Positions 1 through 64,000 of a stretch of DNA of 64,000 bases are shown here, in pieces. Every line of letters begins with the position of its first letter. Positions within the stretch are counted from its first letter, which is position 1. The notes under the pieces were generated by a model that saw only the letters and a list, made by a program, of their open reading frames with translations, did not search any database and was not told where the DNA came from. A program made the translations under genes and the position numbers. The DNA comes from Aestuariibacter sp. (GTDB lineage: Bacteria; Pseudomonadota; Gammaproteobacteria; Enterobacterales; Alteromonadaceae), in assembly GCA_017794925.1 (NCBI GenBank), contig CP051238.1:2620179-2684178 (forward strand), written 5' to 3'.

Positions 1-3000
1 GGCTTCGAGCTCTTGCTCTAACTGACGGGTTTCATCGGCACGGGGCTTGGTAAACCTTGCCAGACCGAGATAGATAACGGGCGTCAGGTAAAGGGTAAAT
101 ACGACGGCGATACCCAAACCACCAAACACCACCCAACCGATAGCGTTGCGGGCTTCAGCACCTGCACCAGTAGACAAGATCAGCGGCAGTCCACCAAGAA
201 TAGTCGAGACCAGTGTCATCATTATTGGACGTAACCGCACGCGGCCTGCTTCTAGAATAGCGTCATAAACTGCATAGCCACGATCGCGCAACTGGTCGGC
301 AAATTCCACCAACAAAATGGCATTTTTCGCCAGCAGACCAATCAACATCACCAGGCCAATTTGAGAATACACATTAATGGTTGTGCCTGTGATGTACAGC
401 GCGTAGACCGCAGCAGCAATACCAAATGGCACGGTTAACATAACGACGACAGCGCTGTTTACACTTTCAAATTGTGCCGCGAGAACCAAAAACACAATCA
501 CAAATGCCAGTACGTAGGTGAGTGCTACTTGCTTCGATGTTTCTTCGAAGGTCTGTGCTTCACCGAGGAAAATCATACCAATACCATCGAGCAGCGTTTC
601 CTGGCCAATGCTACGAAGACGTTCAACCGCATCATTAATGGCAATGGTTTCTGGTAAATCCATTTCCACTTTGATAGCACGACGCTGGGCCTGGCGTTCT
701 AACTCGGCGGCGACACCTTCTTCGGTAATGTAGGCTACGCTGGAGAGCGGAACAAGGCTACCGTTATCGGACTTCACATACAGGTTGGTTAAATCTGATG
801 GGTTACTGGTACTGCGATTATTGGTTTGCAGGATAATTGGAATAGCCTGATCCCCAACGTTTAAATCTACTACGTCGTTGCCGGCGATGGCTGCGCGAAG
901 GGTGGCTGAAATATCGCTTAACGGCACGCCGAGCTCCTCCGCACGGCGACGATCGATGTTTACCCGTAGTTGTGGTTGAGTAGGCTCGTAACTGATTTGT
1001 GGTGTGCCTAATTCAGGCATACGATTTTCAATTTCACGGGCAAAGATGACCGCGGCATTGTAGATGCGTTCGTAAGTATCACCGGTCAACGCCAGTTCAA
1101 GACCGCCGCCCTGACCGCGTAAATTCAGACTGTTACCACCAAATGCATTACCAGGTGCGCCTGGCACGGATTGCAAGGCAGGGCGGATTTCACCAACGAT
1201 GTCTTGCAGCGACTTGTCTCGCTCGTCCCAATGCTTAAGGTTGGCGGTGATGAATACGATATTCGGATCCCACTGTCCCACCACTGTGTAGATAGAATCG
1301 ATAGTGTCATTTTCCACATAGGGCATTAACACGTTTTCCATTTTTATGGCCTGGCGGTCCATAAAATTCAGGCCAACGCCGTCAGGACCCCGGGCAAAGA
1401 TACGAATGGTGCCACGGTCCTCGCTGGGCAATAACTCGTTGTCGATAGATTGCATAGTGAAATACGCGCCTACCGCAGCCAGGATAGAAAACGCCACAAT
1501 CCACCAGGCGTATTTAAGTGACCACAGTAAACTGCGTTGATATCCACCTAAAAACACGTGGCCAACTTTGCCCAGGGTGTTGTCAAAGAGACCTTTTTTA
1601 TCGGTGTCTTTTTTGACCGGTAAGCGGGCCGTCAAAGCAGGCACCAATGACAAAGCAACAAACGACGAGATGATGACGGAGCCAGCCAGTACACCACCGA
1701 ATTCCCGGAACAACCGACCGGCGGTAGAGGGCAGAAATGCAATAGGAATAAATACCGAAGCCAGCACAGCAGTGGTAGCAACTACGGCGAAAAACACTTC
1801 CCGCGTGCCGATGACGGCAGCGGCGCGAGCTCCTAAGCCCATGGTGCGTCTTCGTTGGATGTTTTCAGATACGACTATCGCGTCGTCAACGATCATCCCG
1901 GTAGCCAGCACCAGTGCTAGCAAAGTCAGAATATTCACGGAAAAACCGAGCATCCAGATAATAGCCAGGGCACCAGTCAGGGACACCGGAATAGACAAAG
2001 CCGGGACGATGGTTGCCCGCCACGAGCCAATGAATACCAGTAGTGTAAACACAACCAAGGCAATAGTAAGTGCAAGAGAAAACGCCACCTCTTCGACGGA
2101 ATCGCGAATAAATTCGGCATCATCGGAAGTAACCACAATGTGCATATCCGGAAATCGTTTATCCAGACTGTTCACCATAGCCAAAACTTCATCGGATATT
2201 TCAATGGTATTGGAACTGGCCTGACGGATGATTCCGACCCCCAGCACTGGCGTGCCATCAAGGCGAACCACACTGCTTGAGTCAGCCGGGCCGAAATAGA
2301 CACTGGCTACATCGCCGATTCGGGTATCGCCACTGATGATGATATCTTTCACATCTTCGGCTGTAATTGACGTTGCATCGGCACGGACGATAAGCATTTG
2401 GTCACTGGATTGAATGCTACCTGCGGGCACATCGAATGGGGCAAGTCGTAACACGTTGGCGACATCAGTCATAGATAGCCCGAAACTGGTCAGACGTAAT
2501 GGATCCACAGACACGCGCAGCACGCGCTCGCGGTCGCCATTCAAGCGGACATCGGCGACACCGGGAATACTGAGGAACAAGGGTGCTAAATCGGTATCGA
2601 CTTTTTCGGTAAGGGTTTCTAAATCCAGTGAGTCACTCCATACCGCCAGGCGAACAACCGCCTGTGCATCATTATCGGCTTTAATAATAGAGAGTTGTTC
2701 TACCTCATCCGGTAACTGCCGTTGTACACGGCTGACTGATTCGCGGGTCTCGTTGGCGGCATCTTCCAGATTTATACCCGGCCGAAACTCCACGCGTACC
2801 CGTGCAGAATTTTCTTCACTTTGTGCATAGATGTTTTTCACGCCACTGACCCGGGCAACTGCACCCTCCAGGGCGGCAGTTACCTCAGCATCCACTGTCT
2901 CTGGGGATGCGCCGGGAAAGCGCGCTGTGACAGTGATAGTCGGTGTGTCTACATCGGGTAATTCACGTACTTCCAGTCCGTTGAGGGCCGCATAACCGGC

Positions 3001-3093
3001 AATGGCGATCAGCAGATTCAATACGATAATCAGAACCGGACGGCGAATCGACAGTGACGGTAAATCGTTGACAGCCTGATTCAGGTTACTCAT
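1..3093 (-). CDS. RND multidrug efflux transporter (HAE1/AcrB-like), C-terminus cut by window edge
   Basis: Inner-membrane proton-driven drug exporter, the pump of an RND tripartite complex. The frame is open from the ATG at 3091-3093 to base 1, giving 1031 codons, so only the last few residues are missing compared with the usual 1020-1050. An N-terminal membrane helix lies at about residues 17-37. The TM4 proton-relay pair is intact (GMIVDDAIV, Asp403/Asp404), and the TM10 lysine motif (LLAKNAILLVEFA) is present near the C-terminus. The ATG overlaps the stop of the upstream adaptor gene by 8 nt (ATGAGTAA), so the two are translationally coupled. No outer-membrane channel gene is visible; it may lie beyond the left edge or a shared TolC may be used. 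Substrate unknown. Confidence 0.93.
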   Translation of the reverse strand, partial: MSNLNQAVNDLPSLSIRRPVLIIVLNLLIAIAGYAALNGLEVRELPDVDTPTITVTARFPGASPETVDAEVTAALEGAVARVSGVKNIYAQSEENSARVRVEFRPGINLEDAANETRESVSRVQRQLPDEVEQLSIIKADNDAQAVVRLAVWSDSLDLETLTEKVDTDLAPLFLSIPGVADVRLNGDRERVLRVSVDPLRLTSFGLSMTDVANVLRLAPFDVPAGSIQSSDQMLIVRADATSITAEDVKDIIISGDTRIGDVASVYFGPADSSSVVRLDGTPVLGVGIIRQASSNTIEISDEVLAMVNSLDKRFPDMHIVVTSDDAEFIRDSVEEVAFSLALTIALVVFTLLVFIGSWRATIVPALSIPVSLTGALAIIWMLGFSVNILTLLALVLATGMIVDDAIVVSENIQRRRTMGLGARAAAVIGTREVFFAVVATTAVLASVFIPIAFLPSTAGRLFREFGGVLAGSVIISSFVALSLVPALTARLPVKKDTDKKGLFDNTLGKVGHVFLGGYQRSLLWSLKYAWWIVAFSILAAVGAYFTMQSIDNELLPSEDRGTIRIFARGPDGVGLNFMDRQAIKMENVLMPYVENDTIDSIYTVVGQWDPNIVFITANLKHWDERDKSLQDIVGEIRPALQSVPGAPGNAFGGNSLNLRGQGGGLELALTGDTYERIYNAAVIFAREIENRMPELGTPQISYEPTQPQLRVNIDRRRAEELGVPLSDISATLRAAIAGNDVVDLNVGDQAIPIILQTNNRSTSNPSDLTNLYVKSDNGSLVPLSSVAYITEEGVAAELERQAQRRAIKVEMDLPETIAINDAVERLRSIGQETLLDGIGMIFLGEAQTFEETSKQVALTYVLAFVIVFLVLAAQFESVNSAVVVMLTVPFGIAAAVYALYITGTTINVYSQIGLVMLIGLLAKNAILLVEFADQLRDRGYAVYDAILEAGRVRLRPIMMTLVSTILGGLPLILSTGAGAEARNAIGWVVFGGLGIAVVFTLYLTPVIYLGLARFTKPRADETRQLEQELEA

Positions 3094-4141
3094 TAGTGTT
3101 GCCTCGGGCCAATGACGTGGTGACTTGCTGACCTTCACGTAAACGTTGAATACCTTCCGCGATGAGCAAATCACCTTCACCTAAATCACCGGACACCAGA
3201 ATGGTGCCGCGCAGGCGCTGGTGTACGCTAACATCGACCCGCTTGGCTTTACCTTCAATGGCTTTATATATGTAGGCACCTGTTGCGCCCCATAGCAGGG
3301 CTGATTCAGGTATGGCGGCGTAACGTTCACCGTGCAGGGTTAAATTGACCCGAAAACTCATACCAGGCCGGTACTGATCGTCGCTGTTGTCCAATAAAGC
3401 GCGAGCTGCCATGGTCCGGTCAGTGGTGTTTATGCGGGAATCCGTTTGGGCGATACTGGCTGTGAGACTGATATCACGGTTAGACCAGGGTTGAAGTTCA
3501 ACAGAAGATTCACTTTGTAATAAACCGACTGAAGATTCAGGAGCACGAAAGTTGATGTAGAGTGAACTTCTGTCATCCAGTGTTGTGATGGCCGTTGTTG
3601 TGTTGATTCGGTCGCCCACTTCAACGTCGGTGAGACCGACAACGCCACTGAAGGGCGCCACAATACGGCGATCTGCTAGGTCGGCTTTAGCTTCGTCCAG
3701 TGTTACTTTTGCAAGGTCCCGGGTAGTGGTGGCTAAGTCGATGTCACTTTGGGCTACTGCGCCCCGGGACTGGCTATCGAGTAAACGTTGCAGGGCGCGT
3801 TCTGCTTCTTTTAACTGTATTTCGGCTCGCTTGACGGCGACCACTTGTCGGCGATCGTCGAGTGTCAGCAACACGTCACCTTTTTTAACGCGTTGACCAG
3901 GCTTGAAATTAATGGCGGTCACTTCATCGGCGACAGCCGGGAATAGTGTAACAGCACGAATGGCTTCCGCTGTACCGACGGCCTGCACTGTTTTTAGCTC
4001 ATTCTGAAATTCAATTTTGTTAAGGACAACCAGCTTGGGCCTATTGCCGCCACCCCAGCTTTGCGCATGCACAGGGGCACTGGTTAAAGACAGGCCCAGA
4101 ATAAGAAATAAAGGCGTTGTTATTTTTTTTAGGTTTCGCAT
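3086..4141 (-). CDS. RND efflux periplasmic adaptor (membrane fusion protein)
   Basis: 351-residue periplasmic adaptor that would bridge the RND pump encoded immediately downstream to an outer-membrane channel. A signal peptide covers about residues 1-26, ending ...VHAQ. Then come a lipoyl-like half domain (VKKGDVLLTLDDRRQ, about 85-100), an alpha-hairpin rich in Lys/Glu/Arg, the second lipoyl half (RIVAPFSGVVGLTDVEVGD) and beta-barrel and membrane-proximal domains. There is no lipobox Cys, so it is probably a soluble or peripherally bound adaptor. First gene of a two-gene operon with the RND pump (8-nt overlap). Family assignment is firm; the exported substrate cannot be read from the sequence. 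Confidence 0.92.
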   Translation of the reverse strand: MRNLKKITTPLFLILGLSLTSAPVHAQSWGGGNRPKLVVLNKIEFQNELKTVQAVGTAEAIRAVTLFPAVADEVTAINFKPGQRVKKGDVLLTLDDRRQVVAVKRAEIQLKEAERALQRLLDSQSRGAVAQSDIDLATTTRDLAKVTLDEAKADLADRRIVAPFSGVVGLTDVEVGDRINTTTAITTLDDRSSLYINFRAPESSVGLLQSESSVELQPWSNRDISLTASIAQTDSRINTTDRTMAARALLDNSDDQYRPGMSFRVNLTLHGERYAAIPESALLWGATGAYIYKAIEGKAKRVDVSVHQRLRGTILVSGDLGEGDLLIAEGIQRLREGQQVTTSLARGNTNE

Positions 4142-4240
4142 GATTTATCCATTGTTATTGAGGGCAAGGGCCTTGCCCGTTCCTCTTTAACGGTGTTGGC
4201 AAATAATAATGCGTATTATTACTAATGCGAGCGGGACACT

Positions 4241-5998
4241 CTAGCCCATGAGTTGTAGTTCGGCGTATTCCCGGTACAGTGTGTCGTTTTTAACTAATTC
4301 TGCGTGGGTTCCGGCGTTTCTAATCCCGCCATTTTCCATCACCAGTATTCTGTCTGTCATTTGTACTGTGGCAAGTCGATGTGCGATCACTAACGTGGTT
4401 CGACCTTTGATTAAATTCTCCAGTGCCTGCTGCACTTTATGCTCACTGACTGCGTCCAGTGCACTTGTGGCTTCATCCAGCAACAGGATAGGACGGTCGG
4501 CCAAAATAGCGCGGGCAATGGCGATACGCTGGCGCTGTCCACCTGAAAGCTTCACGCCTCGCTCACCCAACTCGGTAGTATAACCGTCAGATAACTGCTG
4601 AATAAATTCATCGGCATAGGCTTGTTGTGCTGCCAGCTTTACGTCTTCATCCGTGGCAGAGGGTCTGCCATAGCGGATATTGTCTGCGACCGTAGATGCA
4701 AAGATAACCGGCTCCTGCGGGACGATGGCAATGTGCTCACGCAAACGGTGTAAGGACATTGAATTAATGTCGTGTTCATTAATGGTGATACAGCCACGTT
4801 TAATGTTGTAGAAGCGAAGTAATAGCTGGAATAACGTTGATTTTCCTGCGCCGCTTGGCCCTACTAATGCCACGCACTCGCCAGGCTGAATGGTAAGGCT
4901 CAGGTCTGTAAAAAGGGCAGATGAGGGGGTATAGCTAAATTCAACCTGATCAAACTGAATCGCCGGAGGTTCGCTACATATCGCAGGCTGTGTTTCTCCT
5001 CCCGTGTTGTCAGGTTGGGTGGCCAACAATTCCAGCAGGCGCTCACTGGCGCCGACGCCACGCTGAATTTCGCCCAGCACTTCGCTAACGGTTGCGATAC
5101 TACTTCCGGCAAACACGGCGTAAAACAAAAAAGCGGATAGCTGTCCGGCAGAAATTTCTCCGGTCAAAACCTGGCGAATGCCTAACCAGCCAATACCGAT
5201 AACAGACAACATACTGACCAGCATAATGATACCAATTAGCATCGAGCGAAAATGAATGCGTGTTGAGGCTGCTTTTAATGCTGAGTGAACGGTACCTGTA
5301 AACTTGCTTCGTTCAGCTGCTTCAGCCGTGAACGCCTGTACTACCATGATTTCATGCAGGGTTTCGTCTACCTGAGCGCCGATATCGGCAATGCGGTCCT
5401 GACTTAATCTGGAATAGGTACGTACTTTAGGTGCAATCATACGAAGGGGAATGAGAATTAATGGCACTGCACCGAGTACACAGAGTGTGAGCAGTGGGCT
5501 GGTGATGGCCATGAGGACAAGCGCGCCAGTAAATCCAATCACAGAGCGAATGGCCATAGATAAACTCATGCCCACTACCGTTTGAATTACCGCGGTGTCA
5601 TTGGTGAAGCGCGAAATGACCTCGCCGGTGCGGGTTTCTGCAAAAAAGCCTGGTGGGAGGGATAATAAATGGTTGTATACGCTAATCCGAATATCAGCGC
5701 TGATACGCTCGCCCAGCCAGGTCATAAGGTAAAAACGAAAATACGTTGCCAGACATCCCAGCACGGTAAATGCCAGTACCCAGCCAATGGCGGTATTAAG
5801 TTTATGCAGTTGCTCGGCATTCATCCCTTCATCGACGGTCAGTTTGATGCCTTGCCCGAGTAACAACCACGACGATGCAGCCACAAACAGAGCCAGTAGC
5901 GCCAGTACCACGTGCTTTTTATAGGGAGATAGCAGGCTCAGCAGCCATTTAAGGACGTCTTTTGTGGTGATCAAGGTAGCCTCTGGGTGTTGTAACAA
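4241..5998 (-). CDS. ABC exporter, fused membrane and ATPase domains (MsbA/LmrA-like)
   Basis: 585-residue half-transporter expected to work as a homodimer in the inner membrane. An N-terminal six-helix exporter domain (about residues 30-320) is followed by an ATPase domain. The Walker A motif GPSGAGKST is at 380-388, the signature LSGGQRQR begins at 484, Walker B ILLLDEATSALD is near 504-515, and an H-loop LVIAHRLAT follows. All catalytic motifs are intact. It is of the lipid/drug-exporter type, but nothing here (no neighbouring lpxK or kdsB as with MsbA) fixes lipid A as the substrate, so I give no symbol. It is separated by 99 nt from the RND adaptor downstream and diverges from rpsP across a 321-nt gap. 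Confidence 0.9.
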   Translation of the reverse strand: MLQHPEATLITTKDVLKWLLSLLSPYKKHVVLALLALFVAASSWLLLGQGIKLTVDEGMNAEQLHKLNTAIGWVLAFTVLGCLATYFRFYLMTWLGERISADIRISVYNHLLSLPPGFFAETRTGEVISRFTNDTAVIQTVVGMSLSMAIRSVIGFTGALVLMAITSPLLTLCVLGAVPLILIPLRMIAPKVRTYSRLSQDRIADIGAQVDETLHEIMVVQAFTAEAAERSKFTGTVHSALKAASTRIHFRSMLIGIIMLVSMLSVIGIGWLGIRQVLTGEISAGQLSAFLFYAVFAGSSIATVSEVLGEIQRGVGASERLLELLATQPDNTGGETQPAICSEPPAIQFDQVEFSYTPSSALFTDLSLTIQPGECVALVGPSGAGKSTLFQLLLRFYNIKRGCITINEHDINSMSLHRLREHIAIVPQEPVIFASTVADNIRYGRPSATDEDVKLAAQQAYADEFIQQLSDGYTTELGERGVKLSGGQRQRIAIARAILADRPILLLDEATSALDAVSEHKVQQALENLIKGRTTLVIAHRLATVQMTDRILVMENGGIRNAGTHAELVKNDTLYREYAELQLMG

Positions 5999-6319
5999 TT
6001 AGGCAAGTGGCTGTCATTGCGTCTTTTAATAGAATTGATACACGCAAACGGCCACGCATTATTGATGTCATTATGATACCTCGATTTTGCGAATTCGATC
6101 ACAGTTTCACCTTTTCATTCAGTGGGTACAGCTGATGTACCTGTAGCAATTAATGTAACAAGGAGAAAAACTTTAATGTCTGTGCGCTTTTATCGAGCTT
6201 TAACCTTGCAATTTGTTGCTGGGTACGTATAATTCCGCGGCCTTTCGCCTTGTACGTTGTGTATACAGCGCAGGCAAAAGGTAAGTTAACGGTAACGCTA
6301 CAACGAGTTTGAGGCATTT
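5999..6319. other. Intergenic region between divergent ABC exporter and rpsP
   Basis: A 321-nt non-coding gap. The right half holds the rpsP promoter (6206-6233), followed by an 86-nt untranslated leader. The left half should hold the promoter of the minus-strand ABC exporter, but I see no convincing hexamer pair there. In many gammaproteobacteria ffh precedes rpsP; here it does not. Confidence 0.6.
6206..6233 (+). promoter_or_regulatory. Sigma-70 promoter of the rpsP-rimM-trmD-rplS operon
   Basis: The -35 box TTGCAA (6206-6211) is separated by 16 bp from a perfect -10 TATAAT (6228-6233). The discriminator just after it is GC-rich (CCGCGGCC), as in stringently controlled ribosomal and tRNA promoters, so growth-rate control is likely. 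Confidence 0.75.
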
Positions 6320-6571
6320 ATGGTTACTATTCGTTTACAGCGTGGTGGCGCCAAAAAGCGTCCATTTTATCAAGTAGTGGTGGCTGACAGCCGTCGTGCA
6401 AGAAACGGTCGTTTCATTGAAAACGTCGGTTTCTTCAACCCAACTGCACAAGGTCAGGCAGAACGTCTGCGTTTAGATCTTGAGCGTGTTGAATACTGGG
6501 TTGGCGTAGGCGCGAGCTTGTCTGACCGAGTTACCACTCTGGTAAAAGAAGCTAAAAAATCTGCGGCATAA
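6320..6571 (+). CDS. rpsP: 30S ribosomal protein S16
   Basis: 83-residue bS16, close to the usual 82. It begins with the family's [17 protein letters not shown] and retains the conserved DSR..RNGRFIE..GFFNP region. It binds 16S rRNA during 30S assembly. It is the first gene of the classical rpsP-rimM-trmD-rplS operon, with rimM starting 21 nt downstream. Confidence 0.98.
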
Positions 6572-6592
6572 GCTGCATAACTGGTGGTATAG

Positions 6593-7114
6593 ATGAGTCT
6601 CGCGTCTGACAAAGTGGTTATTGGCAAAATCGGTGCATCTTACGGTGTGAAAGGTTGGGTCAAAATCAACAGCTATACCGATGTACCAGAAGGTATTTTT
6701 GACTACAGCCCGTGGATACTGGCTGATGGAAAAGAATACCAGATTGACCAGTGGCGTCCGCACGGTAAAGCCTTGGTTGCAAAGCTGGAAGGGATTGATA
6801 CCCGGGATGATGCAGAGCGCATCAAAAATCTGGATATCGCCATTCAGGCAGAGCAACTTCCTGAATTGGAAGAAGGTGAATATTACTGGCGGGAGCTGAC
6901 CGGTATGCAGGTCGTAACAACGCAAGGTTACAACCTGGGTACGGTGGCAGAAGTGTTTAATACCGGAGCAAATGATGTACTACGCATCCGCGCTAAAGGG
7001 AACGACGCTTTTGGTCAAAAAGAAAGATTGGTGCCGTTTGTACTCGATTCTGTCGTGCAAACGGTCGACAAAGTGGAACGTATTATCACAGTAGACTGGG
7101 AACCGGGGTTCTAA
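6593..7114 (+). CDS. rimM: 16S rRNA processing protein RimM
   Basis: 173-residue 30S maturation factor that binds S19. The N-terminal RimM beta-barrel opens with VVIGKIGASYGVKGWVKI (about residues 8-25) and the C-terminal PRC-barrel contains EYYWRELTGMQV and LVPFVLDSVVQ. Length is as usual (about 170-180). Its TAA (7112-7114) abuts the GTG start of trmD with no gap, which suggests translational coupling. Confidence 0.97.
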   Translation: MSLASDKVVIGKIGASYGVKGWVKINSYTDVPEGIFDYSPWILADGKEYQIDQWRPHGKALVAKLEGIDTRDDAERIKNLDIAIQAEQLPELEEGEYYWRELTGMQVVTTQGYNLGTVAEVFNTGANDVLRIRAKGNDAFGQKERLVPFVLDSVVQTVDKVERIITVDWEPGF

Positions 7115-7876
7115 GTGACCGCGGCAAAATGGTTTGGTGTAATCAGTTTGTTTCCTGATATGTTTGGTCCTTTTACCCAACAAGGGGTGATTGGCCGGGC
7201 AGTCAAAAAAGGGCAACTGACCATTGAACATTTTAACCCTCGTGATTTTACGCACGATCGTCATCGTACTGTCGATGATCGCCCTTATGGCGGTGGTCCG
7301 GGTATGCTGATGATGGTGAAGCCACTGACAGACGCTATCACCGCTGCCAAACAGGCGGGTGGTGAGAACAGTAAAGTGATTTACCTGTCTCCACAGGGCA
7401 AACCACTTGACCAGGCCGGTGTTAAGTCACTGGCATCACACGACAACATAATCTTGTTGTGTGGTCGGTACGAAGGTGTCGATGAGCGTGTAATTGAAAG
7501 CCATGTTGACGAAGAATGGTCAATCGGTGATTACGTGCTAAGTGGCGGCGAACTGCCTGCCATGGTAATGATGGATGCAATTGCACGGTTAGTGCCGGGA
7601 GTACTCGGTCACAGCGACTCAGCAGTTGAAGACTCATTTACCCATGGTTTGCTAGATTGCCCCCATTACACTCGACCTGAAGTTCTGGATGGGAAAGCGG
7701 TGCCGCCAGTATTGTTGAGCGGTGATCACGAAAAAATCAGACAGTGGCGATTGCAACAATCTTTAGGTAGAACCTGGTTGCGTCGCCCCGAGTTATTAAA
7801 CGACCTAGCTCTGACTGAGGAGCAGCAACGCTTGCTAGAAGCATTTCAGGCGTCGTTGCAGCAAGATGACAGTTAA
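7115..7876 (+). CDS. trmD: tRNA (guanine-N1-)-methyltransferase TrmD
   Basis: 253-residue SPOUT methyltransferase that makes m1G37 in tRNAs with a G36G37 pair, using S-adenosylmethionine. Seen: ISLFPDMF near the N-terminus, the GGGPGMLMM loop, [14 protein letters not shown] (the AdoMet trefoil-knot region) and [26 protein letters not shown]. It starts with GTG directly after the rimM stop. The low-efficiency start is in line with the known lower expression of trmD than of the ribosomal proteins in this operon. Confidence 0.97.
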
Positions 7877-7891
7877 CTAGGATGAGAGGAT

Positions 7892-8254
7892 ATGATGAGC
7901 AAAGTCAGTCAAGATATCATCAAAAAAATTGAGCAAGCACAGCTTAAATCTGATGTTCCTGCGTTCGGCCCAGGTGACACAGTGATTGTTAAAGTTCGTG
8001 TAACTGAAGGTGACAAAGAGCGTCTTCAGGCATACGAAGGTGTTGTTATCGCTAAGCGTAACCGTGGTCTTCACTCGTCTTTTACAGTACGTAAAATTTC
8101 AAGTGGCGAAGGCGTAGAGCGTGTGTTCCAAACACACAGCCCGGCGGTATCTTCTATCGAAGTGAAACGTCGCGGTGCAGTTCGTCGCGCCAAGCTTTAC
8201 TATCTGCGTGAGCGTTCAGGTAAGTCTGCACGTATCAAAGAGAAGCTTAACTAA
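7892..8254 (+). CDS. rplS: 50S ribosomal protein L19
   Basis: bL19, last gene of the operon, located at the 30S-50S interface. 120 residues if translation begins at the first of two adjacent ATGs (7892), 119 from the second (7895). The purine-rich GAGAGGA at 7884-7890 lies better spaced from 7895, so that start may be the real one. Conserved features include [26 protein letters not shown] and the C-terminal [16 protein letters not shown]. An intrinsic terminator follows 32 nt after the stop. Confidence 0.97.
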
Positions 8255-8286
8255 GATTACTAATCCTTGCGTTACTGTTAACTTCG

Positions 8287-8315
8287 AAAAAGCCCGCACT
8301 TGTTGCGGGCTTTTT
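8287..8315 (+). terminator. Intrinsic terminator of the rpsP operon
   Basis: GC-rich stem AGCCCGCA / TGCGGGCT with a 5-nt loop, preceded by A's and followed by five T's. It closes the ribosomal operon. The ribosome-binding site of the next small gene begins only 7 nt after the T-run, so that gene depends on read-through or on a promoter hidden in rplS. Confidence 0.9.
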
Positions 8316-8330
8316 AGTGCCGGAGAGAAA

Positions 8331-8756
8331 ATGATATCAATTGTGTTAGCCTCACTCACACTGTTATCCGGGCCTGCTAATGTGGTACCAATAACAGAAA
8401 GCATATTAAACCACGAGCAACCTTCTCACGAATTGGCTGCGTACTACACGCCGGAAAAAGTGGCGCTGTTTCAGCAAACGCTAAACGAAAATGGGCCGAT
8501 CACGCTGGTAAAGTGTGAACAGAACCACGACTCTGCCTTATTGGATACCGTCGCCTGTTACATTATTTATGAAAACTATCCCAGCGGCGTGGTGTGGGAA
8601 TTTTATTACTTCCTCGAAGAAGATGGCTGGGTAGGGACAAACCTCGGCATTATTCAAATCATACCTGAAGACGTCTGTCCGCTAGCCATTACATTTGCAC
8701 ATGCATTAGGAAAGGGCATCGAGTATGATGAAGTCTCCTGTAGAACAATAAAATAA
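8331..8756 (+). CDS. Small secreted protein of unknown function
   Basis: 141 residues. I place the start at the ATG at 8331 because GGAGAG lies 3 nt upstream and because the next 17 residues (MISIVLASLTLLSGPAN) look like a short signal peptide; the frame is open farther upstream but would run back through rplS. The rest is acidic, with four Cys (KCEQN, ACYII, EDVCPL, VSCRT) that could form disulfides in the periplasm. I do not recognise the family. It is followed after 7 nt by an acetyltransferase gene and probably shares its transcript. Confidence 0.6.
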   Translation: MISIVLASLTLLSGPANVVPITESILNHEQPSHELAAYYTPEKVALFQQTLNENGPITLVKCEQNHDSALLDTVACYIIYENYPSGVVWEFYYFLEEDGWVGTNLGIIQIIPEDVCPLAITFAHALGKGIEYDEVSCRTIK

Positions 8757-8763
8757 TGGGAAA

Positions 8764-9279
8764 ATGGACATTTCAAACCCCGTCTGGCAAGCCATGCAAG
8801 AGGGTGCTTGGTACTTAGCTCGTGCCCCTGAGTTAAAGGTATTGAGAGAACATGCCTCACAGTGGTGTTGGGCAATGAATAAGCCGAATCAGACTGAACA
8901 AGCGCGAAAAGATGCCATAAAGCAGTTACTGCCTAATGTGAGTCAGGTCGAAATAGGCGAACATTTCGCGTGTGACTTTGGGAGTAATATTTTCTGTGAT
9001 GGACCACTACGCATTAAAAACAATGTGGTCATTCTGGATCACAACATGGTGAACCTTGGTTCGCATGTGGTCATTGAGGACGGCGTGGTAATCGCTACCG
9101 TCACCCATCCTCTTGAAGAGCAAAAGCGAAAAGCCGGCTGGCAACAGGCCCACGCCATTCACATTGGTAATCACGTAACGCTTGGTGCGCATTGCAGCGT
9201 ATTACCCGGTGTCACTATTCCTGATAATACACACGTGCCAGCAGGAACCGTGGTGACGAAGTCGATGTATGCATCATGA
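8764..9279 (+). CDS. Hexapeptide-repeat O-acetyltransferase (LacA/NodL/Maa family)
   Basis: 171-residue left-handed beta-helix acyltransferase, predicted to be a trimeric acetyl-CoA-dependent sugar O-acetyltransferase. The N-terminal Mac-like helical cap is recognisable (MQEGAWYLARAPEL). Hexapeptide repeats run from about residue 60 to the end, and the catalytic His115 sits in ATVTHPLEE at the same place as in E. coli LacA. It is a little shorter than Maa or LacA (about 183-203). The stop overlaps the next ATG (ATGA), so it is translationally coupled to a murein endopeptidase-like gene. The substrate is not known; a cell-wall sugar is possible from context only. Confidence 0.85.
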   Translation: MDISNPVWQAMQEGAWYLARAPELKVLREHASQWCWAMNKPNQTEQARKDAIKQLLPNVSQVEIGEHFACDFGSNIFCDGPLRIKNNVVILDHNMVNLGSHVVIEDGVVIATVTHPLEEQKRKAGWQQAHAIHIGNHVTLGAHCSVLPGVTIPDNTHVPAGTVVTKSMYAS

Positions 9280-9956
9280 ATAAACAACCGGCTCTCGTTT
9301 CTTTTATTGCTTTATTTTTTGTGACGTCGGTAGGAGCGGAAGATAGTGTTTGTTTCGGCACAACCAGTAATGGCCGACTTGAACATGGTGTGAAGCTACC
9401 TGCATCCGGAGAGAACTATGAAGGCTACAGTGATATAGCCAGGCTTGCTGGCAGAACCTATGTGCACTCGACGGTACAAGACATCGTGCTGAACGCTTAT
9501 GCGACGTTGGAATCTGAACAGCCGGAAAAGGTCTTTAAATACGCGGAAACCGGGTTTGAGCTTGGCGGAAAATTTAAACCCCATAAAACACACCAGAACG
9601 GTTTATCTATTGATTTTATGGTGCCAGTTGTCAATCCCTCTGGTGAATCAGTGCACCTGCCAACCCATCCATTCAATCGCTTTGGCTACGATATTGAATT
9701 CGATAACGACGGTAGACTTGATGAATGGCGAATAGACTATGAAGCCATGGCTGCACACATCGTTGCACTACACAAAGCGTCTGTTAAACGTGGCTACAAT
9801 TTGTGGCGCGTGATTTTTGCTCCGGAACTCCAGCCTCACTTGTATAAAACACAATACGGTTCCTATCTGGCTAAACATATTCAGTTTTCTAAAAAACGCT
9901 CCTGGGTCCGACACGATGAACATTATCATGTGGACTTTGCTATTCCGTGTAAGTAA
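9276..9956 (+). CDS. Penicillin-insensitive murein endopeptidase-like protein (M74/MepA family)
   Basis: 226 residues. A signal peptide of about 21 residues (...FVTSVGA) sends it to the periplasm. It carries the zinc-ligand pattern of LAS-type murein peptidases: H106-QNGLSI-D113 and a C-terminal H216-Y-H218 in RHDEHYHVDF. MepA-type enzymes cleave D-Ala-meso-DAP cross-links; E. coli MepA is longer (274), so this is a shorter relative rather than a clear orthologue. The start ATG at 9276 overlaps the stop of the acetyltransferase, consistent with co-production of two wall-acting proteins. Confidence 0.8.
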   Translation: MNKQPALVSFIALFFVTSVGAEDSVCFGTTSNGRLEHGVKLPASGENYEGYSDIARLAGRTYVHSTVQDIVLNAYATLESEQPEKVFKYAETGFELGGKFKPHKTHQNGLSIDFMVPVVNPSGESVHLPTHPFNRFGYDIEFDNDGRLDEWRIDYEAMAAHIVALHKASVKRGYNLWRVIFAPELQPHLYKTQYGSYLAKHIQFSKKRSWVRHDEHYHVDFAIPCK

Positions 9957-9975
9957 CCGGGAGAGCTCTTAACGC

Positions 9976-11307
9976 TTATTCTTTGTTAAATGAATAAGTG
10001 CCGCCGCCTTGTTTCAATAGGAACTTGTCATAATTGATGCCGTCTTCAGTTTGTTCAAAGCTGATGATGATACCCCCAGGTTCGAAACGAAACTCGGCAC
10101 TGGAAAAGGGGGTTAACGGGAGAGCGGGTTGGCCTGTTGCCTGTGCGGTCAATTGTCCGTCCGTTACCTTGAGGGTTATTTTGATCGGCATGGCATTTGA
10201 AGCAAATACCCCCTGATAGGAAATCAGTAGTTCCTCAGCCAGCGTGATGGCCCGAATCGACAAGTCTGGTACCTTAAAGGGGATGCCAAAATACAGGCTC
10301 AACACACCAATGCTAATATCATTTAGCGGGTAATTCAGGCCATTGGCAGTGAGTACCACGGCTACATCATCACTTTCAAAATAAGCACTTTGCGAGCTAA
10401 ACCCATCAATGCCGCCGGTATGGCCATACGCCTTGCGTTCAAAAAACGGGAACTGAAATAAACCGTGACCGTACCCCTGATTAATCTCCTTCATTTTTGC
10501 CAATGACGTGGCAGACAGTAACTTACCTTCAAACAGATGGCTTAAAAATACTGCCACGTCAGTGGGCGTCGCGCTGATTGCGCCTGCAGCATGAGGAATG
10601 CTCATATCGGTTAGGGTAGCAGGTGTCCAGGACGCCTTGAAACTGTATGAATTGGCGTGGTTGAGTTGCACCTGAATGGGCTCACCAAATACCGTGTGTT
10701 GCAGGCCAAGCTTACTGGTTATGCGCTGCTTTAACTGATTTGCATAGCTATCACCGGTGACGTCTTCCAAAATGTATCCCAATAAAACGTAACCGCTGTT
10801 GGAGTAACTTGCCTGACTCCCTGGTGGAAAATCACTGTCCATGTTTTCAATAATACTCAGCATGTCTTGCTTGGTTTTTGGCTGAGTCATGTATTCCACG
10901 TAGTCAGGCACATTGGTGAAATTGTGGATCCCACTGCGATGGCTTAACAGCATGGCAATGGTGATATCACTTGCGTTTTTCACGTCGGGGTAAAATTGCG
11001 CGAGTGGGGTGGTTAGCGACAGCTTGCCTTCGTCGATGAGCTGAAAAATCATCACAGAAGTAAACACTTTTGTGATGGAGCCAATACGATACAGCGTGTC
11101 GGGGTTGGCTTTTGTCTCACTGGCTGTATCTGCATAGCCAATTGCGCGCTGATAGACCGGCTTCCCGTCTTTGGTAATGGCCACAGACAGCATTGCTTTG
11201 TTGTTTTCTTCCAGTGATGTCAGGTAAGCGTCCAACCTGGCTTGATCAAATGCACTGACTGATGTCGTGACAATGAATAACAGTAAACTGCTCAATAGTT
11301 TGTTCAT
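9976..11307 (-). CDS. Serine hydrolase, class C beta-lactamase/PBP4* family
   Basis: 443 residues with a signal peptide (about 1-19, ...SVSA). The catalytic triad motifs are present: S77-I-T-K80 (SxxK), a YSNSGY motif near residue 167 (YxN) and GHTGG in place of KTG near residue 300. A further C-terminal domain of about 100 residues follows the hydrolase fold. Such proteins range from esterases to D-amino-acid peptidases, and few are real resistance enzymes. It is transcribed alone; the next gene upstream on this strand ends 57 nt away. It converges with the murein endopeptidase gene, 19 nt apart. Confidence 0.88.
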   Translation of the reverse strand: MNKLLSSLLLFIVTTSVSAFDQARLDAYLTSLEENNKAMLSVAITKDGKPVYQRAIGYADTASETKANPDTLYRIGSITKVFTSVMIFQLIDEGKLSLTTPLAQFYPDVKNASDITIAMLLSHRSGIHNFTNVPDYVEYMTQPKTKQDMLSIIENMDSDFPPGSQASYSNSGYVLLGYILEDVTGDSYANQLKQRITSKLGLQHTVFGEPIQVQLNHANSYSFKASWTPATLTDMSIPHAAGAISATPTDVAVFLSHLFEGKLLSATSLAKMKEINQGYGHGLFQFPFFERKAYGHTGGIDGFSSQSAYFESDDVAVVLTANGLNYPLNDISIGVLSLYFGIPFKVPDLSIRAITLAEELLISYQGVFASNAMPIKITLKVTDGQLTAQATGQPALPLTPFSSAEFRFEPGGIIISFEQTEDGINYDKFLLKQGGGTYSFNKE

Positions 11308-11364
11308 GTTTCATTCTTTTTCTTTATGAACAATGGTTACGCCCGGCTAGCTTAGAATCGACGC

Positions 11365-12621
11365 CTAATCGGTGTGTAACGCATCAATCGGATTGAGCTT
11401 CGATGCTTTGATTGCCGGGAATACGCCAAAGCCGACACCGACCAACAAGCAAATTGATACAGAAAGCACAATAGCCGTAAGGGACCAGCTTACCGCCCAT
11501 TCAGAATAAAACCCAATGATCTCTGATAGCACCAGGCCAAATACAATACCCAGTAACCCACCGACAACAGAAATAACAAAGCTTTCAGTAATAAACTGCA
11601 ATTTTATGTCGCGCTGTGTCGCGCCTACCGCGCGGAGTAAACCGATTTCCCGTGTGCGCTCCAGCACATTGGCCAGCATAATATTCATGATCCCAATACC
11701 GCCAACCAGTAGCGAAATACCGGCAACACAAGCCATCACAATGTTAAAGATACGCTGAGTATTCTCCTGCTGTGCCAATAGTTGTACCGGAATAATTAAT
11801 TGGTAATCCTCAATGCCGGCATGGCGTTGGTTAAGCAACTGAGTCACGGCCTTCGCTGCGAGCACAGTGGAGTAATTTTCGTCAACCTGAAGCTTCACTA
11901 CGTCTAGTTCATTCGCCAAGGGCTCGGCGCTGAGCTTCATTTGGCTGGTGGCTAACGGCACAAAAACCTGGTTGCGATCGCCGCCGAGCTTTACACCCTG
12001 AAACGCGTCTTTATTAAAGTCAGGTGTCGCCAGGACGCCGACTACTTCAAACCACAGGTGATTCACTTTAACGTACTGACCAATCGGATCTTGGTCGGCC
12101 AACAAGTTCCTTGCAACGTCGGAGCCCAATACAGCAACCTGGGCAACGCGTTTTTCGTCATCAGGGGTCAGCAGGCGCCCCTGTCCAGCCTGCATACTGG
12201 CAAGGGTAAAGTAACTTGCCGTGACACCTACTGCAGTAGCATCGGCTTTTGCATAGTCGCTGTAGAGCGCGAATAGCTTAATTTGCTTTTCTGCACTGTA
12301 GCCGGTAATGAAGGGCAGGGTATGCAAAGCTGCGTCGACATCCGACTGGGTAAGTCCCAGCGATTCCTCACGAATCTCCTGCAATTCTTCTTTGTTATAA
12401 GTGTGCGCTTCCACAATCAGGTTTTGTAAGCCCATTGCACCTATCATTTTTAGCGCTTCGCGTTCTGCACCTTTGCCAATATTGAGCATGGCGATAACGG
12501 CGCCTACTCCAAAGATCATACCTAACAAGGTTAAAAACGTGCGCAGCTTTTGCGAAAGCAATTCGTTCAAGGCATCGCCAATCAACAGTTTCAGTGTTGC
12601 TACATTCAGTGTGCCCGCCAT
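11365..12621 (-). CDS. MacB-type ABC transporter permease
   Basis: 418 residues: a cytoplasmic N-terminus, TM1 at about 27-50, a large periplasmic MacB core domain (about 55-275) and three C-terminal helices of the FtsX domain (LVGGIGIMNIMLANVLERTREIGLLRAVGA). Unlike MacB itself it has no fused ATPase; that subunit is encoded first in the operon (15746-16426). The ATG shares one base with the stop of the adaptor before it (TAATG). It is the last gene of a five-gene operon whose members all overlap or touch. These systems act by mechanotransmission on periplasmic substrates such as peptides, toxins or lipoproteins; the substrate here is unknown. Confidence 0.9.
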   Translation of the reverse strand: MAGTLNVATLKLLIGDALNELLSQKLRTFLTLLGMIFGVGAVIAMLNIGKGAEREALKMIGAMGLQNLIVEAHTYNKEELQEIREESLGLTQSDVDAALHTLPFITGYSAEKQIKLFALYSDYAKADATAVGVTASYFTLASMQAGQGRLLTPDDEKRVAQVAVLGSDVARNLLADQDPIGQYVKVNHLWFEVVGVLATPDFNKDAFQGVKLGGDRNQVFVPLATSQMKLSAEPLANELDVVKLQVDENYSTVLAAKAVTQLLNQRHAGIEDYQLIIPVQLLAQQENTQRIFNIVMACVAGISLLVGGIGIMNIMLANVLERTREIGLLRAVGATQRDIKLQFITESFVISVVGGLLGIVFGLVLSEIIGFYSEWAVSWSLTAIVLSVSICLLVGVGFGVFPAIKASKLNPIDALHTD

Positions 12622-13802
12622 TACAATAACTCCTTGTAGGCTAGTGCAATGACATCGCCGTCTTTCAGACCTTCGGTCACTTCCACCATATAGAGGTTTT
12701 TCTGACCAATCTCGATTTGCTGCTTAATGAACTCGCCGCCTGATTGCTTGAACACAAAGTTGACGCCCTGGTCACTGTAAATTGCCTGAGTTGGCAACGT
12801 AAGGCGAGTATCACCCTGACTTACCTGAATACTGGCATGCAGCTTTCTTCCTGGTGTGAGTAATACGGAAGATTGATCGTCAATACTCACGGTAACTTCG
12901 AAATACTTGGTAGGGTTATTACGTGAAATAGTACGGGAAAACCCGGACACTTCTTTCACCTTGCCGGTAAATATGTGATCAGGGTAGGCGTCTAACGTGA
13001 CCGAAACAGGTTGTCCGGTTGCCAAATCAATGGCCTCTTTGTCTAGTACAAAGCCTTTTGCCTGCATTGCCGACATATCCGGGATCTTGGCGATAGGGCG
13101 ACCAGGAAATACGGTTTCACCGATGGCTGGCTTTTCGCCGCGCCAGTTTGATTCGTAGACCAGCATGCCATCATAAGGCGCGCGAATTTCAAGTGTATCC
13201 ATGGCCATTTTTAACTGATCGTATTTAGCCTGACTGCCTTGTTTGCGGATGGCTATTACATCGATGGCACTGGTGTTTTGTTCTACGACGCTGTCCTTTT
13301 TCCAGTCCAGGTATTCATCCTTAGCACCCAGGTATTCTTTATTCTGCATGTTTTCAATGATTTCTAACTGCGAATATACCCGCAAGTCGTCTACACTGAA
13401 TTCGTCGGCGAACGCAAACTCTTTGACAACCAGCGCCTTGTCGACATTGACTTCCTGTTCGGCAGTAGTGAGGCTTTCGCGGTTTAATTTCATGTCTTCT
13501 TCGAGCAGCATGATCGCAAGCATTTCCTTGCGTAGATCCAAACTGAGCTGTTCGGCGTCAAATTTGGCAACCAACTGGCCTTTCTTTACCTGAGTGTATT
13601 CCTGCTCAAGCCAGGCAATCGTCATAGGGCGACGACTGGGGACGCCAATCGCGGTTGCCTGAGCGGCCTCAAGCTCACCTTTCATAGGTACCGACAGTTC
13701 GAAGGGTTGTTGACGTACCTGATAGGTAGGAATGACTTGTTCTGTGTCATCACAAGCGCAGAGCAACAAGCTGCAAACAGACATAATGAATAAACGCTTC
13801 AT
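12621..13802 (-). CDS. HlyD/MacA-like periplasmic adaptor lipoprotein (third of three)
   Basis: 393 residues. A lipoprotein signal ends with lipobox LCAC (Cys near residue 16). Lipoyl-type segments flank a long helical hairpin (about 80-190), followed by beta-barrel domains with the phrase VSVTLDAYP near residue 255. That phrase recurs in the other two adaptors of the operon (VTLDAYP), which shows that the three are paralogues. It is the longest of the three. Its start overlaps the stop of the second adaptor by 4 nt. It would connect the MacB-like permease to an outer-membrane channel. Confidence 0.88.
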   Translation of the reverse strand: MKRLFIMSVCSLLLCACDDTEQVIPTYQVRQQPFELSVPMKGELEAAQATAIGVPSRRPMTIAWLEQEYTQVKKGQLVAKFDAEQLSLDLRKEMLAIMLLEEDMKLNRESLTTAEQEVNVDKALVVKEFAFADEFSVDDLRVYSQLEIIENMQNKEYLGAKDEYLDWKKDSVVEQNTSAIDVIAIRKQGSQAKYDQLKMAMDTLEIRAPYDGMLVYESNWRGEKPAIGETVFPGRPIAKIPDMSAMQAKGFVLDKEAIDLATGQPVSVTLDAYPDHIFTGKVKEVSGFSRTISRNNPTKYFEVTVSIDDQSSVLLTPGRKLHASIQVSQGDTRLTLPTQAIYSDQGVNFVFKQSGGEFIKQQIEIGQKNLYMVEVTEGLKDGDVIALAYKELL

Positions 13803-14788
13803 GACCTGGCCTCCAGCACTTCTATTTTGGCCTTCATACCCGGACGCATGCGTTTGTCGTCTATTTGATGCAATGATATTTCCACATCAAAAACAATACT
13901 CAAATTGGTGGAAGACTTTTCTTTATAGGCCTCGCCCAAAGAGACAATGGTGCCGGAATAGGGGATTTCAGGGTAGGCATCCAATGTCACCTTTACTTCT
14001 GTTCCCGGCGCTAATTTGGCGGTATCTGCTTCATCAAACTGCGCCTTAATTGCCAGTGCGTCCAACGAGGGAATGGTAAGCAACGTACGTCCCATCCAGA
14101 CAGTGTCACCAACCGCCGTTTTATTTCCCTCAGGGTCGGCCTTGTACATAATTAAACCGGATTTAGGCGATTTTATTTGGAGTTTATCAATATTGCTTTG
14201 AGTCCGGCTAAGTTTGGTACGCAGGCGGTTTATCTTACTCCTGGCTAGTTCATCATTCAGGGAACGAGCCGTACTGAATTGCGTTAATTGCTGCTGAGCC
14301 TGTGCCAGTTTGGCGGTTGCAATTTCAAACTCTTTACGCTGCTTTTCTTTTTCAACACGCTTGGTGGCTACATCTACAATTTCGACCAGCCTTTTTTGTT
14401 TGTCATAATTCATCTGCGCTTCAGCCAGAGCCAGCTTGAGCTCTTCCTGTTTTGCTTCGTTTTCCAGCTGTTTGGTCTGATAGTTTTTTGACTCTGCCTC
14501 CAGCTCACTCCGCTGTTCGATTAATTTCGTTTTAAGTTGCTGGTCGTCGAATTTCACCAGCATATCACCTTCTTTAACATGGGCATTTTCGGGAACTAAA
14601 AACTGTACCTTCATTTGCCACATACCGCGCACGGAGGGCGGCGATATACTGGCAGAATTGAGGGATACAATTTCCCCGGATGCGGTAAGCGGTTGCTTTA
14701 TGACTCGTACGGTTTCTGTCGATAGCGTAGTTTGATCGGAGCAGCCTGATATCAGCGCCGTTAACAGCAATAATGAACTAATTCGCAT
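13799..14788 (-). CDS. HlyD/MacA-like periplasmic adaptor lipoprotein (second of three)
   Basis: 329 residues with a lipobox ISGC (Cys16). The hairpin region (about 75-180) is rich in Gln, Glu and Lys and predicted to be coiled coil. The beta-barrel phrase VKVTLDAYPEIPYSG marks it as a paralogue of its two neighbours. It overlaps the first adaptor by 11 nt and the third by 4 nt. The role is as for the other adaptors; whether the three form mixed rings or serve different substrates cannot be told from the sequence. Confidence 0.87.
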   Translation of the reverse strand: MRISSLLLLTALISGCSDQTTLSTETVRVIKQPLTASGEIVSLNSASISPPSVRGMWQMKVQFLVPENAHVKEGDMLVKFDDQQLKTKLIEQRSELEAESKNYQTKQLENEAKQEELKLALAEAQMNYDKQKRLVEIVDVATKRVEKEKQRKEFEIATAKLAQAQQQLTQFSTARSLNDELARSKINRLRTKLSRTQSNIDKLQIKSPKSGLIMYKADPEGNKTAVGDTVWMGRTLLTIPSLDALAIKAQFDEADTAKLAPGTEVKVTLDAYPEIPYSGTIVSLGEAYKEKSSTNLSIVFDVEISLHQIDDKRMRPGMKAKIEVLEARS

Positions 14789-15749
14789 GTGCTAACTCCT
14801 TGCTGGGAAATACCACCCGGACACTCATCCCAGGCAGCAGTTTCTGTTGGGGTAAGGATTCGAAGGCAAGTTGTAACTGGTAATAAGCGCTGTCACCCCA
14901 CCCCGATTTTTTTGCAGGTTGCGATACTATAGTCGCGACAGTGGCTCTGAAATGTTGTTGTGGGTATGCATCCAGTGTCACCGTGGCATGTTGGCCGGCT
15001 TGAATACGATCTGCGTCAATTTCGTGAACCCAGGCATCAATATTGAAACCACTGGTGTCTTGCACTTCCATGACTTTCATCGCTGCGCGTAATGTTGTCC
15101 CTGCAGTAATTTTTTCGTTATTCCAAGGGTGGTACATGTGGCTGACTACGCCGCTGATGTTGGCTTTAACCTGAAGGCGGGTTAACAGATAGCGCTGGTA
15201 TTCGATGGTTTCTTCCAGCTTCACAATTTCAATCTGTGCTTTTTCCAGTGATGTTGCCCGTTCAGACTGCTTTTGTTGTAAAGCCTGCTGGGCTTTAAAT
15301 TGTTCTACCAATGCACGTTCCAGCGCTAGTTTATACTGGCCTTTGTCGTAGTCACTGATGTCGTTAGTTTGAATACTGGCTTCAATTCGCGCTTTTTCAA
15401 CTTGTAAATCAGCAACGTTAAGGGCGGCTTCAGCATCACGCACTGCCTGGTCGAGTGTCATTGTTTCTGTTTTTAATGAGAGTTGCTGTGTTGCCAGGTT
15501 GTCTTCATTTTGTTCGAGCTGGGTATCGACACTACCGGAATCAAAAACGGTGATCACATCGCCTGGTGATACAACGCTACCTTCCTCAATCATCCATTGG
15601 ACCTGTATTTGCCAACGGTCGGTGCGTGGCGCGGTCACAGTCTGGACGTTAGATGACGATAGTTTGCCAGTAAGAATTAACGGGGGAGCGTCTGCGAACG
15701 TTTTCTGACTACAACACATTATTATTATGCTTATTAACAGGCGGTTCAT
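14778..15749 (-). CDS. HlyD/MacA-like periplasmic adaptor (first of three)
   Basis: 323 residues. The N-terminus (MNRLLISIIIMCCSQKTFADAPP) is a signal sequence; two Cys lie within the hydrophobic stretch, but the probable cleavage is by signal peptidase I after FADA. The helical hairpin spans about residues 85-195. The phrase ATVTLDAYPQQHF near residue 255 matches the other two adaptors. Its start overlaps the ATPase stop by 4 nt. Unlike the other two it has no convincing lipobox, so it may not be membrane-anchored by lipid. Confidence 0.85.
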   Translation of the reverse strand: MNRLLISIIIMCCSQKTFADAPPLILTGKLSSSNVQTVTAPRTDRWQIQVQWMIEEGSVVSPGDVITVFDSGSVDTQLEQNEDNLATQQLSLKTETMTLDQAVRDAEAALNVADLQVEKARIEASIQTNDISDYDKGQYKLALERALVEQFKAQQALQQKQSERATSLEKAQIEIVKLEETIEYQRYLLTRLQVKANISGVVSHMYHPWNNEKITAGTTLRAAMKVMEVQDTSGFNIDAWVHEIDADRIQAGQHATVTLDAYPQQHFRATVATIVSQPAKKSGWGDSAYYQLQLAFESLPQQKLLPGMSVRVVFPSKELAHAN

Positions 15750-16426
15750 TTCGCTCTACTCCGCTCGCTTAAAATACGGCCGTCCTTCATGGTGACAACA
15801 CGTTGTGCATATTCAGCAATATTTTCTTCGTGGGTTACCATGACGATGGTCTGTCCCTGTTGATGCAATTCGGTGAGCAAGTTCATAATGTCTTCTGACG
15901 TTTTACTGTCTAGGTTACCAGTGGGCTCATCTGCCAGCACCATAGTAGGGTGATTAACCAGCGCGCGAGCAATGGCAACACGCTGACGCTGCCCACCTGA
16001 CATTTCAAACGGGCGGTGGGTCAGGCGATGTCCCAATCCTACTTTCGTTAGCAGTGCTACCGCACGCTCATGTGCTTCTTCATCACTGATATCAGAATAG
16101 CGAAGTGGTAATTTTACGTTGCCGATTGCGTCTAACTTGGGGAGCAGGTGAAACGTTTGGAAAATAAAGCCGATGTGACGATTGCGGATACTCGACAACG
16201 CTTCGTCACTCAGACTGTCAACGCGTTCGTTATTCAATGTATAGTGACCACCGTCCGGCGTATCCAGACAGCCCAATATGTTCATTAATGTGGACTTGCC
16301 GGAGCCTGAGCTGCCCATGAACGCAACGAATTCATTTTGCTGGATCGTCAGCGAAACGTCGTCTAGTGCAACGATTTGCTCTTCACCATTAGAAAAGCAC
16401 TTGCGAATATCTTTCAGTGTAATCAT
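15746..16426 (-). CDS. ABC transporter ATP-binding protein (MacB/LolD type)
   Basis: 226-residue ATPase. Walker A is GSSGSGKST near residue 38, the signature MSGGQRQRVAIARAL, Walker B MVLADEPTGNLDSKT, and the H-loop MVTHEE. The sequence is typical of the MacB/LolD/FtsE group that powers FtsX-fold permeases. It is the first gene of the operon ATPase-adaptor-adaptor-adaptor-permease, and all junctions overlap, indicating one transcript and probably fixed stoichiometry. The promoter must lie in the 450-nt gap shared with the divergent DAHP synthase gene. Confidence 0.93.
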   Translation of the reverse strand: MITLKDIRKCFSNGEEQIVALDDVSLTIQQNEFVAFMGSSGSGKSTLMNILGCLDTPDGGHYTLNNERVDSLSDEALSSIRNRHIGFIFQTFHLLPKLDAIGNVKLPLRYSDISDEEAHERAVALLTKVGLGHRLTHRPFEMSGGQRQRVAIARALVNHPTMVLADEPTGNLDSKTSEDIMNLLTELHQQGQTIVMVTHEENIAEYAQRVVTMKDGRILSERSRAK

Positions 16427-16876
16427 GTGTCCCTACATTTATTTCTGCGCAAGTGTTAATTGCCTGAGTAAACATCTGTACATCGCCAGTACAACATTTT
16501 TGTAACATCAAGACACTACCGTTCACCGCAATAAAATTTGTTTCGTCGCAATGTGTTATGCCCTGCGTTGACAAGTATAAGCTGAATTATGACCAATTGT
16601 GACGATATAGAAGTTAAGGAGAGGTTAAGCAAATTTCAATCGAACAATATAGCAAAGTGCTTCAGATATGGAGTTTTTACTTGCTTTGCATATCAATTAT
16701 TGATAAAAAGTCAACGTTACTTCATCAGGTTGAAATTTTTTGATGTAAATATAACTATACGCCTGTATTTTTTGCCTGTATCTGCTTTACTTAACGGATG
16801 TTGTTAGGACGGAGTCATCAACCATAGCAACAGGCCAGTAAGGTATTTTTTTATTTCCCAAGACCAAGAGCGACAC
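16427..16876. other. 450-nt AT-rich divergent control region
   Basis: No credible gene. It separates the minus-strand ABC operon from the DAHP synthase gene and is clearly richer in A+T than its surroundings. On the ABC side there is a perfect 5-bp inverted repeat TGTAC-N7-GTACA (16477-16493). On the DAHP side there is a TyrR-box-like element (16744-16761). An open frame at 16589-16807 has no ribosome-binding site and a composition like its non-coding surroundings. Confidence 0.55.
16744..16761 (+). promoter_or_regulatory. Possible weak TyrR box upstream of DAHP synthase
   Basis: TGTAAA-N6-TATACG compares with the TyrR consensus TGTAAA-N6-TTTACA: the first half-site is exact and the second matches 4 of 6. 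It lies 116 nt before the aroF-like gene. In E. coli the aroF-tyrA operon is repressed by TyrR, so the position fits, but one imperfect 18-bp match in AT-rich DNA is weak evidence. Confidence 0.35.
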
Positions 16877-17968
16877 ATGATTAAGGACACTATTAACAAC
16901 ATTCACGTGAGTGCAGAAAACATTCTGATCACGCCTGAGGCACTGGCTCAGGAATTACCTGTTTCAGAGCGTGCGCTGTCGGTAATTCACGATTCACGTC
17001 AGACCATCGCTGACATTATTCATCGCCGTGATCACCGTATGCTGGTGATTTGTGGCCCATGTTCAATCCATGACATTGAAGCTGCCAAGGATTATGCGCT
17101 GCGTTTAAAAGAACTGCACGAGTGTTACAAAGACACCTTGTACATTGTAATGCGTGTTTATTTTGAAAAGCCTCGTACAACGACGGGGTGGAAAGGCCTG
17201 ATCAATGACCCGCATATCAATGACACTTTCGACATTGAAGCGGGGCTTCGCAAGGCACGTGAACTCCTGATTTGGTTGGCTGAACTGGAACTGCCGGTTG
17301 CCACTGAAGCGCTTGACCCGATCAGCCCGCAGTATCTGGCAGAACTGTTTAGCTGGAGTGCAATTGGTGCGCGTACCTCCGAGTCACAAACCCACCGCGA
17401 AATGGCCAGTGGTCTGTCGATGCCGGTTGGTTTTAAGAATGGCACGGATGGCAGCCTCGATATCGCCATCAACGCGCTGAAATCTGCTGCTTCATCGCAC
17501 CGCTTTATGGGTATCAATAAGCAGGGGCAGGTAAGTATTATTGAGACTCAGGGTAACCCGGACGGCCATATCATTCTACGCGGTGGCAAGCAGCCTAACT
17601 ACGACTCAGTGTGTGTATCGGAGTGCGAAGAATGGATGGACAATGCGAAGTTGACTGCCGGTTTGGTCGTTGACTGTAGCCATGCAAACTCGAACAAAGA
17701 TTATCGTCGTCAGCCATTAGTTGCACAAAACGTGGTGAATCAAATTTTGGAAGGTAATCAATCGATTATTGGTGTGATGCTGGAAAGTCACCTGAAGGCT
17801 GGCAATCAGAAGTCTGACGGTGTGCCGTTTGAGTCACTGGAATACGGCGTATCAATAACCGACGGTTGTATTGATTGGGACACAACGGAAACTCTGCTTG
17901 GGCAAATGCGGGATAAGCTGATTACTGTGTTACCATTACGCCAAAATAAGCGAACGGACGTAGCCTGA
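16877..17968 (+). CDS. aroF: 3-deoxy-7-phosphoheptulonate (DAHP) synthase, class I
   Basis: 363 residues, as expected for the class I AroF/G/H type. It condenses phosphoenolpyruvate with erythrose 4-phosphate, the entry step of the shikimate pathway. Seen: [10 protein letters not shown] (metal-ligand Cys), [47 protein letters not shown] and [12 protein letters not shown]. It is followed 4 nt later by tyrA, the same pairing as E. coli aroF-tyrA. That suggests the tyrosine-regulated isoenzyme; the allosteric specificity is inferred from the operon, not from residues. Confidence 0.93.
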
Positions 17969-17972
17969 TCAT

Positions 17973-19145
17973 ATGTCAAAAGACGCAGCGGAACAGTTTG
18001 CTCAACAATTGAGTGAACTTCGCCAGGGAATAGACGAGCTGGATAGCCAGCTCGTTAATTTGTTAGCCAAACGCGCAGATTTGGCCGGCAAGGTAGGGGA
18101 GATTAAAGCTAAAACGGGTATGCCAATTTATGTGCCTGCCCGTGAAGCCGAAATGCTGGCAGATCGTCAGCAACAAGCTGAGTCAGCTGGGGTATCTCCG
18201 TCGCTCGTTGAAGACCTGTTACGTCGCATCATGCGAGAGTCTTACCATATTCAGAATAACCGCTACCGCTGCGTGAATCCCGGTGTTAAGCGCATCGTGG
18301 TGATTGGCGGTGCAGGAGCGTTAGGCAGTGTATTCGTCGGGTTGTTTAGTCGTAGTGGTTACGCTGTCGACATATTAGAAAAAGAGGGCTGGTCTGAGGC
18401 TGAGGCGTTGTTTTCACAAGCCAGCCTGGTATTAGTCTCTGTCCCCATTAACTTAACGGTTGACGTCATAGCCAGTCTGAAGGCGTTGCCGGAACACTGC
18501 ATTCTAGCTGATATCACCAGTATTAAAGACAAACCTCTTGAAGCCATGATGGCGGTTCATAGCGGGCCGGTGGTTGGGTTGCATCCCATGTTTGGGCCCG
18601 ATGCGCCCGGCATGATTAAACAAGTGGTTGTAGTATGCCACGGCCGCGGCGAAAAAACGTACGATTGGTTACTGCAGCAAATGCAAACCTGGGGGGCAAA
18701 TTTAATTGAGACAACGGCACAGGATCACGATAACGCGATGGCCTTTATTCAGGTCATGCGCCATTTCAACACCTTTGTTTATGGTGCACATTTGGCAGGT
18801 GAAAACCCCGACTTGGTTCAGCTCACTCAGCTAAGTTCCCCCATTTACCGATTGGAGCTGGCTATGGTGGGGCGTTTGTTCGCACAGTCGCCTAACCTTT
18901 ATGCTGATATCATCTATAATAATCCCGATAATTTTGCGTTATTGCGCCGCTTTCATACGCGTTTTGGCGATGCATTAACGTTACTTGAGCAGGGCGATAA
19001 AGCGGAATTTATTCGCCAATTTAACGAGATAGGTGAGTGGTTCGGTGATTATGCTAAAACCTGCCTGGTCGATAGCAAGCAATTATTACTAAAAGCTGAT
19101 GATAATCAGATGCTAAGGTCGGTCCAGTCCCCACCTAAAGAATAA
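17973..19145 (+). CDS. tyrA: Bifunctional chorismate mutase / prephenate dehydrogenase (T-protein)
   Basis: 390 residues. The N-terminal AroQ chorismate mutase covers about residues 10-95 ([31 protein letters not shown]), followed by an NAD-binding dehydrogenase with the glycine motif [10 protein letters not shown] near residue 112 and the active-site region [12 protein letters not shown] and [14 protein letters not shown]. It converts chorismate through prephenate to 4-hydroxyphenylpyruvate for tyrosine. Length is near E. coli TyrA (373). It is co-transcribed with the DAHP synthase gene. Confidence 0.96.
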
Positions 19146-19204
19146 TTGCGTCAGGCCGAAAAACTGCTTAGTGTAGAGTTTTCCTGCCTTATGGAAACAT
19201 TCAA

Positions 19205-21523
19205 ATGACTCTGAAACAGAGATTGCTGTTCTCCCTCATTCCTTTGGTTGTGCTTATTGTTTTGCTGATTGGCGGGATATCCCTTTACGTCAGTGTTAAT
19301 GAATCGAAAGAAGCGTTAACGGTTGGTGCTGAAAAAAAGCTGATGGTCGAGACCGCTCAAACCCATGAGTCGGTGACGCAATATCTCGAATTCATTGAAA
19401 AGCAAATGCGTTTAAAGGCGTCGGAAGCACTCGTTATTGAAGCGTCGAAACAGTTTGTTGACGCCTATAACCAATACAGCAACCAGCGACCGGCATTACA
19501 GAGTGCTGAGTTAAAAACGCTACAACGATACTACGACACAGATTTTGCCGATCTATACAAAAAGCGCAACGGCACGTCTGTCAGCAATCCATTGTCATTA
19601 GTCGATGGTTTGTCAGGTACAGCAAAAAAACTGCAATATGATTTTATTGCTGGTTCGCGATTTCCGATAGGAGAGAAAGATACTCTCTTTAAACCCAATA
19701 ATAATTCTGATTATGCGTCTGTGCACAATACCTATCATGGCTTCTTCCGGGCGTTTTTACAGGAGTTTGGTTACTACGATATTTTTATCGCGGATCCTAA
19801 AACCGGCAACATTGTTTACTCGGTGTTTAAGGAACTCGACTACGCGACTAACCTGGTGTCGGGGCCCTATGCGAAGACCGGAATTGCTGAAGCCTATCGC
19901 AAAGCGCTGACCAACAAAAATAAGGTGTCGTTTAGCGCGCTGAACAATTACTTACCTTCTTACGAGGCCATGGCGGGCTTTTTAAGTACTCAAATCATTG
20001 ATGAAAACGGCAATACTTCAGGTGTGCTGATATTTCAGATTCCGCTGAACGTGATCAGCAATATTTTGGTCCATGGTCAAAAATGGCAGGAAATCGGTTA
20101 TGGCGAATCAGGCGAGACGTACCTGGTAAGCGAAGACAAGAAACTGGTTACGGAAAGCCGGTTCTTTTTAGAAAACCCTGATGACTATTTAAGCGCAGTA
20201 GGGCGCTTGTATCCTGCAACAGCCAAACAGGTGGCAGACGCCGGGACCAGTGTCGGTATTCAGGATGTCGATACTGTGTCTGTAGAAAGGGCGCTAAACG
20301 GCCAGAAGGGCTTTGGTATCGTTAGAGACTATCGCGACGTTGAGGTATTTTCGGCTTACAGACAACTTGCCATTGGCGACAATAAATACGCATTGCTGGC
20401 TGAAATTGATGTAGAGGAAGCATTAAGACCGGCCACTGAATTACGTGATAAATTAATTGCCAGTTCCATGACTGCTATAGTGGTCATCGTGGGCCTGTCA
20501 GTGATTGTCATTATGTGGCTATCTGGCCGATTGGTGAGACCTTTAACCCGGTTAGGTGACGCCTGTGAACAACTGGCCAGTGGCGATGGGGATTTAACAG
20601 TTAAACTACAGGAAACCCGTATTGCTGAAATCAATCGAATTGTTGTGGCCTTTAATCAGTTTACCGGTCAAATCAGAGACATTATTGACAGCGTGAAAAG
20701 TTCGTCAGAGTCATTGGCATCAGCATCCGAGGAATTAAGTGCTATTACGCATCAAAGTGAAGCGACAACCGACAATCAGGCCAAACAAATGCAGGAAGTG
20801 GCGTCTGCTATTACGCAGCTGTCGGGTTCCATTACTAATATTGCAGAATCAACGTCGGAAACCCGTGACTTTGGCACCAGAGCGGAACACAGTCTGAATG
20901 AAAACATGGAACGCGCAGATCTGGCGGCAGAAAACATTAAATTGTTGGTAAAGCTCATTCAAGACTCCTCAACGGTAATAGCATCCCTTAAGTCAGAGGT
21001 TTCCCAGATAACGTCGCTGCTAAATGTGATCAAGAGTATTGCTGATCAAACTAACTTGTTGGCGTTAAATGCGGCTATTGAAGCCGCCAGAGCCGGCGAA
21101 GCGGGCAGGGGCTTCTCGGTCGTTGCAGATGAGGTAAGAACGCTGGCAAATCGTTCTCAGGAGAGCACCGTTGAAATTGAACGGATCATTGAGGAGATGA
21201 ACCTGTCGTCCGAGAAATCAGTGATTGCGATGGAAAAAGCAGAAGCGGCAGCGGGTGGCGGTATTCACCTTGTCGATTTGGTAACGGTTGCGATGAACGA
21301 GCTGGGTCAAACGATTGCGCAGGTACAACAGTTAGTCAGTGTCGTGGCCAGTGCTGCTGTAGAGCAGGATGCCACATCCAATGCTATTGGTGAAAACGTT
21401 AGTGCAGTCAATCAATTGTCAGAAGACATACACAGTGGCGCGGTGCATACGCGGAATTCCGCCGATGAGCTGGCCAGAATTGCGGTATCGTTACAGGACA
21501 TGGTTAACCGATTCCGAACCTAA
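19205..21523 (+). CDS. Methyl-accepting chemotaxis protein with Cache-like sensor
   Basis: 772 residues. TM1 is at about 8-30, then a large periplasmic sensor (about 31-418) whose distal part has [19 protein letters not shown], typical of double Cache domains that bind small ligands. TM2 lies at about 420-441, a HAMP domain at 443-495, and the cytoplasmic coiled coil contains the conserved hairpin tip [19 protein letters not shown] and onward (about 613-650). It relays ligand binding to CheA/CheW. There is no pentapeptide CheR tether at the C-terminus (ends MVNRFRT). Monocistronic, bounded by a terminator that overlaps its stop codon. Ligand unknown; the location between aromatic amino acid genes is not evidence of one. 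Confidence 0.92.
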
Positions 21524-21552
21524 AAAAATGGCCACGCAAGTGGCCATTTTTT
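21522..21552. terminator. Bidirectional intrinsic terminator between the MCP gene and pheA
   Basis: A near-perfect palindrome: A-run, ATGGCCAC, GCAA loop, GTGGCCAT, T-run. It reads equally well on both strands, so it ends the chemoreceptor transcript (its stop codon lies at the left edge) and the convergent pheA transcript, whose stop is 23 nt away. Confidence 0.92.
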
Positions 21553-21575
21553 CCTTTGAACAACATACAGCGCTT

Positions 21576-22757
21576 TTACGAAGTCAGTGCTTTACCTGCG
21601 GCAACTTTAGTTGGGCTGATTTCTTCACTTGGATAACAGCCCAGTACTTTTACATAACGGGTAATTTTCTTTAGTTCTGTAATGGCATTTTGCATTGGCC
21701 CATCCTGGGTGTTGCCGTCAACATCGATGTAAAACATCTCTTCCCATGGATTACCTGGAATAGGACGCGATTCAAGCTTCGTCATATTGATGCTGTTCTC
21801 TCGTAGCACCAACAAGGCCTCTACAAGTGCACCTGGCTTTTGGATGGTAGACATAACAAGTGTTGTTTTAGCAGGAACTTGAAGTGGAACCACTACTGGG
21901 TTGCGCGCAACAACGATAAAACGGCTATGGTTTTCTTTTTGATTGGCCAGGTTTGACTTGATCGCCATCAGTCCGTAAAGGTTTCCACCGGCTTCGCTGC
22001 CAATGGCTGCGACGTCGTCTCTGTTCATTTCACTGACTGTCAGCATGGCCGACGAGGTACTGTCCATGGTTTTCACTTCCACGTTGCCTAGCTCTGCCAA
22101 AAAGTGACTACATTGCGTGAACACCTGAGGATGCGCATACAGAGTTTTAATATTCGACAAGTTGGTTTCCTTGGCGACTAATAAACTGTGCTTAATGGCA
22201 TGCGTAAGCTCGCCGATGATATTGAGTTCTGTATGCTGTAGTTGGTCGTAGACTTCGTTGATACTTCCCGATGTCGTATTCTCGATAGGTAACACGGCGT
22301 AATCAGCTTCGTTGTTTTCTACCTTGCCTACTACTTCTTTAAAGCTTTGACAGCCAATTTCGAGCAGGTCGCCCGGGCGACGAGAAAAATACTTCTGAGT
22401 TGCGAGGTAACTGTATGATCCGCGATCACCCAGGAATGCCACGCGGTTAAGGGGCAGTGCGCTGCCAGGGTTAGCGCGTTCAGCCAGCATAGCTTGTTGA
22501 TTGAGTACAGAGTCTTCAATGATGACATGGAAAATCTGAGTGACATAATGAGGGTCTAACCCGTGCAGCTGACCTTCTTTTATCAGACGAATCAACAGCT
22601 GTTCTTCCCGGGCCTGATCACGCACCGGGATATGGTGCTTGATTTTTGTTTCGGCTACCTGGTTGGTTAAACCACGGCGTTCTGCCAACAGGCCGAGTAG
22701 TTCGGTATCGAGTGAGGTAATTCGCTCACGGATGGTATCTAATTCAGGCGCAGACAT
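21576..22757 (-). CDS. pheA: Bifunctional chorismate mutase / prephenate dehydratase (P-protein)
   Basis: 393 residues from the ATG at 22755-22757, preceded by GAGAGA. The frame continues upstream but only through the attenuator, so that extension is not used. Domains: AroQ chorismate mutase (about 1-90, LDTIRERITSLDTELLGLLAERR), prephenate dehydratase (about 105-285, FLGDRGSYSYLA, VLPIENTTSGSINEVYD) and an ACT regulatory domain (about 297-375) with the Phe-binding ESRP motif. It makes phenylpyruvate and is feedback-inhibited by phenylalanine in known homologues. Transcription is controlled by a Phe attenuator just upstream. Confidence 0.97.
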   Translation of the reverse strand: MSAPELDTIRERITSLDTELLGLLAERRGLTNQVAETKIKHHIPVRDQAREEQLLIRLIKEGQLHGLDPHYVTQIFHVIIEDSVLNQQAMLAERANPGSALPLNRVAFLGDRGSYSYLATQKYFSRRPGDLLEIGCQSFKEVVGKVENNEADYAVLPIENTTSGSINEVYDQLQHTELNIIGELTHAIKHSLLVAKETNLSNIKTLYAHPQVFTQCSHFLAELGNVEVKTMDSTSSAMLTVSEMNRDDVAAIGSEAGGNLYGLMAIKSNLANQKENHSRFIVVARNPVVVPLQVPAKTTLVMSTIQKPGALVEALLVLRENSINMTKLESRPIPGNPWEEMFYIDVDGNTQDGPMQNAITELKKITRYVKVLGCYPSEEISPTKVAAGKALTS

Positions 22758-22780
22758 AGTATCTCTCTTACACTTCAGGC

Positions 22781-22873
22781 AAAAAAAAACCTCCCTTGAG
22801 GGGAGGTTTATGTCACGCACAGCGTACCCCCCTCAACTGAAGGTGATAAACATAAAGAATAACGCTGTGTGTG
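22781..22873 (-). promoter_or_regulatory. Phenylalanine attenuator of pheA
   Basis: Three mutually exclusive RNA pairings can be read on the minus strand. Segment 1 (22862-22873, inside the leader peptide, just before the Phe codons) pairs with segment 2 (22814-22825) at 11 of 12 positions. Segment 2b (22827-22836) pairs with segment 3 (22796-22803) over 8 perfect base pairs to form the antiterminator. Segment 3 with segment 4 gives the terminator at 22787-22809 (9-bp stem AAACCTCCC/GGGAGGTTT) and a nine-T tail. Ribosome stalling at the Phe codons would block segment 1 and free the antiterminator, the classical E. coli pheA logic. Confidence 0.93.
22787..22809 (-). terminator. Attenuator terminator hairpin upstream of pheA
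   Basis: A 9-bp perfect stem with a 5-nt loop followed on the minus strand by nine T's (22781-22789). It lies 30 nt before the pheA start and would cut off transcription when charged tRNA-Phe is plentiful. Confidence 0.93.
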
Positions 22874-22892
22874 TCGTATTACGTACTTTCAT
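22833..22892 (-). CDS. pheL: pheA leader peptide
   Basis: A 19-residue reading frame with Phe at positions 12, 13, 15 and 18, that is four Phe in seven codons, ending 75 nt before pheA. Its codons overlap segment 1 and its TGA stop lies in segment 2b of the attenuator, as the mechanism requires. Upstream of the ATG there is only a short GCAGGG with a 2-nt gap, a poor ribosome-binding site. I chose this ATG because it is the only one after the candidate promoter. Confidence 0.88.
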   Translation of the reverse strand: MKVRNTTHTALFFMFITFS

Positions 22893-22899
22893 ACCCTGC

Positions 22900-22928
22900 A
22901 CTTTATTGTGGTAGGTGCTTTCTGTCAA
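22900..22928 (-). promoter_or_regulatory. Candidate promoter of pheL-pheA
   Basis: A perfect -35 TTGACA (22923-22928 on the minus strand) is separated by 17 bp from TAAAGT (22900-22905; 4 of 6 matches to TATAAT). The -10 box ends only 7 nt before the pheL ATG, so the start point would fall at or next to the ATG. Either pheL is leaderless or another promoter farther upstream is used. Confidence 0.6.
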
Positions 22929-22998
22929 CCCGTTTTTACAGATTTGCAATAACTTTTCAGTCTTTGGTATTGACAAATTTTTAGGTTTGCAGAATGAA

Positions 22999-23799
22999 CT
23001 AGTCACCAAGCAATGCTGCGAGCATTGTGCGTACTTCATTCGGTTCGAATGGCTTGTCGCACAGTGCATTTACGCCGGTTTGCTGAATGTTGGCCATATG
23101 CATGCTATCCGCTGCTTCAGACGTCACCATTATGATTGGGATATGTGATGTTTCAGGATTAAAACGAATAAATTCAGACAACTCTCGCCCATCCATTTCC
23201 GGCATGTTGTAATCGGTAACGACTAAATCAAAGGCTTCGTCTTTGATAAGTGTTAGCGCCATGGCACCATTTTCTGCTTCTTTAATTTTTTGCAGCCCCA
23301 TGCCTTCCAATACCCTGCGTATATGATTACGTGCGAGGCGGCTATCATCGACCAATAAAACACGTACTTCGTGGATATCAAACAATTCCAGGACCAGCTC
23401 GTCAGTATTGAGTAAATCCAGGCTGGCGTTTAGTGCGCGCTGCAAATGAATAGGCTCAAATGGTTTGGGAAGAATCGCGGCGACACCTGCTTGCTTAAAT
23501 TCCTCAAGCTTGCTGGTCCGGCTCTCACTGGATACCAGCATAAAAGGAATGGCTTTTAACGCGTCGTGATCTTTGACGTGTTTCAGTAGTTCAATGGCTG
23601 TTCCATCTTCAAAATACATGGCGCTGATAATTAAATCTGCGCCGTGCTGGTCAATAAGCTGTTTCGCTTCAGCGATGTTGGCAGCAGTATCAATTTGTTT
23701 TACATCTTCTTTAGTCAGAAAGGTAGAAATGATCTTTCTTTGTGTATCTGACGGCTCCACCAACACGATATTGAGGTCGGCAATTGATAACTTTTCCAT
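22999..23799 (-). CDS. Response regulator with two receiver domains, the first degenerate
   Basis: 266 residues and no output domain beyond two CheY-like folds. Receiver 2 (about 144-266) is complete: acidic pocket DD151/152, phospho-acceptor Asp196 in VVTDYNMP, Thr226 in VTSEA and Lys249 in DKPF. Receiver 1 (about 8-130) keeps the Lys (LPKPF) but has Ala60 where the phospho-acceptor Asp should be and a weakened acidic pocket (VEPSD), so it is probably a pseudo-receiver. Proteins of this shape work as phosphate-dependent protein-interaction switches. No partner kinase is adjacent. It is monocistronic and upstream of pheL on the same strand. Confidence 0.88.
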   Translation of the reverse strand: MEKLSIADLNIVLVEPSDTQRKIISTFLTKEDVKQIDTAANIAEAKQLIDQHGADLIISAMYFEDGTAIELLKHVKDHDALKAIPFMLVSSESRTSKLEEFKQAGVAAILPKPFEPIHLQRALNASLDLLNTDELVLELFDIHEVRVLLVDDSRLARNHIRRVLEGMGLQKIKEAENGAMALTLIKDEAFDLVVTDYNMPEMDGRELSEFIRFNPETSHIPIIMVTSEAADSMHMANIQQTGVNALCDKPFEPNEVRTMLAALLGD

Positions 23800-23974
23800 T
23801 TATATTCTCTTTTTCTCTGTCAGTAACTTGTAGTTGCTCCCCGTAGGAGCGTCGACTAAGTGAAAAGGCACTGACCGTTACTTATTAACCGTTTATTGAT
23901 ACATCATAGCAAACTGCATACTGCGAAAAACAGACTTCATCGGCATTATAGACTAAAGATAATTTCTAAATCTT

Positions 23975-24301
23975 TTAGCCGCCAGCTATTTTTGACGTTA
24001 TACCTTGTTGCTTAAGTAATGCCTGAATTTTATCTCTTGCATCGGTTTGCATTTCAATGGTGCCGTCTTTTACCGCACCCCCACAGCCACATTTCTTTTT
24101 TAGCGTGCTGCACAAGTCCTTTAACGCTGCGGCATCCTGATCCAGCCCGGTGATGATAGATACGCCTTTACCTTTTCGGCCTTTTGTTTCCCGGTGAATC
24201 CGGGCGATGCCATCCTTATTAACCGAACGGGTATCCGGTTTGTTCTTGTCGTTATTAATGCGACCGGTTTCGGTGCTGTAAACAAGATTGTTGTTTTGCA
24301 T
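23975..24301 (-). CDS. yciH: Translation-initiation-factor-like protein YciH (SUI1/eIF1 family)
   Basis: 108 residues, as in E. coli YciH. The SUI1 fold is recognised from GKGVSIITGLD, LKDLCSTLKKKCGCGGAVKDG and IEMQTDARDKIQALL. It is homologous to eIF1 and can affect start-site fidelity; its in vivo role in bacteria is not settled. It diverges from the STAS-domain gene across about 108 nt that hold a TATAAT sequence for the plus strand. Confidence 0.93.
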   Translation of the reverse strand: MQNNNLVYSTETGRINNDKNKPDTRSVNKDGIARIHRETKGRKGKGVSIITGLDQDAAALKDLCSTLKKKCGCGGAVKDGTIEMQTDARDKIQALLKQQGITSKIAGG

Positions 24302-24334
24302 TTTTTCTATTGCCTTTCAAATAATTGTCTACAC

Positions 24335-24340
24335 TATAAT
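24335..24340 (+). promoter_or_regulatory. Possible -10 box for the STAS/partner-switch genes
   Basis: A perfect TATAAT 70 nt before the STAS start. The best -35 (TTGCCT, 24310-24315) would need a 19-bp spacer, which is too long, so the promoter may be weak, activated or of another sigma class. A small GGGG-AATGAA-CCCC hairpin follows in the presumed leader. Confidence 0.4.
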
Positions 24341-24409
24341 GAGTATAGGGGAATGAACCCCCATAATTTTGTCTATGGTAGCAAAAGCATTTAGTCAGTG
24401 GGAGCGAAG

Positions 24410-24712
24410 ATGACAATAAATACTGCCGTTAAAAATGGAGAATGCTGGGAAATTCAGTTAGGGGAAAAGTTTGATTTTTCCGTCGTTACTGACTTCCGGG
24501 AGGCATACAGCGACATGCCCGCATCAATCAAGGAAATTGAGGTTAACCTGACTGATACGCTTTATATGGACAGTTCTGCGTTAGGCATGCTGTTGAATAT
24601 GCAAAAGGTACTGGCTGGAAAGCAGTTGCGTTATGTCATTTCTAATTGTCGCCCGGCGGTAGCCAGAATTCTTGAAATATCGCGTTTTAACAAAAAATTC
24701 GACATAGTGTAG
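24410..24712 (+). CDS. STAS-domain anti-sigma factor antagonist (CrsA/HsbA-like)
   Basis: 100 residues, a single STAS domain. The conserved phospho-acceptor region YMDSSALGMLL puts Ser55/Ser56 at the site phosphorylated in SpoIIAA-type proteins. I prefer the ATG at 24410, preceded by GGGAG at 6 nt, over a GTG 12 nt upstream. It lies 9 nt before a REC-PP2C-HATPase protein. In Shewanella (CrsA/CrsR) and Pseudomonas (HsbA/HsbR) this gene pair forms a partner switch; the same role is inferred here. Confidence 0.88.
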   Translation: MTINTAVKNGECWEIQLGEKFDFSVVTDFREAYSDMPASIKEIEVNLTDTLYMDSSALGMLLNMQKVLAGKQLRYVISNCRPAVARILEISRFNKKFDIV

Positions 24713-24721
24713 TCGAAGCAC

Positions 24722-26371
24722 ATGTTTCAAATCCTGATAGTCGACGATGAATACATCAACCGCTGTATGTTGAGAGAAATGCTCGTCGCCGCTGGCTATG
24801 AGGATGTTATTGAAGCTGGCGATGGACAGAGTGCGTTGGAAATGGCGCAGGAGCACACGCCGGATATGGTGCTCCTTGATGTCATGATGCCCGGTCTCAG
24901 CGGTCTGGAGGTTGCTCCGGAACTTAAGAAATTCTCGCCGGATTGCTATTTGCCCATCTTGTTTATCACCGCATTGGACGATCAGGCCAGTTTAGTTAAG
25001 TGCCTGGATGCGGGGGGCGATGATTTCATTTCGAAACCTTTCGATAGTGTAGTGCTGATCGCTAAAATCAAGGCACATGAGCGCTCCAGAACCATGAGCC
25101 TTGAATTGGCAGAGAAAAACGAGTCATTATTTTGGTATCGACAGGATGTTGAGCGAAATCATCGCATTGTTGAGCATATTTTTGCCAATGCCATGGCAGA
25201 GTCAGAAACCCTCGACAAACACTTCAGCTATTACATCCAACCTGAAACCCGTTTCAATGGCGATGTACTTTTATGTGAAAAAAGCCCGGTAGGTGGCGCT
25301 TATTTATTTGTAGGCGATTTCACCGGTCATGGCCTTGCCTCTGCGATCGGGGCGATTCCTGTTGCAAAAGCCTTCACTGCGATGGCAAAAAAGGGGTTGG
25401 CCGTTGAGGAAATCGCTGCTGAGTTAAATAAAATTCTGCTGGAATTTCTGCCAGCAGACATGTTTTGTGTGGCATGTATTGTCGAGATTGCACCTTCCGG
25501 TACACGCTTTACCGTATGGAATGGGGGGCTGCCAAGGTTAGTGGTTCGGGATACCCTGGGTAATATACGGCACAAAATTGAGTCCCGGCATATGCCGCTG
25601 GGCATTTTGGGTACACACGAATTTGAACGAAACGTAGAGCACGTTGATGCGCAGGAAGGCGACAGGCTGCTGGTATATACAGATGGACTTATGGAGTCTA
25701 CGCATCCTGAGTTGGGTGGTCTTGGTGAAGAAGGCGTGGAAAAGTGGTTTTCCGAGCACTGCCTGACCTCTGCACGGGCTTTCGTAGATTTAGCATCGGA
25801 ATATCGTCAGGGGCAACCTGCAACCGACGACATCACGATAGTGCTCTATCGTTGTGAACCATTCAGGGTGATAAACGAGCCCGATATTAATAGTGTATTG
25901 TTAGTGCCTTTTAAAACCGAAATGGTGTTAACAAACCAGCATTTAAAGCATACCAATGTCGCCGACTTTATCGTTCAGAAGTTATCCAATCTCGAGGGTT
26001 TGGAAGCAATCCGATCTGAGGTTTTTACCGTAATTACCGAGCTGCTAAATAATGCCATTGAACACGGTTTGTTAAAATTAGACTCGAGACTGAAGGATAG
26101 CTCTGAAGGGTTCGAAGAATATTACCGCCTGCGGGCCGAACGGCTGGAACAGCTCACGATGGGACACGTTAAAATAAGCCTGAATTGTGAACCCATACAA
26201 CGGTTATTGACTATTTCCGTGTTTGATTCCGGTGAGGGGTACATTGCTGAACCGGTGGTTGATTTATCTGATGATACCCATGGCCGGGGACTTTTGTTAT
26301 TGGAAGAATTTTGCGAATCAGTGGCTATTGAAGAGGGCGGTAGAAAGACCGTTGTAACGCTGTCTTTTTAA
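24722..26371 (+). CDS. Partner-switch regulator: receiver, PP2C phosphatase and HATPase kinase (CrsR/HsbR-like)
   Basis: 549 residues, three domains. Receiver (1-122) with DD9/10... and phospho-acceptor Asp53 (LLDVMMP). SpoIIE-type PP2C phosphatase (about 175-385) with VGDFTGHGLASAIGA and LLVYTDGLMES and ATDDITIV metal-binding motifs. RsbW-like HATPase (about 425-549) with TELLNNAIEHG (N box) and DTHGRGLLLLEE. One protein can therefore both phosphorylate and dephosphorylate the adjacent STAS protein, and the receiver decides which. Relatives in Shewanella and Pseudomonas act as anti-sigma factors in RpoS control; the target here is inferred. Confidence 0.9.
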   Translation: MFQILIVDDEYINRCMLREMLVAAGYEDVIEAGDGQSALEMAQEHTPDMVLLDVMMPGLSGLEVAPELKKFSPDCYLPILFITALDDQASLVKCLDAGGDDFISKPFDSVVLIAKIKAHERSRTMSLELAEKNESLFWYRQDVERNHRIVEHIFANAMAESETLDKHFSYYIQPETRFNGDVLLCEKSPVGGAYLFVGDFTGHGLASAIGAIPVAKAFTAMAKKGLAVEEIAAELNKILLEFLPADMFCVACIVEIAPSGTRFTVWNGGLPRLVVRDTLGNIRHKIESRHMPLGILGTHEFERNVEHVDAQEGDRLLVYTDGLMESTHPELGGLGEEGVEKWFSEHCLTSARAFVDLASEYRQGQPATDDITIVLYRCEPFRVINEPDINSVLLVPFKTEMVLTNQHLKHTNVADFIVQKLSNLEGLEAIRSEVFTVITELLNNAIEHGLLKLDSRLKDSSEGFEEYYRLRAERLEQLTMGHVKISLNCEPIQRLLTISVFDSGEGYIAEPVVDLSDDTHGRGLLLLEEFCESVAIEEGGRKTVVTLSF

Positions 26372-26512
26372 ACAGCCCTTATCGCAAAACTGCTGATATG
26401 TTATTGAACGCATCGCTCTGAAAGCCGTCAGGGCTTTAATTAAACATAAAAGGGCATTTTTTGCTGAGTGCATTGTCAAAACGTTTAAATACTCAGCAAA
26501 ATGGAGAAGTAG

Positions 26513-26953
26513 ATGTTAAAAGCGATCCTTTCAAAATTGAAAAGCGGAGAATCGCAACAGGTAGATACACATACCGTTGAAGTCGCAACAGCAGCATTGT
26601 TGTACGAAGTCGTCAGAGCTGATGATGACGTCGATAAACGTGAATTAGCTGAATTGTCTGCTATGCTGGAGAAAACCTTTTCGTTGAGTGCAAGCGAGCT
26701 CAAATTGGTTCACGAAAGCGGGAGCAAGCAGTCTGAAGACGCAGTAGATTTAGTGCAGTTTACTCAGGTATTGAACCAAAAACTTAATGACACGGATAAA
26801 CAGCAGGTCATTCTGGGGCTATGGAAAGTTGCGTATGCAGATAACGAACTGGAGCCTTTGGAGGAACACATTATCCGTAAAATTGCAGATTTATTATATA
26901 TACCGCATAGCCAGTACATTCAGGCGAAGCTAACTGTTCAGTCAGCAAGATAA
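26513..26953 (+). CDS. TerB-like domain protein
   Basis: 146-residue all-helical cytoplasmic protein. Two TerB-type acidic motifs are visible: ALLYEVVRADDDVDKRELAEL and GLWKVAYADNELEPLEEHIIRKIADLL. TerB-like domains bind metals or serve as membrane-linked signalling scaffolds; tellurite resistance is not implied. It follows the partner-switch gene by 141 nt, which include a short AAAGCC/GGCTTT hairpin, and precedes the GGDEF-EAL gene by 23 nt, so it is probably co-transcribed with the latter. The start at 26513 has GGAGAAG upstream. Confidence 0.82.
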   Translation: MLKAILSKLKSGESQQVDTHTVEVATAALLYEVVRADDDVDKRELAELSAMLEKTFSLSASELKLVHESGSKQSEDAVDLVQFTQVLNQKLNDTDKQQVILGLWKVAYADNELEPLEEHIIRKIADLLYIPHSQYIQAKLTVQSAR

Positions 26954-26976
26954 TATGATGTAACCGGTCGCCTCTT

Positions 26977-29067
26977 ATGTTCAGCAGTATTCGCACGGCA
27001 ATGGTAGTCATACTCAGCGTGGTGGTGATGGCATCATCTGCGAGTGTGCTATGGCTCACTGTTTCTGAACATGAGCAACTCTTCTTAGAATCGCAACAAA
27101 ATAATCTATTTGCGCTAACCAGAAATATGGCAAACGATCTGGTGCCGTTCATGGAACAAGAGTCACGGGATACCTTTTCACTGAGTGTGGTGTTGCTGCG
27201 TTTAGAGCCGTATCGCAACGTGATTAATGCCAGCATTTTTGATAACGACGGGGAGCTGGTAGAGTTTTATGTTGGTTTGCAGGGACGAAGAGATAGTCAG
27301 GATATTCTGGCATCAAAATATTCGCCAGCCGAAATGGAAATGGGGATCAGTATTTCTGATGGCAAACTATACAGTCTCGAACGCATCGGTGAACAGGCCT
27401 TTCCAGTTGGTTATCTGCTTATTGCATTGGATCTGAATAAAAGTTTATCTGAAAGCCGGCGTTCACTCATCTTCAGAACCATGCCATGGGCAGTGTTATT
27501 ACTCTCATCGACGATTTTGCTTTCGTTTGCCATGCTCAGGCAAGCTTTCAGGCCGCTTGATGCGGTCACTCGGTTTACCCAACTCGTCACTGAGAATAAA
27601 GATTATGCGTCACGCCACCTGGTGAGGGGGACAGCAGAAATTCGTCGTTTGGGGCAGCACATTAACCGGTTAATGGAAACGATAGAAGAAGAGCTTAATA
27701 TTAATCAGCAGCAAACGAAAACGCTGATGGAGCAGCAGGTCACAATGACCCGGCTGGCTAACTTCGATAGTCTGACGGGGTTGCCTAACCGGCAATTCGT
27801 TATGGATACCATTAAAATTGAGCTAGCGCGCGCAAGGCGGTCTAACGATGATCTGATTTTAATGTTTTTTGACTTAGACGGTTTTAAGGGGATCAATGAC
27901 TCACTTGGGCATGAGACGGGCGATTTGATCCTGATTGAAGTAGCAGAGCGGGTTAAATCGATATTGCGGGATGGTGACATTCTGGCGCGATTAGGTGGCG
28001 ACGAGTTTTTAATTATTCCTGATAGAGATGCCACAGAGCTTAATATGATCACGGTTTCAGAGCGTGTATTGTCTGCATTCAGTGAACCGTTCAAACTCAA
28101 TGGGCTTTCTCTCAAACTGGGTGTCAGTATTGGGGTGGCGAAAGCGAAAGAAGCGGGCTATGAATTAAGTCAATTAGTCAGCAACGCCGATTTGGCAATG
28201 TACCGCTCCAAGGCCCGGGGGCGAGGTGTGTATACAATATTTAGTCCGGAGATGTCTGAGTCGCATAAACGTAAAATCATGATTGCCAACAGTATCGATA
28301 ATGCGATTGCTGAAAATGAATTCTGTCTTTACTACCAACCGAAAGTAGATAGCAACGGTATTCAGGTTGGGTTTGAAGCTTTAATTCGTTGGCATCATCC
28401 CGAAATGGGTAACATTATGCCGGGTGAATTTATTTTAGTCGCGGAGCAATCCGGTAAAATAACGGCGATTACACAATGGGTAATAAGACGGGCATGTGAG
28501 GAACTGGGGCAAATTACTGACCGGTTCTCGAGCCGGGTCAGGGTGGCAATCAATTTATCAGTGCATGATTTACGGCACAGCGATTTATTTGACTGGATAT
28601 ACACCGCGTTTAATGAGTACAAGGTCAACCCAAGAAATATTGAGTTTGAAGTGACCGAATCGGCATACCTTGATAACTTCGAATCCAGTGAGAAATTATT
28701 TAAACGTCTGCACAATCTGGGTTGTAAAATTGCACTGGACGACTTTGGAACCGGCTACTCTTCGTTAAGTTACCTAACCCAAATTACTATTGATACTCTC
28801 AAAATCGACCGCCAGTTTGTTATGCAGCTTGAAACTTCTGAGCGTTGCCGCTTGGTCACGGTATCGATTATTGATTTGGCAAAACGCCTGAGCCTGAAGA
28901 TTTGTGCCGAGGGCGTAGAGACCAAAAGTCAATGGGAGTATTTATGTGACCAAGGCTGTGATACGGTGCAGGGCTACTTGTTCAGTAAGCCGGTACCTAT
29001 TGACCAGCTGAAAGATAATAAGCAAGAAATTCCTCACGATTTTACCAACTACAACATCGACTTGTAA
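26977..29067 (+). CDS. Membrane GGDEF-EAL protein with CHASE8-like sensor
   Basis: 696 residues. TM1 is at about 8-29, followed by a periplasmic segment (about 30-165) resembling CHASE8 (NASIFDNDGELV), TM2 at about 168-188, a HAMP-like linker, GGDEF (motif GGDEF at 340-344) and EAL (EAL at 467-469, with DDFGTGYSS, KIDRQF and AEGVET). Both active sites look intact, so it could make or break cyclic di-GMP. CHASE8 sensors occur in YfiN/TpbB-type proteins, which are held in check by periplasmic partners. A small periplasmic protein gene lies just downstream on the other strand. Confidence 0.92.
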   Translation: MFSSIRTAMVVILSVVVMASSASVLWLTVSEHEQLFLESQQNNLFALTRNMANDLVPFMEQESRDTFSLSVVLLRLEPYRNVINASIFDNDGELVEFYVGLQGRRDSQDILASKYSPAEMEMGISISDGKLYSLERIGEQAFPVGYLLIALDLNKSLSESRRSLIFRTMPWAVLLLSSTILLSFAMLRQAFRPLDAVTRFTQLVTENKDYASRHLVRGTAEIRRLGQHINRLMETIEEELNINQQQTKTLMEQQVTMTRLANFDSLTGLPNRQFVMDTIKIELARARRSNDDLILMFFDLDGFKGINDSLGHETGDLILIEVAERVKSILRDGDILARLGGDEFLIIPDRDATELNMITVSERVLSAFSEPFKLNGLSLKLGVSIGVAKAKEAGYELSQLVSNADLAMYRSKARGRGVYTIFSPEMSESHKRKIMIANSIDNAIAENEFCLYYQPKVDSNGIQVGFEALIRWHHPEMGNIMPGEFILVAEQSGKITAITQWVIRRACEELGQITDRFSSRVRVAINLSVHDLRHSDLFDWIYTAFNEYKVNPRNIEFEVTESAYLDNFESSEKLFKRLHNLGCKIALDDFGTGYSSLSYLTQITIDTLKIDRQFVMQLETSERCRLVTVSIIDLAKRLSLKICAEGVETKSQWEYLCDQGCDTVQGYLFSKPVPIDQLKDNKQEIPHDFTNYNIDL

Positions 29068-29114
29068 TAACAGGTAAATTACCCCTCCCCAGTCTGCATA
29101 CTGAATGAAGTTAG

Positions 29115-29543
29115 CTATTGCGGTGACTGGGATTCAAAAATAACTTTCACATTATCCGGGAGCGGTGTACCAGCGGGCAGGTAGGCGACAGTATTATCGG
29201 TGGATTGCACCATAAGAATCGCTTCTTCGGGATTGAGAGCTTCAACTGGTCGTTGTTTACGTCCACTGAAACGCATTTGCGCCCAGTAAGCCTGGATCCT
29301 GGATTCGGTGAGGCCAACAACGCGAACGTTAAAAATTGACCTGGCTAATTCACCTGGCGCTAAGGCAATAGGGGTAATCTCGCCAAGCCCGAGGTTGCCC
29401 ATATATAAATTTCTTAGCATGATCTTACTGACACTCTGCAATTCAGTGTCACTTTGGGTAATGACGATAATATGTTCATCCTGTTGAGCCCATATTGATA
29501 AGGGCATAAAGAGCAGGAGGATAAGAAGCAGTCGCAATTTCAT
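29115..29543 (-). CDS. Small periplasmic phosphate-binding-protein-like (PBP-like_2) protein
   Basis: 142 residues from the ATG at 29541-29543, with a signal peptide (about 1-20, ...SIWA). The fold resembles one lobe of phosphate-binding proteins: SVSKIMLRNLYMGNLGLG, then ARSIFNVRVVGLTESRIQAYWAQMRFSGRKQRP and NTVAYLPAG. At about half the length of PstS it is not a full transporter subunit; such proteins are often found beside cyclic-di-GMP or two-component sensors. Its ATG overlaps the stop of the porin-like gene by 1 nt (TGATG). It converges with the GGDEF-EAL gene, 47 nt apart. Confidence 0.8.
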   Translation of the reverse strand: MKLRLLLILLLFMPLSIWAQQDEHIIVITQSDTELQSVSKIMLRNLYMGNLGLGEITPIALAPGELARSIFNVRVVGLTESRIQAYWAQMRFSGRKQRPVEALNPEEAILMVQSTDNTVAYLPAGTPLPDNVKVIFESQSPQ

Positions 29544-30733
29544 CAAAATACCCACTCCACAGCAAATTGATACAGTGTTGCAGAACGAGATGCTTCATGA
29601 TGCGTTGTGTCAAAAAAGCTTCGTTGTCCGGGTTGCCCACGCAGAAGCGTCATGTCTGCTTTTAGCGCAATATTCTCAGAAAAGTCATAACGAACTCCAA
29701 AAGCCAGACTGTTCAGTGAATCCTTGGCAAGGGATGCGTATACCTGGGTATAAGTGGCTGCCAGTTGATCAACCTGCGGCGCGAGTCCCATTGGGATCTC
29801 GTTTACAGGGGCCGGGTAAGACGCATGCGAAGTTGCAACCGTGCTGTGCAGTGTGAATGGCGGTAGATATAACCCGGCAGAGATATAAGCACTGGACAAC
29901 GTGGGAAAGACAAACGCTTCGCTCAGCAGCTTAATGACCTCTGCTTCTATAAAATAATCCATATCGTGATAGGCTACACCTGCAAACAGTACTTCTACCT
30001 TACCTTTTGTAGACAATGAATCTGCGGTTGCCTGATAGCCCGCTTGCTGCAAAACACCCGCTAAACCATTTAACTGGTCCAACACTAAGTCGATATCTCC
30101 TCTGTGGTAACCTAATTGAGCAGACAGGTATTGCCATCGTAAGTTACCAATTAAACCCGCGAAGTTTTCTACATCGGGCTGAACGGTGAGGTTGGCAATG
30201 TCATACTGGTCATTGAATTCACCGTAATAGCCTTCCAGTGACATTTGTACTTCCTGAGTACCAAATCGGTATTTAACATTCAGGCCATCATAAGTCGGAA
30301 ACAGAACGCCATTGTAAAGTTGTTGTGGTGGCGTAATCCAATGATATGCAAAGCCTACGTTTAGCACGTCTGAATATCGGAAGAAGGGCGTGCGTTGTTT
30401 GCCTATTCGAATTTGCCATTGTTCATCGACATCATACGTTAAATATAACCATTCAATACCAGACTCGCGGTTATTATTGCTATGCGCTAAAAGTTGTGAG
30501 GTCACGGTGACTTTAGGCATGACCTGCCAATCGATTTGCAGCGCTGCGAGACTTTGGCTATCGAAGCTCAATTCATCCTCGTAGCCTTGGTAGGATAATT
30601 CCGGGTCATCCAGATAACCACTTACAACTCTTCCGAAGCCCGATATTTGTACAGGCGACTCAGTGGCTTTCGCTGGTATTGACAGGCATGCAGACAACAA
30701 CAGCAGGTTCATTAACCGATGATTCAATAACAT
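29543..30733 (-). CDS. Outer-membrane porin-like beta-barrel protein
   Basis: 396 residues with a signal peptide (about 1-23, ...IPAKA). Alternating hydrophobic strands with many Tyr and Gly and a C-terminal ...LYQFAVEWVF ending in Phe are typical of a beta-barrel recognised by the BAM complex. Early segments (QISGFGRVVSGYLDD, WLYLTYDVDEQWQIRIGKQRTPFF) resemble porins related to OprP or DcaP. It is coupled to the following small periplasmic protein. Substrate unknown. Confidence 0.8.
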   Translation of the reverse strand: MLLNHRLMNLLLLSACLSIPAKATESPVQISGFGRVVSGYLDDPELSYQGYEDELSFDSQSLAALQIDWQVMPKVTVTSQLLAHSNNNRESGIEWLYLTYDVDEQWQIRIGKQRTPFFRYSDVLNVGFAYHWITPPQQLYNGVLFPTYDGLNVKYRFGTQEVQMSLEGYYGEFNDQYDIANLTVQPDVENFAGLIGNLRWQYLSAQLGYHRGDIDLVLDQLNGLAGVLQQAGYQATADSLSTKGKVEVLFAGVAYHDMDYFIEAEVIKLLSEAFVFPTLSSAYISAGLYLPPFTLHSTVATSHASYPAPVNEIPMGLAPQVDQLAATYTQVYASLAKDSLNSLAFGVRYDFSENIALKADMTLLRGQPGQRSFFDTTHHEASRSATLYQFAVEWVF

Positions 30734-30978
30734 AGGATATCTTATTCATTCTTGCTCTTTAAAAAGTAAGACACAGTTGGGCTTTCTACAAGGTTCAGCC
30801 TAATAAAAATTCAATGGCTGTTACCTATTTGCAACATTAACGTAGCCATTACCCGGTGTTATTTTCAGTTAAATGTTGGAAATGATTGATAAGCTATTGA
30901 ATAAATAGTGTTTTTAATAGTTGGTACGCTCGGTGCAATAGCTTAACTACTACAATAAATAGTGATGGAGTTTTTCCC

Positions 30979-31227
30979 ATGCGTAAATTACTGATTCTTT
31001 GTTTTGCCACAGCCAGCTTTTCTTCAATGGCGACATTGTCGGGTGTTGAGTTTATGGAACAAATGGACTCTGATGATGATGGATACATCACGCTGCGTGA
31101 AGCAGTAAAAAATACGGATTTATTACGAGAGTTTGGTCATATTGATATCGATGAAGACGGAAAAATTTCTGAAGCAGAGTTGATAGCCTCAGATTACGGT
31201 CGTGAAGTCCTATCGCTGCCTATTTAA
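30979..31227 (+). CDS. Small secreted EF-hand protein
   Basis: 82 residues. A signal peptide of about 18 residues (...SSMA) is followed by two complete 12-residue EF-hand loops: D30-S-D-D-D-G-Y-I-T-L-R-E41 and D56-I-D-E-D-G-K-I-S-E-A-E67. Both have acidic residues at positions 1, 3, 5 and 12 and Gly at 6, so calcium binding is likely. GATGGAG lies upstream of the start. It precedes glrK by 44 nt on the same strand, so it may share control with that operon. Role unknown; a periplasmic calcium buffer or sensor is a guess. Confidence 0.85.
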   Translation: MRKLLILCFATASFSSMATLSGVEFMEQMDSDDDGYITLREAVKNTDLLREFGHIDIDEDGKISEAELIASDYGREVLSLPI

Positions 31228-31271
31228 GGGCGACGCTGACCGTTTTAATTGATTGAATAGGCGCTAACACA

Positions 31272-32732
31272 TTGTCGAAATCTCAACGCTATGCGATGCT
31301 TGCGACTTCTTTGATTGAGAGCGGATCACTTTTGCGTTTAGGATCGTTACGACAATTAATACTGGGCAGTTTTATGGTGGCTCTGATGCCGCTGGCTGCG
31401 TTGCTGTGGCAAAGCCATACTGACCTTGCCAGGGTGAGCCAACTGACCGTTAAAGAGACACAGCACATTGCTTCTCTTGTCTCTAAAGTGCAACAGCTCG
31501 AGAGCGCCAGCGTTGTCCTGGAAAGAGCATTGCGCCAATACCAGGTGTTAAAAAATGACGTGGCAGCCGGATTGGTTGAAAATGCTTTAGGGCGTTTTTC
31601 AGAACAGCACCGGGCAATTTGTGACGTTGAAAAGCGTGTGAACGGATGTGTTCAGTTGCGGCAAACCGTTACGACGCTGCGCGGTTTCAGAGCGTTTGAT
31701 AATGCCGATATGCTGGCGAACCAGCTAACGTTAATGCGCCAGCAATTGGCGGATATCGATGTTAGCGTGGACGACGCTATTGCCGACAGACTGGTGACAC
31801 AACAACAGGATGTCTCGGCCATGCAGGTAAGGCAATCCTGGTTGAGTGCCTTATTGGTGTCTGTATCACTGGCGCTGATTTTGCTGGGTAGCCAGTTAGT
31901 GATTAATCCGGTGAGAAAGCTCAAGTTAATCATCAGAATGCTAGCCAGACAGCAGGGGCACCTGCCACCCCTATCTACCAAAGCTCCACGTGAACTGGCC
32001 GGGGTTGAGCAGGATTTACATTGGCTGGGTGAACGTCTATCGCAATTAGAGCATATTCGTACTGCATTGCTGCGTCATGCTGCACATGAATTAAAAACGC
32101 CGCTGGCGAGTATGAAAGAGGGCTGTGCCCTGTTAACTGATGGATCCGTCGGTGCATTGAGTGCATCACAACAGGAAGTAATGAGTTTGATTAATGCCAG
32201 CACGATGCGTTTAAATACGCTGATCGAAAAATTGCTGGACTACAACCTGTTACTGCAGCAAGCCCAACCAAAGTTTACCCAGGTAGATGTCGACCACATG
32301 GTGAAGCAGTGTATAGGCGATTACAAACTCGCTTTGCAAAAGCACAATGTGGATATGCAGATTGATTGTAGGTCGATAACAGCAGATGAAGAATTGCTTC
32401 GACGTATTCTGGACAACCTGTTGTCCAACGCCGTGGCACATGGCGCATTGGATAAAACGATTCATATCAGGTTGTCTGTTGATGAAGACTTCGCTTACAT
32501 CGATGTGGCCAATGATGGGAAAAAGATTCCGAAAGAAAAAATTAGCAGCTTATTTGAACCCTTTATCCGAGGGGAAGGTGCCCGCAATGACAACGTGATT
32601 GGAACCGGGCTGGGGTTATCAATTGTTGCTGACTGCGCAAGGATAATGCATGGTGATGCAACCGTTATAGACGTGGACTATGCCGATGTGTGTTTTAGAG
32701 TCCGCATACCACAACAGGAAGATAGACATTAA
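31272..32732 (+). CDS. glrK: Sensor histidine kinase GlrK (QseE)
   Basis: 486 residues as drawn from a TTG at 31272; an in-frame ATG at 31296 would give 478, and neither has a good ribosome-binding site. TM1 is at about 30-48, the periplasmic helical sensor at 49-188, TM2 at 190-212, then HAMP, HisKA with His272 (AAHELKTP) and a HATPase domain (NLLSNAVAHG, GTGLGLSIV). It is followed at once by a QseG-like lipoprotein and a sigma-54 regulator, the glrK-qseG-glrR order of enterobacteria. In those, the system senses envelope stress. Confidence 0.85.
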   Translation: MSKSQRYAMLATSLIESGSLLRLGSLRQLILGSFMVALMPLAALLWQSHTDLARVSQLTVKETQHIASLVSKVQQLESASVVLERALRQYQVLKNDVAAGLVENALGRFSEQHRAICDVEKRVNGCVQLRQTVTTLRGFRAFDNADMLANQLTLMRQQLADIDVSVDDAIADRLVTQQQDVSAMQVRQSWLSALLVSVSLALILLGSQLVINPVRKLKLIIRMLARQQGHLPPLSTKAPRELAGVEQDLHWLGERLSQLEHIRTALLRHAAHELKTPLASMKEGCALLTDGSVGALSASQQEVMSLINASTMRLNTLIEKLLDYNLLLQQAQPKFTQVDVDHMVKQCIGDYKLALQKHNVDMQIDCRSITADEELLRRILDNLLSNAVAHGALDKTIHIRLSVDEDFAYIDVANDGKKIPKEKISSLFEPFIRGEGARNDNVIGTGLGLSIVADCARIMHGDATVIDVDYADVCFRVRIPQQEDRH

Positions 32733-33310
32733 TGAAACGTTACGGCGTGTTAGCAGTTGTCGTTGGATTGGCAGGGTGTCAGTTATTGCCTTCAACGACC
32801 ACCGTGACCGATATTTCTGAAAACAAAATGGAACAGACGAAAGTCGTGGAGACCGACTGTGTTTTCCTTGTTGAGCCAATGGATGACGCACGATGCGAGA
32901 TGGATTTCTGGCAGGATTACTGGATTCAGGTTGACCAGGTAAGCTGGCCAGAGCGCCAGACACTTATAGAATCACTAGCCGACTCACCAGACCAGTTATT
33001 GCAGAAGATAATACTCTCACAACCGGTCAATACACCATACAAAGCCAGGCTGCGTGCACAGCACTGGATTGAACAAGTTATGCCGCGGCTTACTCCCGGG
33101 GCGCAGGGGTGGCTGACTACGGTGGTCAACAAACCCAGTGGCCATATGCTCGAACTAGAATCAGCGGTCACAATTTTAAGTAATATTAATAATCAGCAAG
33201 ACAAAACACTGACCCAGCAGGAACAGCAGATTCAGCAACTCAAAGCCCAGTTAGAAGCGTTGATGAAAATTGAATCTAACCTGATGAATCAGGAGGAAAC
33301 AGAACAATGA
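32732..33310 (+). CDS. qseG: QseG-like outer-membrane lipoprotein
   Basis: 192 residues. The signal MKRYGVLAVVVGLAGC ends in a lipobox (Cys16). The C-terminal 40 residues form a Gln-rich coiled coil. The start shares one base with the glrK stop, and the end overlaps glrR by 4 nt. QseG in E. coli binds GlrK in the periplasm and stimulates it. The family match rests mainly on this gene order and on the size; sequence conservation is low in this family. Confidence 0.78.
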   Translation: MKRYGVLAVVVGLAGCQLLPSTTTVTDISENKMEQTKVVETDCVFLVEPMDDARCEMDFWQDYWIQVDQVSWPERQTLIESLADSPDQLLQKIILSQPVNTPYKARLRAQHWIEQVMPRLTPGAQGWLTTVVNKPSGHMLELESAVTILSNINNQQDKTLTQQEQQIQQLKAQLEALMKIESNLMNQEETEQ

Positions 33311-34647
33311 CCAGTAAAGAAAATCCGAAGTCACATATTCTTTTAGTGGATGATGACAGCAGTCTGTTACGACTGATGACAATACGTCTGCAAAGCGAAG
33401 GATATGAAGTGACCACGGCAGACGATGGTCAGGAAGCGCTTAAAAAAATTCAAACCGGCAGTTTTGATTTAGTACTGAGTGATTTGCGTATGCCGGGCCT
33501 TGATGGTTTGAGTTTATTCGAAGAAATCATGGCAATACGCTCAGATATTCCGGTTATCTTAATGACCGCGCACGGCACTATTTCCGACGCGATTGAAGCG
33601 ACACAACGCGGTGTATTTGGCTTTTTAACCAAGCCGGTTGAACATGAAAAGCTGCGCGAGTTGCTCAATCGTGCGCTACAGCAGTCAAAAGCAGCAGAGC
33701 CCGGCGAGTGGTGCAAAGACATTATTACCCGTTCTGCCGATATGCTACATGTACTTGACCAGGCTTTCCGGATTGCGAAGCGTGAAGTCAGTGTACTGAT
33801 CACCGGTGCAAGTGGTACAGGTAAGGAGTTGTTGGCAAACGCTATTCATCGTGCAAGCGACCGTGCAGGGAATCCGTTTGTCGCTATCAACTGTGGTGCG
33901 CTGCCAGAGAATTTACTTGAGTCTGAATTGTTTGGTCATGTTAAGGGCGCGTTTACCGGTGCGGTTCAGGCCAATGGCGGTTTATTCAGGGAGGCGCACG
34001 GCGGTACGTTGTTTCTGGACGAAATAGGTGACATGCCAATGACACTGCAGGTTAAACTGCTGAGGGCATTGCAGGAGCGTCAAATTCGCCCGGTGGGCAG
34101 TAGCAAGTCAGTTGATATTGATGTGCGGGTTATTTCTGCAACACATAAAGATTTACATAAAGAAATGGAAGAGGGCACCTTCCGCGAAGATTTGTTCTAT
34201 CGCTTAAACGTGGTGAACCTGAAACTGCCGGCGTTAAAAGAACGCTCAGAAGACATCCCATTGCTGGCTCGTTCACTATTAAAGCAAAGTGCAGAGCGCC
34301 ATGGTGTTAAGGTTTCTCAATTTTCTGAAGACGCCCTGCAACACATGGTAAAAAGTGACTGGCCCGGTAACGTGCGTCAATTAGTCAATGTGGTTGAACA
34401 GTGTGTCGCATTAACCCAAACTCCGGTGATTCCGCTTCACCTTGTGGAGCAGGCGTTATCTGCGACCCGCCAAAGCTGGCCAACACTGACTGAAGCCAGA
34501 GACGCGTTTGAGCAAAAGTACCTTTTTAAGTTACTAAAAATGACAGACGGCAATGTTACTCGTGCCGCGGAACTGGCAGGCAGGAATCGTACAGACATGC
34601 ACAAGCTCATGAAAAAGCATGAGTTGGATGCAGGGGATTTCCGCTAG
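33307..34647 (+). CDS. glrR: Sigma-54-dependent response regulator GlrR (QseF)
   Basis: 446 residues, close to E. coli GlrR (444). Receiver domain with phospho-acceptor Asp59 (VLSDLRMPG) and Lys109; AAA+ domain with Walker A GASGTGKE (167-174), the sigma-54-contacting GAFTGA loop (214-219) and Walker B TLFLDEIGD; C-terminal Fis-type helix-turn-helix (about 400-440, GNVTRAAELAGRNRTDMHKLMKK). It activates sigma-54 promoters; in enterobacteria these include glmY and rpoE. Its targets here cannot be read. Confidence 0.94.
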   Translation: MTSKENPKSHILLVDDDSSLLRLMTIRLQSEGYEVTTADDGQEALKKIQTGSFDLVLSDLRMPGLDGLSLFEEIMAIRSDIPVILMTAHGTISDAIEATQRGVFGFLTKPVEHEKLRELLNRALQQSKAAEPGEWCKDIITRSADMLHVLDQAFRIAKREVSVLITGASGTGKELLANAIHRASDRAGNPFVAINCGALPENLLESELFGHVKGAFTGAVQANGGLFREAHGGTLFLDEIGDMPMTLQVKLLRALQERQIRPVGSSKSVDIDVRVISATHKDLHKEMEEGTFREDLFYRLNVVNLKLPALKERSEDIPLLARSLLKQSAERHGVKVSQFSEDALQHMVKSDWPGNVRQLVNVVEQCVALTQTPVIPLHLVEQALSATRQSWPTLTEARDAFEQKYLFKLLKMTDGNVTRAAELAGRNRTDMHKLMKKHELDAGDFR

Positions 34648-34796
34648 GCTTCCTATAAAAAATCTGCTGTAAATCCAGCCCGGTCTTTGCTGGCCGGGCC
34701 ATACACCGTTGTTCCCCAAAATACCAGAAACTATTGGCAAACCTTTGCTGGCATGGGATAGTGTTAAAATATTTAACAGATTATCGCGACACACAC

Positions 34797-36221
34797 ATGG
34801 ATGCACGCTCGGCAATGGTTAACTTCCTCACCCGGTTATTTACACTGATTTGTTTAATGGCCCCGCTTTGGGTATCGGCGCAAGCGGTGAACGAAGGACA
34901 AATTCTCAGTAAACTGAACGACATCATTCGCGATAAAACCACCAGTTACGATCTTCAGATAAACAAGCTTGATACGCTGATTGCCAATGCTAATGCGCTG
35001 CGTGCCGATACGGCGGAAAATGCGGTGTTGTCATACAAGTTATTGCTTGTGTCAAAACAGAACGAGTTTGAAGCTGTAAAAACGTTTGCTCAGCAAGTGT
35101 TGCAAAGGGCAATCCGCTCACAGGATTACCGCTCCCAGGGGTATGCATTGAGGGCTTTACTGGCTTATCAGGCAGCAGTTTCTCCCAGTGACACAATGGC
35201 AACTAAGCAACAACTGATGGCGTTACTTTCCAGACGTATCAAAGACAGCGACAAAGCGCTTATTTTGTACGATATCGGCAAAACAGACAGTAAAACCGGG
35301 AATGTTATGTCGGCGCTTGATTTCCTTGAGCAAGCGCAGCAGGCATTTTGGGACCTTTCGAATTACCTTGCCTGGCGGGACGTTATTGAGTTGCAAATAA
35401 CATTGTTACTCGACATGCAGTGGTACAGCAAAGCGCTGACAAAGTCCGAACAGCTGGTGTCTTTTTTACAAACCCAATCGGGTAACATGCCGTTCAAGTT
35501 AACTGACCGTATGCTATCAATCATGGCTGCCGAAAGTCAGTGGGAAGAGATTGAGAAAGTCGCAATACGGATGCTGGATGCAGGGGTAGGCAGTAATAAT
35601 ATTCAGGCGCAATTTACCGCGTCGTTCTGGTTAATGCATGTGAGTTTACAACGTCAGCAAATTGATATGGTGAATAAATGGCTGACTAAGCTGGACGACT
35701 GGATTGCTGAATATCCACAGTTGAAGCCGCATACGTTATTTGCGTTAGATAAAGCGACTTACTACATAGAAACCGGTGAGTTATTAATCGCTCAGCATTT
35801 GCAGGAGCAAACCTCGCTGGATGATCTGCGCGGCGGAGAAGATGCGTATCTTACAATACGACAGTATTTACTGAATCAGGTAGCGCTGGCTGTGGCACAA
35901 AATGACATTGCTGGTACTACGCAAGCCTATGAAGCCTTGTTGCAATGGATTGATGAGGAACGCAATCGGGTACTGACATTAACCATGGAGCAGATATCTA
36001 CTGACTTCGCTGCGCTTCAGCAAAGCTCCCAACGTGAAATTGCGTCATTAAGTCAGTCCCTTGCTATGCAAAAGGAGTCAGTAGGACGGGAAGCGACATT
36101 CAATAATATGTTAATTGTTATCGTGTGTGTACTTACGTTGATTATCGCTGGCTTGGGCTATTTTTACGTTAGGCTTAAAAACAAAAAACAGAGCTCGCGC
36201 CGACGTCGACGCTCAGCATAA
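34797..36221 (+). CDS. Membrane-anchored helical-repeat protein of unknown function
   Basis: 474 residues from the ATG at 34797; I reject an earlier in-frame ATG at 34734 because the residues between are not signal-like. A signal peptide (about 8-30, ...PLWVSAQA) is followed by about 380 residues of TPR-like helical hairpins, a coiled-coil stretch (about 405-435), one TM helix near 440-460 and a basic tail with six Arg. This gives a large periplasmic domain anchored by a C-terminal helix. I do not recognise a named family. It lies 149 nt after glrR; a separate promoter is likely. Confidence 0.8.
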   Translation: MDARSAMVNFLTRLFTLICLMAPLWVSAQAVNEGQILSKLNDIIRDKTTSYDLQINKLDTLIANANALRADTAENAVLSYKLLLVSKQNEFEAVKTFAQQVLQRAIRSQDYRSQGYALRALLAYQAAVSPSDTMATKQQLMALLSRRIKDSDKALILYDIGKTDSKTGNVMSALDFLEQAQQAFWDLSNYLAWRDVIELQITLLLDMQWYSKALTKSEQLVSFLQTQSGNMPFKLTDRMLSIMAAESQWEEIEKVAIRMLDAGVGSNNIQAQFTASFWLMHVSLQRQQIDMVNKWLTKLDDWIAEYPQLKPHTLFALDKATYYIETGELLIAQHLQEQTSLDDLRGGEDAYLTIRQYLLNQVALAVAQNDIAGTTQAYEALLQWIDEERNRVLTLTMEQISTDFAALQQSSQREIASLSQSLAMQKESVGREATFNNMLIVIVCVLTLIIAGLGYFYVRLKNKKQSSRRRRRSA

Positions 36222-36239
36222 ACTGACTGTCAGAACCAG

Positions 36240-37130
36240 TCAGAAAAGAGTCGATTGTGGAGACGCTTGTTGACTCGGTGCAAACGTTATAGCAGGCAAT
36301 GTATGCTCAGGGAAGCGCGCATTGTAAAGCCCGATAAATTGTTGCGCCAGCCAGGGCGCATCCTGATTGTCAGGTCGGTGGAAGAACAGGTAGCAGGATT
36401 TGCCCTGATTTCGCCACTGGTGACACTTTTCTACCCAAGGTAATAAGCAGTTTGAATTGTCTTCATCGCTATTATTACCAACAAATCGCATGATGGGCTG
36501 ATCGGCCGTCGCGATAACATTTACCGGTACTCTTGGCTTTTTAGTACGAACTTCAGTAGTCAAATCACAATCTGCTTTGCCAGTAAACAGGGCTCGGGTA
36601 TCCATGATGACCCGATTTACTTCATGCTGAATCAGACATTGATTCAGCGCTTTTTCATCGTCATTTTTTGCAAAGAATCCTAAGTTTCGTACTTCTACTG
36701 CGTATCGGAATTCGCTGGGTAACGCAGTTAAAAAACGAACCAGTTCCGGCAGATCTGACGGACCAAATCCTGCGGGCAACTGTAACATAACCTGACCGAG
36801 TTTCTGTTCCAGAGGACTTAACAGCGTTAGCTGTTTCACTGCCATGTGGATATTGTGGCTGAGCCGCCCTTCATGGCTAATGCTTCGATGAAACTTAAAC
36901 GTGAAGCGAAACGAGTCAGGTGTCGCGTTATTCCAATTTGTTACCGTATCTTCCGTTGGCAAATGATAAAACGTGGTATTCCCTTCGATACTGTTTAACT
37001 GGCTGGCATAGCGACTCAAACTACTGCCTTTACTGTGACCGAACCAGGTAGCAGGCCAGCGGCCATGTTGCCATTGGGGTAAACCAATATACACATCAGG
37101 TAATATTTCAGGTGTTTGGATATTTGTCAT
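36240..37130 (-). CDS. DUF72 family protein (YecE-like)
   Basis: 296 residues with a TIM-barrel-like DUF72 fold. Seen: VYIGLPQWQHGRWP near the N-terminus, LNSIEGNTTFYHLPTEDTVTNW, FRFTFKFHRSISHEGRL, and CYLFFHRPDNQDAPWLAQQFIGLYN near the end. E. coli yecE is also a near neighbour of aspS, which lies next to this gene here in the divergent direction. The biochemical function of the family is unknown. Confidence 0.88.
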   Translation of the reverse strand: MTNIQTPEILPDVYIGLPQWQHGRWPATWFGHSKGSSLSRYASQLNSIEGNTTFYHLPTEDTVTNWNNATPDSFRFTFKFHRSISHEGRLSHNIHMAVKQLTLLSPLEQKLGQVMLQLPAGFGPSDLPELVRFLTALPSEFRYAVEVRNLGFFAKNDDEKALNQCLIQHEVNRVIMDTRALFTGKADCDLTTEVRTKKPRVPVNVIATADQPIMRFVGNNSDEDNSNCLLPWVEKCHQWRNQGKSCYLFFHRPDNQDAPWLAQQFIGLYNARFPEHTLPAITFAPSQQASPQSTLF

Positions 37131-37351
37131 TGGGCTTTGCCAAGCATTTGTTTATACTATGCGGCCTTTACCGCTAATCGGTTGCGAATGGTTGCTTTTA
37201 ACGCATTTTATTCCCCGGTTCGCGAAACTTAATGATAACAAAAACGCTGCAAGGCCGGCAGGGCATTTGCCATTTTCGCAAAATACAGCAGGCATACTTA
37301 TAAGCCCGCGGCTTTCGGCGTGAACGCTCAAGAAATTAGGGGTCTGAGACC

Positions 37352-39118
37352 ATGCGCACAGATTACTGTGGGAACATTACTGCATCTTATATTGGCCAAA
37401 CTGTCACCTTGTGTGGCTGGGTAAATAAGCGTCGCGATTTAGGCGGCCTGATTTTTATCGACTTACGTGACCGCGAAGGGATCGTACAGGTCATGTTCGA
37501 TCCGGATCTCCCTGAAGTACAAGCCATTGCAAATACATTGCGCAGCGAATTCTGTGTAAAAGTCACCGGTATCGTGCGTGCGCGCCCTGAAGGTCAGGTA
37601 AATGCGCAAATGGCGACCGGCGAAATTGAAATCATTGGCACAGGCCTTGAAATTTTCAATAAGTCAGCCGTATTGCCGTTGGACTGGAATCAGGAAAACT
37701 CAGAAGAACAGCGTTTGCGTTATCGTTATCTGGATCTGCGTCGCCCACTGATGAGCCAGCGTTTACAGTTTCGTGCAAATGTAACGGCTGCGGTTCGCCG
37801 TTATCTGGAAGGCGAAGGCTTCCTGGATATTGAAACCCCGATTCTGACAAAAGCCACACCGGAAGGCGCTCGTGATTATCTGGTGCCAAGCCGCACACAC
37901 AAAGGCGAGTTTTTCGCATTACCTCAGTCACCACAGCTGTTTAAGCAGTTGTTGATGATGTCGGGAATGGACCGCTATTACCAAATCGTTAAGTGTTTCC
38001 GCGACGAGGATTTGCGTGCTGATCGTCAACCTGAATTTACCCAAATCGATTTGGAAACGACGTTTCTTGACGCTGATGGGGTAATGAGCATCACTGAAGG
38101 GTTAATTCGTAACTTATTCCAGCAGATGCTTGATGTGGATTTGGGCGATTTCCCACGCATGACCTATGCAGAAGCAATGACGCGTTTCGGCAGTGACAAA
38201 CCAGATTTACGTAACCCACTGGAACTTACTGACGTGGCTGATTTGCTGGCGTCTGTAGACTTTAAGGTATTCAGTGGTCCGGCGAACGATCCGAAGGGCC
38301 GTGTCGCTGCCATTTGCGTACCGGGCGGTGCGAGCCTGTCGCGCAAACAAATTGATGAGTACACCAAGTTTGTCGGCATTTACGGTGCGAAGGGGCTGGC
38401 GTGGATTAAGGTCAATGAATTGGCAAAAGGCCTGGATGGACTGCAGTCACCGATTCTTAAATTCCTTAATGAAGATATCGTGAACGGCATTCTCTCACGC
38501 ACTGGCGCGAAAGACGGCGATATTTTACTGTTCGGTGCCGACAGCTACACTGTGGTTACCGAAGCAATGGGCGCCTTACGTCTTAAACTGGGCGAAGACT
38601 TTGAATTGCTCGAAGGTGAGTGGCGACCTTTGTGGGTTGTGGACTTCCCAATGTTCGAAGAAATTGATGGCCAGTTACACGCACTTCACCATCCGTTTAC
38701 TTCACCGCGCGGCATGAGCCCGGAGGCATTAGCGGCCGATCCGGTTAATGCAATTTCAGATGCCTATGACATGGTATTAAACGGTGTTGAACTGGGCGGC
38801 GGTTCTGTTCGTATCCACGATCAGGCAATGCAGTCAGCGGTATTCAGTATTCTGGGTATAGACAAAGAAGAAGCGGAACTCAAATTTGGCTTCCTGTTGG
38901 AAGCGTTGCGCTTTGGTGCACCACCGCATGCAGGTTTGGCATTTGGTCTGGATCGTCTGGTTATGCTGATGACGGGTGCAAGCTCGATTCGTGATGTAAT
39001 GGCGTTCCCTAAAACGACCACGGCAGCCTGTCCGTTAACCGACGCGCCAAGTCCTGCGAATCCTCAGCAGTTAGCTGATCTGGCTATTGCAACGGTTAAA
39101 AAAGACAGCGCGGAATAA
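37352..39118 (+). CDS. aspS: Aspartyl-tRNA synthetase
   Basis: 588 residues (E. coli 590), class II synthetase. N-terminal OB-fold anticodon-binding domain ([26 protein letters not shown]), motif 2 ([19 protein letters not shown]), the bacterial GAD insertion (about 280-420) and motif 3 ([15 protein letters not shown]). It charges tRNA-Asp. Its stop overlaps the nudB start by one base. Confidence 0.98.
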
Positions 39119-39558
39119 TGACCTATAAGCGTCCGGAATCAGTACTGGTTGTGCTCTACAACGAGCACAATCAGGTACTGATGATGCAGCGCAATGACGA
39201 CCCGGATTTCTGGCAGTCTGTTACAGGCACAATTGAAGCCGGTGAGTCGCCCATTAACGCCGCTTACCGCGAGGTCGGCGAAGAAACGGGCGTGATACTG
39301 TCACCGCACGCTGGAGATATCGTCGATTGTCAGCACGTCAATCAGTACGAAATTCGCAAAGAGTGGCAGCACCGTTATCCGCCGGACAATTTCGTTAATA
39401 CCGAATATGTGTTCGTTACCCAAATTCCCTCAGATTCCCCCATTATTCTGACAGAACATTCCGCCTATGAGTGGTTGGATAAACCTGCAGCGTTGGGGCG
39501 GGTATGGTCTCCTTCTAATCGCGCCGCCATAATGGCATTTGTGCCAGAGCCCAAATAA
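39118..39558 (+). CDS. nudB: Dihydroneopterin triphosphate diphosphatase
   Basis: 146-residue Nudix hydrolase (E. coli NudB 150). The Nudix box is complete: G-TIEAG-E-SPINAAY-REVGEETGV. It removes pyrophosphate from dihydroneopterin triphosphate in folate synthesis. Identification as NudB also rests on its position between aspS and ruvC. It overlaps both neighbours by one base (TAATG). Unlike E. coli there is no yebC between it and ruvC. Confidence 0.92.
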   Translation: MTYKRPESVLVVLYNEHNQVLMMQRNDDPDFWQSVTGTIEAGESPINAAYREVGEETGVILSPHAGDIVDCQHVNQYEIRKEWQHRYPPDNFVNTEYVFVTQIPSDSPIILTEHSAYEWLDKPAALGRVWSPSNRAAIMAFVPEPK

Positions 39559-40076
39559 TGGTAATACTGGGTATAGATCCAGGTTCACGGGTAACCGGTT
39601 ATGGATTAATCAAACGAAGCCAGGGCAAATTAACCTATGTTGCCAGTGGTTGTATTCGATTAACCGATAAGCCCCTGGCACCGCGTCTGGACAAAATTTT
39701 TGTTGGGGTTTGTGAGTTAATTGCGCAATTCAGTCCTGATTGTCTCGCTATTGAACAGGTGTTTCTGGCTCGCAATCCTGATTCAGCACTAAAGCTGGGT
39801 CATGCCAGAGGGGCGGCAATGATAGCGGCAACTCAGGCAAGCCTTAGCGTGCATGAGTACTCAGCCCGCCAAATCAAACAGGCCGTAGTCGGTACCGGAG
39901 GCGCAGATAAAACACAGGTGCAGCACATGGTAAAGCATTTGCTGAGCCTTTCGGGCATACCTCAGGCAGACGCGGCAGACGCATTGGCCGTGGCCTTGTG
40001 TCATGCACACAGTGAACAAAATTTAGTGAAGCTGGCCGGACAAGCACGGAAAACGGTGCGCGGTCGCTTGCGATAA
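39558..40076 (+). CDS. ruvC: Holliday junction resolvase RuvC
   Basis: 172 residues (E. coli 173). The catalytic acidic residues are seen in ILGIDPGSRVTGYG (Asp7), AIEQVFLARNPDSALKLG (Glu) and DAADALAVALCHAH (two Asp). It cleaves Holliday junctions symmetrically together with RuvAB, encoded next. Confidence 0.97.
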   Translation: MVILGIDPGSRVTGYGLIKRSQGKLTYVASGCIRLTDKPLAPRLDKIFVGVCELIAQFSPDCLAIEQVFLARNPDSALKLGHARGAAMIAATQASLSVHEYSARQIKQAVVGTGGADKTQVQHMVKHLLSLSGIPQADAADALAVALCHAHSEQNLVKLAGQARKTVRGRLR

Positions 40077-40094
40077 CGGAGTGTTTTAACAACC

Positions 40095-40724
40095 ATGATC
40101 GGCCGAATCCACGGTGTATTATTAGAAAAAGCACCACCTGAAGTGCTTATTGATGTAGCCGGTGTTGGCTACGAATTACAATTACCCATGACGAGCTTTT
40201 ATCAACTTCCCAATGTGGGTGAAGTGTGCACGTTATACACCCACTTTGTCGTGCGCGAAGATGCTCAGCTGTTGTTCGGCTTTGCAGATAAGCTGGAGCG
40301 AGGATTGTTTCGTGAGCTTATCAAAGCAAATGGTGTAGGGCCTAAATTAGGACTGGCAATTCTGTCTGGGATGTCGGCATCGCAGTTTCTTCAAGTGGTA
40401 CAACATGAAGATGTGTCCGCACTAACGTCATTACCTGGTATTGGTAAGAAAACCGCGGAGAGACTGGTGGTTGAATTGCGTGACAGACTGGCAAAATTTA
40501 CGCAGTCCTTGCCGGTTTCAGAGTCATTTACCCTTGGTCAGGACCCAGACGCTGGTAATAACAACACGTTTGTGCCCGTAAATGACGTAAAAGAAGAAGC
40601 CCTTAGTGCGCTGGTTGCCCTTGGCTATAAGCCGCCTCAGGCCAGTAAAATGGTTAATAGCGTGTTTGAAGAGGGTATGAGCAGTGAAGCATTGATTCGT
40701 CAGGCTTTAAAAGCATCGCTGTAA
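40095..40724 (+). CDS. ruvA: Holliday junction branch-migration subunit RuvA
   Basis: 209 residues. Domain I OB-fold ([12 protein letters not shown]...VGYELQLP), two helix-hairpin-helix segments ([19 protein letters not shown] and [23 protein letters not shown]), and domain III ([20 protein letters not shown]), which contacts RuvB. No clear LexA box lies upstream. ruvB begins 16 nt later. Confidence 0.97.
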
Positions 40725-40740
40725 GTAAACAGGAATCAAA

Positions 40741-41742
40741 ATGATTGAAGCCGATCGGTTAATATCCGCCAGCGAAAACGACGAAGATGCCGTTATCGAC
40801 CGCGCGATTCGCCCTAAGTTACTGAAGGATTATACAGGTCAGCAACACGTATGCGACCAGATGGAAATCTTCATTGAAGCTGCCAGACAACGCGAAGATG
40901 CGCTGGATCATCTGTTGATATTTGGTCCGCCAGGGCTGGGCAAAACCACGCTGGCAAATATTGTTGCCAATGAAATGGGCGTGAATATTAAAACCACCTC
41001 CGGACCGGTGTTAGAGAAAGCAGGGGATCTGGCTGCATTGCTAACAAACCTCGAGCGCAACGATGTGTTGTTTATTGATGAAATACATCGCTTGAGTCCG
41101 GTAGTTGAAGAGATTTTATACCCGGCTATGGAAGACTATCAGCTGGATATCATGATCGGTGAAGGTCCGGCCGCGCGGTCAATAAAACTGGATTTACCGC
41201 CATTTACCCTGGTAGGTGCCACAACGCGCGCTGGTTCATTGACATCCCCGCTGCGCGACCGATTTGGTATTGTTCAACGATTAGAGTTTTACTCAGTAAA
41301 AGATCTTACTGACATCGTGGCGCGAAGCGCACATTATCTGCAGCTCGATATGGACCAAACCGGAGCCCACGAGGTGGCTAAGCGCTCTCGTGGTACGCCG
41401 CGTATCGCTAACCGGTTACTGCGTCGTGTGCGTGATTATGCGCAAATCAAAGCGGATGGCACCGTCAATGGCGATATTGCTGCGGCTGCACTGGATATGC
41501 TGGACGTCGATAAAGAAGGCTTTGATTACATGGATCGCAAATTACTCATTGCCATCATCGAAAAATTCGACGGTGGCCCGGTTGGATTGGAAAACCTGGC
41601 TGCGGCAATTGGTGAAGAAAAAGAAACCATTGAAGACGTGATTGAACCCTTCCTGATTCAGCAGGGCTTCCTGCAACGTACTCCCCGAGGCCGAATTGCT
41701 ACATCACGGGCTTTCCTACATTTAGGGTTCCAACCCGAATAA
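40741..41742 (+). CDS. ruvB: Holliday junction branch-migration ATPase RuvB
   Basis: 333 residues (E. coli 336). AAA+ motor: Walker [10 protein letters not shown], Walker [10 protein letters not shown], sensor 1 [17 protein letters not shown], and a C-terminal winged helix ([17 protein letters not shown]). It drives branch migration as hexamers on RuvA. Last gene of the aspS-nudB-ruvCAB cluster. Confidence 0.98.
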
Positions 41743-41754
41743 TCAATAAAAAAT

Positions 41755-41790
41755 GTGGTTTGCTATCAGGTAAACCACGTTTGCTCTATT
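41755..41790 (+). terminator. Weak hairpin after ruvB
   Basis: A 7-bp stem GTGGTTT / AAACCAC with a 10-nt loop, followed by an imperfect T-rich stretch (GTTTGCTC). It may be an inefficient terminator between ruvB and the reductase gene. Confidence 0.4.
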
Positions 41791-41892
41791 AATACTTCCT
41801 GATAAGTAAATGAAATTTTAAGTTTCTGTATTAATTTTGTTAATCTTGGTCGGCATACATTCACCCGCTTACAGTGTTCTACGGAGATTATT

Positions 41893-42891
41893 ATGGCAAC
41901 CTACCAATCCATGGTGCTGGTAAACCGGCCTCGTAATGGGGAAATTGGGGATTACCTGTTTGAGAAGAAAGTACAGGATATTCCTACTGCTGGTGACGGC
42001 CAGATTTTGATAAAGCAAACCCACATGTCGCTTGATCCCGCAATGCTGGGCTGGATGAGTGAAGACCGGGGAAGCTATATTCCTCCGGTTGAACTGGGCG
42101 AAGTCATGCGCAGCAGCGGTGTGGGTGAAGTGGTTGAATCTAATCATCCTGATTTTGCTGTGGGTGACAGGCTATTAGGAATGACCGGATGGCAGGAATA
42201 TGTGCTGTCTGATGGGCAGGGCTTCAATAAATTGCAACCTGGTGTCGACGCAGAAATGGCGTTGTGTGTGTTTGGGTTACCTGGTTTGACGGCGACCACG
42301 GGACTGTACGAGTTTGGTAAGCCTAAAGCGGGTGAAACGCTGATTGTGACTGGTGCAGCAGGATCAGTGGGTACCATTGTCGGGCAATTGGCTAAAGCTG
42401 ATGGTTTACGGGTGATTGGTGTCGTAGGCAGTGACGAAAAGGCGGATTGGATTGTCAATGAACTGGGTTTCGACGGTGCCATTAATTACAAAACCGACGA
42501 TCTGGCTGGTCAGCTAAAAGCGCTGACACCAAATCGAATTGATGTGTTCTTTGAAAATACCGGTGGCCCGATTCAGCAACTCATTGTTGACCGTATGAAC
42601 GCGCATGGCCGGATAGTGGTTTGCGGTATGATTGCAGATTATCAGTCGGCAACACCGTCACCGGGACCTAATTGGATCCCGCTAATCAAAAAACGTATCT
42701 CTATTCACGGCTTTGCCATGCCGGATCATTGGGGCGACATTCCGAAAATCCTGGCGAAGCTGACACCCTATGTACAACAAGGCAAAATTAAGTATCGTGC
42801 ACACAAGGTCAATGGACTGGAAAACGCCGTTACTGGATTAAACATGTTATTTAGTGGTGAAAATCGCGGCAAAATGGTGGTAGAGCTCTAA
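41893..42891 (+). CDS. NADPH-dependent alkenal/alkenone reductase (CurA-like MDR protein)
   Basis: 332 residues, zinc-independent medium-chain dehydrogenase/reductase. Nucleotide-binding motif GAAGSVGTIVGQLAK near residue 155; N-terminal QTHMSLDPAMLGWM and PPVELGEVMRSSGVGEV match the CurA/leukotriene B4 12-hydroxydehydrogenase branch; the C-terminus has GENRGKMVVEL. It reduces the C=C bond of reactive alkenals and enones. It has its own start region (GGAGATTATT before ATG) and is probably monocistronic. Confidence 0.88.
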   Translation: MATYQSMVLVNRPRNGEIGDYLFEKKVQDIPTAGDGQILIKQTHMSLDPAMLGWMSEDRGSYIPPVELGEVMRSSGVGEVVESNHPDFAVGDRLLGMTGWQEYVLSDGQGFNKLQPGVDAEMALCVFGLPGLTATTGLYEFGKPKAGETLIVTGAAGSVGTIVGQLAKADGLRVIGVVGSDEKADWIVNELGFDGAINYKTDDLAGQLKALTPNRIDVFFENTGGPIQQLIVDRMNAHGRIVVCGMIADYQSATPSPGPNWIPLIKKRISIHGFAMPDHWGDIPKILAKLTPYVQQGKIKYRAHKVNGLENAVTGLNMLFSGENRGKMVVEL

Positions 42892-42933
42892 TCATCACAG
42901 CAGAGGAAAGGACGTCTCTGCCAAAAATCAGAT

Positions 42934-42960
42934 AAAAAAAACCCGCTTCATTGAAGCGGG
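42934..42960 (-). terminator. Intrinsic terminator on the minus strand
   Basis: Stem CCCGCTTCA / TGAAGCGGG with almost no loop and an eight-base T-run on the minus strand only. On the plus strand the stem is followed by CTGAGAAC, with no T-run, so it is not a good terminator for the reductase gene. Confidence 0.8.
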
Positions 42961-43049
42961 CTGAGAACAACAAGTGTTGAAGGAAAAAATCCAGGGAACT
43001 CATGTCTAACAGGAAATTCAATAAGAACTCGTCTTGTGTCGACTTGATG
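42934..43049 (-). ncRNA. Candidate small RNA on the minus strand
   Basis: A region with no credible gene carries, on the minus strand, a promoter (-35 TTGTCG 43078-43083, 16-bp spacer, perfect -10 TATAAT 43056-43061) and about 100 nt later an intrinsic terminator (stem CCCGCTTCA/TGAAGCGGG, then eight T's). The predicted transcript is about 115 nt. There is no minus-strand gene for the terminator to serve: the nearest gene on that side, ybgC, is on the plus strand. It does not obviously match RyhB, Spot 42, GcvB, CyaR or MicA as I remember them. Confidence 0.6.
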
Positions 43050-43055
43050 CTGCGT

Positions 43056-43104
43056 ATTATAGAGCGTCGTTGTTTTTCGACAATTGAGAATAATTTTGTT
43101 TTCA
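43056..43104 (-). promoter_or_regulatory. Promoter with overlapping Fur-box-like site
   Basis: The promoter of the candidate small RNA (TTGTCG-16 bp-TATAAT). Directly upstream, at about 43083-43101, is GAGAATAATTTT with flanks; it matches 16 of 19 positions of the AATGAGAATAATTTTCATT form of the gammaproteobacterial Fur box. A site here could repress by blocking RNA polymerase. AT-rich DNA gives such matches by chance fairly often. Confidence 0.45.
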
Positions 43105-43428
43105 AATTAGAAAAACTAATCTGTTAACGTGGTGTTAATTATTGTGTTTTTGTCTGTGTGGCCCTATATTAATGGCTTTGCGATAAATCGTTATTTTTTT
43201 ACGATATCCTGAATAATTAATTTATGTATCTTAAATAATTAGGTGCGTAGTTCAATTGATTTGCAGGAATGTCGTCGAAGTGCGCTTTCTGCTCCTCTGT
43301 TCAGTCTTCTCTTTACTCAATCTTATTTAGACTTTGTTTAATAAATGGAATCCTGTGGTTGACCACACTGGACTAATCCCGTTGCAATCTTCTACTATGC
43401 GACCATTGAGATAACAGGAATCCAGGTT
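43105..43428. other. AT-rich region upstream of ybgC
   Basis: About 320 nt without a gene. The stretch 43100-43260 is strongly AT-rich. The promoter of the ybgC-tol-pal operon should lie in the last 100 nt; TTGACC at about 43359 is a possible -35 but I find no good -10 at the right distance. Confidence 0.5.
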
Positions 43429-43827
43429 GTGCATACACTGCAGGTACGTGTTTATTACGAAGATACTGATGCGGGTGGCATCGTTTACTACGCGAACTAT
43501 TTGAAGTTTGCCGAGCGTGCCAGAACGGAATGGTTACGTGAATTAGGTTTCGAGCAGGATGTTTTATTGGAACAAAACACCGCTTTTGTCGTCAAAAAGG
43601 TCGAAATGCAGAACTTTGCGCCGGCTCGCTTTAATCAGCTGTTGAGTATTCAGTCTCACATTGTAGAATTGAAGGGCGCTAGTATGACATTTCAACAAGA
43701 GATAAAAAATGCACAGGACCAACTGTTGGTTACCGTGCAAGTACAGGTTGCCTGTGTCGATTTGGCCTCTATGCGGCCACGCCGGCTACCTAAGGCTATT
43801 TTAGGGGAACTTTCGCGTGTCATCTGA
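43429..43827 (+). CDS. ybgC: Tol-Pal-associated acyl-CoA thioesterase YbgC
   Basis: 132-residue hotdog-fold thioesterase. The active-site stretch [24 protein letters not shown] (residues 9-32) holds the catalytic Asp. It starts with GTG, preceded by AGGAATCCAGG. It is the first gene of the cell-envelope operon ybgC-tolQ-tolR-tolA-tolB-pal-cpoB and overlaps tolQ by 11 nt. In E. coli it acts on acyl-CoA/ACP at the inner membrane; its link to Tol-Pal function is mostly through the operon. Confidence 0.95.
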
Positions 43828-44500
43828 TTTAACATTTATTGGCTTGTTCTTACAGGCCAGCTTCGTCGTTCAACTGGTTATGCTGCTTTTGCTTAGTGTG
43901 TCAGTTGCCTCATGGGCGTTTATCTTTCAGCGCCAAAAAGCACTGTCCGGTGCACGTAAATCAATGCAGGAGTTTGAAGACGAGTTCTGGTCTGGTACGG
44001 ATCTGAACCGGCTTTACCAACAGCTATCTGCTGAAGAAGACGTGCGTGGTATGGGCAATATCTTCTGTGCCGGCTTTAAAGAATTTGTCAGGCTTCGTAA
44101 AAGTAACACTAACGCCAATGTGATTGTTGACGGTACATACCGTGCAATGCGTGTCGCGTTATCTCGTGAAGTCGATAACCTGGAAAGTCGTTTATCGTTT
44201 TTGGCCACCGCGGGTTCTATTAGTCCCTATATTGGTTTGTTTGGCACTGTGTGGGGGATCATGAACTCTTTCATTGCATTGGGTGAAGTTCAGCAAGCTA
44301 CATTGTCAATGGTTGCCCCGGGTATTGCTGAAGCATTGATTGCTACGGCCATTGGGCTGTTTGCGGCGATTCCGGCTGTTGTGGCTTATAACCGCTTTAG
44401 TCACCAGGTTGAAAAGCTGGAAAACAGCTACAGCAATTTTATGGAAGAGTTTTCCGCCATTCTTCAGCGTCAGGCACTTGCTGCTCAGGCTAATGGCTAA
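43817..44500 (+). CDS. tolQ: Tol-Pal system protein TolQ
   Basis: 227 residues (E. coli 230) with three TM helices, at about 13-35, 133-155 and 170-190. The TM2-TM3 signature is conserved ([41 protein letters not shown]). With TolR it forms the proton-driven motor of the Tol-Pal complex for outer-membrane constriction at division. The GTG start has AGGGGAA upstream. Confidence 0.97.
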
Positions 44501-44527
44501 CGCCATCGTTAGCAGGGAGAATTCAAC

Positions 44528-44950
44528 ATGTACGTAAGAAAACGTCGTCGTCCCGTATCAGAAATCAATGTGGTTCCTTACATTGACGTCATGCTGGTGC
44601 TGTTAATTATTTTTATGGTTACCGCACCGCTGATATCACAAGGCGTAAAAGTCGATTTGCCGAAAGCCAGTGCTCAACCTATTGAGCAACAAGATATTCC
44701 ACCCATCATTGCATCTGTTGATGTCAAAGGCGATTACTACCTGAACTTAGGTGACAACCAGGAACAGGCTGTGGATGGCGAAGACATGGCAGCGTTAGTT
44801 CAGGCGCAACTAGCAAAGGCGCCTGAAACCCCGGTGGTGGTAAAAGGCGATGGCGCCGTGGCCTACAGTGAAGTTATTCAGCTAATGGTACTACTGCAAA
44901 AAGCAGGCGTACCGTCGGTGGGACTGATGACTGATCCGGTAGATAATTAA
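44528..44950 (+). CDS. tolR: Tol-Pal system protein TolR
   Basis: 140 residues (E. coli 142). One TM helix carries the critical Asp: INVVPYIDVMLVLLIIFMVTAPLI. The C-terminal periplasmic domain follows. It forms the rotor/plug of the TolQ motor. It starts 27 nt after tolQ. Confidence 0.97.
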   Translation: MYVRKRRRPVSEINVVPYIDVMLVLLIIFMVTAPLISQGVKVDLPKASAQPIEQQDIPPIIASVDVKGDYYLNLGDNQEQAVDGEDMAALVQAQLAKAPETPVVVKGDGAVAYSEVIQLMVLLQKAGVPSVGLMTDPVDN

Positions 44951-44965
44951 TGACAGGCTGCCCAC

Positions 44966-45742
44966 GTGACCCAAGCTGACAAATCCGCGTTATTGAAATC
45001 ATTTGGCTTACATGTTGTGATAGCCGGACTGTTGCTTATTAGCGTCAGTTTGTCATCGTCACCCATCATGCCAGTTGTCAGTAATACGGCAGCACCCGTC
45101 GTGATTAAAGCGACGTTTATTGACGCACAGGCAATAGCTGATGCGCAGCGTGCGCAAGCGCAGGCAGAAGCCCAGGCAAGGGCGGAAGAGCAGAGAAAGC
45201 AAAAGGCTGCAGAAGATAAACGTCGTCGCGATGCCGCAGCACGCAAGGCTCGTCAGGAAAAAGCAGCAAAAGAAGCCGCTGAGGCGAAACGTCAATCTGA
45301 GTTACGCCGACTGGCTGAAGAAAAGGCCCGTGAACGCAAAGAACGGGAAGAAGCCGAAAAGGCAGAAAAAGCACGTAAAGAGAAAGAGGCGGCTGAACGT
45401 GCGGAAATGGAAAGAATTATGCAAGAGCAACTTGCCAAAGAGCAGGAAGCCATGCAACAGCAACGTCGGCAACATGTATTGTCGGAAAAAGAGCGTTACC
45501 AGGCATTGATACATCAAACTATCAAACGCTACTTAAACGCGGACTTTAAAGGAAAGAGCTGCAGATTGAATATTAGATTGGCAACGACCGGTCTGGTAAC
45601 TAAAGTGTCTGTTCTGGACGGTGACCCTGCCTTGTGCCGGGCCGCGCAAAGCGCCGTATTGAGACCAGACAGACTGCCGGTGTCAGACGATCCGGCAGTG
45701 TACGAAGAGTTGAAGAATATTAATTTGAAGGTGGAGTTGTAG
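44966..45742 (+). CDS. tolA: Tol-Pal system protein TolA, short form
   Basis: 258 residues, much shorter than E. coli TolA (421). Domain I is a single TM helix (about 12-32). Domain II is a continuous Ala/Glu/Lys/Arg helix (about 50-165), roughly half the E. coli length. Domain III (about 170-258) has the conserved Cys pair and [27 protein letters not shown]. It links the inner-membrane motor to Pal. GTG start. A shorter helix implies a shorter reach across the periplasm or a more stretched state, but short TolA proteins are common outside enterobacteria. Confidence 0.95.
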
Positions 45743-45747
45743 AGCCT

Positions 45748-47106
45748 ATGAAAAAATTGGGTCTGTGGATAGCGTTAACATACCTTAGTTGTATCGGGTC
45801 ATTGCACGCCGCACTGGAAATTGTGATCACTGAAGGGGTAGACAGCGCCAGACCAATTGCCGTGGTGCCATTTAAATGGCAAGGCGAGGGCATCCTGCCA
45901 GATAACCTGACTGATGTCGTGATGGCGGATCTGCGCCGAAGCGGCAAGTTTAACCCTGTTGTGCCTGCGTCAATGCCACAATATCCGTCTACTGACAGTG
46001 AAGTCGATTATTCGGCCTGGGCGTCAATGGGACTGGATACCATTGTCGTTGGCAAAATTGAAAGTGAAGGCGTAGATCGCTATTTAGTCTCGTTTGAAAT
46101 TATTGATGTACTGCGAGGCCAGATCACCGGCGGGGAGTCCAAGGTCCTGGGCAGTGACGGCACGCTGGTTAACAGCAAAGACCATATTGTAGACCAACGC
46201 CAGGTCGTAATTGGTGGCGGTGACTTCAGACAATACGCCCACCGTATCAGTGACGTCGTGTACGAAAAGCTAACTGGCGTGCGCGGTGCGTTCCTGACCC
46301 GCATTGCTTACGTTATCGTACGCGATCGCGAGAAGGAAAAACTGCCTTATCAGCTGGTTATAGCAGACTATGACGGCTTTAACGAAACGCGTTTACTTTC
46401 GTCGCCAGAGCCACTGATGTCGCCATCGTGGTCGCCGGATGGTAACAAGTTGGCTTATGTGAGTTTTGAAAACAAGCGCCCACAGATTTTTATTCAGGAT
46501 ATCTACACCATGCAGCGCGAGAAAATCACTGATTTTCCAGGCATAAATGGTAGTCCGGTGTTTTCTCCGGACGGCAAACAGATGGCCATGGTGTTGTCTA
46601 AAGATGGTAACCCTGAAGTCTATGTGATGGATTTGGCCAGTAAAAATTTGCGCCGGATTACCCGAAATAGGGCAATTGATACGGAACCATCCTGGTCTCC
46701 GGACGGTAAGAGTCTGATTTTTAGCTCCGAACGGGGTGGTAAACCACAGATTTATCGCGTAAATTTAGATACTGGCATGGTAAGACGTTTAACCTTCGAG
46801 GGTGAACAGAACCTTGGAGCCACCTTTACACCAGACGGCGACGAGATTGTTTTGGTTAACCGTACCCGTGGCGACTACCACATCGCGCGGCAAGAAGTGA
46901 AAAGTGGAGCAATTCAGGTACTCACGAGAACATTTTTAGATGAATCTCCTAGTATCGCTCCGAACGGAAGCATGATAATTTATAGTACATTATTCGGGGA
47001 TACCCAGGTATTGTCTTTAGTGTCACTGGATGGGCGCTTTAAAGCGAGGTTACCGGCAGCTGACGGGCAGGTTAAATCGCCCAGTTGGTCACCGTTTTTG
47101 TTTTAA
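45748..47106 (+). CDS. tolB: Tol-Pal system beta-propeller TolB
   Basis: 452 residues with a signal peptide (about 1-21). N-terminal alpha/beta domain ([12 protein letters not shown]), then a six-bladed propeller with repeated SWSPDG / [10 protein letters not shown] / [11 protein letters not shown] phrases. It is a periplasmic partner that cycles between Pal and TolA. It follows tolA by 5 nt. Confidence 0.97.
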
Positions 47107-47156
47107 CATTTTTGAGTACATAGAAATAAATAAGTATAAGGATTAAGAGGATGCAA

Positions 47157-47717
47157 ATGAATAAAGTAATGAAGAGCTTCATCATCGCCTTGCCAGTGGT
47201 GACTATGATGGCATGTTCATCAGGTCCTAGCGAAGAGGAACTGGCGGCGGAACGCAACCGTATCGCCCAGCAACAAGCGGCTGAAGAGCAAGCGCAACAA
47301 GAAGCTCAGGAAGCTAAAGTTAAAGCAGAAGCTGCCCAACGCGTTAAAATGCAAGAAGAGCAGACCAAACGTGACTTAGCTGCGCTGCAGAACGAACAAA
47401 CTGTATACTTTGACTTTGACCGTTCAAACATCAAGTCTGAGTTTTATCCGGTATTACAAAAGCACGCTGACTTCCTGATGAAAAACCCAGGTAAGAAAGT
47501 TGTTATCGAAGGTCACTGTGACCAACGCGGTACACCTGAGTACAACATCGCCCTGGGCGAGCGTCGTGCACAATCTGTACAGACTTACCTGTTAAACGCT
47601 GGTGTTAGCTCCAGCCAGGTTACTGTTGTGTCTTACGGTGAAGAAAAGCCTGCGGTAATGGGGTCATCTGAGTATGCATTTGCTCAGAACCGCCGTGGCG
47701 TAATCGTTTATCAGTAA
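47157..47717 (+). CDS. pal: Peptidoglycan-associated lipoprotein Pal
   Basis: 186 residues from the ATG at 47157, which sits 6 nt after AAGAGG; an in-frame ATG at 47151 touches that site and is unlikely. Lipobox TMMAC (Cys near residue 21). A charged coiled-coil linker (EELAAERNRIAQQQAAEEQ...) of about 60 residues is longer than in E. coli Pal. The OmpA-like domain binds peptidoglycan (VYFDFDRSNIK, VIEGHCDQRGTPEYNIALGERRA). Confidence 0.96.
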   Translation: MNKVMKSFIIALPVVTMMACSSGPSEEELAAERNRIAQQQAAEEQAQQEAQEAKVKAEAAQRVKMQEEQTKRDLAALQNEQTVYFDFDRSNIKSEFYPVLQKHADFLMKNPGKKVVIEGHCDQRGTPEYNIALGERRAQSVQTYLLNAGVSSSQVTVVSYGEEKPAVMGSSEYAFAQNRRGVIVYQ

Positions 47718-47718
47718 G

Positions 47719-48525
47719 ATGACGAACCGTAAAGGTAACGTGTTAAAAGCCGTTGTTGTTGCAACAACGGCTTTGCTGTGTCTCCCCGTCGCGCATGGTC
47801 AGTCAGACGGCGCCCCGGTTTATACGGTTGGCGACAGTGATGTTGAGTCACGTTTGACGGTACTGGAAAGGCAGGTAAAAAACAGAGCGGAAATGCAACA
47901 CCGCCTCCAACAGCAAATTGATAATATGCAGTTGGAGCTTGATGAGTTGCGTGGTGCTGTAGAAGTACATACCAATCAACTACAAAAAGTATTGGATCGC
48001 CAGCGGGAACTGTATCTGGAAATCGACAAACGCGTCGAAGCCTTGAAAGAAACAGCTGTCGTGCCGGCGGGAACGGGAAGTACCACTGCCACACCTGGCA
48101 ATACAGTACCAACACAAACCTCCACAACAACTAATACACCTTCACCTGCTATGTCGGGTTTATCTGAATCAGAAGCTTATGAGAAAGCGGTGAATCTTAT
48201 TCTCAAATCCCGAGAGTACGATAAAGCGATTCCTGAGTTTCAGGCATTTATTGCTCGATTCCCTGACAGTAGTTATGCACCGAATGCACATTACTGGCTT
48301 GGTCAGTTGTTGTTTAACAAACAACAATGGCAGGATGCAGCTGCACAGTTTGACGTTGTAGCAAATAAGTTTGCCGATTCGGCTAAACGCCCTGATGCGT
48401 TGCTTAAGCTTGGTGTGATTGCCGAAAAAACCGGTGACGCAGCAAAAGCTAAACAACTGTTTCAGCAGGTGATTACAGATTATCCAAATTCGTCAGCTAG
48501 AAAACTAGCTGAAGCACGTTTGTAA
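47719..48525 (+). CDS. cpoB: Cell division coordinator CpoB (YbgF)
   Basis: 268 residues with a signal peptide (about 1-27). An N-terminal trimerising coiled coil (about 36-85) is followed by a Thr/Ser/Pro-rich linker and C-terminal TPRs (YEKAVNLILKSREYDKAIPEFQAFIARFPDSSYAPNAHYWLGQLLF). In E. coli CpoB links Tol-Pal to the PBP1B/LpoB synthase. The ATG starts 1 nt after the pal stop. Last gene of the operon. Confidence 0.95.
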   Translation: MTNRKGNVLKAVVVATTALLCLPVAHGQSDGAPVYTVGDSDVESRLTVLERQVKNRAEMQHRLQQQIDNMQLELDELRGAVEVHTNQLQKVLDRQRELYLEIDKRVEALKETAVVPAGTGSTTATPGNTVPTQTSTTTNTPSPAMSGLSESEAYEKAVNLILKSREYDKAIPEFQAFIARFPDSSYAPNAHYWLGQLLFNKQQWQDAAAQFDVVANKFADSAKRPDALLKLGVIAEKTGDAAKAKQLFQQVITDYPNSSARKLAEARL

Positions 48526-48550
48526 TCATTTTATTTGCAATGAATGTAAT

Positions 48551-48576
48551 AAAAGGAGCTTTCGGGCTCCTTTTTT
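48551..48576 (+). terminator. Intrinsic terminator of the ybgC-tol-pal operon
   Basis: Stem AAAAGGAGC / GCTCCTTTT with a 6-nt TTTCGG loop and a T-run, 25 nt after the cpoB stop. Confidence 0.92.
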
Positions 48577-48726
48577 GTTTCTTACGGAAATCCCGATTGA
48601 AACAAGATTTTCTGTGCAGGAATTTGCGAATCCGGTTTTCTGGGACTAAAGTTTGAGCGATTTGTTTTGTTTTTGAGCGTTTAAACTTTTTTTGGCAGAA
48701 AAGTGAAAATAAAAGCATTTTTAAGG

Positions 48727-48754
48727 TTGCACACGCGCCGGAAATAAGTATTAT
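48727..48754 (+). promoter_or_regulatory. Promoter of the tRNA-Lys array
   Basis: -35 TTGCAC (48727-48732), 16-bp spacer, -10 TATTAT (48749-48754), followed by a GC-rich discriminator (GCGCCCGTCGCC) typical of stringently controlled stable-RNA promoters. It lies about 40 nt before the first tRNA. Confidence 0.7.
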
Positions 48755-48794
48755 ATGCGCCCGTCGCCAAGACAAGGTGACAGCGATAATCGAT

Positions 48795-48870
48795 GGGTCG
48801 TTAGCTCAGTTGGTAGAGCAGTTGACTTTTAATCAATTGGTCGCTGGTTCGAATCCAGCACGACCCACCA
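48795..48870 (+). tRNA. tRNA-Lys (TTT), copy 1
   Basis: 76 nt with the 3' CCA encoded. The acceptor stem GGGTCGT/ACGACCC is intact, the anticodon loop CTTTTAA gives UUU, and the T arm contains GGTTCGAATCC. First of three identical copies. Confidence 0.98.
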
Positions 48871-48898
48871 TCCTAAATCGATTGTCCCAATTTGAAGA

Positions 48899-48974
48899 GG
48901 GTCGTTAGCTCAGTTGGTAGAGCAGTTGACTTTTAATCAATTGGTCGCTGGTTCGAATCCAGCACGACCCACCA
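48899..48974 (+). tRNA. tRNA-Lys (TTT), copy 2
   Basis: 76 nt, identical base for base to copy 1, with encoded CCA, after a 28-nt spacer that is unlike the next one. Same transcript presumed. Confidence 0.98.
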
Positions 48975-49012
48975 TCATTTGAATTGCGAAACTTATCTGT
49001 GTGTCACTTGAT

Positions 49013-49088
49013 GGGTCGTTAGCTCAGTTGGTAGAGCAGTTGACTTTTAATCAATTGGTCGCTGGTTCGAATCCAGCACGACCCACCA
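49013..49088 (+). tRNA. tRNA-Lys (TTT), copy 3
   Basis: 76 nt, identical to copies 1 and 2, with encoded CCA, after a 38-nt spacer. No intrinsic terminator follows closely. Confidence 0.98.
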
Positions 49089-49578
49089 CTTCAAATCTCT
49101 CTTCTCAGAATTAAAAATCCCAAAAAACAAATACTACTCACGCAGCACTTGAACCAGCAAACCTGTTCGACGTGAGCGTACCGAAATGAACGTGCGTTAG
49201 CACGGCCAAGCATGTAAGCCTCTAACTGGTGAGTCAGCGGTTAAGAAACGAGTAATTCGACATGGTCTACCACAATAGATTACTTTCTCTTTTAAATACG
49301 TTATTTCAAAAATGCAAACATTGCCGGCACAGGTTCAGCCAGCGAAACGGTTCGACATGAGAGATGCAACGTAATGCGAAGGAGTCTGCTATCAATCTAT
49401 CGGCAATTCTCGTTTAATCGTTCCTAAACGCGTCTCAGGCGCTTTTAAGGCAAACTCAACATTGCACAAGTCTTGTTGCTTTTAAGCTCTCCAGCCCTTA
49501 TATGGATAACGTATAGTGCATATCTATCTGTTTGATGGCTGAAGATGCTTTCTATATGAAATTTTTGTGACACTCAGG
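49089..49578. other. Non-coding region between the tRNA-Lys array and nadA
   Basis: About 490 nt without a supported gene. It holds two imperfect copies of a 23-bp sequence (49154-49176 and 49339-49361, 19 of 23 identical) containing GTTCGAC-TGAG, and a weaker third copy near 49245-49265. No hairpin with a T-run is evident after the tRNAs. The nadA promoter is at its right end. Confidence 0.6.
49154..49361 (+). repeat. Pair of degenerate 23-bp repeats downstream of the tRNA array
   Basis: Copy A at 49154-49176 and copy B at 49339-49361 share CCAGC-AA-C-GTTCGAC-TGAG (19 of 23 positions); some flanking bases also agree (GCAC upstream). They echo the T-arm GGTTCGA of the tRNAs but are not tRNA fragments of usual length. 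Confidence 0.45.
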
Positions 49579-49584
49579 TATAAT
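49579..49584 (+). promoter_or_regulatory. -10 box of nadA
   Basis: A perfect TATAAT 44 nt before the nadA ATG, followed by a GC-rich stretch. The -35 region at the proper distance (ATGAAA) is poor, so an activator or another factor may be needed. Confidence 0.5.
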
Positions 49585-49627
49585 CGCGGCCCGATTGACC
49601 GTTAATCCCGTGCAGGTAAAAGAATCC

Positions 49628-50686
49628 ATGACATTAGCGTATCGTATTGAGCAAATAGACTACCCCTTTCCAGCCAAGCCCGCTGTATTGAGTGATGTGC
49701 GTAAGCAAGAACTCAAAAATAAAATTAAGGCGCTGTTAGTGGAGAAGAACGCCGTGATGGTGGCTCACTATTATACCGATCCGGAAATTCAGGCGCTTGC
49801 TGAGGAAACCGGTGGTTGCGTTGCCGACTCGCTGGAAATGGCCAGATTCGGACGCGATGCTGATCAACAAACGCTGTTGGTTGCAGGTGTTAAGTTCATG
49901 GGGGAAACCGCTAAAATCCTTAGCCCTGAAAAGCAAGTGCTCATGCCGACAATGGAAGCGACCTGTTCACTGGATTTAGGTTGCCCAATCGAAGAGTTTT
50001 CTGCATTTTGTGATGCGCACCCGGATCACACCGTTGTTGTCTATGCGAATACGTCCGCCGCGGTAAAGGCGCGCGCAGACTGGGTGGTCACATCAAGTAT
50101 TGCATTAGAAATCGTTGAGCACCTGGATAGCCTGGGCAAACCCATCATTTGGGGCCCGGATCGTCACCTGGGTAGTTATATTGCCAAGAAAACCGGTGCC
50201 GACATGCTGATGTGGCAGGGCGAGTGTATTGTGCATGATGAGTTCTCTTCACAAGCCCTGAACGACATGAAAGCATTGTATCCTGATGCTGCCGTACTGG
50301 TTCATCCTGAGTCTCCTGCCAGCGTGGTGGAAATGGCTGATGCCGTAGGCTCTACCAGCCAACTGATTCAGGCTGCGCAAGATATGCCAAACCAAACCTT
50401 TATCGTCGCTACCGACAAGGGTATCTTCTATAAAATGCAACAGCTGATGCCTGAGAAGCGCTTTATTGAAGCGCCAACAGCCGGTAACGGTGCAACGTGT
50501 AAGAGTTGCGCTCATTGCCCGTGGATGGCAATGAACGGCCTTGAGGCTATTTACCAGTCGCTGTCATCTGATACGCCGGTAGAGCATGAAATCTCTGTTG
50601 ATGCTGCGTTAAGGGAAAAGGCCTTAATACCACTTAATCGTATGCTCGACTTTTCTGCGCAGTTGAAAGCCAAAAAATCAGCATAA
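49628..50686 (+). CDS. nadA: Quinolinate synthase
   Basis: 352 residues (E. coli 347). I start at the ATG at 49628; an in-frame TTG at 49595 would fall almost at the transcription start. It makes quinolinate from iminoaspartate and dihydroxyacetone phosphate for NAD synthesis, using a [4Fe-4S] cluster. Candidate cluster Cys are in [20 protein letters not shown] and [10 protein letters not shown]. Also seen: [20 protein letters not shown]. Monocistronic. Confidence 0.96.
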
Positions 50687-50730
50687 ATGCTTATTAAGTG
50701 TGCGGTTAGAGAGTTTTTTACGGGTAGTTC

Positions 50731-50759
50731 TTGATTCACACAACAGCTTTCCCTACTAT
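50731..50759 (+). promoter_or_regulatory. Promoter of tRNA-Ser
   Basis: -35 TTGATT (50731-50736), 17-bp spacer, -10 TACTAT (50754-50759), then a GC-rich discriminator (ACGCGCGC), matching the stable-RNA promoter type also seen before tRNA-Lys and rpsP. Confidence 0.65.
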
Positions 50760-50835
50760 ACGCGCGCTGAAAAGATTTAACAGTTTGGTGTTGTATCGCC
50801 TGACTGTTGCAAACATCGAAGTTTGCATACAATTT

Positions 50836-50926
50836 GGAGAGATGGCTGAGTGGCTGAAGGCGCACGCCTGGAAAGTGTGTATACGTTTATAGCGTATCGA
50901 GGGTTCGAATCCCTCTCTCTCCGCCA
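50836..50926 (+). tRNA. tRNA-Ser (GGA)
   Basis: 91 nt including encoded CCA. Class II tRNA with a long variable arm (GTATACG...CGTAT region), acceptor stem GGAGAGA/TCTCTCC, anticodon loop CTGGAAA giving GGA, and T arm GGTTCGAATCC. It reads UCC and UCU. A terminator follows 10 nt later. Confidence 0.97.
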
Positions 50927-50936
50927 GATATAAAAG

Positions 50937-50959
50937 AACCGGCTTTTGCCGGTTTTTTT
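50937..50959 (+). terminator. Intrinsic terminator of tRNA-Ser
   Basis: Stem AACCGGC / GCCGGTT with a TTTT loop and a seven-T tail, close behind the tRNA. Confidence 0.93.
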
Positions 50960-51284
50960 ATGTCTGGAGAAAAGGCAGATGATAATCCTGTTCCAGGATT
51001 CGAGAACATCGCCGGGAACGATTTGAACGAGCTATTCCTCTTCATCGTAATTCCTATAAAAGCCAGGCATTATGGTCATTTTAAAAACGTCAATTATTTA
51101 CTAATTGTAACAATTTCGGCATCTTCAAATTCATCTCCCTGAAAGAGGACTGCTCATCTTCTTTACTCAACTATTTTTCTAATTAATTAACAGTAGGTTA
51201 CCGCGTTGTCATAACGTGAGTCATGTTTAAGGATGTGCCAACAGGCATTCGCCTACGTTCGACGAGTTGCGTCTATTTACGTTA

Positions 51285-51311
51285 GTTTACATTTTTATGG
51301 CAAGTGTAAAC
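51285..51311. promoter_or_regulatory. Perfect 7-bp inverted repeat, possible operator
   Basis: GTTTACA, 13 nt, TGTAAAC, located 107-133 nt before the TldD-like start. The dyad could be a repressor site or the base of an RNA hairpin. No regulator can be named. Confidence 0.35.
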
Positions 51312-51331
51312 GCTCGTAACTAACCTTATTG

Positions 51332-51362
51332 AAGGCCCAGCTATTGACCTGCGGGCCTTTTT
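51332..51362 (+). terminator. Intrinsic terminator upstream of the TldD-like gene
   Basis: Stem AAGGCCC / GGGCCTT with inner pairing GC/GC and a T-run on the plus strand, 55 nt before the coding start. No gene needs it, because tRNA-Ser already has its own terminator. It may end a short RNA or act as an attenuator in the leader of the next gene. Confidence 0.75.
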
Positions 51363-51417
51363 GATAAAACTTAGTAGAAATCAGCATAAAAATAATGACG
51401 ACAGGAAGGAAACCCAA

Positions 51418-53046
51418 ATGCAAAGACGAGATTTTATTCGATTGGGGGGTGTTGGTATGGCCTCCATGATGCTTCCGGTATCAGGTATCGCCGTATCAGC
51501 CGAACAATTGTTGGATAAGCCAATGGATGTGGCTTACAAAAAAAAGCTGGCTGATATCGCATTGAATGCGGCGAAAGCAAAAGGTGCAACCTATGCAGAC
51601 GCCCGAATTGGCCGCTACCTCAATCAATTCATCACAACGCGTGAAGCGAATGTCGATAATATTGTGAATACCGAGTCAGCTGGCATCGGTATTCGCGTTA
51701 TTGCAAATGGCACCTGGGGATTTGCATCCACGTCAAACATGACGCCTGACAGTGTGGCTAAAACGGCTGAACAAGCCGTTGCGGTGGCAATGGCGAATTC
51801 AAAATTTCAAACCAGCCCTGTTGTGCTTGCTCCGGTAAAAGGCACCGGTGAAGTAAGTTGGCAAACGCCTATTAAAAAGAACGCCATGGAAGTGCCGATT
51901 CAGGAAAAAGTCGAAATGCTGTTAACCGCCAATGATGCGGCAATGAGCAATGGGGCTAACTACATCACTTCTATCCTGTTCCTGGTTAATGAACAAAAAT
52001 ATTTCGCGTCTACTGATGGCTCTTATATTGATCAGGACGTGCATCGTCTGTGGGCGCCGTTCTTTGCCACGGCTGTTGGGAAAAGTGGTTTCAAACAGCG
52101 TAACGGTCTGGGTAACCCGGTAGGAATGGGGTTCGAATACCTGGATGGCAAAGAAGAAGATAAAATTAAAATTAGCGGTGCGAATGTAGGCTATAAAAAC
52201 TCTTACGATTTGGTTGAAGATGCTGCCGCTGCAGGTAAGCAGTTACAAGCCAAACTGAAAGCGCGCTCAGTTGAGCCTGGTAAGTACGACCTGGTACTGG
52301 ACCCGGCGCATTTAATGCTTACCATTCACGAATCAGTGGGTCACCCACTTGAGCTCGATCGGGTATTGGGTTATGAAGCAAACTATGCCGGCACCAGTTT
52401 TGCGACACTCGATAAGTGGCGCAGCGGTAAATTCCAGTATGGTTCAGAAATGGTCAACTTGTTCGCCGACAAAACTCAGGAATATTCACTGGGTAATGTG
52501 GCCTACGATGATGAGGGCGTGAAAACCAAGCAATGGGATCTTGTTAAAGACGGCATTTTAGTTAACTACCAGGCGATTCGCGATCAGGTGCATATGATTG
52601 ACCAAAAAGAGTCGCATGGCTGTTGTTATTCGCAAAGTTGGGCCGATGTTCAGTTTCAGCGTATGCCCAATGTCTCGCTAAAACCTAATGAAAAGGACAT
52701 TTCAGCTGAAGACATCATTAAAGAAGTGGATGATGGTATTTACATTGCGGGCAGGGGCTCATTTTCCATTGATCAGCAGCGCTATAATTTCCAGTTTGGT
52801 GGTCAGCTGTTTTACGAGATCAAAGATGGCAAGATTGTCGACCAAATCGAAGACGTTGCCTATCAATCTAATACCCAGGAATTTTGGAATAACTGCGTAA
52901 AAACCGCGGGTAAATCAGATTATCGACTCGGTGGCTCGTTCTTTGATGGTAAAGGCCAGCCTGCACAGGTAAGCGCGGTTTCTCATGGTTGTGCTACCAC
53001 AAGATTTAATAATGTTAACGTGATCAACACTGCGCGTAACGTGTGA
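51418..53046 (+). CDS. Tat-exported TldD-like metalloprotease
   Basis: 542 residues from the ATG at 51418 (AGGAAGGA upstream); an in-frame TTG at 51361 lies inside the terminator. The N-terminus MQRRDFIRLGGVGMASMM with a following VSA site is a twin-arginine signal (RRDFIRL). The TldD/PmbA fold follows, with the metal-binding HExxxH at 304-309 (HESVGHPLELDR). Known TldD/TldE (PmbA) heterodimers are cytoplasmic and process peptides such as microcin B17 and CcdA; this homologue is longer and appears to be exported folded. Its TldE-like partner follows 29 nt later. Confidence 0.88.
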   Translation: MQRRDFIRLGGVGMASMMLPVSGIAVSAEQLLDKPMDVAYKKKLADIALNAAKAKGATYADARIGRYLNQFITTREANVDNIVNTESAGIGIRVIANGTWGFASTSNMTPDSVAKTAEQAVAVAMANSKFQTSPVVLAPVKGTGEVSWQTPIKKNAMEVPIQEKVEMLLTANDAAMSNGANYITSILFLVNEQKYFASTDGSYIDQDVHRLWAPFFATAVGKSGFKQRNGLGNPVGMGFEYLDGKEEDKIKISGANVGYKNSYDLVEDAAAAGKQLQAKLKARSVEPGKYDLVLDPAHLMLTIHESVGHPLELDRVLGYEANYAGTSFATLDKWRSGKFQYGSEMVNLFADKTQEYSLGNVAYDDEGVKTKQWDLVKDGILVNYQAIRDQVHMIDQKESHGCCYSQSWADVQFQRMPNVSLKPNEKDISAEDIIKEVDDGIYIAGRGSFSIDQQRYNFQFGGQLFYEIKDGKIVDQIEDVAYQSNTQEFWNNCVKTAGKSDYRLGGSFFDGKGQPAQVSAVSHGCATTRFNNVNVINTARNV

Positions 53047-53075
53047 TAGCCAGGAACGAATAGGAATTACAAATC

Positions 53076-54410
53076 ATGACCATGATGACTGAAGAAACAG
53101 CAAAAAAATTGCTGACTAAAGTGCTTTCGTTCTCTAAAGCGGACGAATGTGAATGTAATCTCAATGGCCGCAGCGCTGGTAATATTCGCTACGCCAGAAA
53201 CACCGTCTCAACTGCAGGTGAAGAGAGCGATGTTGTGCTTATTGTCCAGTCGACTTTTGGCAAACGTATGGGCTCTGCGTCTATTAACGAATTTGATGAT
53301 GCGTCGTTAGAGAAGGTTGTTCGACGTTCTGAGCAACTGGCCAAATTGGCGCCTGAAAACAAAGAATATATGCCGGTATTTGGAAAACAGGAATACCTTG
53401 ATACGCCGAGTTATGCGCCATCAACGGCCAGTGTAACACCCGCGGACCGCGCTGATGCAGCCGGTGCGAGCATTATGCCGTCGAAGAAAAACAAAATGGT
53501 TTCCTCAGGTTTTCTTGAAGAAGAAGTGACCTTTGCCGCCATTATGAACAATAAAGGTCTGTTTGCTTACAACACGGCCACCAATGTGGATTTCTCGGTA
53601 ACCATTCGAACTGAGGATGGCAAAGGTTCAGGCTGGGCAAGTCAGGACGTGACCGACGTGAAAAAACTGGATACCGGCAAAGTATCGCAGATTGCTATTC
53701 AGAAAGCCGGTGGTTCTGTAGATGCCAAGGAGATGGAGCCAGGTAAATATACGGTTATTCTTGAGCCTGCCGCCAGTGTGCAATTGTTGGAAAATATGGG
53801 GCGTAACTTTAGTCAGCGAACCGCTGATGAGGGGCGTAGCTTTTTGAGCAACAAGCTTGAGGAGGGGGAAGAAGGTCCGACTAACAAGCTTGGCCAGAAG
53901 ATGTTTGACGAGCGCGTGCACATTTACAGCGACCCTCAGCATCCGGAGGTACCCACAGCGCCGTTTGGTCAGGATGGTTACCCTCGTAAACGTGTTGACT
54001 GGATCAAAGACGGTGTGGTGACCAATATGCCTAATTCACCGTACTGGGCGAAGAAAACCGGCATGCCTTATATTCCGTTTGGCGGTAATATGATCATGGC
54101 TGGTGGCGACGAATCCCTTGAGGATATGATCAAAAATACCCGCCGAGGTGTTTTGGTTACACGGCTTTGGTATATTCGCTCGCTGGATCCACAAACGCTG
54201 TTATATACCGGTTTAACCCGGGATGGCACGTTTTATATTGAAAATGGCAAAATCAAATATCCAATCAAAAACTTCCGGTTTAATGAAAGCCCCATAGTGA
54301 TGCTGAATAACATTGAAGCATTGGGAAAACCGGTAAGAATTAATGGCAATATGATCCCGCCTATGAAGATCCGGGACTTTACCTTCAGCAGTTTATCTGA
54401 CGCGGTATAG
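53076..54410 (+). CDS. TldE/PmbA-like partner protein without signal peptide
   Basis: 444 residues, similar in length to E. coli TldE (450). TldD/PmbA-family features: N-terminal half with NIRYARNTVSTAGEESDVVLIV, central RTEDGKGSGW, C-terminal PFGGNMIMAGGDESLEDMIKNTRRGVLVTRLWYIRSLDP and LFYTGLTRDG-like GLTRDGTFYIENGKI. It lacks the HExxxH zinc motif, as TldE proteins do. The N-terminus (MTMMTEETAKKLL) has no export signal, unlike its TldD-like neighbour, so either it stays inside or it is carried through Tat in complex. Confidence 0.87.
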   Translation: MTMMTEETAKKLLTKVLSFSKADECECNLNGRSAGNIRYARNTVSTAGEESDVVLIVQSTFGKRMGSASINEFDDASLEKVVRRSEQLAKLAPENKEYMPVFGKQEYLDTPSYAPSTASVTPADRADAAGASIMPSKKNKMVSSGFLEEEVTFAAIMNNKGLFAYNTATNVDFSVTIRTEDGKGSGWASQDVTDVKKLDTGKVSQIAIQKAGGSVDAKEMEPGKYTVILEPAASVQLLENMGRNFSQRTADEGRSFLSNKLEEGEEGPTNKLGQKMFDERVHIYSDPQHPEVPTAPFGQDGYPRKRVDWIKDGVVTNMPNSPYWAKKTGMPYIPFGGNMIMAGGDESLEDMIKNTRRGVLVTRLWYIRSLDPQTLLYTGLTRDGTFYIENGKIKYPIKNFRFNESPIVMLNNIEALGKPVRINGNMIPPMKIRDFTFSSLSDAV

Positions 54411-54473
54411 CCTTTTTCTTCACTAACGTCAGGCGTGCCAAAGCGCCTGACGTCGTAATTTGTTTGTCAAACT

Positions 54474-55181
54474 ATGTCATACAGCAGAAGAGCGATTTTA
54501 AAATCCAGTGGTGCCCTGTTTTGTGCTTTGGCGATGCCAAAAGTGGCAAGGGCATTGGAAGGTGCTGATTACGATTTTTACTTTACCCGTTTGAGTTATG
54601 AGTCAGGGGACTGGGAGGTCGACGAGAGAATGCCGGCCAATGTGCTCAATTCGTTAATTGAATACACCAGTTTACGGGTTGATTTAACGGAGCGGATTGT
54701 ACCGCTGTCTGATCCGACTATGTTGACCGCGCCATTTTGCTACATGGCCGGGCATAGGTTGGTACAGTTTAATCAGCAGGAACGAGAGAACTTTAAGCGA
54801 TACGTTGAGAACGGCGGCTTTGTGTTTGTCGATGACTGCAATCATGACATTGATGGTATGTTTGCGCGCACCTTCGAAGCGCAGATGGCCGATATTTTTG
54901 GCCCGCAGGCACTGCAGAAAATCCCCAATGATCATCCACTCTACAGTGCGTTCTTTGAATTCGACGGTCCGCCAAGAACATCCATAGAACTAAATGGGTG
55001 GGGGGATGATTTAGTGCATAACTACCTCAAGGCAATAGAGGTGAACGGCAGAATTGGCGTGCTCTACAGTAACAAAGACTTAGGCTGTGAATGGGATTAC
55101 GACTTCAGAAATAAACGCTGGTTAAAAGTCGATAACACCCGGTTTGCGGTGAATATTGTGGTGTATGCCATGACGGCGTAA
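54474..55181 (+). CDS. DUF4159 protein with Tat-like signal
   Basis: 235 residues. The N-terminus MSYSRRAILKSSGALFCALAMPKVARA is a twin-arginine-type signal (SRRAILK). The remainder matches DUF4159: DFYFTRLSYESGDWEVDERMP, FVENGGFVFVDDCNHD (here YVENGGFVFVDDCNHD) and a C-terminal NIVVYAM. The fold resembles glutamine amidotransferase-like ThuA domains. DUF4159 genes are usually clustered with MoxR/DUF58 genes, as here. The spacing to the TldE-like gene (63 nt) and to moxR (27 nt) allows one transcript. Function unknown. Confidence 0.83.
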   Translation: MSYSRRAILKSSGALFCALAMPKVARALEGADYDFYFTRLSYESGDWEVDERMPANVLNSLIEYTSLRVDLTERIVPLSDPTMLTAPFCYMAGHRLVQFNQQERENFKRYVENGGFVFVDDCNHDIDGMFARTFEAQMADIFGPQALQKIPNDHPLYSAFFEFDGPPRTSIELNGWGDDLVHNYLKAIEVNGRIGVLYSNKDLGCEWDYDFRNKRWLKVDNTRFAVNIVVYAMTA

Positions 55182-55208
55182 GTACGCCACCTGATTAGGA
55201 AAGCAGTT

Positions 55209-56222
55209 TTGGAAACACTGACCCAGCAACAATTACAAGAGTTATTGGCTCGTCTAGAGCAAGTGAGTGATGAAATTGGCAAGGTCATTGTTGGCCAGCA
55301 AACGGTAATTAAACAATTACTAGTTAGCATTCTCGCCGGGGGACATTGTCTGCTAGAAGGCGTGCCCGGGTTGGCCAAAACCCTGATGGTCAGTTCACTG
55401 GCGAAAACGCTGGAACTGGATTTTCAGCGCGTGCAGTTTACGCCCGATTTGATGCCCAGCGATATTATTGGCACCGAGATTTTAGAAACCGATCACGACT
55501 CTGGCAAACGCTTCTTCAAATTCCAGCAAGGGCCAGTATTTACGCAAATTCTGCTGGCTGATGAAATTAACCGTACGCCACCCAAGACACAGGCGGCGCT
55601 ACTGGAAGCGATGCAGGAAAAAGCCATCAGCTACAGCGCTCAACGACACGAATTACCCAAGCCATTTTTTGTATTGGCTACGCAAAACCCGGTAGAACAG
55701 GCCGGCACCTATCCGTTACCAGAGGCGCAATTAGACCGGTTTTTAATGTATGTGTCAGTGGGTTACCCCAGCGCTGAAGACGAGGTGGAAATTTTACGCC
55801 GCACCACGGGCTCACAGCATTCTGAACTGCAAAAAATCCTCAGTGGAGATGACATTATCGTGCTGCAAAAATTGGTGCGTGATGTAGAGATCTCGGAACC
55901 GCTGCTCAGTTATGTCAGTCAGCTTGCCCGTAATACGCGCACCAATACCAATACGCCAAGTGTCAGTGACACGGTTAATCAGTTTGTGCAATGGGGCGCT
56001 GGCCCCCGAGCTGGTCAGGCCCTGGTGCTGTGCGCCAAAGCAAATGCTCTGATTGACGGGCGTTTTGCCGCGACACTGGACGATATTCACGCGGTTGCTT
56101 ACCCGGTACTCAGACACCGGATATTGCTGAATTTTCAGGCCGAAGCACAAAATGTCACGGCCGATCAGGTGATTGGAGCTTTATTAAACGATGTTAAAGC
56201 GCCCGCTAGCCCGTTAAGCTGA
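55209..56222 (+). CDS. MoxR-family AAA+ ATPase
   Basis: 337 residues from a TTG start (AGGA 8 nt upstream); no better start is in frame. AAA+ motifs: Walker A LLEGVPGLAKT, Walker B ILLADEINRTPPKTQAALLEAMQE, sensor 1 VLATQNPVEQAGTYPLPEAQLDRF, and a C-terminal lid. MoxR proteins act as chaperones that assemble or activate VWA/DUF58-type proteins, and the DUF58 gene follows 7 nt later. Confidence 0.94.
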   Translation: METLTQQQLQELLARLEQVSDEIGKVIVGQQTVIKQLLVSILAGGHCLLEGVPGLAKTLMVSSLAKTLELDFQRVQFTPDLMPSDIIGTEILETDHDSGKRFFKFQQGPVFTQILLADEINRTPPKTQAALLEAMQEKAISYSAQRHELPKPFFVLATQNPVEQAGTYPLPEAQLDRFLMYVSVGYPSAEDEVEILRRTTGSQHSELQKILSGDDIIVLQKLVRDVEISEPLLSYVSQLARNTRTNTNTPSVSDTVNQFVQWGAGPRAGQALVLCAKANALIDGRFAATLDDIHAVAYPVLRHRILLNFQAEAQNVTADQVIGALLNDVKAPASPLS

Positions 56223-56229
56223 CAGCGAA

Positions 56230-57153
56230 ATGCATTCGTTAATTGATCCGCTGACATTTTCACGTATTAAAGACCTGCCGCTGGTGGCCAAGACCATCGC
56301 GCAAGGTTTTTTACACGGCTTACATAATAGTGCGCAGCGCGGAACCGGCGTCGAATTCAGTCAGTACCGGGTGTATGAGCCGGGCGATCCATTATCCAGG
56401 GTAGACTGGAAGCTATTTGCGCGGTCAGATCGTTACTTCGTGCGCGAAGCGGAGCGTGAAAGTGACATTAATGTTCATCTTGTTCTGGATGCCAGTGCGT
56501 CGATGCTGATGCAAAGTCGCAAGCCAAAAAAGTCCCAGGCAATTGCAGGGGCTGACAGCATCACAAAGTTAGATTACGGCCGTTATTTGCTGGCCAGTAT
56601 CGCATACCTTGCGCATCAACAGGGCGATGCCGTAGGGCTAATGGGCGTATCTGGTATGCAGGTAGACTTTTTACCTGCACTGAACACCCAGCAGCATTGG
56701 CAAAAGCTCATGTTGCAGCTAGCCCGTATCACCAGTGGCGACGCGTTTCCTGACGTTGATATGATGATTAATCAAATCGCCAGTGTGCGCCAACAGGGCA
56801 TTGTTATTGTGGTGAGCGACTTTTACGAACGGCAGCAGGAGCTGACTGATTTTATGCAGCAGTTGGTGAGTCCCAGAACCGATGTAATTGCTGTTCAACT
56901 GGAAACCCAGGATGAAGTTGAGTTTAACTATTCCGGCCAGATTCGTTTTGAAGATCGTGAAACCGGTGAGCATAAACTGGTCAATGCCAGCCAGGTAAAA
57001 TCCGAGTATTTACACGCCAGGAAAACCTTTAATCATACCCTGGCTAACCAACTGCAAGGTCAACGGATCCAGTTGTTGCGAACCACCATCGAACAGCCTT
57101 TGGATAAAGTGCTTTATGACTTCCTGCTTGCCCGCACTAAGGCGGGTAGGTAA
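56230..57153 (+). CDS. DUF58 protein (VWA-like fold)
   Basis: 307 residues. The DUF58 signature GTGVEFSQYRVYEPGDPLSRVDWKLFARSDRYFVREAERE lies at about residues 35-75 (given in parts here), then a VWA-like domain with DASASM (MIDAS-like). No TM helix, so it is cytosolic. It is the usual partner of MoxR. Its end is followed 19 nt later by the BatA-like gene. Confidence 0.92.
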   Translation: MHSLIDPLTFSRIKDLPLVAKTIAQGFLHGLHNSAQRGTGVEFSQYRVYEPGDPLSRVDWKLFARSDRYFVREAERESDINVHLVLDASASMLMQSRKPKKSQAIAGADSITKLDYGRYLLASIAYLAHQQGDAVGLMGVSGMQVDFLPALNTQQHWQKLMLQLARITSGDAFPDVDMMINQIASVRQQGIVIVVSDFYERQQELTDFMQQLVSPRTDVIAVQLETQDEVEFNYSGQIRFEDRETGEHKLVNASQVKSEYLHARKTFNHTLANQLQGQRIQLLRTTIEQPLDKVLYDFLLARTKAGR

Positions 57154-57172
57154 TGTCAGTGAGTGCCTGGTG

Positions 57173-58321
57173 ATGATGAGTTGGTTAACCACCTATTTTG
57201 CAAGCCCTATAGCGCTGTTAGGTTTGCTGGCCATCAGTATTCCCATCATTATTCATTTGTTGAGTAAAAGCAAAGCCAAACCAGTGCTCTTTGGTCACCT
57301 TGATTTGATCCCATCAGGCAAGCAAAAGCCGGTAACTCAACTGACTATCACACAATGGTTTTTGCTGTTATTGCGAATTTTAATGCTGGTGATCCTGGCG
57401 TTGTTGCTAAGTCAGCCACTGCTGCCAGAGCCGACTTCAGTAAGCCCTCAGCAAACAAGGCTGCTAATCACTTCACAGTGGCTTGAATCTGCCGACAAAG
57501 CGCAGCGCGAAGACCTGCTCGACAGATTAAGTAACGGAGCGCAGGCCCTGTTAGCCGGTCATCCTTCCACATCGCTTAGTGCCGAGCAGATCCAAAACTG
57601 GCAGGTGAGGGAAGACACCAGTAAGCTAATAAATCTTTGGGTCGCTTTAGACGATACGCTAAATAATACGGCCGGCAAGGTTGCCGTTTATCACACTGGG
57701 CAGATTGAACAGTTCAACGGGCCCAGAGCATTACTGACCTCGCAGTCTGACAGAATTGAATGGATGCGGATTGATACGCCTTCTCCTGGTTCAGAGGGTA
57801 GTTCAATTAAACCCATTAGCATCGGTGTTATTGAATCTGACGAGCCTGATATCAATTCACACTGGCAAAGTGCCTTATCGCTGATTAAGCAGTACGGTAT
57901 TAAAACGCTAACATGGCAGAACCAGCCGTCTGAGCAGCAAGCCGACTTCAGTCAGTTTTCGGTATGGATTGATATCAGTGAAATGACGGTCTTCACTCAA
58001 CATTCCTCAGAAGTCGTGCCACTAACACGCGTTAATTCGCCTGACTTTCCTTTGTGGTTTGCAGACCAGCTTCTGCTCATCACCGAACAGCAGGATAAAC
58101 GTGTATCGCCGGTCCTGTCTGCCCAGCAAATTCAGTATCGCGCAGAATTACCTGATAACGAGGCCGCCTCGGGAGTCCCTGCGATGGGTTCTGGTGTTCA
58201 GCGAGACGATCCAGCGCGATCTTCGGTGCCTTGGCTGGCAATGTTACTGGTACTGTTATTTTGCGCTGAGCGACTGGTGAGTGAATATTTTGCGCCTGCT
58301 GGTAAGGAGACTCAGCAGTGA
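57173..58321 (+). CDS. BatA-domain membrane protein
   Basis: 382 residues from the ATG at 57173 (or 381 from 57176); the open frame extends back into the DUF58 gene but without signal features. N-terminal BatA-type segment: a TM helix at about 10-28 (PIALLGLLAISIPIIIHLLS), then KAKPVLFGHLDLI and a second TM (about 62-82). A periplasmic domain follows, and a third TM near residue 360 (WLAMLLVLLFCAERL). It is probably one of the membrane partners of MoxR/DUF58. It overlaps the next gene by 4 nt. Confidence 0.82.
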   Translation: MMSWLTTYFASPIALLGLLAISIPIIIHLLSKSKAKPVLFGHLDLIPSGKQKPVTQLTITQWFLLLLRILMLVILALLLSQPLLPEPTSVSPQQTRLLITSQWLESADKAQREDLLDRLSNGAQALLAGHPSTSLSAEQIQNWQVREDTSKLINLWVALDDTLNNTAGKVAVYHTGQIEQFNGPRALLTSQSDRIEWMRIDTPSPGSEGSSIKPISIGVIESDEPDINSHWQSALSLIKQYGIKTLTWQNQPSEQQADFSQFSVWIDISEMTVFTQHSSEVVPLTRVNSPDFPLWFADQLLLITEQQDKRVSPVLSAQQIQYRAELPDNEAASGVPAMGSGVQRDDPARSSVPWLAMLLVLLFCAERLVSEYFAPAGKETQQ

Positions 58322-60651
58322 ATCCAACGCAGCCATCAGTGCTTCATCGGCTACAGGAGCGAATTAACACGGCGAGGCGGGCGTATGTTCGCCGGCTATC
58401 ATTGCGTATCAGTGCAGTTGCGCTGGCTTTAGGCGGGTTCACTTTTGTTGTTAGCGGGATGGGGTGGCTTGCCACACTGCTGGCTGCACTAACCATTATG
58501 CTGTGGCTTGTTATCGAATTACCACGCGGTGCATTAAAGCAGCTTCATACCGAGACTGTACTGCTGTATCTTAACCAGCAGTTTCCGATCTTACAGCACA
58601 GCGCCCAGTTGTTAACTCAGCCGGTACAAGCAGAGGCTTTGTTAAAAACCTTACAGCGTGAGCGCGCAGAGCAAGCTTTACAGACACTGTTAGACGACCC
58701 TCAAGTGCAGTTATTGCCTGCCTATCCATGGCAGTCCGCGGGTTGGGCAAACCTGTGCGTGGCTGTGTTGATAGGTGCGTTGATTGTGGCTCCCGGCTAT
58801 TTCAATCTTAAGATTGGCCTATCTCCTGAGCAAACAGCCTTACCCGGTAATTCTGAAACATTGCTTCAGATTCAGCCGGCTCAGGCGAGTATTGAACGTA
58901 TTCTGGTCACCATTGCTCCGCCAGCATACACCCGGCAAGCCGATATTCAGCAAACTGGTCTGGATATTAGTGCAGTGAAGGGGAGCACCGTTACGTGGCA
59001 GCTAACGTTAAGCCACCCTGAGCAATCTTACTTCTTACAATTGGCCGGGCAACCGGACATAGCGTTTGAACGACAGGGCGATGACATTGTATTAACTCAG
59101 CAGGTTACACGTTCTGGTGTTTATCATATCAGTGATAAACAGGGGATCATTGGTAGCATTCACAGTATCGCCGTAATAGCAGATGACGAGCCGAAAATTC
59201 GCATTACCGAACCTACAACCACCATTACGACCTTTGCCAAAACGGCACAGCCTGCGCCAGTACTAAGCGCTCAGATTAATGATGACTTTGGTATTAGCAA
59301 GGTTGATATTCTTGCGTCGGTGGCAAAAGGGTCGGGCGAGTCAGTAAAGTTTCGCGATGAGATATTTCAGTTCGACACCATAGAGCGTGAGCCGGGAATG
59401 TGGCGCGTTGAAAAGCAATGGGACTTTAGTCAGCTGGATATGGAGCCCGGCGATGAGATCTACTTTACCGTAAGAGCTTGGGATAATCGCGCGCCAGCGC
59501 CTCAAATGAGTCGCTCGGAAACCAAAATATTACGCTGGCTCGACGATGAAGAAGCCCTGGCGATGGGGGACGGTATTTTAATTGATTTTATGCCGGAGTA
59601 TTTTAAGAGCCAGCGACAAATTATTATTGAAACCAAACAACTGATTGCTGAACGGGACATTTTATCTGATGCTGAGTTTGCCGCGACCTCTCGCTCACTC
59701 GGGCAGTCTCAAAGTGATTTAAAACTCAAGTACGGGCAATACCTGGGTGACGAGTTTGACGATGGCAGTGGTGGTCATCAAATGGAAGACGATGTCGCCT
59801 CGCCGCACGTTGATGTTAAGGACGGTGATCACAACGACGAAGAGGAGCACGATGACAGCCCGCAAGTGGCAGCAGGCAACAATGCTCTGGCCCATCATGA
59901 TCATGGTGCTGAACCTGAATCACACGAGACTGACAAGTCTGGTTATCAACAGGTCATTGAGGCGTATGGCCATTCTCATGGTGATACCGATGTTGGCGTA
60001 ATGAACGCGTTAAGCCCCAAGGCACTAATGAAACGGGCGATTGCCTTTATGTGGGATGCTGAACTTCAGTTGTTACTAGGTGAGCCGGAACGCGCGTTGC
60101 CCCATGAAGAAAACGCCTTAACTTACCTTAACAGGGCGCGAAAAGCTGAGCGAATATACATAAAACGCCTTGGCTTTGAACCGCCACCGGTGACTGAAAA
60201 ACGTCGTTATCAGGGCGACTTGAGCGATATCCTCAGCTATCAGCGTTATCGGGATGCGGATCCTGATGATCCTTACATCAGTCATCTGACACACCTGTTA
60301 AATGTGTTAAACCAGGCCAGGCAAACCATAGCATCCGAAAAGCATGCTGAGGTGGCGCTCGATTCAGACATAGTAGACAGTATTGAATTTTTAAAACCGG
60401 CATTTATTGAGCAGGCTCAGAACCGACCCGCCATGGTAAGCCATGTCGCAGCACTGGAGAAAATGCAGTTGGCGAATCGCCTCTGGGTGCGCGATTGCGG
60501 TGAATGCATGATTCGGTTGTATAACGAGTTATGGCAACAACTGGAACCGTTAGCAATACCCGGTCAGTCAAATTCCGGCTACCGTCCGGTCAATCCGATG
60601 GTGAAAGCCTATAGTGAACATTTGTTCAATTCTGACAAGGCGCAACCATGA
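58318..60651 (+). CDS. DUF4175-like membrane protein with a His/Asp-rich insert
   Basis: 777 residues, GTG start with AAGGAG upstream. Two TM helices lie at about 30-66 and one at 142-162, followed by a long extracytoplasmic region that resembles DUF4175 proteins (immunoglobulin-like strand segments, DDFGISKVDILASV, DEIYFTVRAWDN). Residues about 478-558 form a very acidic insert with ten His (487-554), which looks like a flexible metal-binding linker. The C-terminal third is helical. It is coupled to its neighbours on both sides by 4-nt overlaps. Function unknown. Confidence 0.8.
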   Translation: MNPTQPSVLHRLQERINTARRAYVRRLSLRISAVALALGGFTFVVSGMGWLATLLAALTIMLWLVIELPRGALKQLHTETVLLYLNQQFPILQHSAQLLTQPVQAEALLKTLQRERAEQALQTLLDDPQVQLLPAYPWQSAGWANLCVAVLIGALIVAPGYFNLKIGLSPEQTALPGNSETLLQIQPAQASIERILVTIAPPAYTRQADIQQTGLDISAVKGSTVTWQLTLSHPEQSYFLQLAGQPDIAFERQGDDIVLTQQVTRSGVYHISDKQGIIGSIHSIAVIADDEPKIRITEPTTTITTFAKTAQPAPVLSAQINDDFGISKVDILASVAKGSGESVKFRDEIFQFDTIEREPGMWRVEKQWDFSQLDMEPGDEIYFTVRAWDNRAPAPQMSRSETKILRWLDDEEALAMGDGILIDFMPEYFKSQRQIIIETKQLIAERDILSDAEFAATSRSLGQSQSDLKLKYGQYLGDEFDDGSGGHQMEDDVASPHVDVKDGDHNDEEEHDDSPQVAAGNNALAHHDHGAEPESHETDKSGYQQVIEAYGHSHGDTDVGVMNALSPKALMKRAIAFMWDAELQLLLGEPERALPHEENALTYLNRARKAERIYIKRLGFEPPPVTEKRRYQGDLSDILSYQRYRDADPDDPYISHLTHLLNVLNQARQTIASEKHAEVALDSDIVDSIEFLKPAFIEQAQNRPAMVSHVAALEKMQLANRLWVRDCGECMIRLYNELWQQLEPLAIPGQSNSGYRPVNPMVKAYSEHLFNSDKAQP

Positions 60652-62627
60652 ACAGCTATATGAGTGAGACTGTCCATATCGAACTGCTCGGCCGGCTACC
60701 CTCGTCATGGTTACTGCCTCTTGCCATCATCTGTTTCCTTTGTGGCGTGGTTTCTCTGGGGTTAGTGTTTAACCGTCTCAAACTGCGCAAAGGCCGCTTA
60801 GTGCTCGTTACCGGCCTTAACCTGCTAGCCTGGTTAATGCTAATTGCGATACTGAGCCCTGTACAACTGCGTGATGACGAACCGCCTGAAACCGTTTTGG
60901 TGACCTCCAGTGCATTGCTCCTAAGTGAAGCTTTGTTTGACGACATTAAGCCGGACGCATCCTTGTGGTTTACCCAGGATTCCTGGTTAAGGCTCTCGCA
61001 AACGAGTTGGTTCAAGCAATTGAACATCCAGCGCCCGAACATTGTGCGTGAACCGGAAGACATTATTTGGGCGGAGCCTCAATTGCAGCATCTTCGGGTA
61101 GTGGGCGATGGCCTGACGGCGCAACAATGGCAACGATTTACCCAGCGAAAACCTGACGAGTCGTCAGCTATGAAGGTTTCCCTGGACGACGTGAAAACCG
61201 TCACCGGGCCGGTGTCTATGCGATGGCACCGGCGGCTAACCCGCGGTCAGTGGCAGCATGTCAGTGGCATGTTACAAGTTGCGAAAGACCAGGCCGAAGG
61301 CAACCTGCAGCAAACCTTGTATCAGGTGCAGCTTAAGGATCCGGCGGGGCAGATTGTGGCACAGCAAACTGTGCGTAACGGCGAGGCGTTTGATTTGGTG
61401 GCTAACGTCAAAACCGAAGGCCTGTGGTTATATCAATTACAGCTTTTTAACGCCTTGAGCGATCAACCTGTTGCTGATGAAACCGTGGCTTTTGAGGTGG
61501 CGCGCCCAACGCTGGCAAAACTCCTTATTCGGCAATCTGCCCCGTCATTTGAAACGCGGCATTTAAAAAACTGGGCAGTTGACCAAGGAGCACAAGTCAC
61601 AGTTGAAACCCAAATCAGTAAAAAGCGCTATATTTCAGAACACGCCAATTATCCTCAGGGTGAGCGCAGTGAGAACGACGCCGCAAAAGTGGATTCACTG
61701 GATACGCTCAGTGTACTGAACCAATATGATATGGTGATCATGGATAGTCGAAGCCTGATGAACCTGACTGACAGCCAGCAAGGGAATTTGGAGAGTGCGG
61801 TTAAGGGCGGCTTGGGGTTGCTGGTTATTGGTGATTCAACACTGTTCACTGAGAGCAACATGCCAGCCTTGCTGAACGCTTTTCAGATAAGTCGTAATGA
61901 AACCAGTGAGAGCGACCAACGTTTATTGACCTGGCAATTTGATCGAGTCGGGGAGCCCCTGAATGTCTTACCGGCCGAGATAGCGACCCGTAACGGGTTT
62001 AGTTTGGTGCGCGGCACTGATGGGCGGGTGGTTGTACCTGGCACGTCTTATGGTTTGGGTAAGGTAGCGATAAGCCTGACGAATCAAACGCATCAATGGC
62101 GGACCGCCGGGCTGGCGCCGCTGTTTAGTCGACACTGGCACTATCTGATTGAAACGCTGGCTCGCCAATCAAGCGCAATGTATGTGCTTCCGACAGAGGA
62201 TGGGCACCTGACGCAGGTAAGACAACCATTGCCGCAATGTTTTGCTGCCAATGCCGCTTTGCAAAGCGACATCCATGCTTATTCGTTTAATTATCAGGGG
62301 GAAGGGAATATCCCGATAGAACTATCGCCTCGGGTTGATGAGGTTAACCAGAATCTTGCCTGTAGTACGGTTTATCCGGCTTATTCTGGCTGGCAGCATA
62401 CTCACTTATCAAACTCAGGTGAAACCGTAACCCAGTCGTTCTACGTGTATAAAAACAATGATTGGAAGGCATGGCAACAGCAATTAAAGCAACGTGCCGG
62501 GCAGCGGATACTTCGTACTAATCCGGTAACAGCCTCCCACGCTGTATGGTCAGAACTTTCGCTCTGGCCATTCTGGTGGGGCCTGTTGCTGATTTGTTTG
62601 TTACTTTGGATTGAACGTAAATTTTAA
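60648..62627 (+). CDS. Large membrane protein with glutamine amidotransferase-like domain
   Basis: 659 residues. Two N-terminal TM helices (about 20-38 and 50-70), an extracytoplasmic beta-rich region, and a ThuA/GATase-like segment (about 365-480: YDMVIMDSRSLMNL, GLGLLVIGDSTLFTE, FSLVRGTDGRVVVPGTSYGLGKVAIS), ending in a C-terminal TM (WPFWWGLLLICLLLWIERKF). This architecture is common at the end of MoxR/DUF58/BatA clusters. The ATG overlaps the upstream stop (ATGA). Exact role unknown. It converges with the yehS-like gene 6 nt away. Confidence 0.8.
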   Translation: MNSYMSETVHIELLGRLPSSWLLPLAIICFLCGVVSLGLVFNRLKLRKGRLVLVTGLNLLAWLMLIAILSPVQLRDDEPPETVLVTSSALLLSEALFDDIKPDASLWFTQDSWLRLSQTSWFKQLNIQRPNIVREPEDIIWAEPQLQHLRVVGDGLTAQQWQRFTQRKPDESSAMKVSLDDVKTVTGPVSMRWHRRLTRGQWQHVSGMLQVAKDQAEGNLQQTLYQVQLKDPAGQIVAQQTVRNGEAFDLVANVKTEGLWLYQLQLFNALSDQPVADETVAFEVARPTLAKLLIRQSAPSFETRHLKNWAVDQGAQVTVETQISKKRYISEHANYPQGERSENDAAKVDSLDTLSVLNQYDMVIMDSRSLMNLTDSQQGNLESAVKGGLGLLVIGDSTLFTESNMPALLNAFQISRNETSESDQRLLTWQFDRVGEPLNVLPAEIATRNGFSLVRGTDGRVVVPGTSYGLGKVAISLTNQTHQWRTAGLAPLFSRHWHYLIETLARQSSAMYVLPTEDGHLTQVRQPLPQCFAANAALQSDIHAYSFNYQGEGNIPIELSPRVDEVNQNLACSTVYPAYSGWQHTHLSNSGETVTQSFYVYKNNDWKAWQQQLKQRAGQRILRTNPVTASHAVWSELSLWPFWWGLLLICLLLWIERKF

Positions 62628-62633
62628 CGCGTA

Positions 62634-63305
62634 TTACCGGCGTTTCGTTGGCGGGCGTTTTTTGTCTTCATTGTTGTCTGGCTTGTGCCAGACCTTGATT
62701 CTTCCTGCGGGCTTGGCCGGCTTTTTCGAATGCTCCTGAGACGACGCTGAACGTTTGGGTTTTGACTTTTTATTTAATGACTTCTTCACCGCTGGAGAGT
62801 ATATCGGTTTGCCATTGTCAGCAACCGGACTGTCAACATCAGGACGCAATTTACGGGCTAAGCCAAGTAAGAAATAGCGTAATACCTGATCGCCACAGGG
62901 CTTAAAATTACGGTGGTCGGGTTTTCGGAAAAACGCCGACATTTCACTTTTACTCATATTGAAATTACCCAACTTCATTACTTCAAGCATGTCGTCATCA
63001 CGAAATGACAGGGCAATTCTTAGTTTCCGCAAAATCTCGTTATTACTCAGATATTCACCTTTTGCCAGTTGTGGTGGCGGCGTCTCTGATTGTGCGCCGC
63101 GCATCTTAATGATCAGACCATCAAGAAACGTCGCCATGATGCTATCACGGCAAGGCAGGTAACCCGGTTCTTCTTCCTTCTTCATGTTGGCTTTGAGATA
63201 TTCGATATCCATTTTGTAGCCAGCCAATTTAAAGATATTGATGGCCGCAATATCATCTATTCGAAGGGCAAAGCGCACTCTGCGTAAAACATCATTGTGA
63301 TTCAT
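62634..63305 (-). CDS. yehS: DUF1456 protein (YehS-like) with basic tail
   Basis: 223 residues. Two tandem DUF1456 repeats: NDVLRRVRFALRIDDIAAINIFKLAGYKM (about 3-32) and NEILRKLRIALSFRDDDMLEVMKLGNFNM (about 88-116), each followed by a C(R/G)D segment. E. coli YehS has 156 residues; here a Lys/Arg/Pro-rich disordered tail of about 65 residues is added, which might bind nucleic acid. Function of the family unknown. Confidence 0.88.
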   Translation of the reverse strand: MNHNDVLRRVRFALRIDDIAAINIFKLAGYKMDIEYLKANMKKEEEPGYLPCRDSIMATFLDGLIIKMRGAQSETPPPQLAKGEYLSNNEILRKLRIALSFRDDDMLEVMKLGNFNMSKSEMSAFFRKPDHRNFKPCGDQVLRYFLLGLARKLRPDVDSPVADNGKPIYSPAVKKSLNKKSKPKRSASSQEHSKKPAKPAGRIKVWHKPDNNEDKKRPPTKRR

Positions 63306-63499
63306 AGTAAGACTTATTAGTTTGGCGATCTGCTGCGGTATTCAATTTAAACCTTGCCTCAAACATGAGATAAGCCTAAGTGGCAGAAAGACCTGAATAA
63401 TGTGGCAAAACGTGCCAGTTCTTTATCGTATAGTATACGTGAAATGCATACGCGGAGCATTGTTTAGTAGGTAGTAATGCAGACAATAAAAAGTTTTCG

Positions 63500-64000
63500 T
63501 TATGCAAACAATGCTCTGGCCTCTGCCACAATATTGTTTACCAGTGTATGTTGGGCGCGGCTTTTGGCGGTAATGGCGTAGAAGCGTTCGGTAATGTCCG
63601 TCGTTTCACCAATACACTCAACTTTGTAATGATCGGCGACATGGCTGGCTATGGCTGTCGGTGCGCAAAATACCCCAAACCCCTCACTGCCAAATAATTT
63701 CAATAACGCACTGTCATCAAATTCTGCGACGATTTTAGGAAAGACCTGATTAGCTTCAAGCCAACTGGTTAAGCCAAGGGTAATACCTGACTTCACACCG
63801 GGTAACAACAGGTTTTTTCCGTTTAACACGTCAGGAAACGTTTCATGCTTGTTATGTTCGACCTGTTTGATAAAAAAACTGAGATGCGATTCACCCAAAA
63901 AATAGCTATTCGCATTAATTTGTGTACCCGGTGCTATACCGCGATCGGCGATGATAAGATCGATCAGGTTTATCGCTAAGTCACTGATTAACGAATCAAA
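63500..64000 (-). CDS. nhaR: LysR-family regulator, NhaR-like (N-terminus beyond the window)
   Basis: 166 residues of the C-terminal part are inside the window and the frame stays open to base 64000. The segment matches the effector-binding domain of NhaR: LIDLIIADRGIAPG, SYFLGESHLSFF, IVAEFDDSALLKLFGSEGFGVFCAPTAI and VKECIGETTDITERFYAIT-like (VECIGETTDITERFYAI). The DNA-binding helix-turn-helix lies outside the window. NhaR activates nhaA in response to sodium in E. coli; whether nhaA is adjacent cannot be seen. Confidence 0.82.
   Translation of the reverse strand, partial: FDSLISDLAINLIDLIIADRGIAPGTQINANSYFLGESHLSFFIKQVEHNKHETFPDVLNGKNLLLPGVKSGITLGLTSWLEANQVFPKIVAEFDDSALLKLFGSEGFGVFCAPTAIASHVADHYKVECIGETTDITERFYAITAKSRAQHTLVNNIVAEARALFA

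Follow-up and report, generated by a model that had tools for sequence, protein, structure and literature searches.

A second TldD/TldE-family peptidase pair in an Aestuariibacter genome, with a proposed Tat export route on the signal of one subunit

Introduction

The TldD/TldE peptidase of Escherichia coli cuts the leader of a microcin ahead of toxin export, as described in the accessible text of PMC5810440. A stretch of 64,000 nucleotides from Aestuariibacter sp. (contig CP051238.1; hereafter the window) carries two adjacent genes of the same family, of which the TldD-like one opens with a twin-arginine signal and the TldE-like one has no signal. Where would such a pair work, and how would its signal-less subunit get there? 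A preliminary description of this DNA proposed export of the pair, with the TldE-like subunit carried piggy-back by its partner. The comparisons reported below support that proposal. The genes probably encode a second, exported TldD/TldE peptidase, a folded heterodimer that would pass through the Tat machinery on the TldD signal alone; we assign this reading a probability of about 0.77 on the strength of sequence comparison. We additionally describe an Asp residue in the metal site, a conserved operon and a separate ordinary tldD/pmbA pair, none of which formed part of the original proposal.

The TldD/TldE Gene Pair

The two genes and their key elements are as follows:

51403..51409, + strand: ribosome-binding-site-like AGGAAGG, ending 8 nt 5′ of the ATG (read directly)
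51418..53046, + strand: TldD-like metallopeptidase, 542 aa (Pfam PF01523, PF19290 and PF19289 above cut-off; PDB relative 5nj5)
51418..51501, + strand: Tat-type signal peptide, residues 1–28 of the TldD-like protein (RR at 3–4; probable end at VSA; motif conservation)
52327..52344, + strand: HExxxH metal-binding motif, residues 304–309 of the TldD-like protein (kept in 116/116 homologues)
52945..52947, + strand: Asp510 of the TldD-like protein, occupying the place of the E. coli metal ligand Cys454
53076..54410, + strand: TldE-like partner, 444 aa (Pfam; no signal peptide, no HExxxH)

All three PmbA_TldD domains are detected by Pfam at the curated cut-off in both proteins. The TldD-like protein scores below the NCBIfam cut-offs of both narrower models compared, with 66.7 bits against 513 for the E. 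coli TldD equivalog PRK10735 and 127.5 bits against 635 for the archaeal TldD model NF040952. Its HExxxH motif reads HESVGH at residues 304–309, where the preliminary description had placed it. The motif is confined to the TldD subunit throughout the homologous loci analyzed (116/116 TldD and 0/106 TldE proteins in 79 named loci).

In fold, Pfam domains, pairing of genes and restriction of HExxxH to TldD, the window pair resembles E. coli TldD/TldE (PmbA, PDB 5nj5). It differs from the E. coli pair in carrying Asp in place of Cys454, a Tat-type signal on TldD, and MoxR, DUF58 and BatA genes as neighbors.

Signal Peptide and Its Conservation

The N-terminus of the TldD-like protein is MQRRDFIRLGGVGMASMMLPVSGIAVSAEQ. 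It begins with MQRRDFIRL from the ATG at 51418 and has the N-terminal twin-arginine followed by a moderately hydrophobic stretch by which we recognize Tat substrates (own rule). Since AGGAAGG lies 8 nt ahead of this ATG, the RR-containing start is well supported. The TldE-like protein opens MTMMTEETAKK and bears no signal, as the preliminary description stated.

A scan of named genomes returned at least 571 relatives, the best 80 of which gave the 79 loci analyzed (52 from Bacteroidota, 26 from Pseudomonadota and 1 from Chlorobiota). TldD reading frames in these loci were taken at more than 700 bits (n = 116), and 113 of them have an RRx-hydrophobic pattern near the start; among the other three, one is truncated at a contig end (L101) and two, both in locus L133, read R-K. 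Its presence in 113 of 116 homologous frames across 79 loci places the RR feature beyond chance.

Signals were called by a rule devised for this analysis (not SignalP or TatP), and a second version of it followed the misses of the first, which misclassed locus L163 through the choice of start and overlooked some Sec-type signals. Under the first, stricter version, 43 of 44 ordinary TldD proteins were signal-negative; the exception, L167, belongs to a second Tat-type group (group B, below). The second version called L051 and L052 positive among 43 ordinary TldDs, besides the true L167, and we judge these two calls false because upstream start codons were used.

Loci from the 79 named ones and from two genome samples were then pooled and duplicates removed, so that 151 TldD proteins of the window clade could be classed by the second rule: 144 are Tat-type, three combine the RR with a core of higher hydrophobicity, and four are truncated. 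A signal is thus present on all 147 with a complete N-terminus, 140 of which have a strict RR and seven R-K. The partners behave uniformly as well: of the clade TldEs, 140 are complete at the N-terminus and none of these has a signal (one more is truncated). In several of them (e.g., L064, L069, L071 and L117) an upstream extension is impossible, a stop codon being at most one codon away from the start. The preliminary description asked whether Tat-type TldDs always adjoin a signal-less TldE; this holds in 124/124 adjacent clade pairs with a complete TldD N-terminus, and for 23 further complete clade TldDs the partner is absent from the sequence stretch covered.

These counts bear on the reading in which neither protein leaves the cytoplasm, either because the N-terminus with the RR has a membrane-facing or regulatory role or because the true start lies downstream. 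Met14, Met17 and Met18 of the window TldD are possible later starts, but the Shine-Dalgarno sequence is well placed for the ATG at 51418, and the signal found in all 147 complete clade members is lacking in the examined members of groups N, M and O (eight relatives without a signal). We consider a cytoplasmic location very improbable. We reject a chance RR motif or a wrong start codon in view of the conservation together with the Shine-Dalgarno sequence.

The signal is probably cleaved after VSA (Ala28), which puts the putative cleavage point between MQRRDFIRLGGVGMASMMLPVSGIAVSA and EQ. It is conceivable, although we think it rather unlikely, that the pair is exported with the signal uncleaved, leaving the dimer anchored to the inner membrane on the outer side. 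Inspected by eye, Bacteroidota members often have no clear AxA after the hydrophobic core, a feature that would fit such anchoring, but AIAA- or VSA-type sites occur in the proteobacterial members.

Comparison of Tat-Type and Sec-Type Groups

Two further groups of signal-bearing TldD proteins, B and C, surfaced in the sample of Bacteroidota, the phylum of the Galbibacter genome G337. Group B stands near ordinary TldD and has Tat-type N-termini; its PmbA partners are signal-less in 6/6 pairs. One protein scored into this group, L182, has no signal and falls elsewhere on the tree.

Group C is divergent, with open frames of 542–1153 codons from stop to stop (middle value 595) and an HExxxH that mostly reads HEIFGH; the C-terminal TldD domain was detected by Pfam in the two TldDs and two partners tested. 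Sec-type N-termini are found on 21/22 of its TldD-like proteins and on 19/20 of the partners, three and two of which, respectively, place an RR- or KR-like pair ahead of a core of strong hydrophobicity. The two uncalled proteins, the TldD-like one of L222 and the partner of L237, have a hydrophobic start interrupted by one charged residue. The partner bears a signal in all 13 adjacent group C pairs; for nine further group C TldDs it is absent from the stretch covered. Among the matches listed for 299 Pseudomonadota genomes, which were mostly of ordinary-TldD length and were surveyed as a list, no Sec-type group was seen.

A tree built from 64 catalytic subunits recovers the window clade as a single group with support 97 and group C as another with support 100, and the group B sequences are nested in the ordinary TldD branch. 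The signal state requires at least four changes on this tree, which was made by a quick method and has flagged long branches. Common descent links the pairs inside each clade, and the Tat/Sec contrast therefore amounts to about three independent groups rather than 143 pairs. With this weight, the partner seems to have a signal of its own only where export looks Sec-type, as co-export in the folded state (hitchhiking) predicts.

The Metal Site

The zinc ligands of E. coli TldD are His262, His267 and Cys454, and Asp can replace the Cys in some members of the family, according to the accessible text of PMC5810440. In the window clade, the Cys454 equivalent is Asp in 148/148 sequences with a residue there (five more are gapped), and likewise in 116/116 of the first TldD set from the 79 loci. 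The same column is Cys in all eight signal-less sequences from groups N, M and O. For ordinary TldD and groups B and C the automatic alignment is off by two columns, and the Cys was read from the CGK/CGA motif; the H, E and H of HExxxH are aligned across all classes.

Because Asp is described as a substitute elsewhere in the family (PMC5810440, accessible text), the missing Cys454 does not remove the window pair from TldD/TldE. We rejected the Asp ligand as a general mark of export or of an oxidizing compartment: the signal-bearing groups B and C retain Cys as third ligand, so Asp marks the window clade and not export.

Pairing of the Subunits

Locus L107, where both genes lie in one frame, allowed TldD and TldE to be modeled as a single chain, with the stop read as a residue and a linker of about 42 residues. 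The AlphaFold2 model (36 rows, 1000 residues) reached a pTM of 0.78 and a mean pLDDT of 77.2, in a test that is no true complex prediction, the genes being joined by a linker that is not translated in the cell. We estimated from residue share that placing one lobe alone would give a pTM of about 0.5 here; compared with this estimate, 0.78 indicates a defined arrangement. The joined model also matches structures of E. coli TldD and of several TldE proteins, and we take it as support, not proof, for a placement of the two subunits together.

A comparison model of TldE with the next gene, DUF4159 (L134, joined likewise; 696 residues), gave a pTM of 0.61 and a pLDDT of 77.6. Its pTM is close to the corresponding one-lobe estimate of about 0.64, and DUF4159 was rejected as a firm contact of TldE.

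Pairing matters for another reading, according to which TldD is exported alone as a homodimer and TldE is left behind in the cytoplasm, where it may assist in folding or proof-reading and release TldD before export. A Sulfolobus TldD has been reported to be active as a homodimer (cited in PMC5810440), and TldD genes outnumber TldE in 10/79 loci, some of them truncated by contig or locus ends. The same source, in its accessible text, describes E. coli TldD as inactive without TldE; the fairly confident joined model likewise speaks for a heterodimer, and the Sec-type partners, signal-bearing in every adjacent pair, seem bound for the same side as their TldD. Solitary export of TldD is, in our assessment, unlikely.

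Operon Context

Downstream of the pair, the window continues with six genes:

54474..55181, + strand: DUF4159 protein, likewise Tat-type at its N-terminus, MSYSRRAILKSS (Pfam PF13709; N-termini compared)
55209..56222, + strand: MoxR-type AAA+ ATPase (Pfam PF07726, PF17863)
56230..57153, + strand: DUF58 protein (Pfam PF01882)
57116..58321, + strand: BatA-like membrane protein with a two-anchor N-terminus (Pfam PF07584, TIGR02226)
58318..60651, + strand: 777-aa protein with hydrophobic N-terminal segments (synteny; no Pfam family above cut-off)
60648..62627, + strand: 659-aa membrane-type protein (list of open reading frames; overlaps the stop of the 777-aa gene; no Pfam family above cut-off)

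The gene for the 659-aa protein is probably the last of the operon. The window thus has the co-directional MoxR, DUF58 and Bat-type genes that characterize MoxR-vWA envelope operons. Genes for DUF4159, MoxR and DUF58 come after TldD in the same orientation in 61 of the 71 loci with room for them (eight loci are too short), and in many of the 79 the downstream genes also include BatA-like ones and 777-aa homologues. In the remaining 10/71 the MoxR module is not downstream of TldD; one of these, L133, has MoxR and DUF58 upstream. More than one TldD is present in 31/79 loci.

The operon resembles the Bat operon of Bacteroides and cmdA-D (RL3499–RL3502) of Rhizobium in its MoxR ATPase, DUF58 and BatA-type proteins, but is headed by TldD/TldE and DUF4159, which the accessible text of PMC5700661 does not mention for those systems. 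In Rhizobium, MoxR-containing operons of the Bat type are tied to envelope defects (PMC5700661, same text). A further likeness in gene content, by description only, is an uncharacterized operon in a Stenotrophomonas maltophilia transcriptome (PMC7688217). It encodes two TldD proteins, a MoxR-like ATPase and a putative protease, and the transcripts of some of its genes are reduced in biofilms. The accessible part of that description, unlike the present analysis, includes no treatment of signals or export. Among the open-access matches listed, none joined DUF4159 with TldD/PmbA or with MoxR/DUF58.

By our rule, DUF4159 has a signal in 13/15 Gammaproteobacteria, 0/9 Betaproteobacteria and 1/39 Bacteroidota, where the single case is doubtful. 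As the protein mostly lacks in the latter two taxa the Tat signal that it bears in Gammaproteobacteria, it could be a passenger there. We tentatively speculate that TldD might export several passengers in two phyla, with TldE carried in every case and DUF4159 in addition in Bacteroidota and Betaproteobacteria, and that on the inside MoxR, DUF58 and BatA might feed or control a periplasmic peptide-destroying machine. If this doubtful extension were true, both the compartment and the export mode would be new to the TldD/E family.

Distribution and the Ordinary Pair

The same genome has an ordinary tldD and pmbA near 1,383,355 and 1,385,431, four family members in total, which makes the window TldD/TldE a second system. 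The window TldD shares 28% identity with the ordinary TldD over residues 84–491.

Close copies occur in 3/24 genomes of the window's genus, G000 included. The gene was found in 9/299 genomes of the phylum sample (matches below 1e-200) and in 23/247 genomes of the Bacteroidota sample (matches below 1e-100), the Galbibacter genome G337 itself being counted. A further genome of the phylum sample, G223, beyond these nine, carries a signal-less relative at 40%. The closest named record among the matches listed is from Alteromonas lipolytica (99%), and the Bacteroidota matches listed are 64–69% identical to the window TldD. This identity, combined with the patchy distribution, suggests that the gene has spread horizontally.

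TatC is present in all 49 clade-bearing genomes searched from the 79 loci. We rejected its presence as a test of export, since 246/247 genomes of the Bacteroidota background sample have it too and it does not discriminate.

Discussion

The mechanism that we favor is export of the folded TldD/TldE heterodimer. TldD would acquire its metal in the cytoplasm and pair there with TldE, and the folded heterodimer would cross the inner membrane by way of Tat with the signal of TldD only, in the manner of a hitchhiker complex; cleavage after VSA would then probably remove the signal. Once in the periplasm, the dimer, which forms a closed shell, may cleave unfolded peptides at a site formed by His, His and Asp and may cooperate with the envelope-associated MoxR/DUF58/BatA/DUF4159 module of the same operon. 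The comparisons establish the family, the motifs, the conserved TldD-only signal, its contrast with the Sec-type pairs, the Asp at the ligand position and the gene order; the export, the co-export, the periplasmic activity, the substrate and the link to the MoxR module are what we infer.

Hydrogenases and formate dehydrogenases are the described cases of hitchhiker export to which we compare the pair (PMC10924467, accessible text). These enzymes and the window pair are alike in having two subunits with a Tat signal on one; the window pair differs in being a TldD/E-family peptidase and not a redox enzyme, and its co-export is a proposal. In the open-access literature searched, from which subscription journals were mostly absent, we found no description of a Tat-exported TldD/TldE. 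One paper, as far as its accessible text goes, has both TldD/PmbA and twin-arginine, with the terms in separate places.

If the clade works outside the cytoplasm, a peptidase known from intracellular toxin maturation would also serve the cell envelope. The contrast between Tat and Sec constitutes a natural experiment, with a signal on the partner where subunits would be exported singly and none where a folded pair could travel. Hitchhiker export would become directly testable in a simple two-gene system of non-redox enzymes.

Extent and possible mobility of the cluster

The cluster (51418–62627) headed by the TldD-like gene occurs patchily, in 3 of 24 genomes of the genus. Comparison of the window with loci L005 and L006 showed that the upstream neighbor of the cluster varies, being a nadA-like gene in the window and another frame in L006. 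Together, the patchy distribution within the genus and the differing upstream neighbor suggest that the cluster is a mobile gene block. Features relevant here are as follows:

54426–54453, strong terminator-like hairpin of 11 pairs, in the gap that separates TldE from the DUF4159 gene
54474–55181, gene of the DUF4159 protein
58318–60651 (+), gene of a 777-aa protein
60648–62627, eighth co-directional gene

The stop codon of the 777-aa gene lies within the last gene, so that the two overlap, and a Pfam search of the last gene's product yielded no family above the cut-off. Terminator-like matches across the region, the hairpin among them, are not more frequent than in shuffled sequences; this hairpin could reduce expression of the genes 3′ of TldE.

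Variation among related loci

Among 79 named loci (L063–L141; from the best 80 of at least 571 relatives), 31 carry TldD in tandem, in two or three copies, often with TldE copies alongside (L072, L076, L082, L106, L112, L123, L133 and others). The DUF4159 protein possesses a Tat-type signal (by our own sequence rule) in Gammaproteobacteria, whereas those of Bacteroidota and Betaproteobacteria usually lack it. This difference may reflect either a cellular location that varies between the groups or transport of this protein, too, together with a partner.

Other TldD groups with signals

In the 247-genome phylum sample of a Galbibacter genome (G337), TldD proteins of the ordinary type bear Tat-type signals at L165–L168, L170 and L171; they retain the Cys ligand, and their PmbA partners have no signal. 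In a divergent TldD/TldE group from the same sample (L202–L211, L222–L238), both subunits carry Sec-type signals, and this group is apparently a further exported form.
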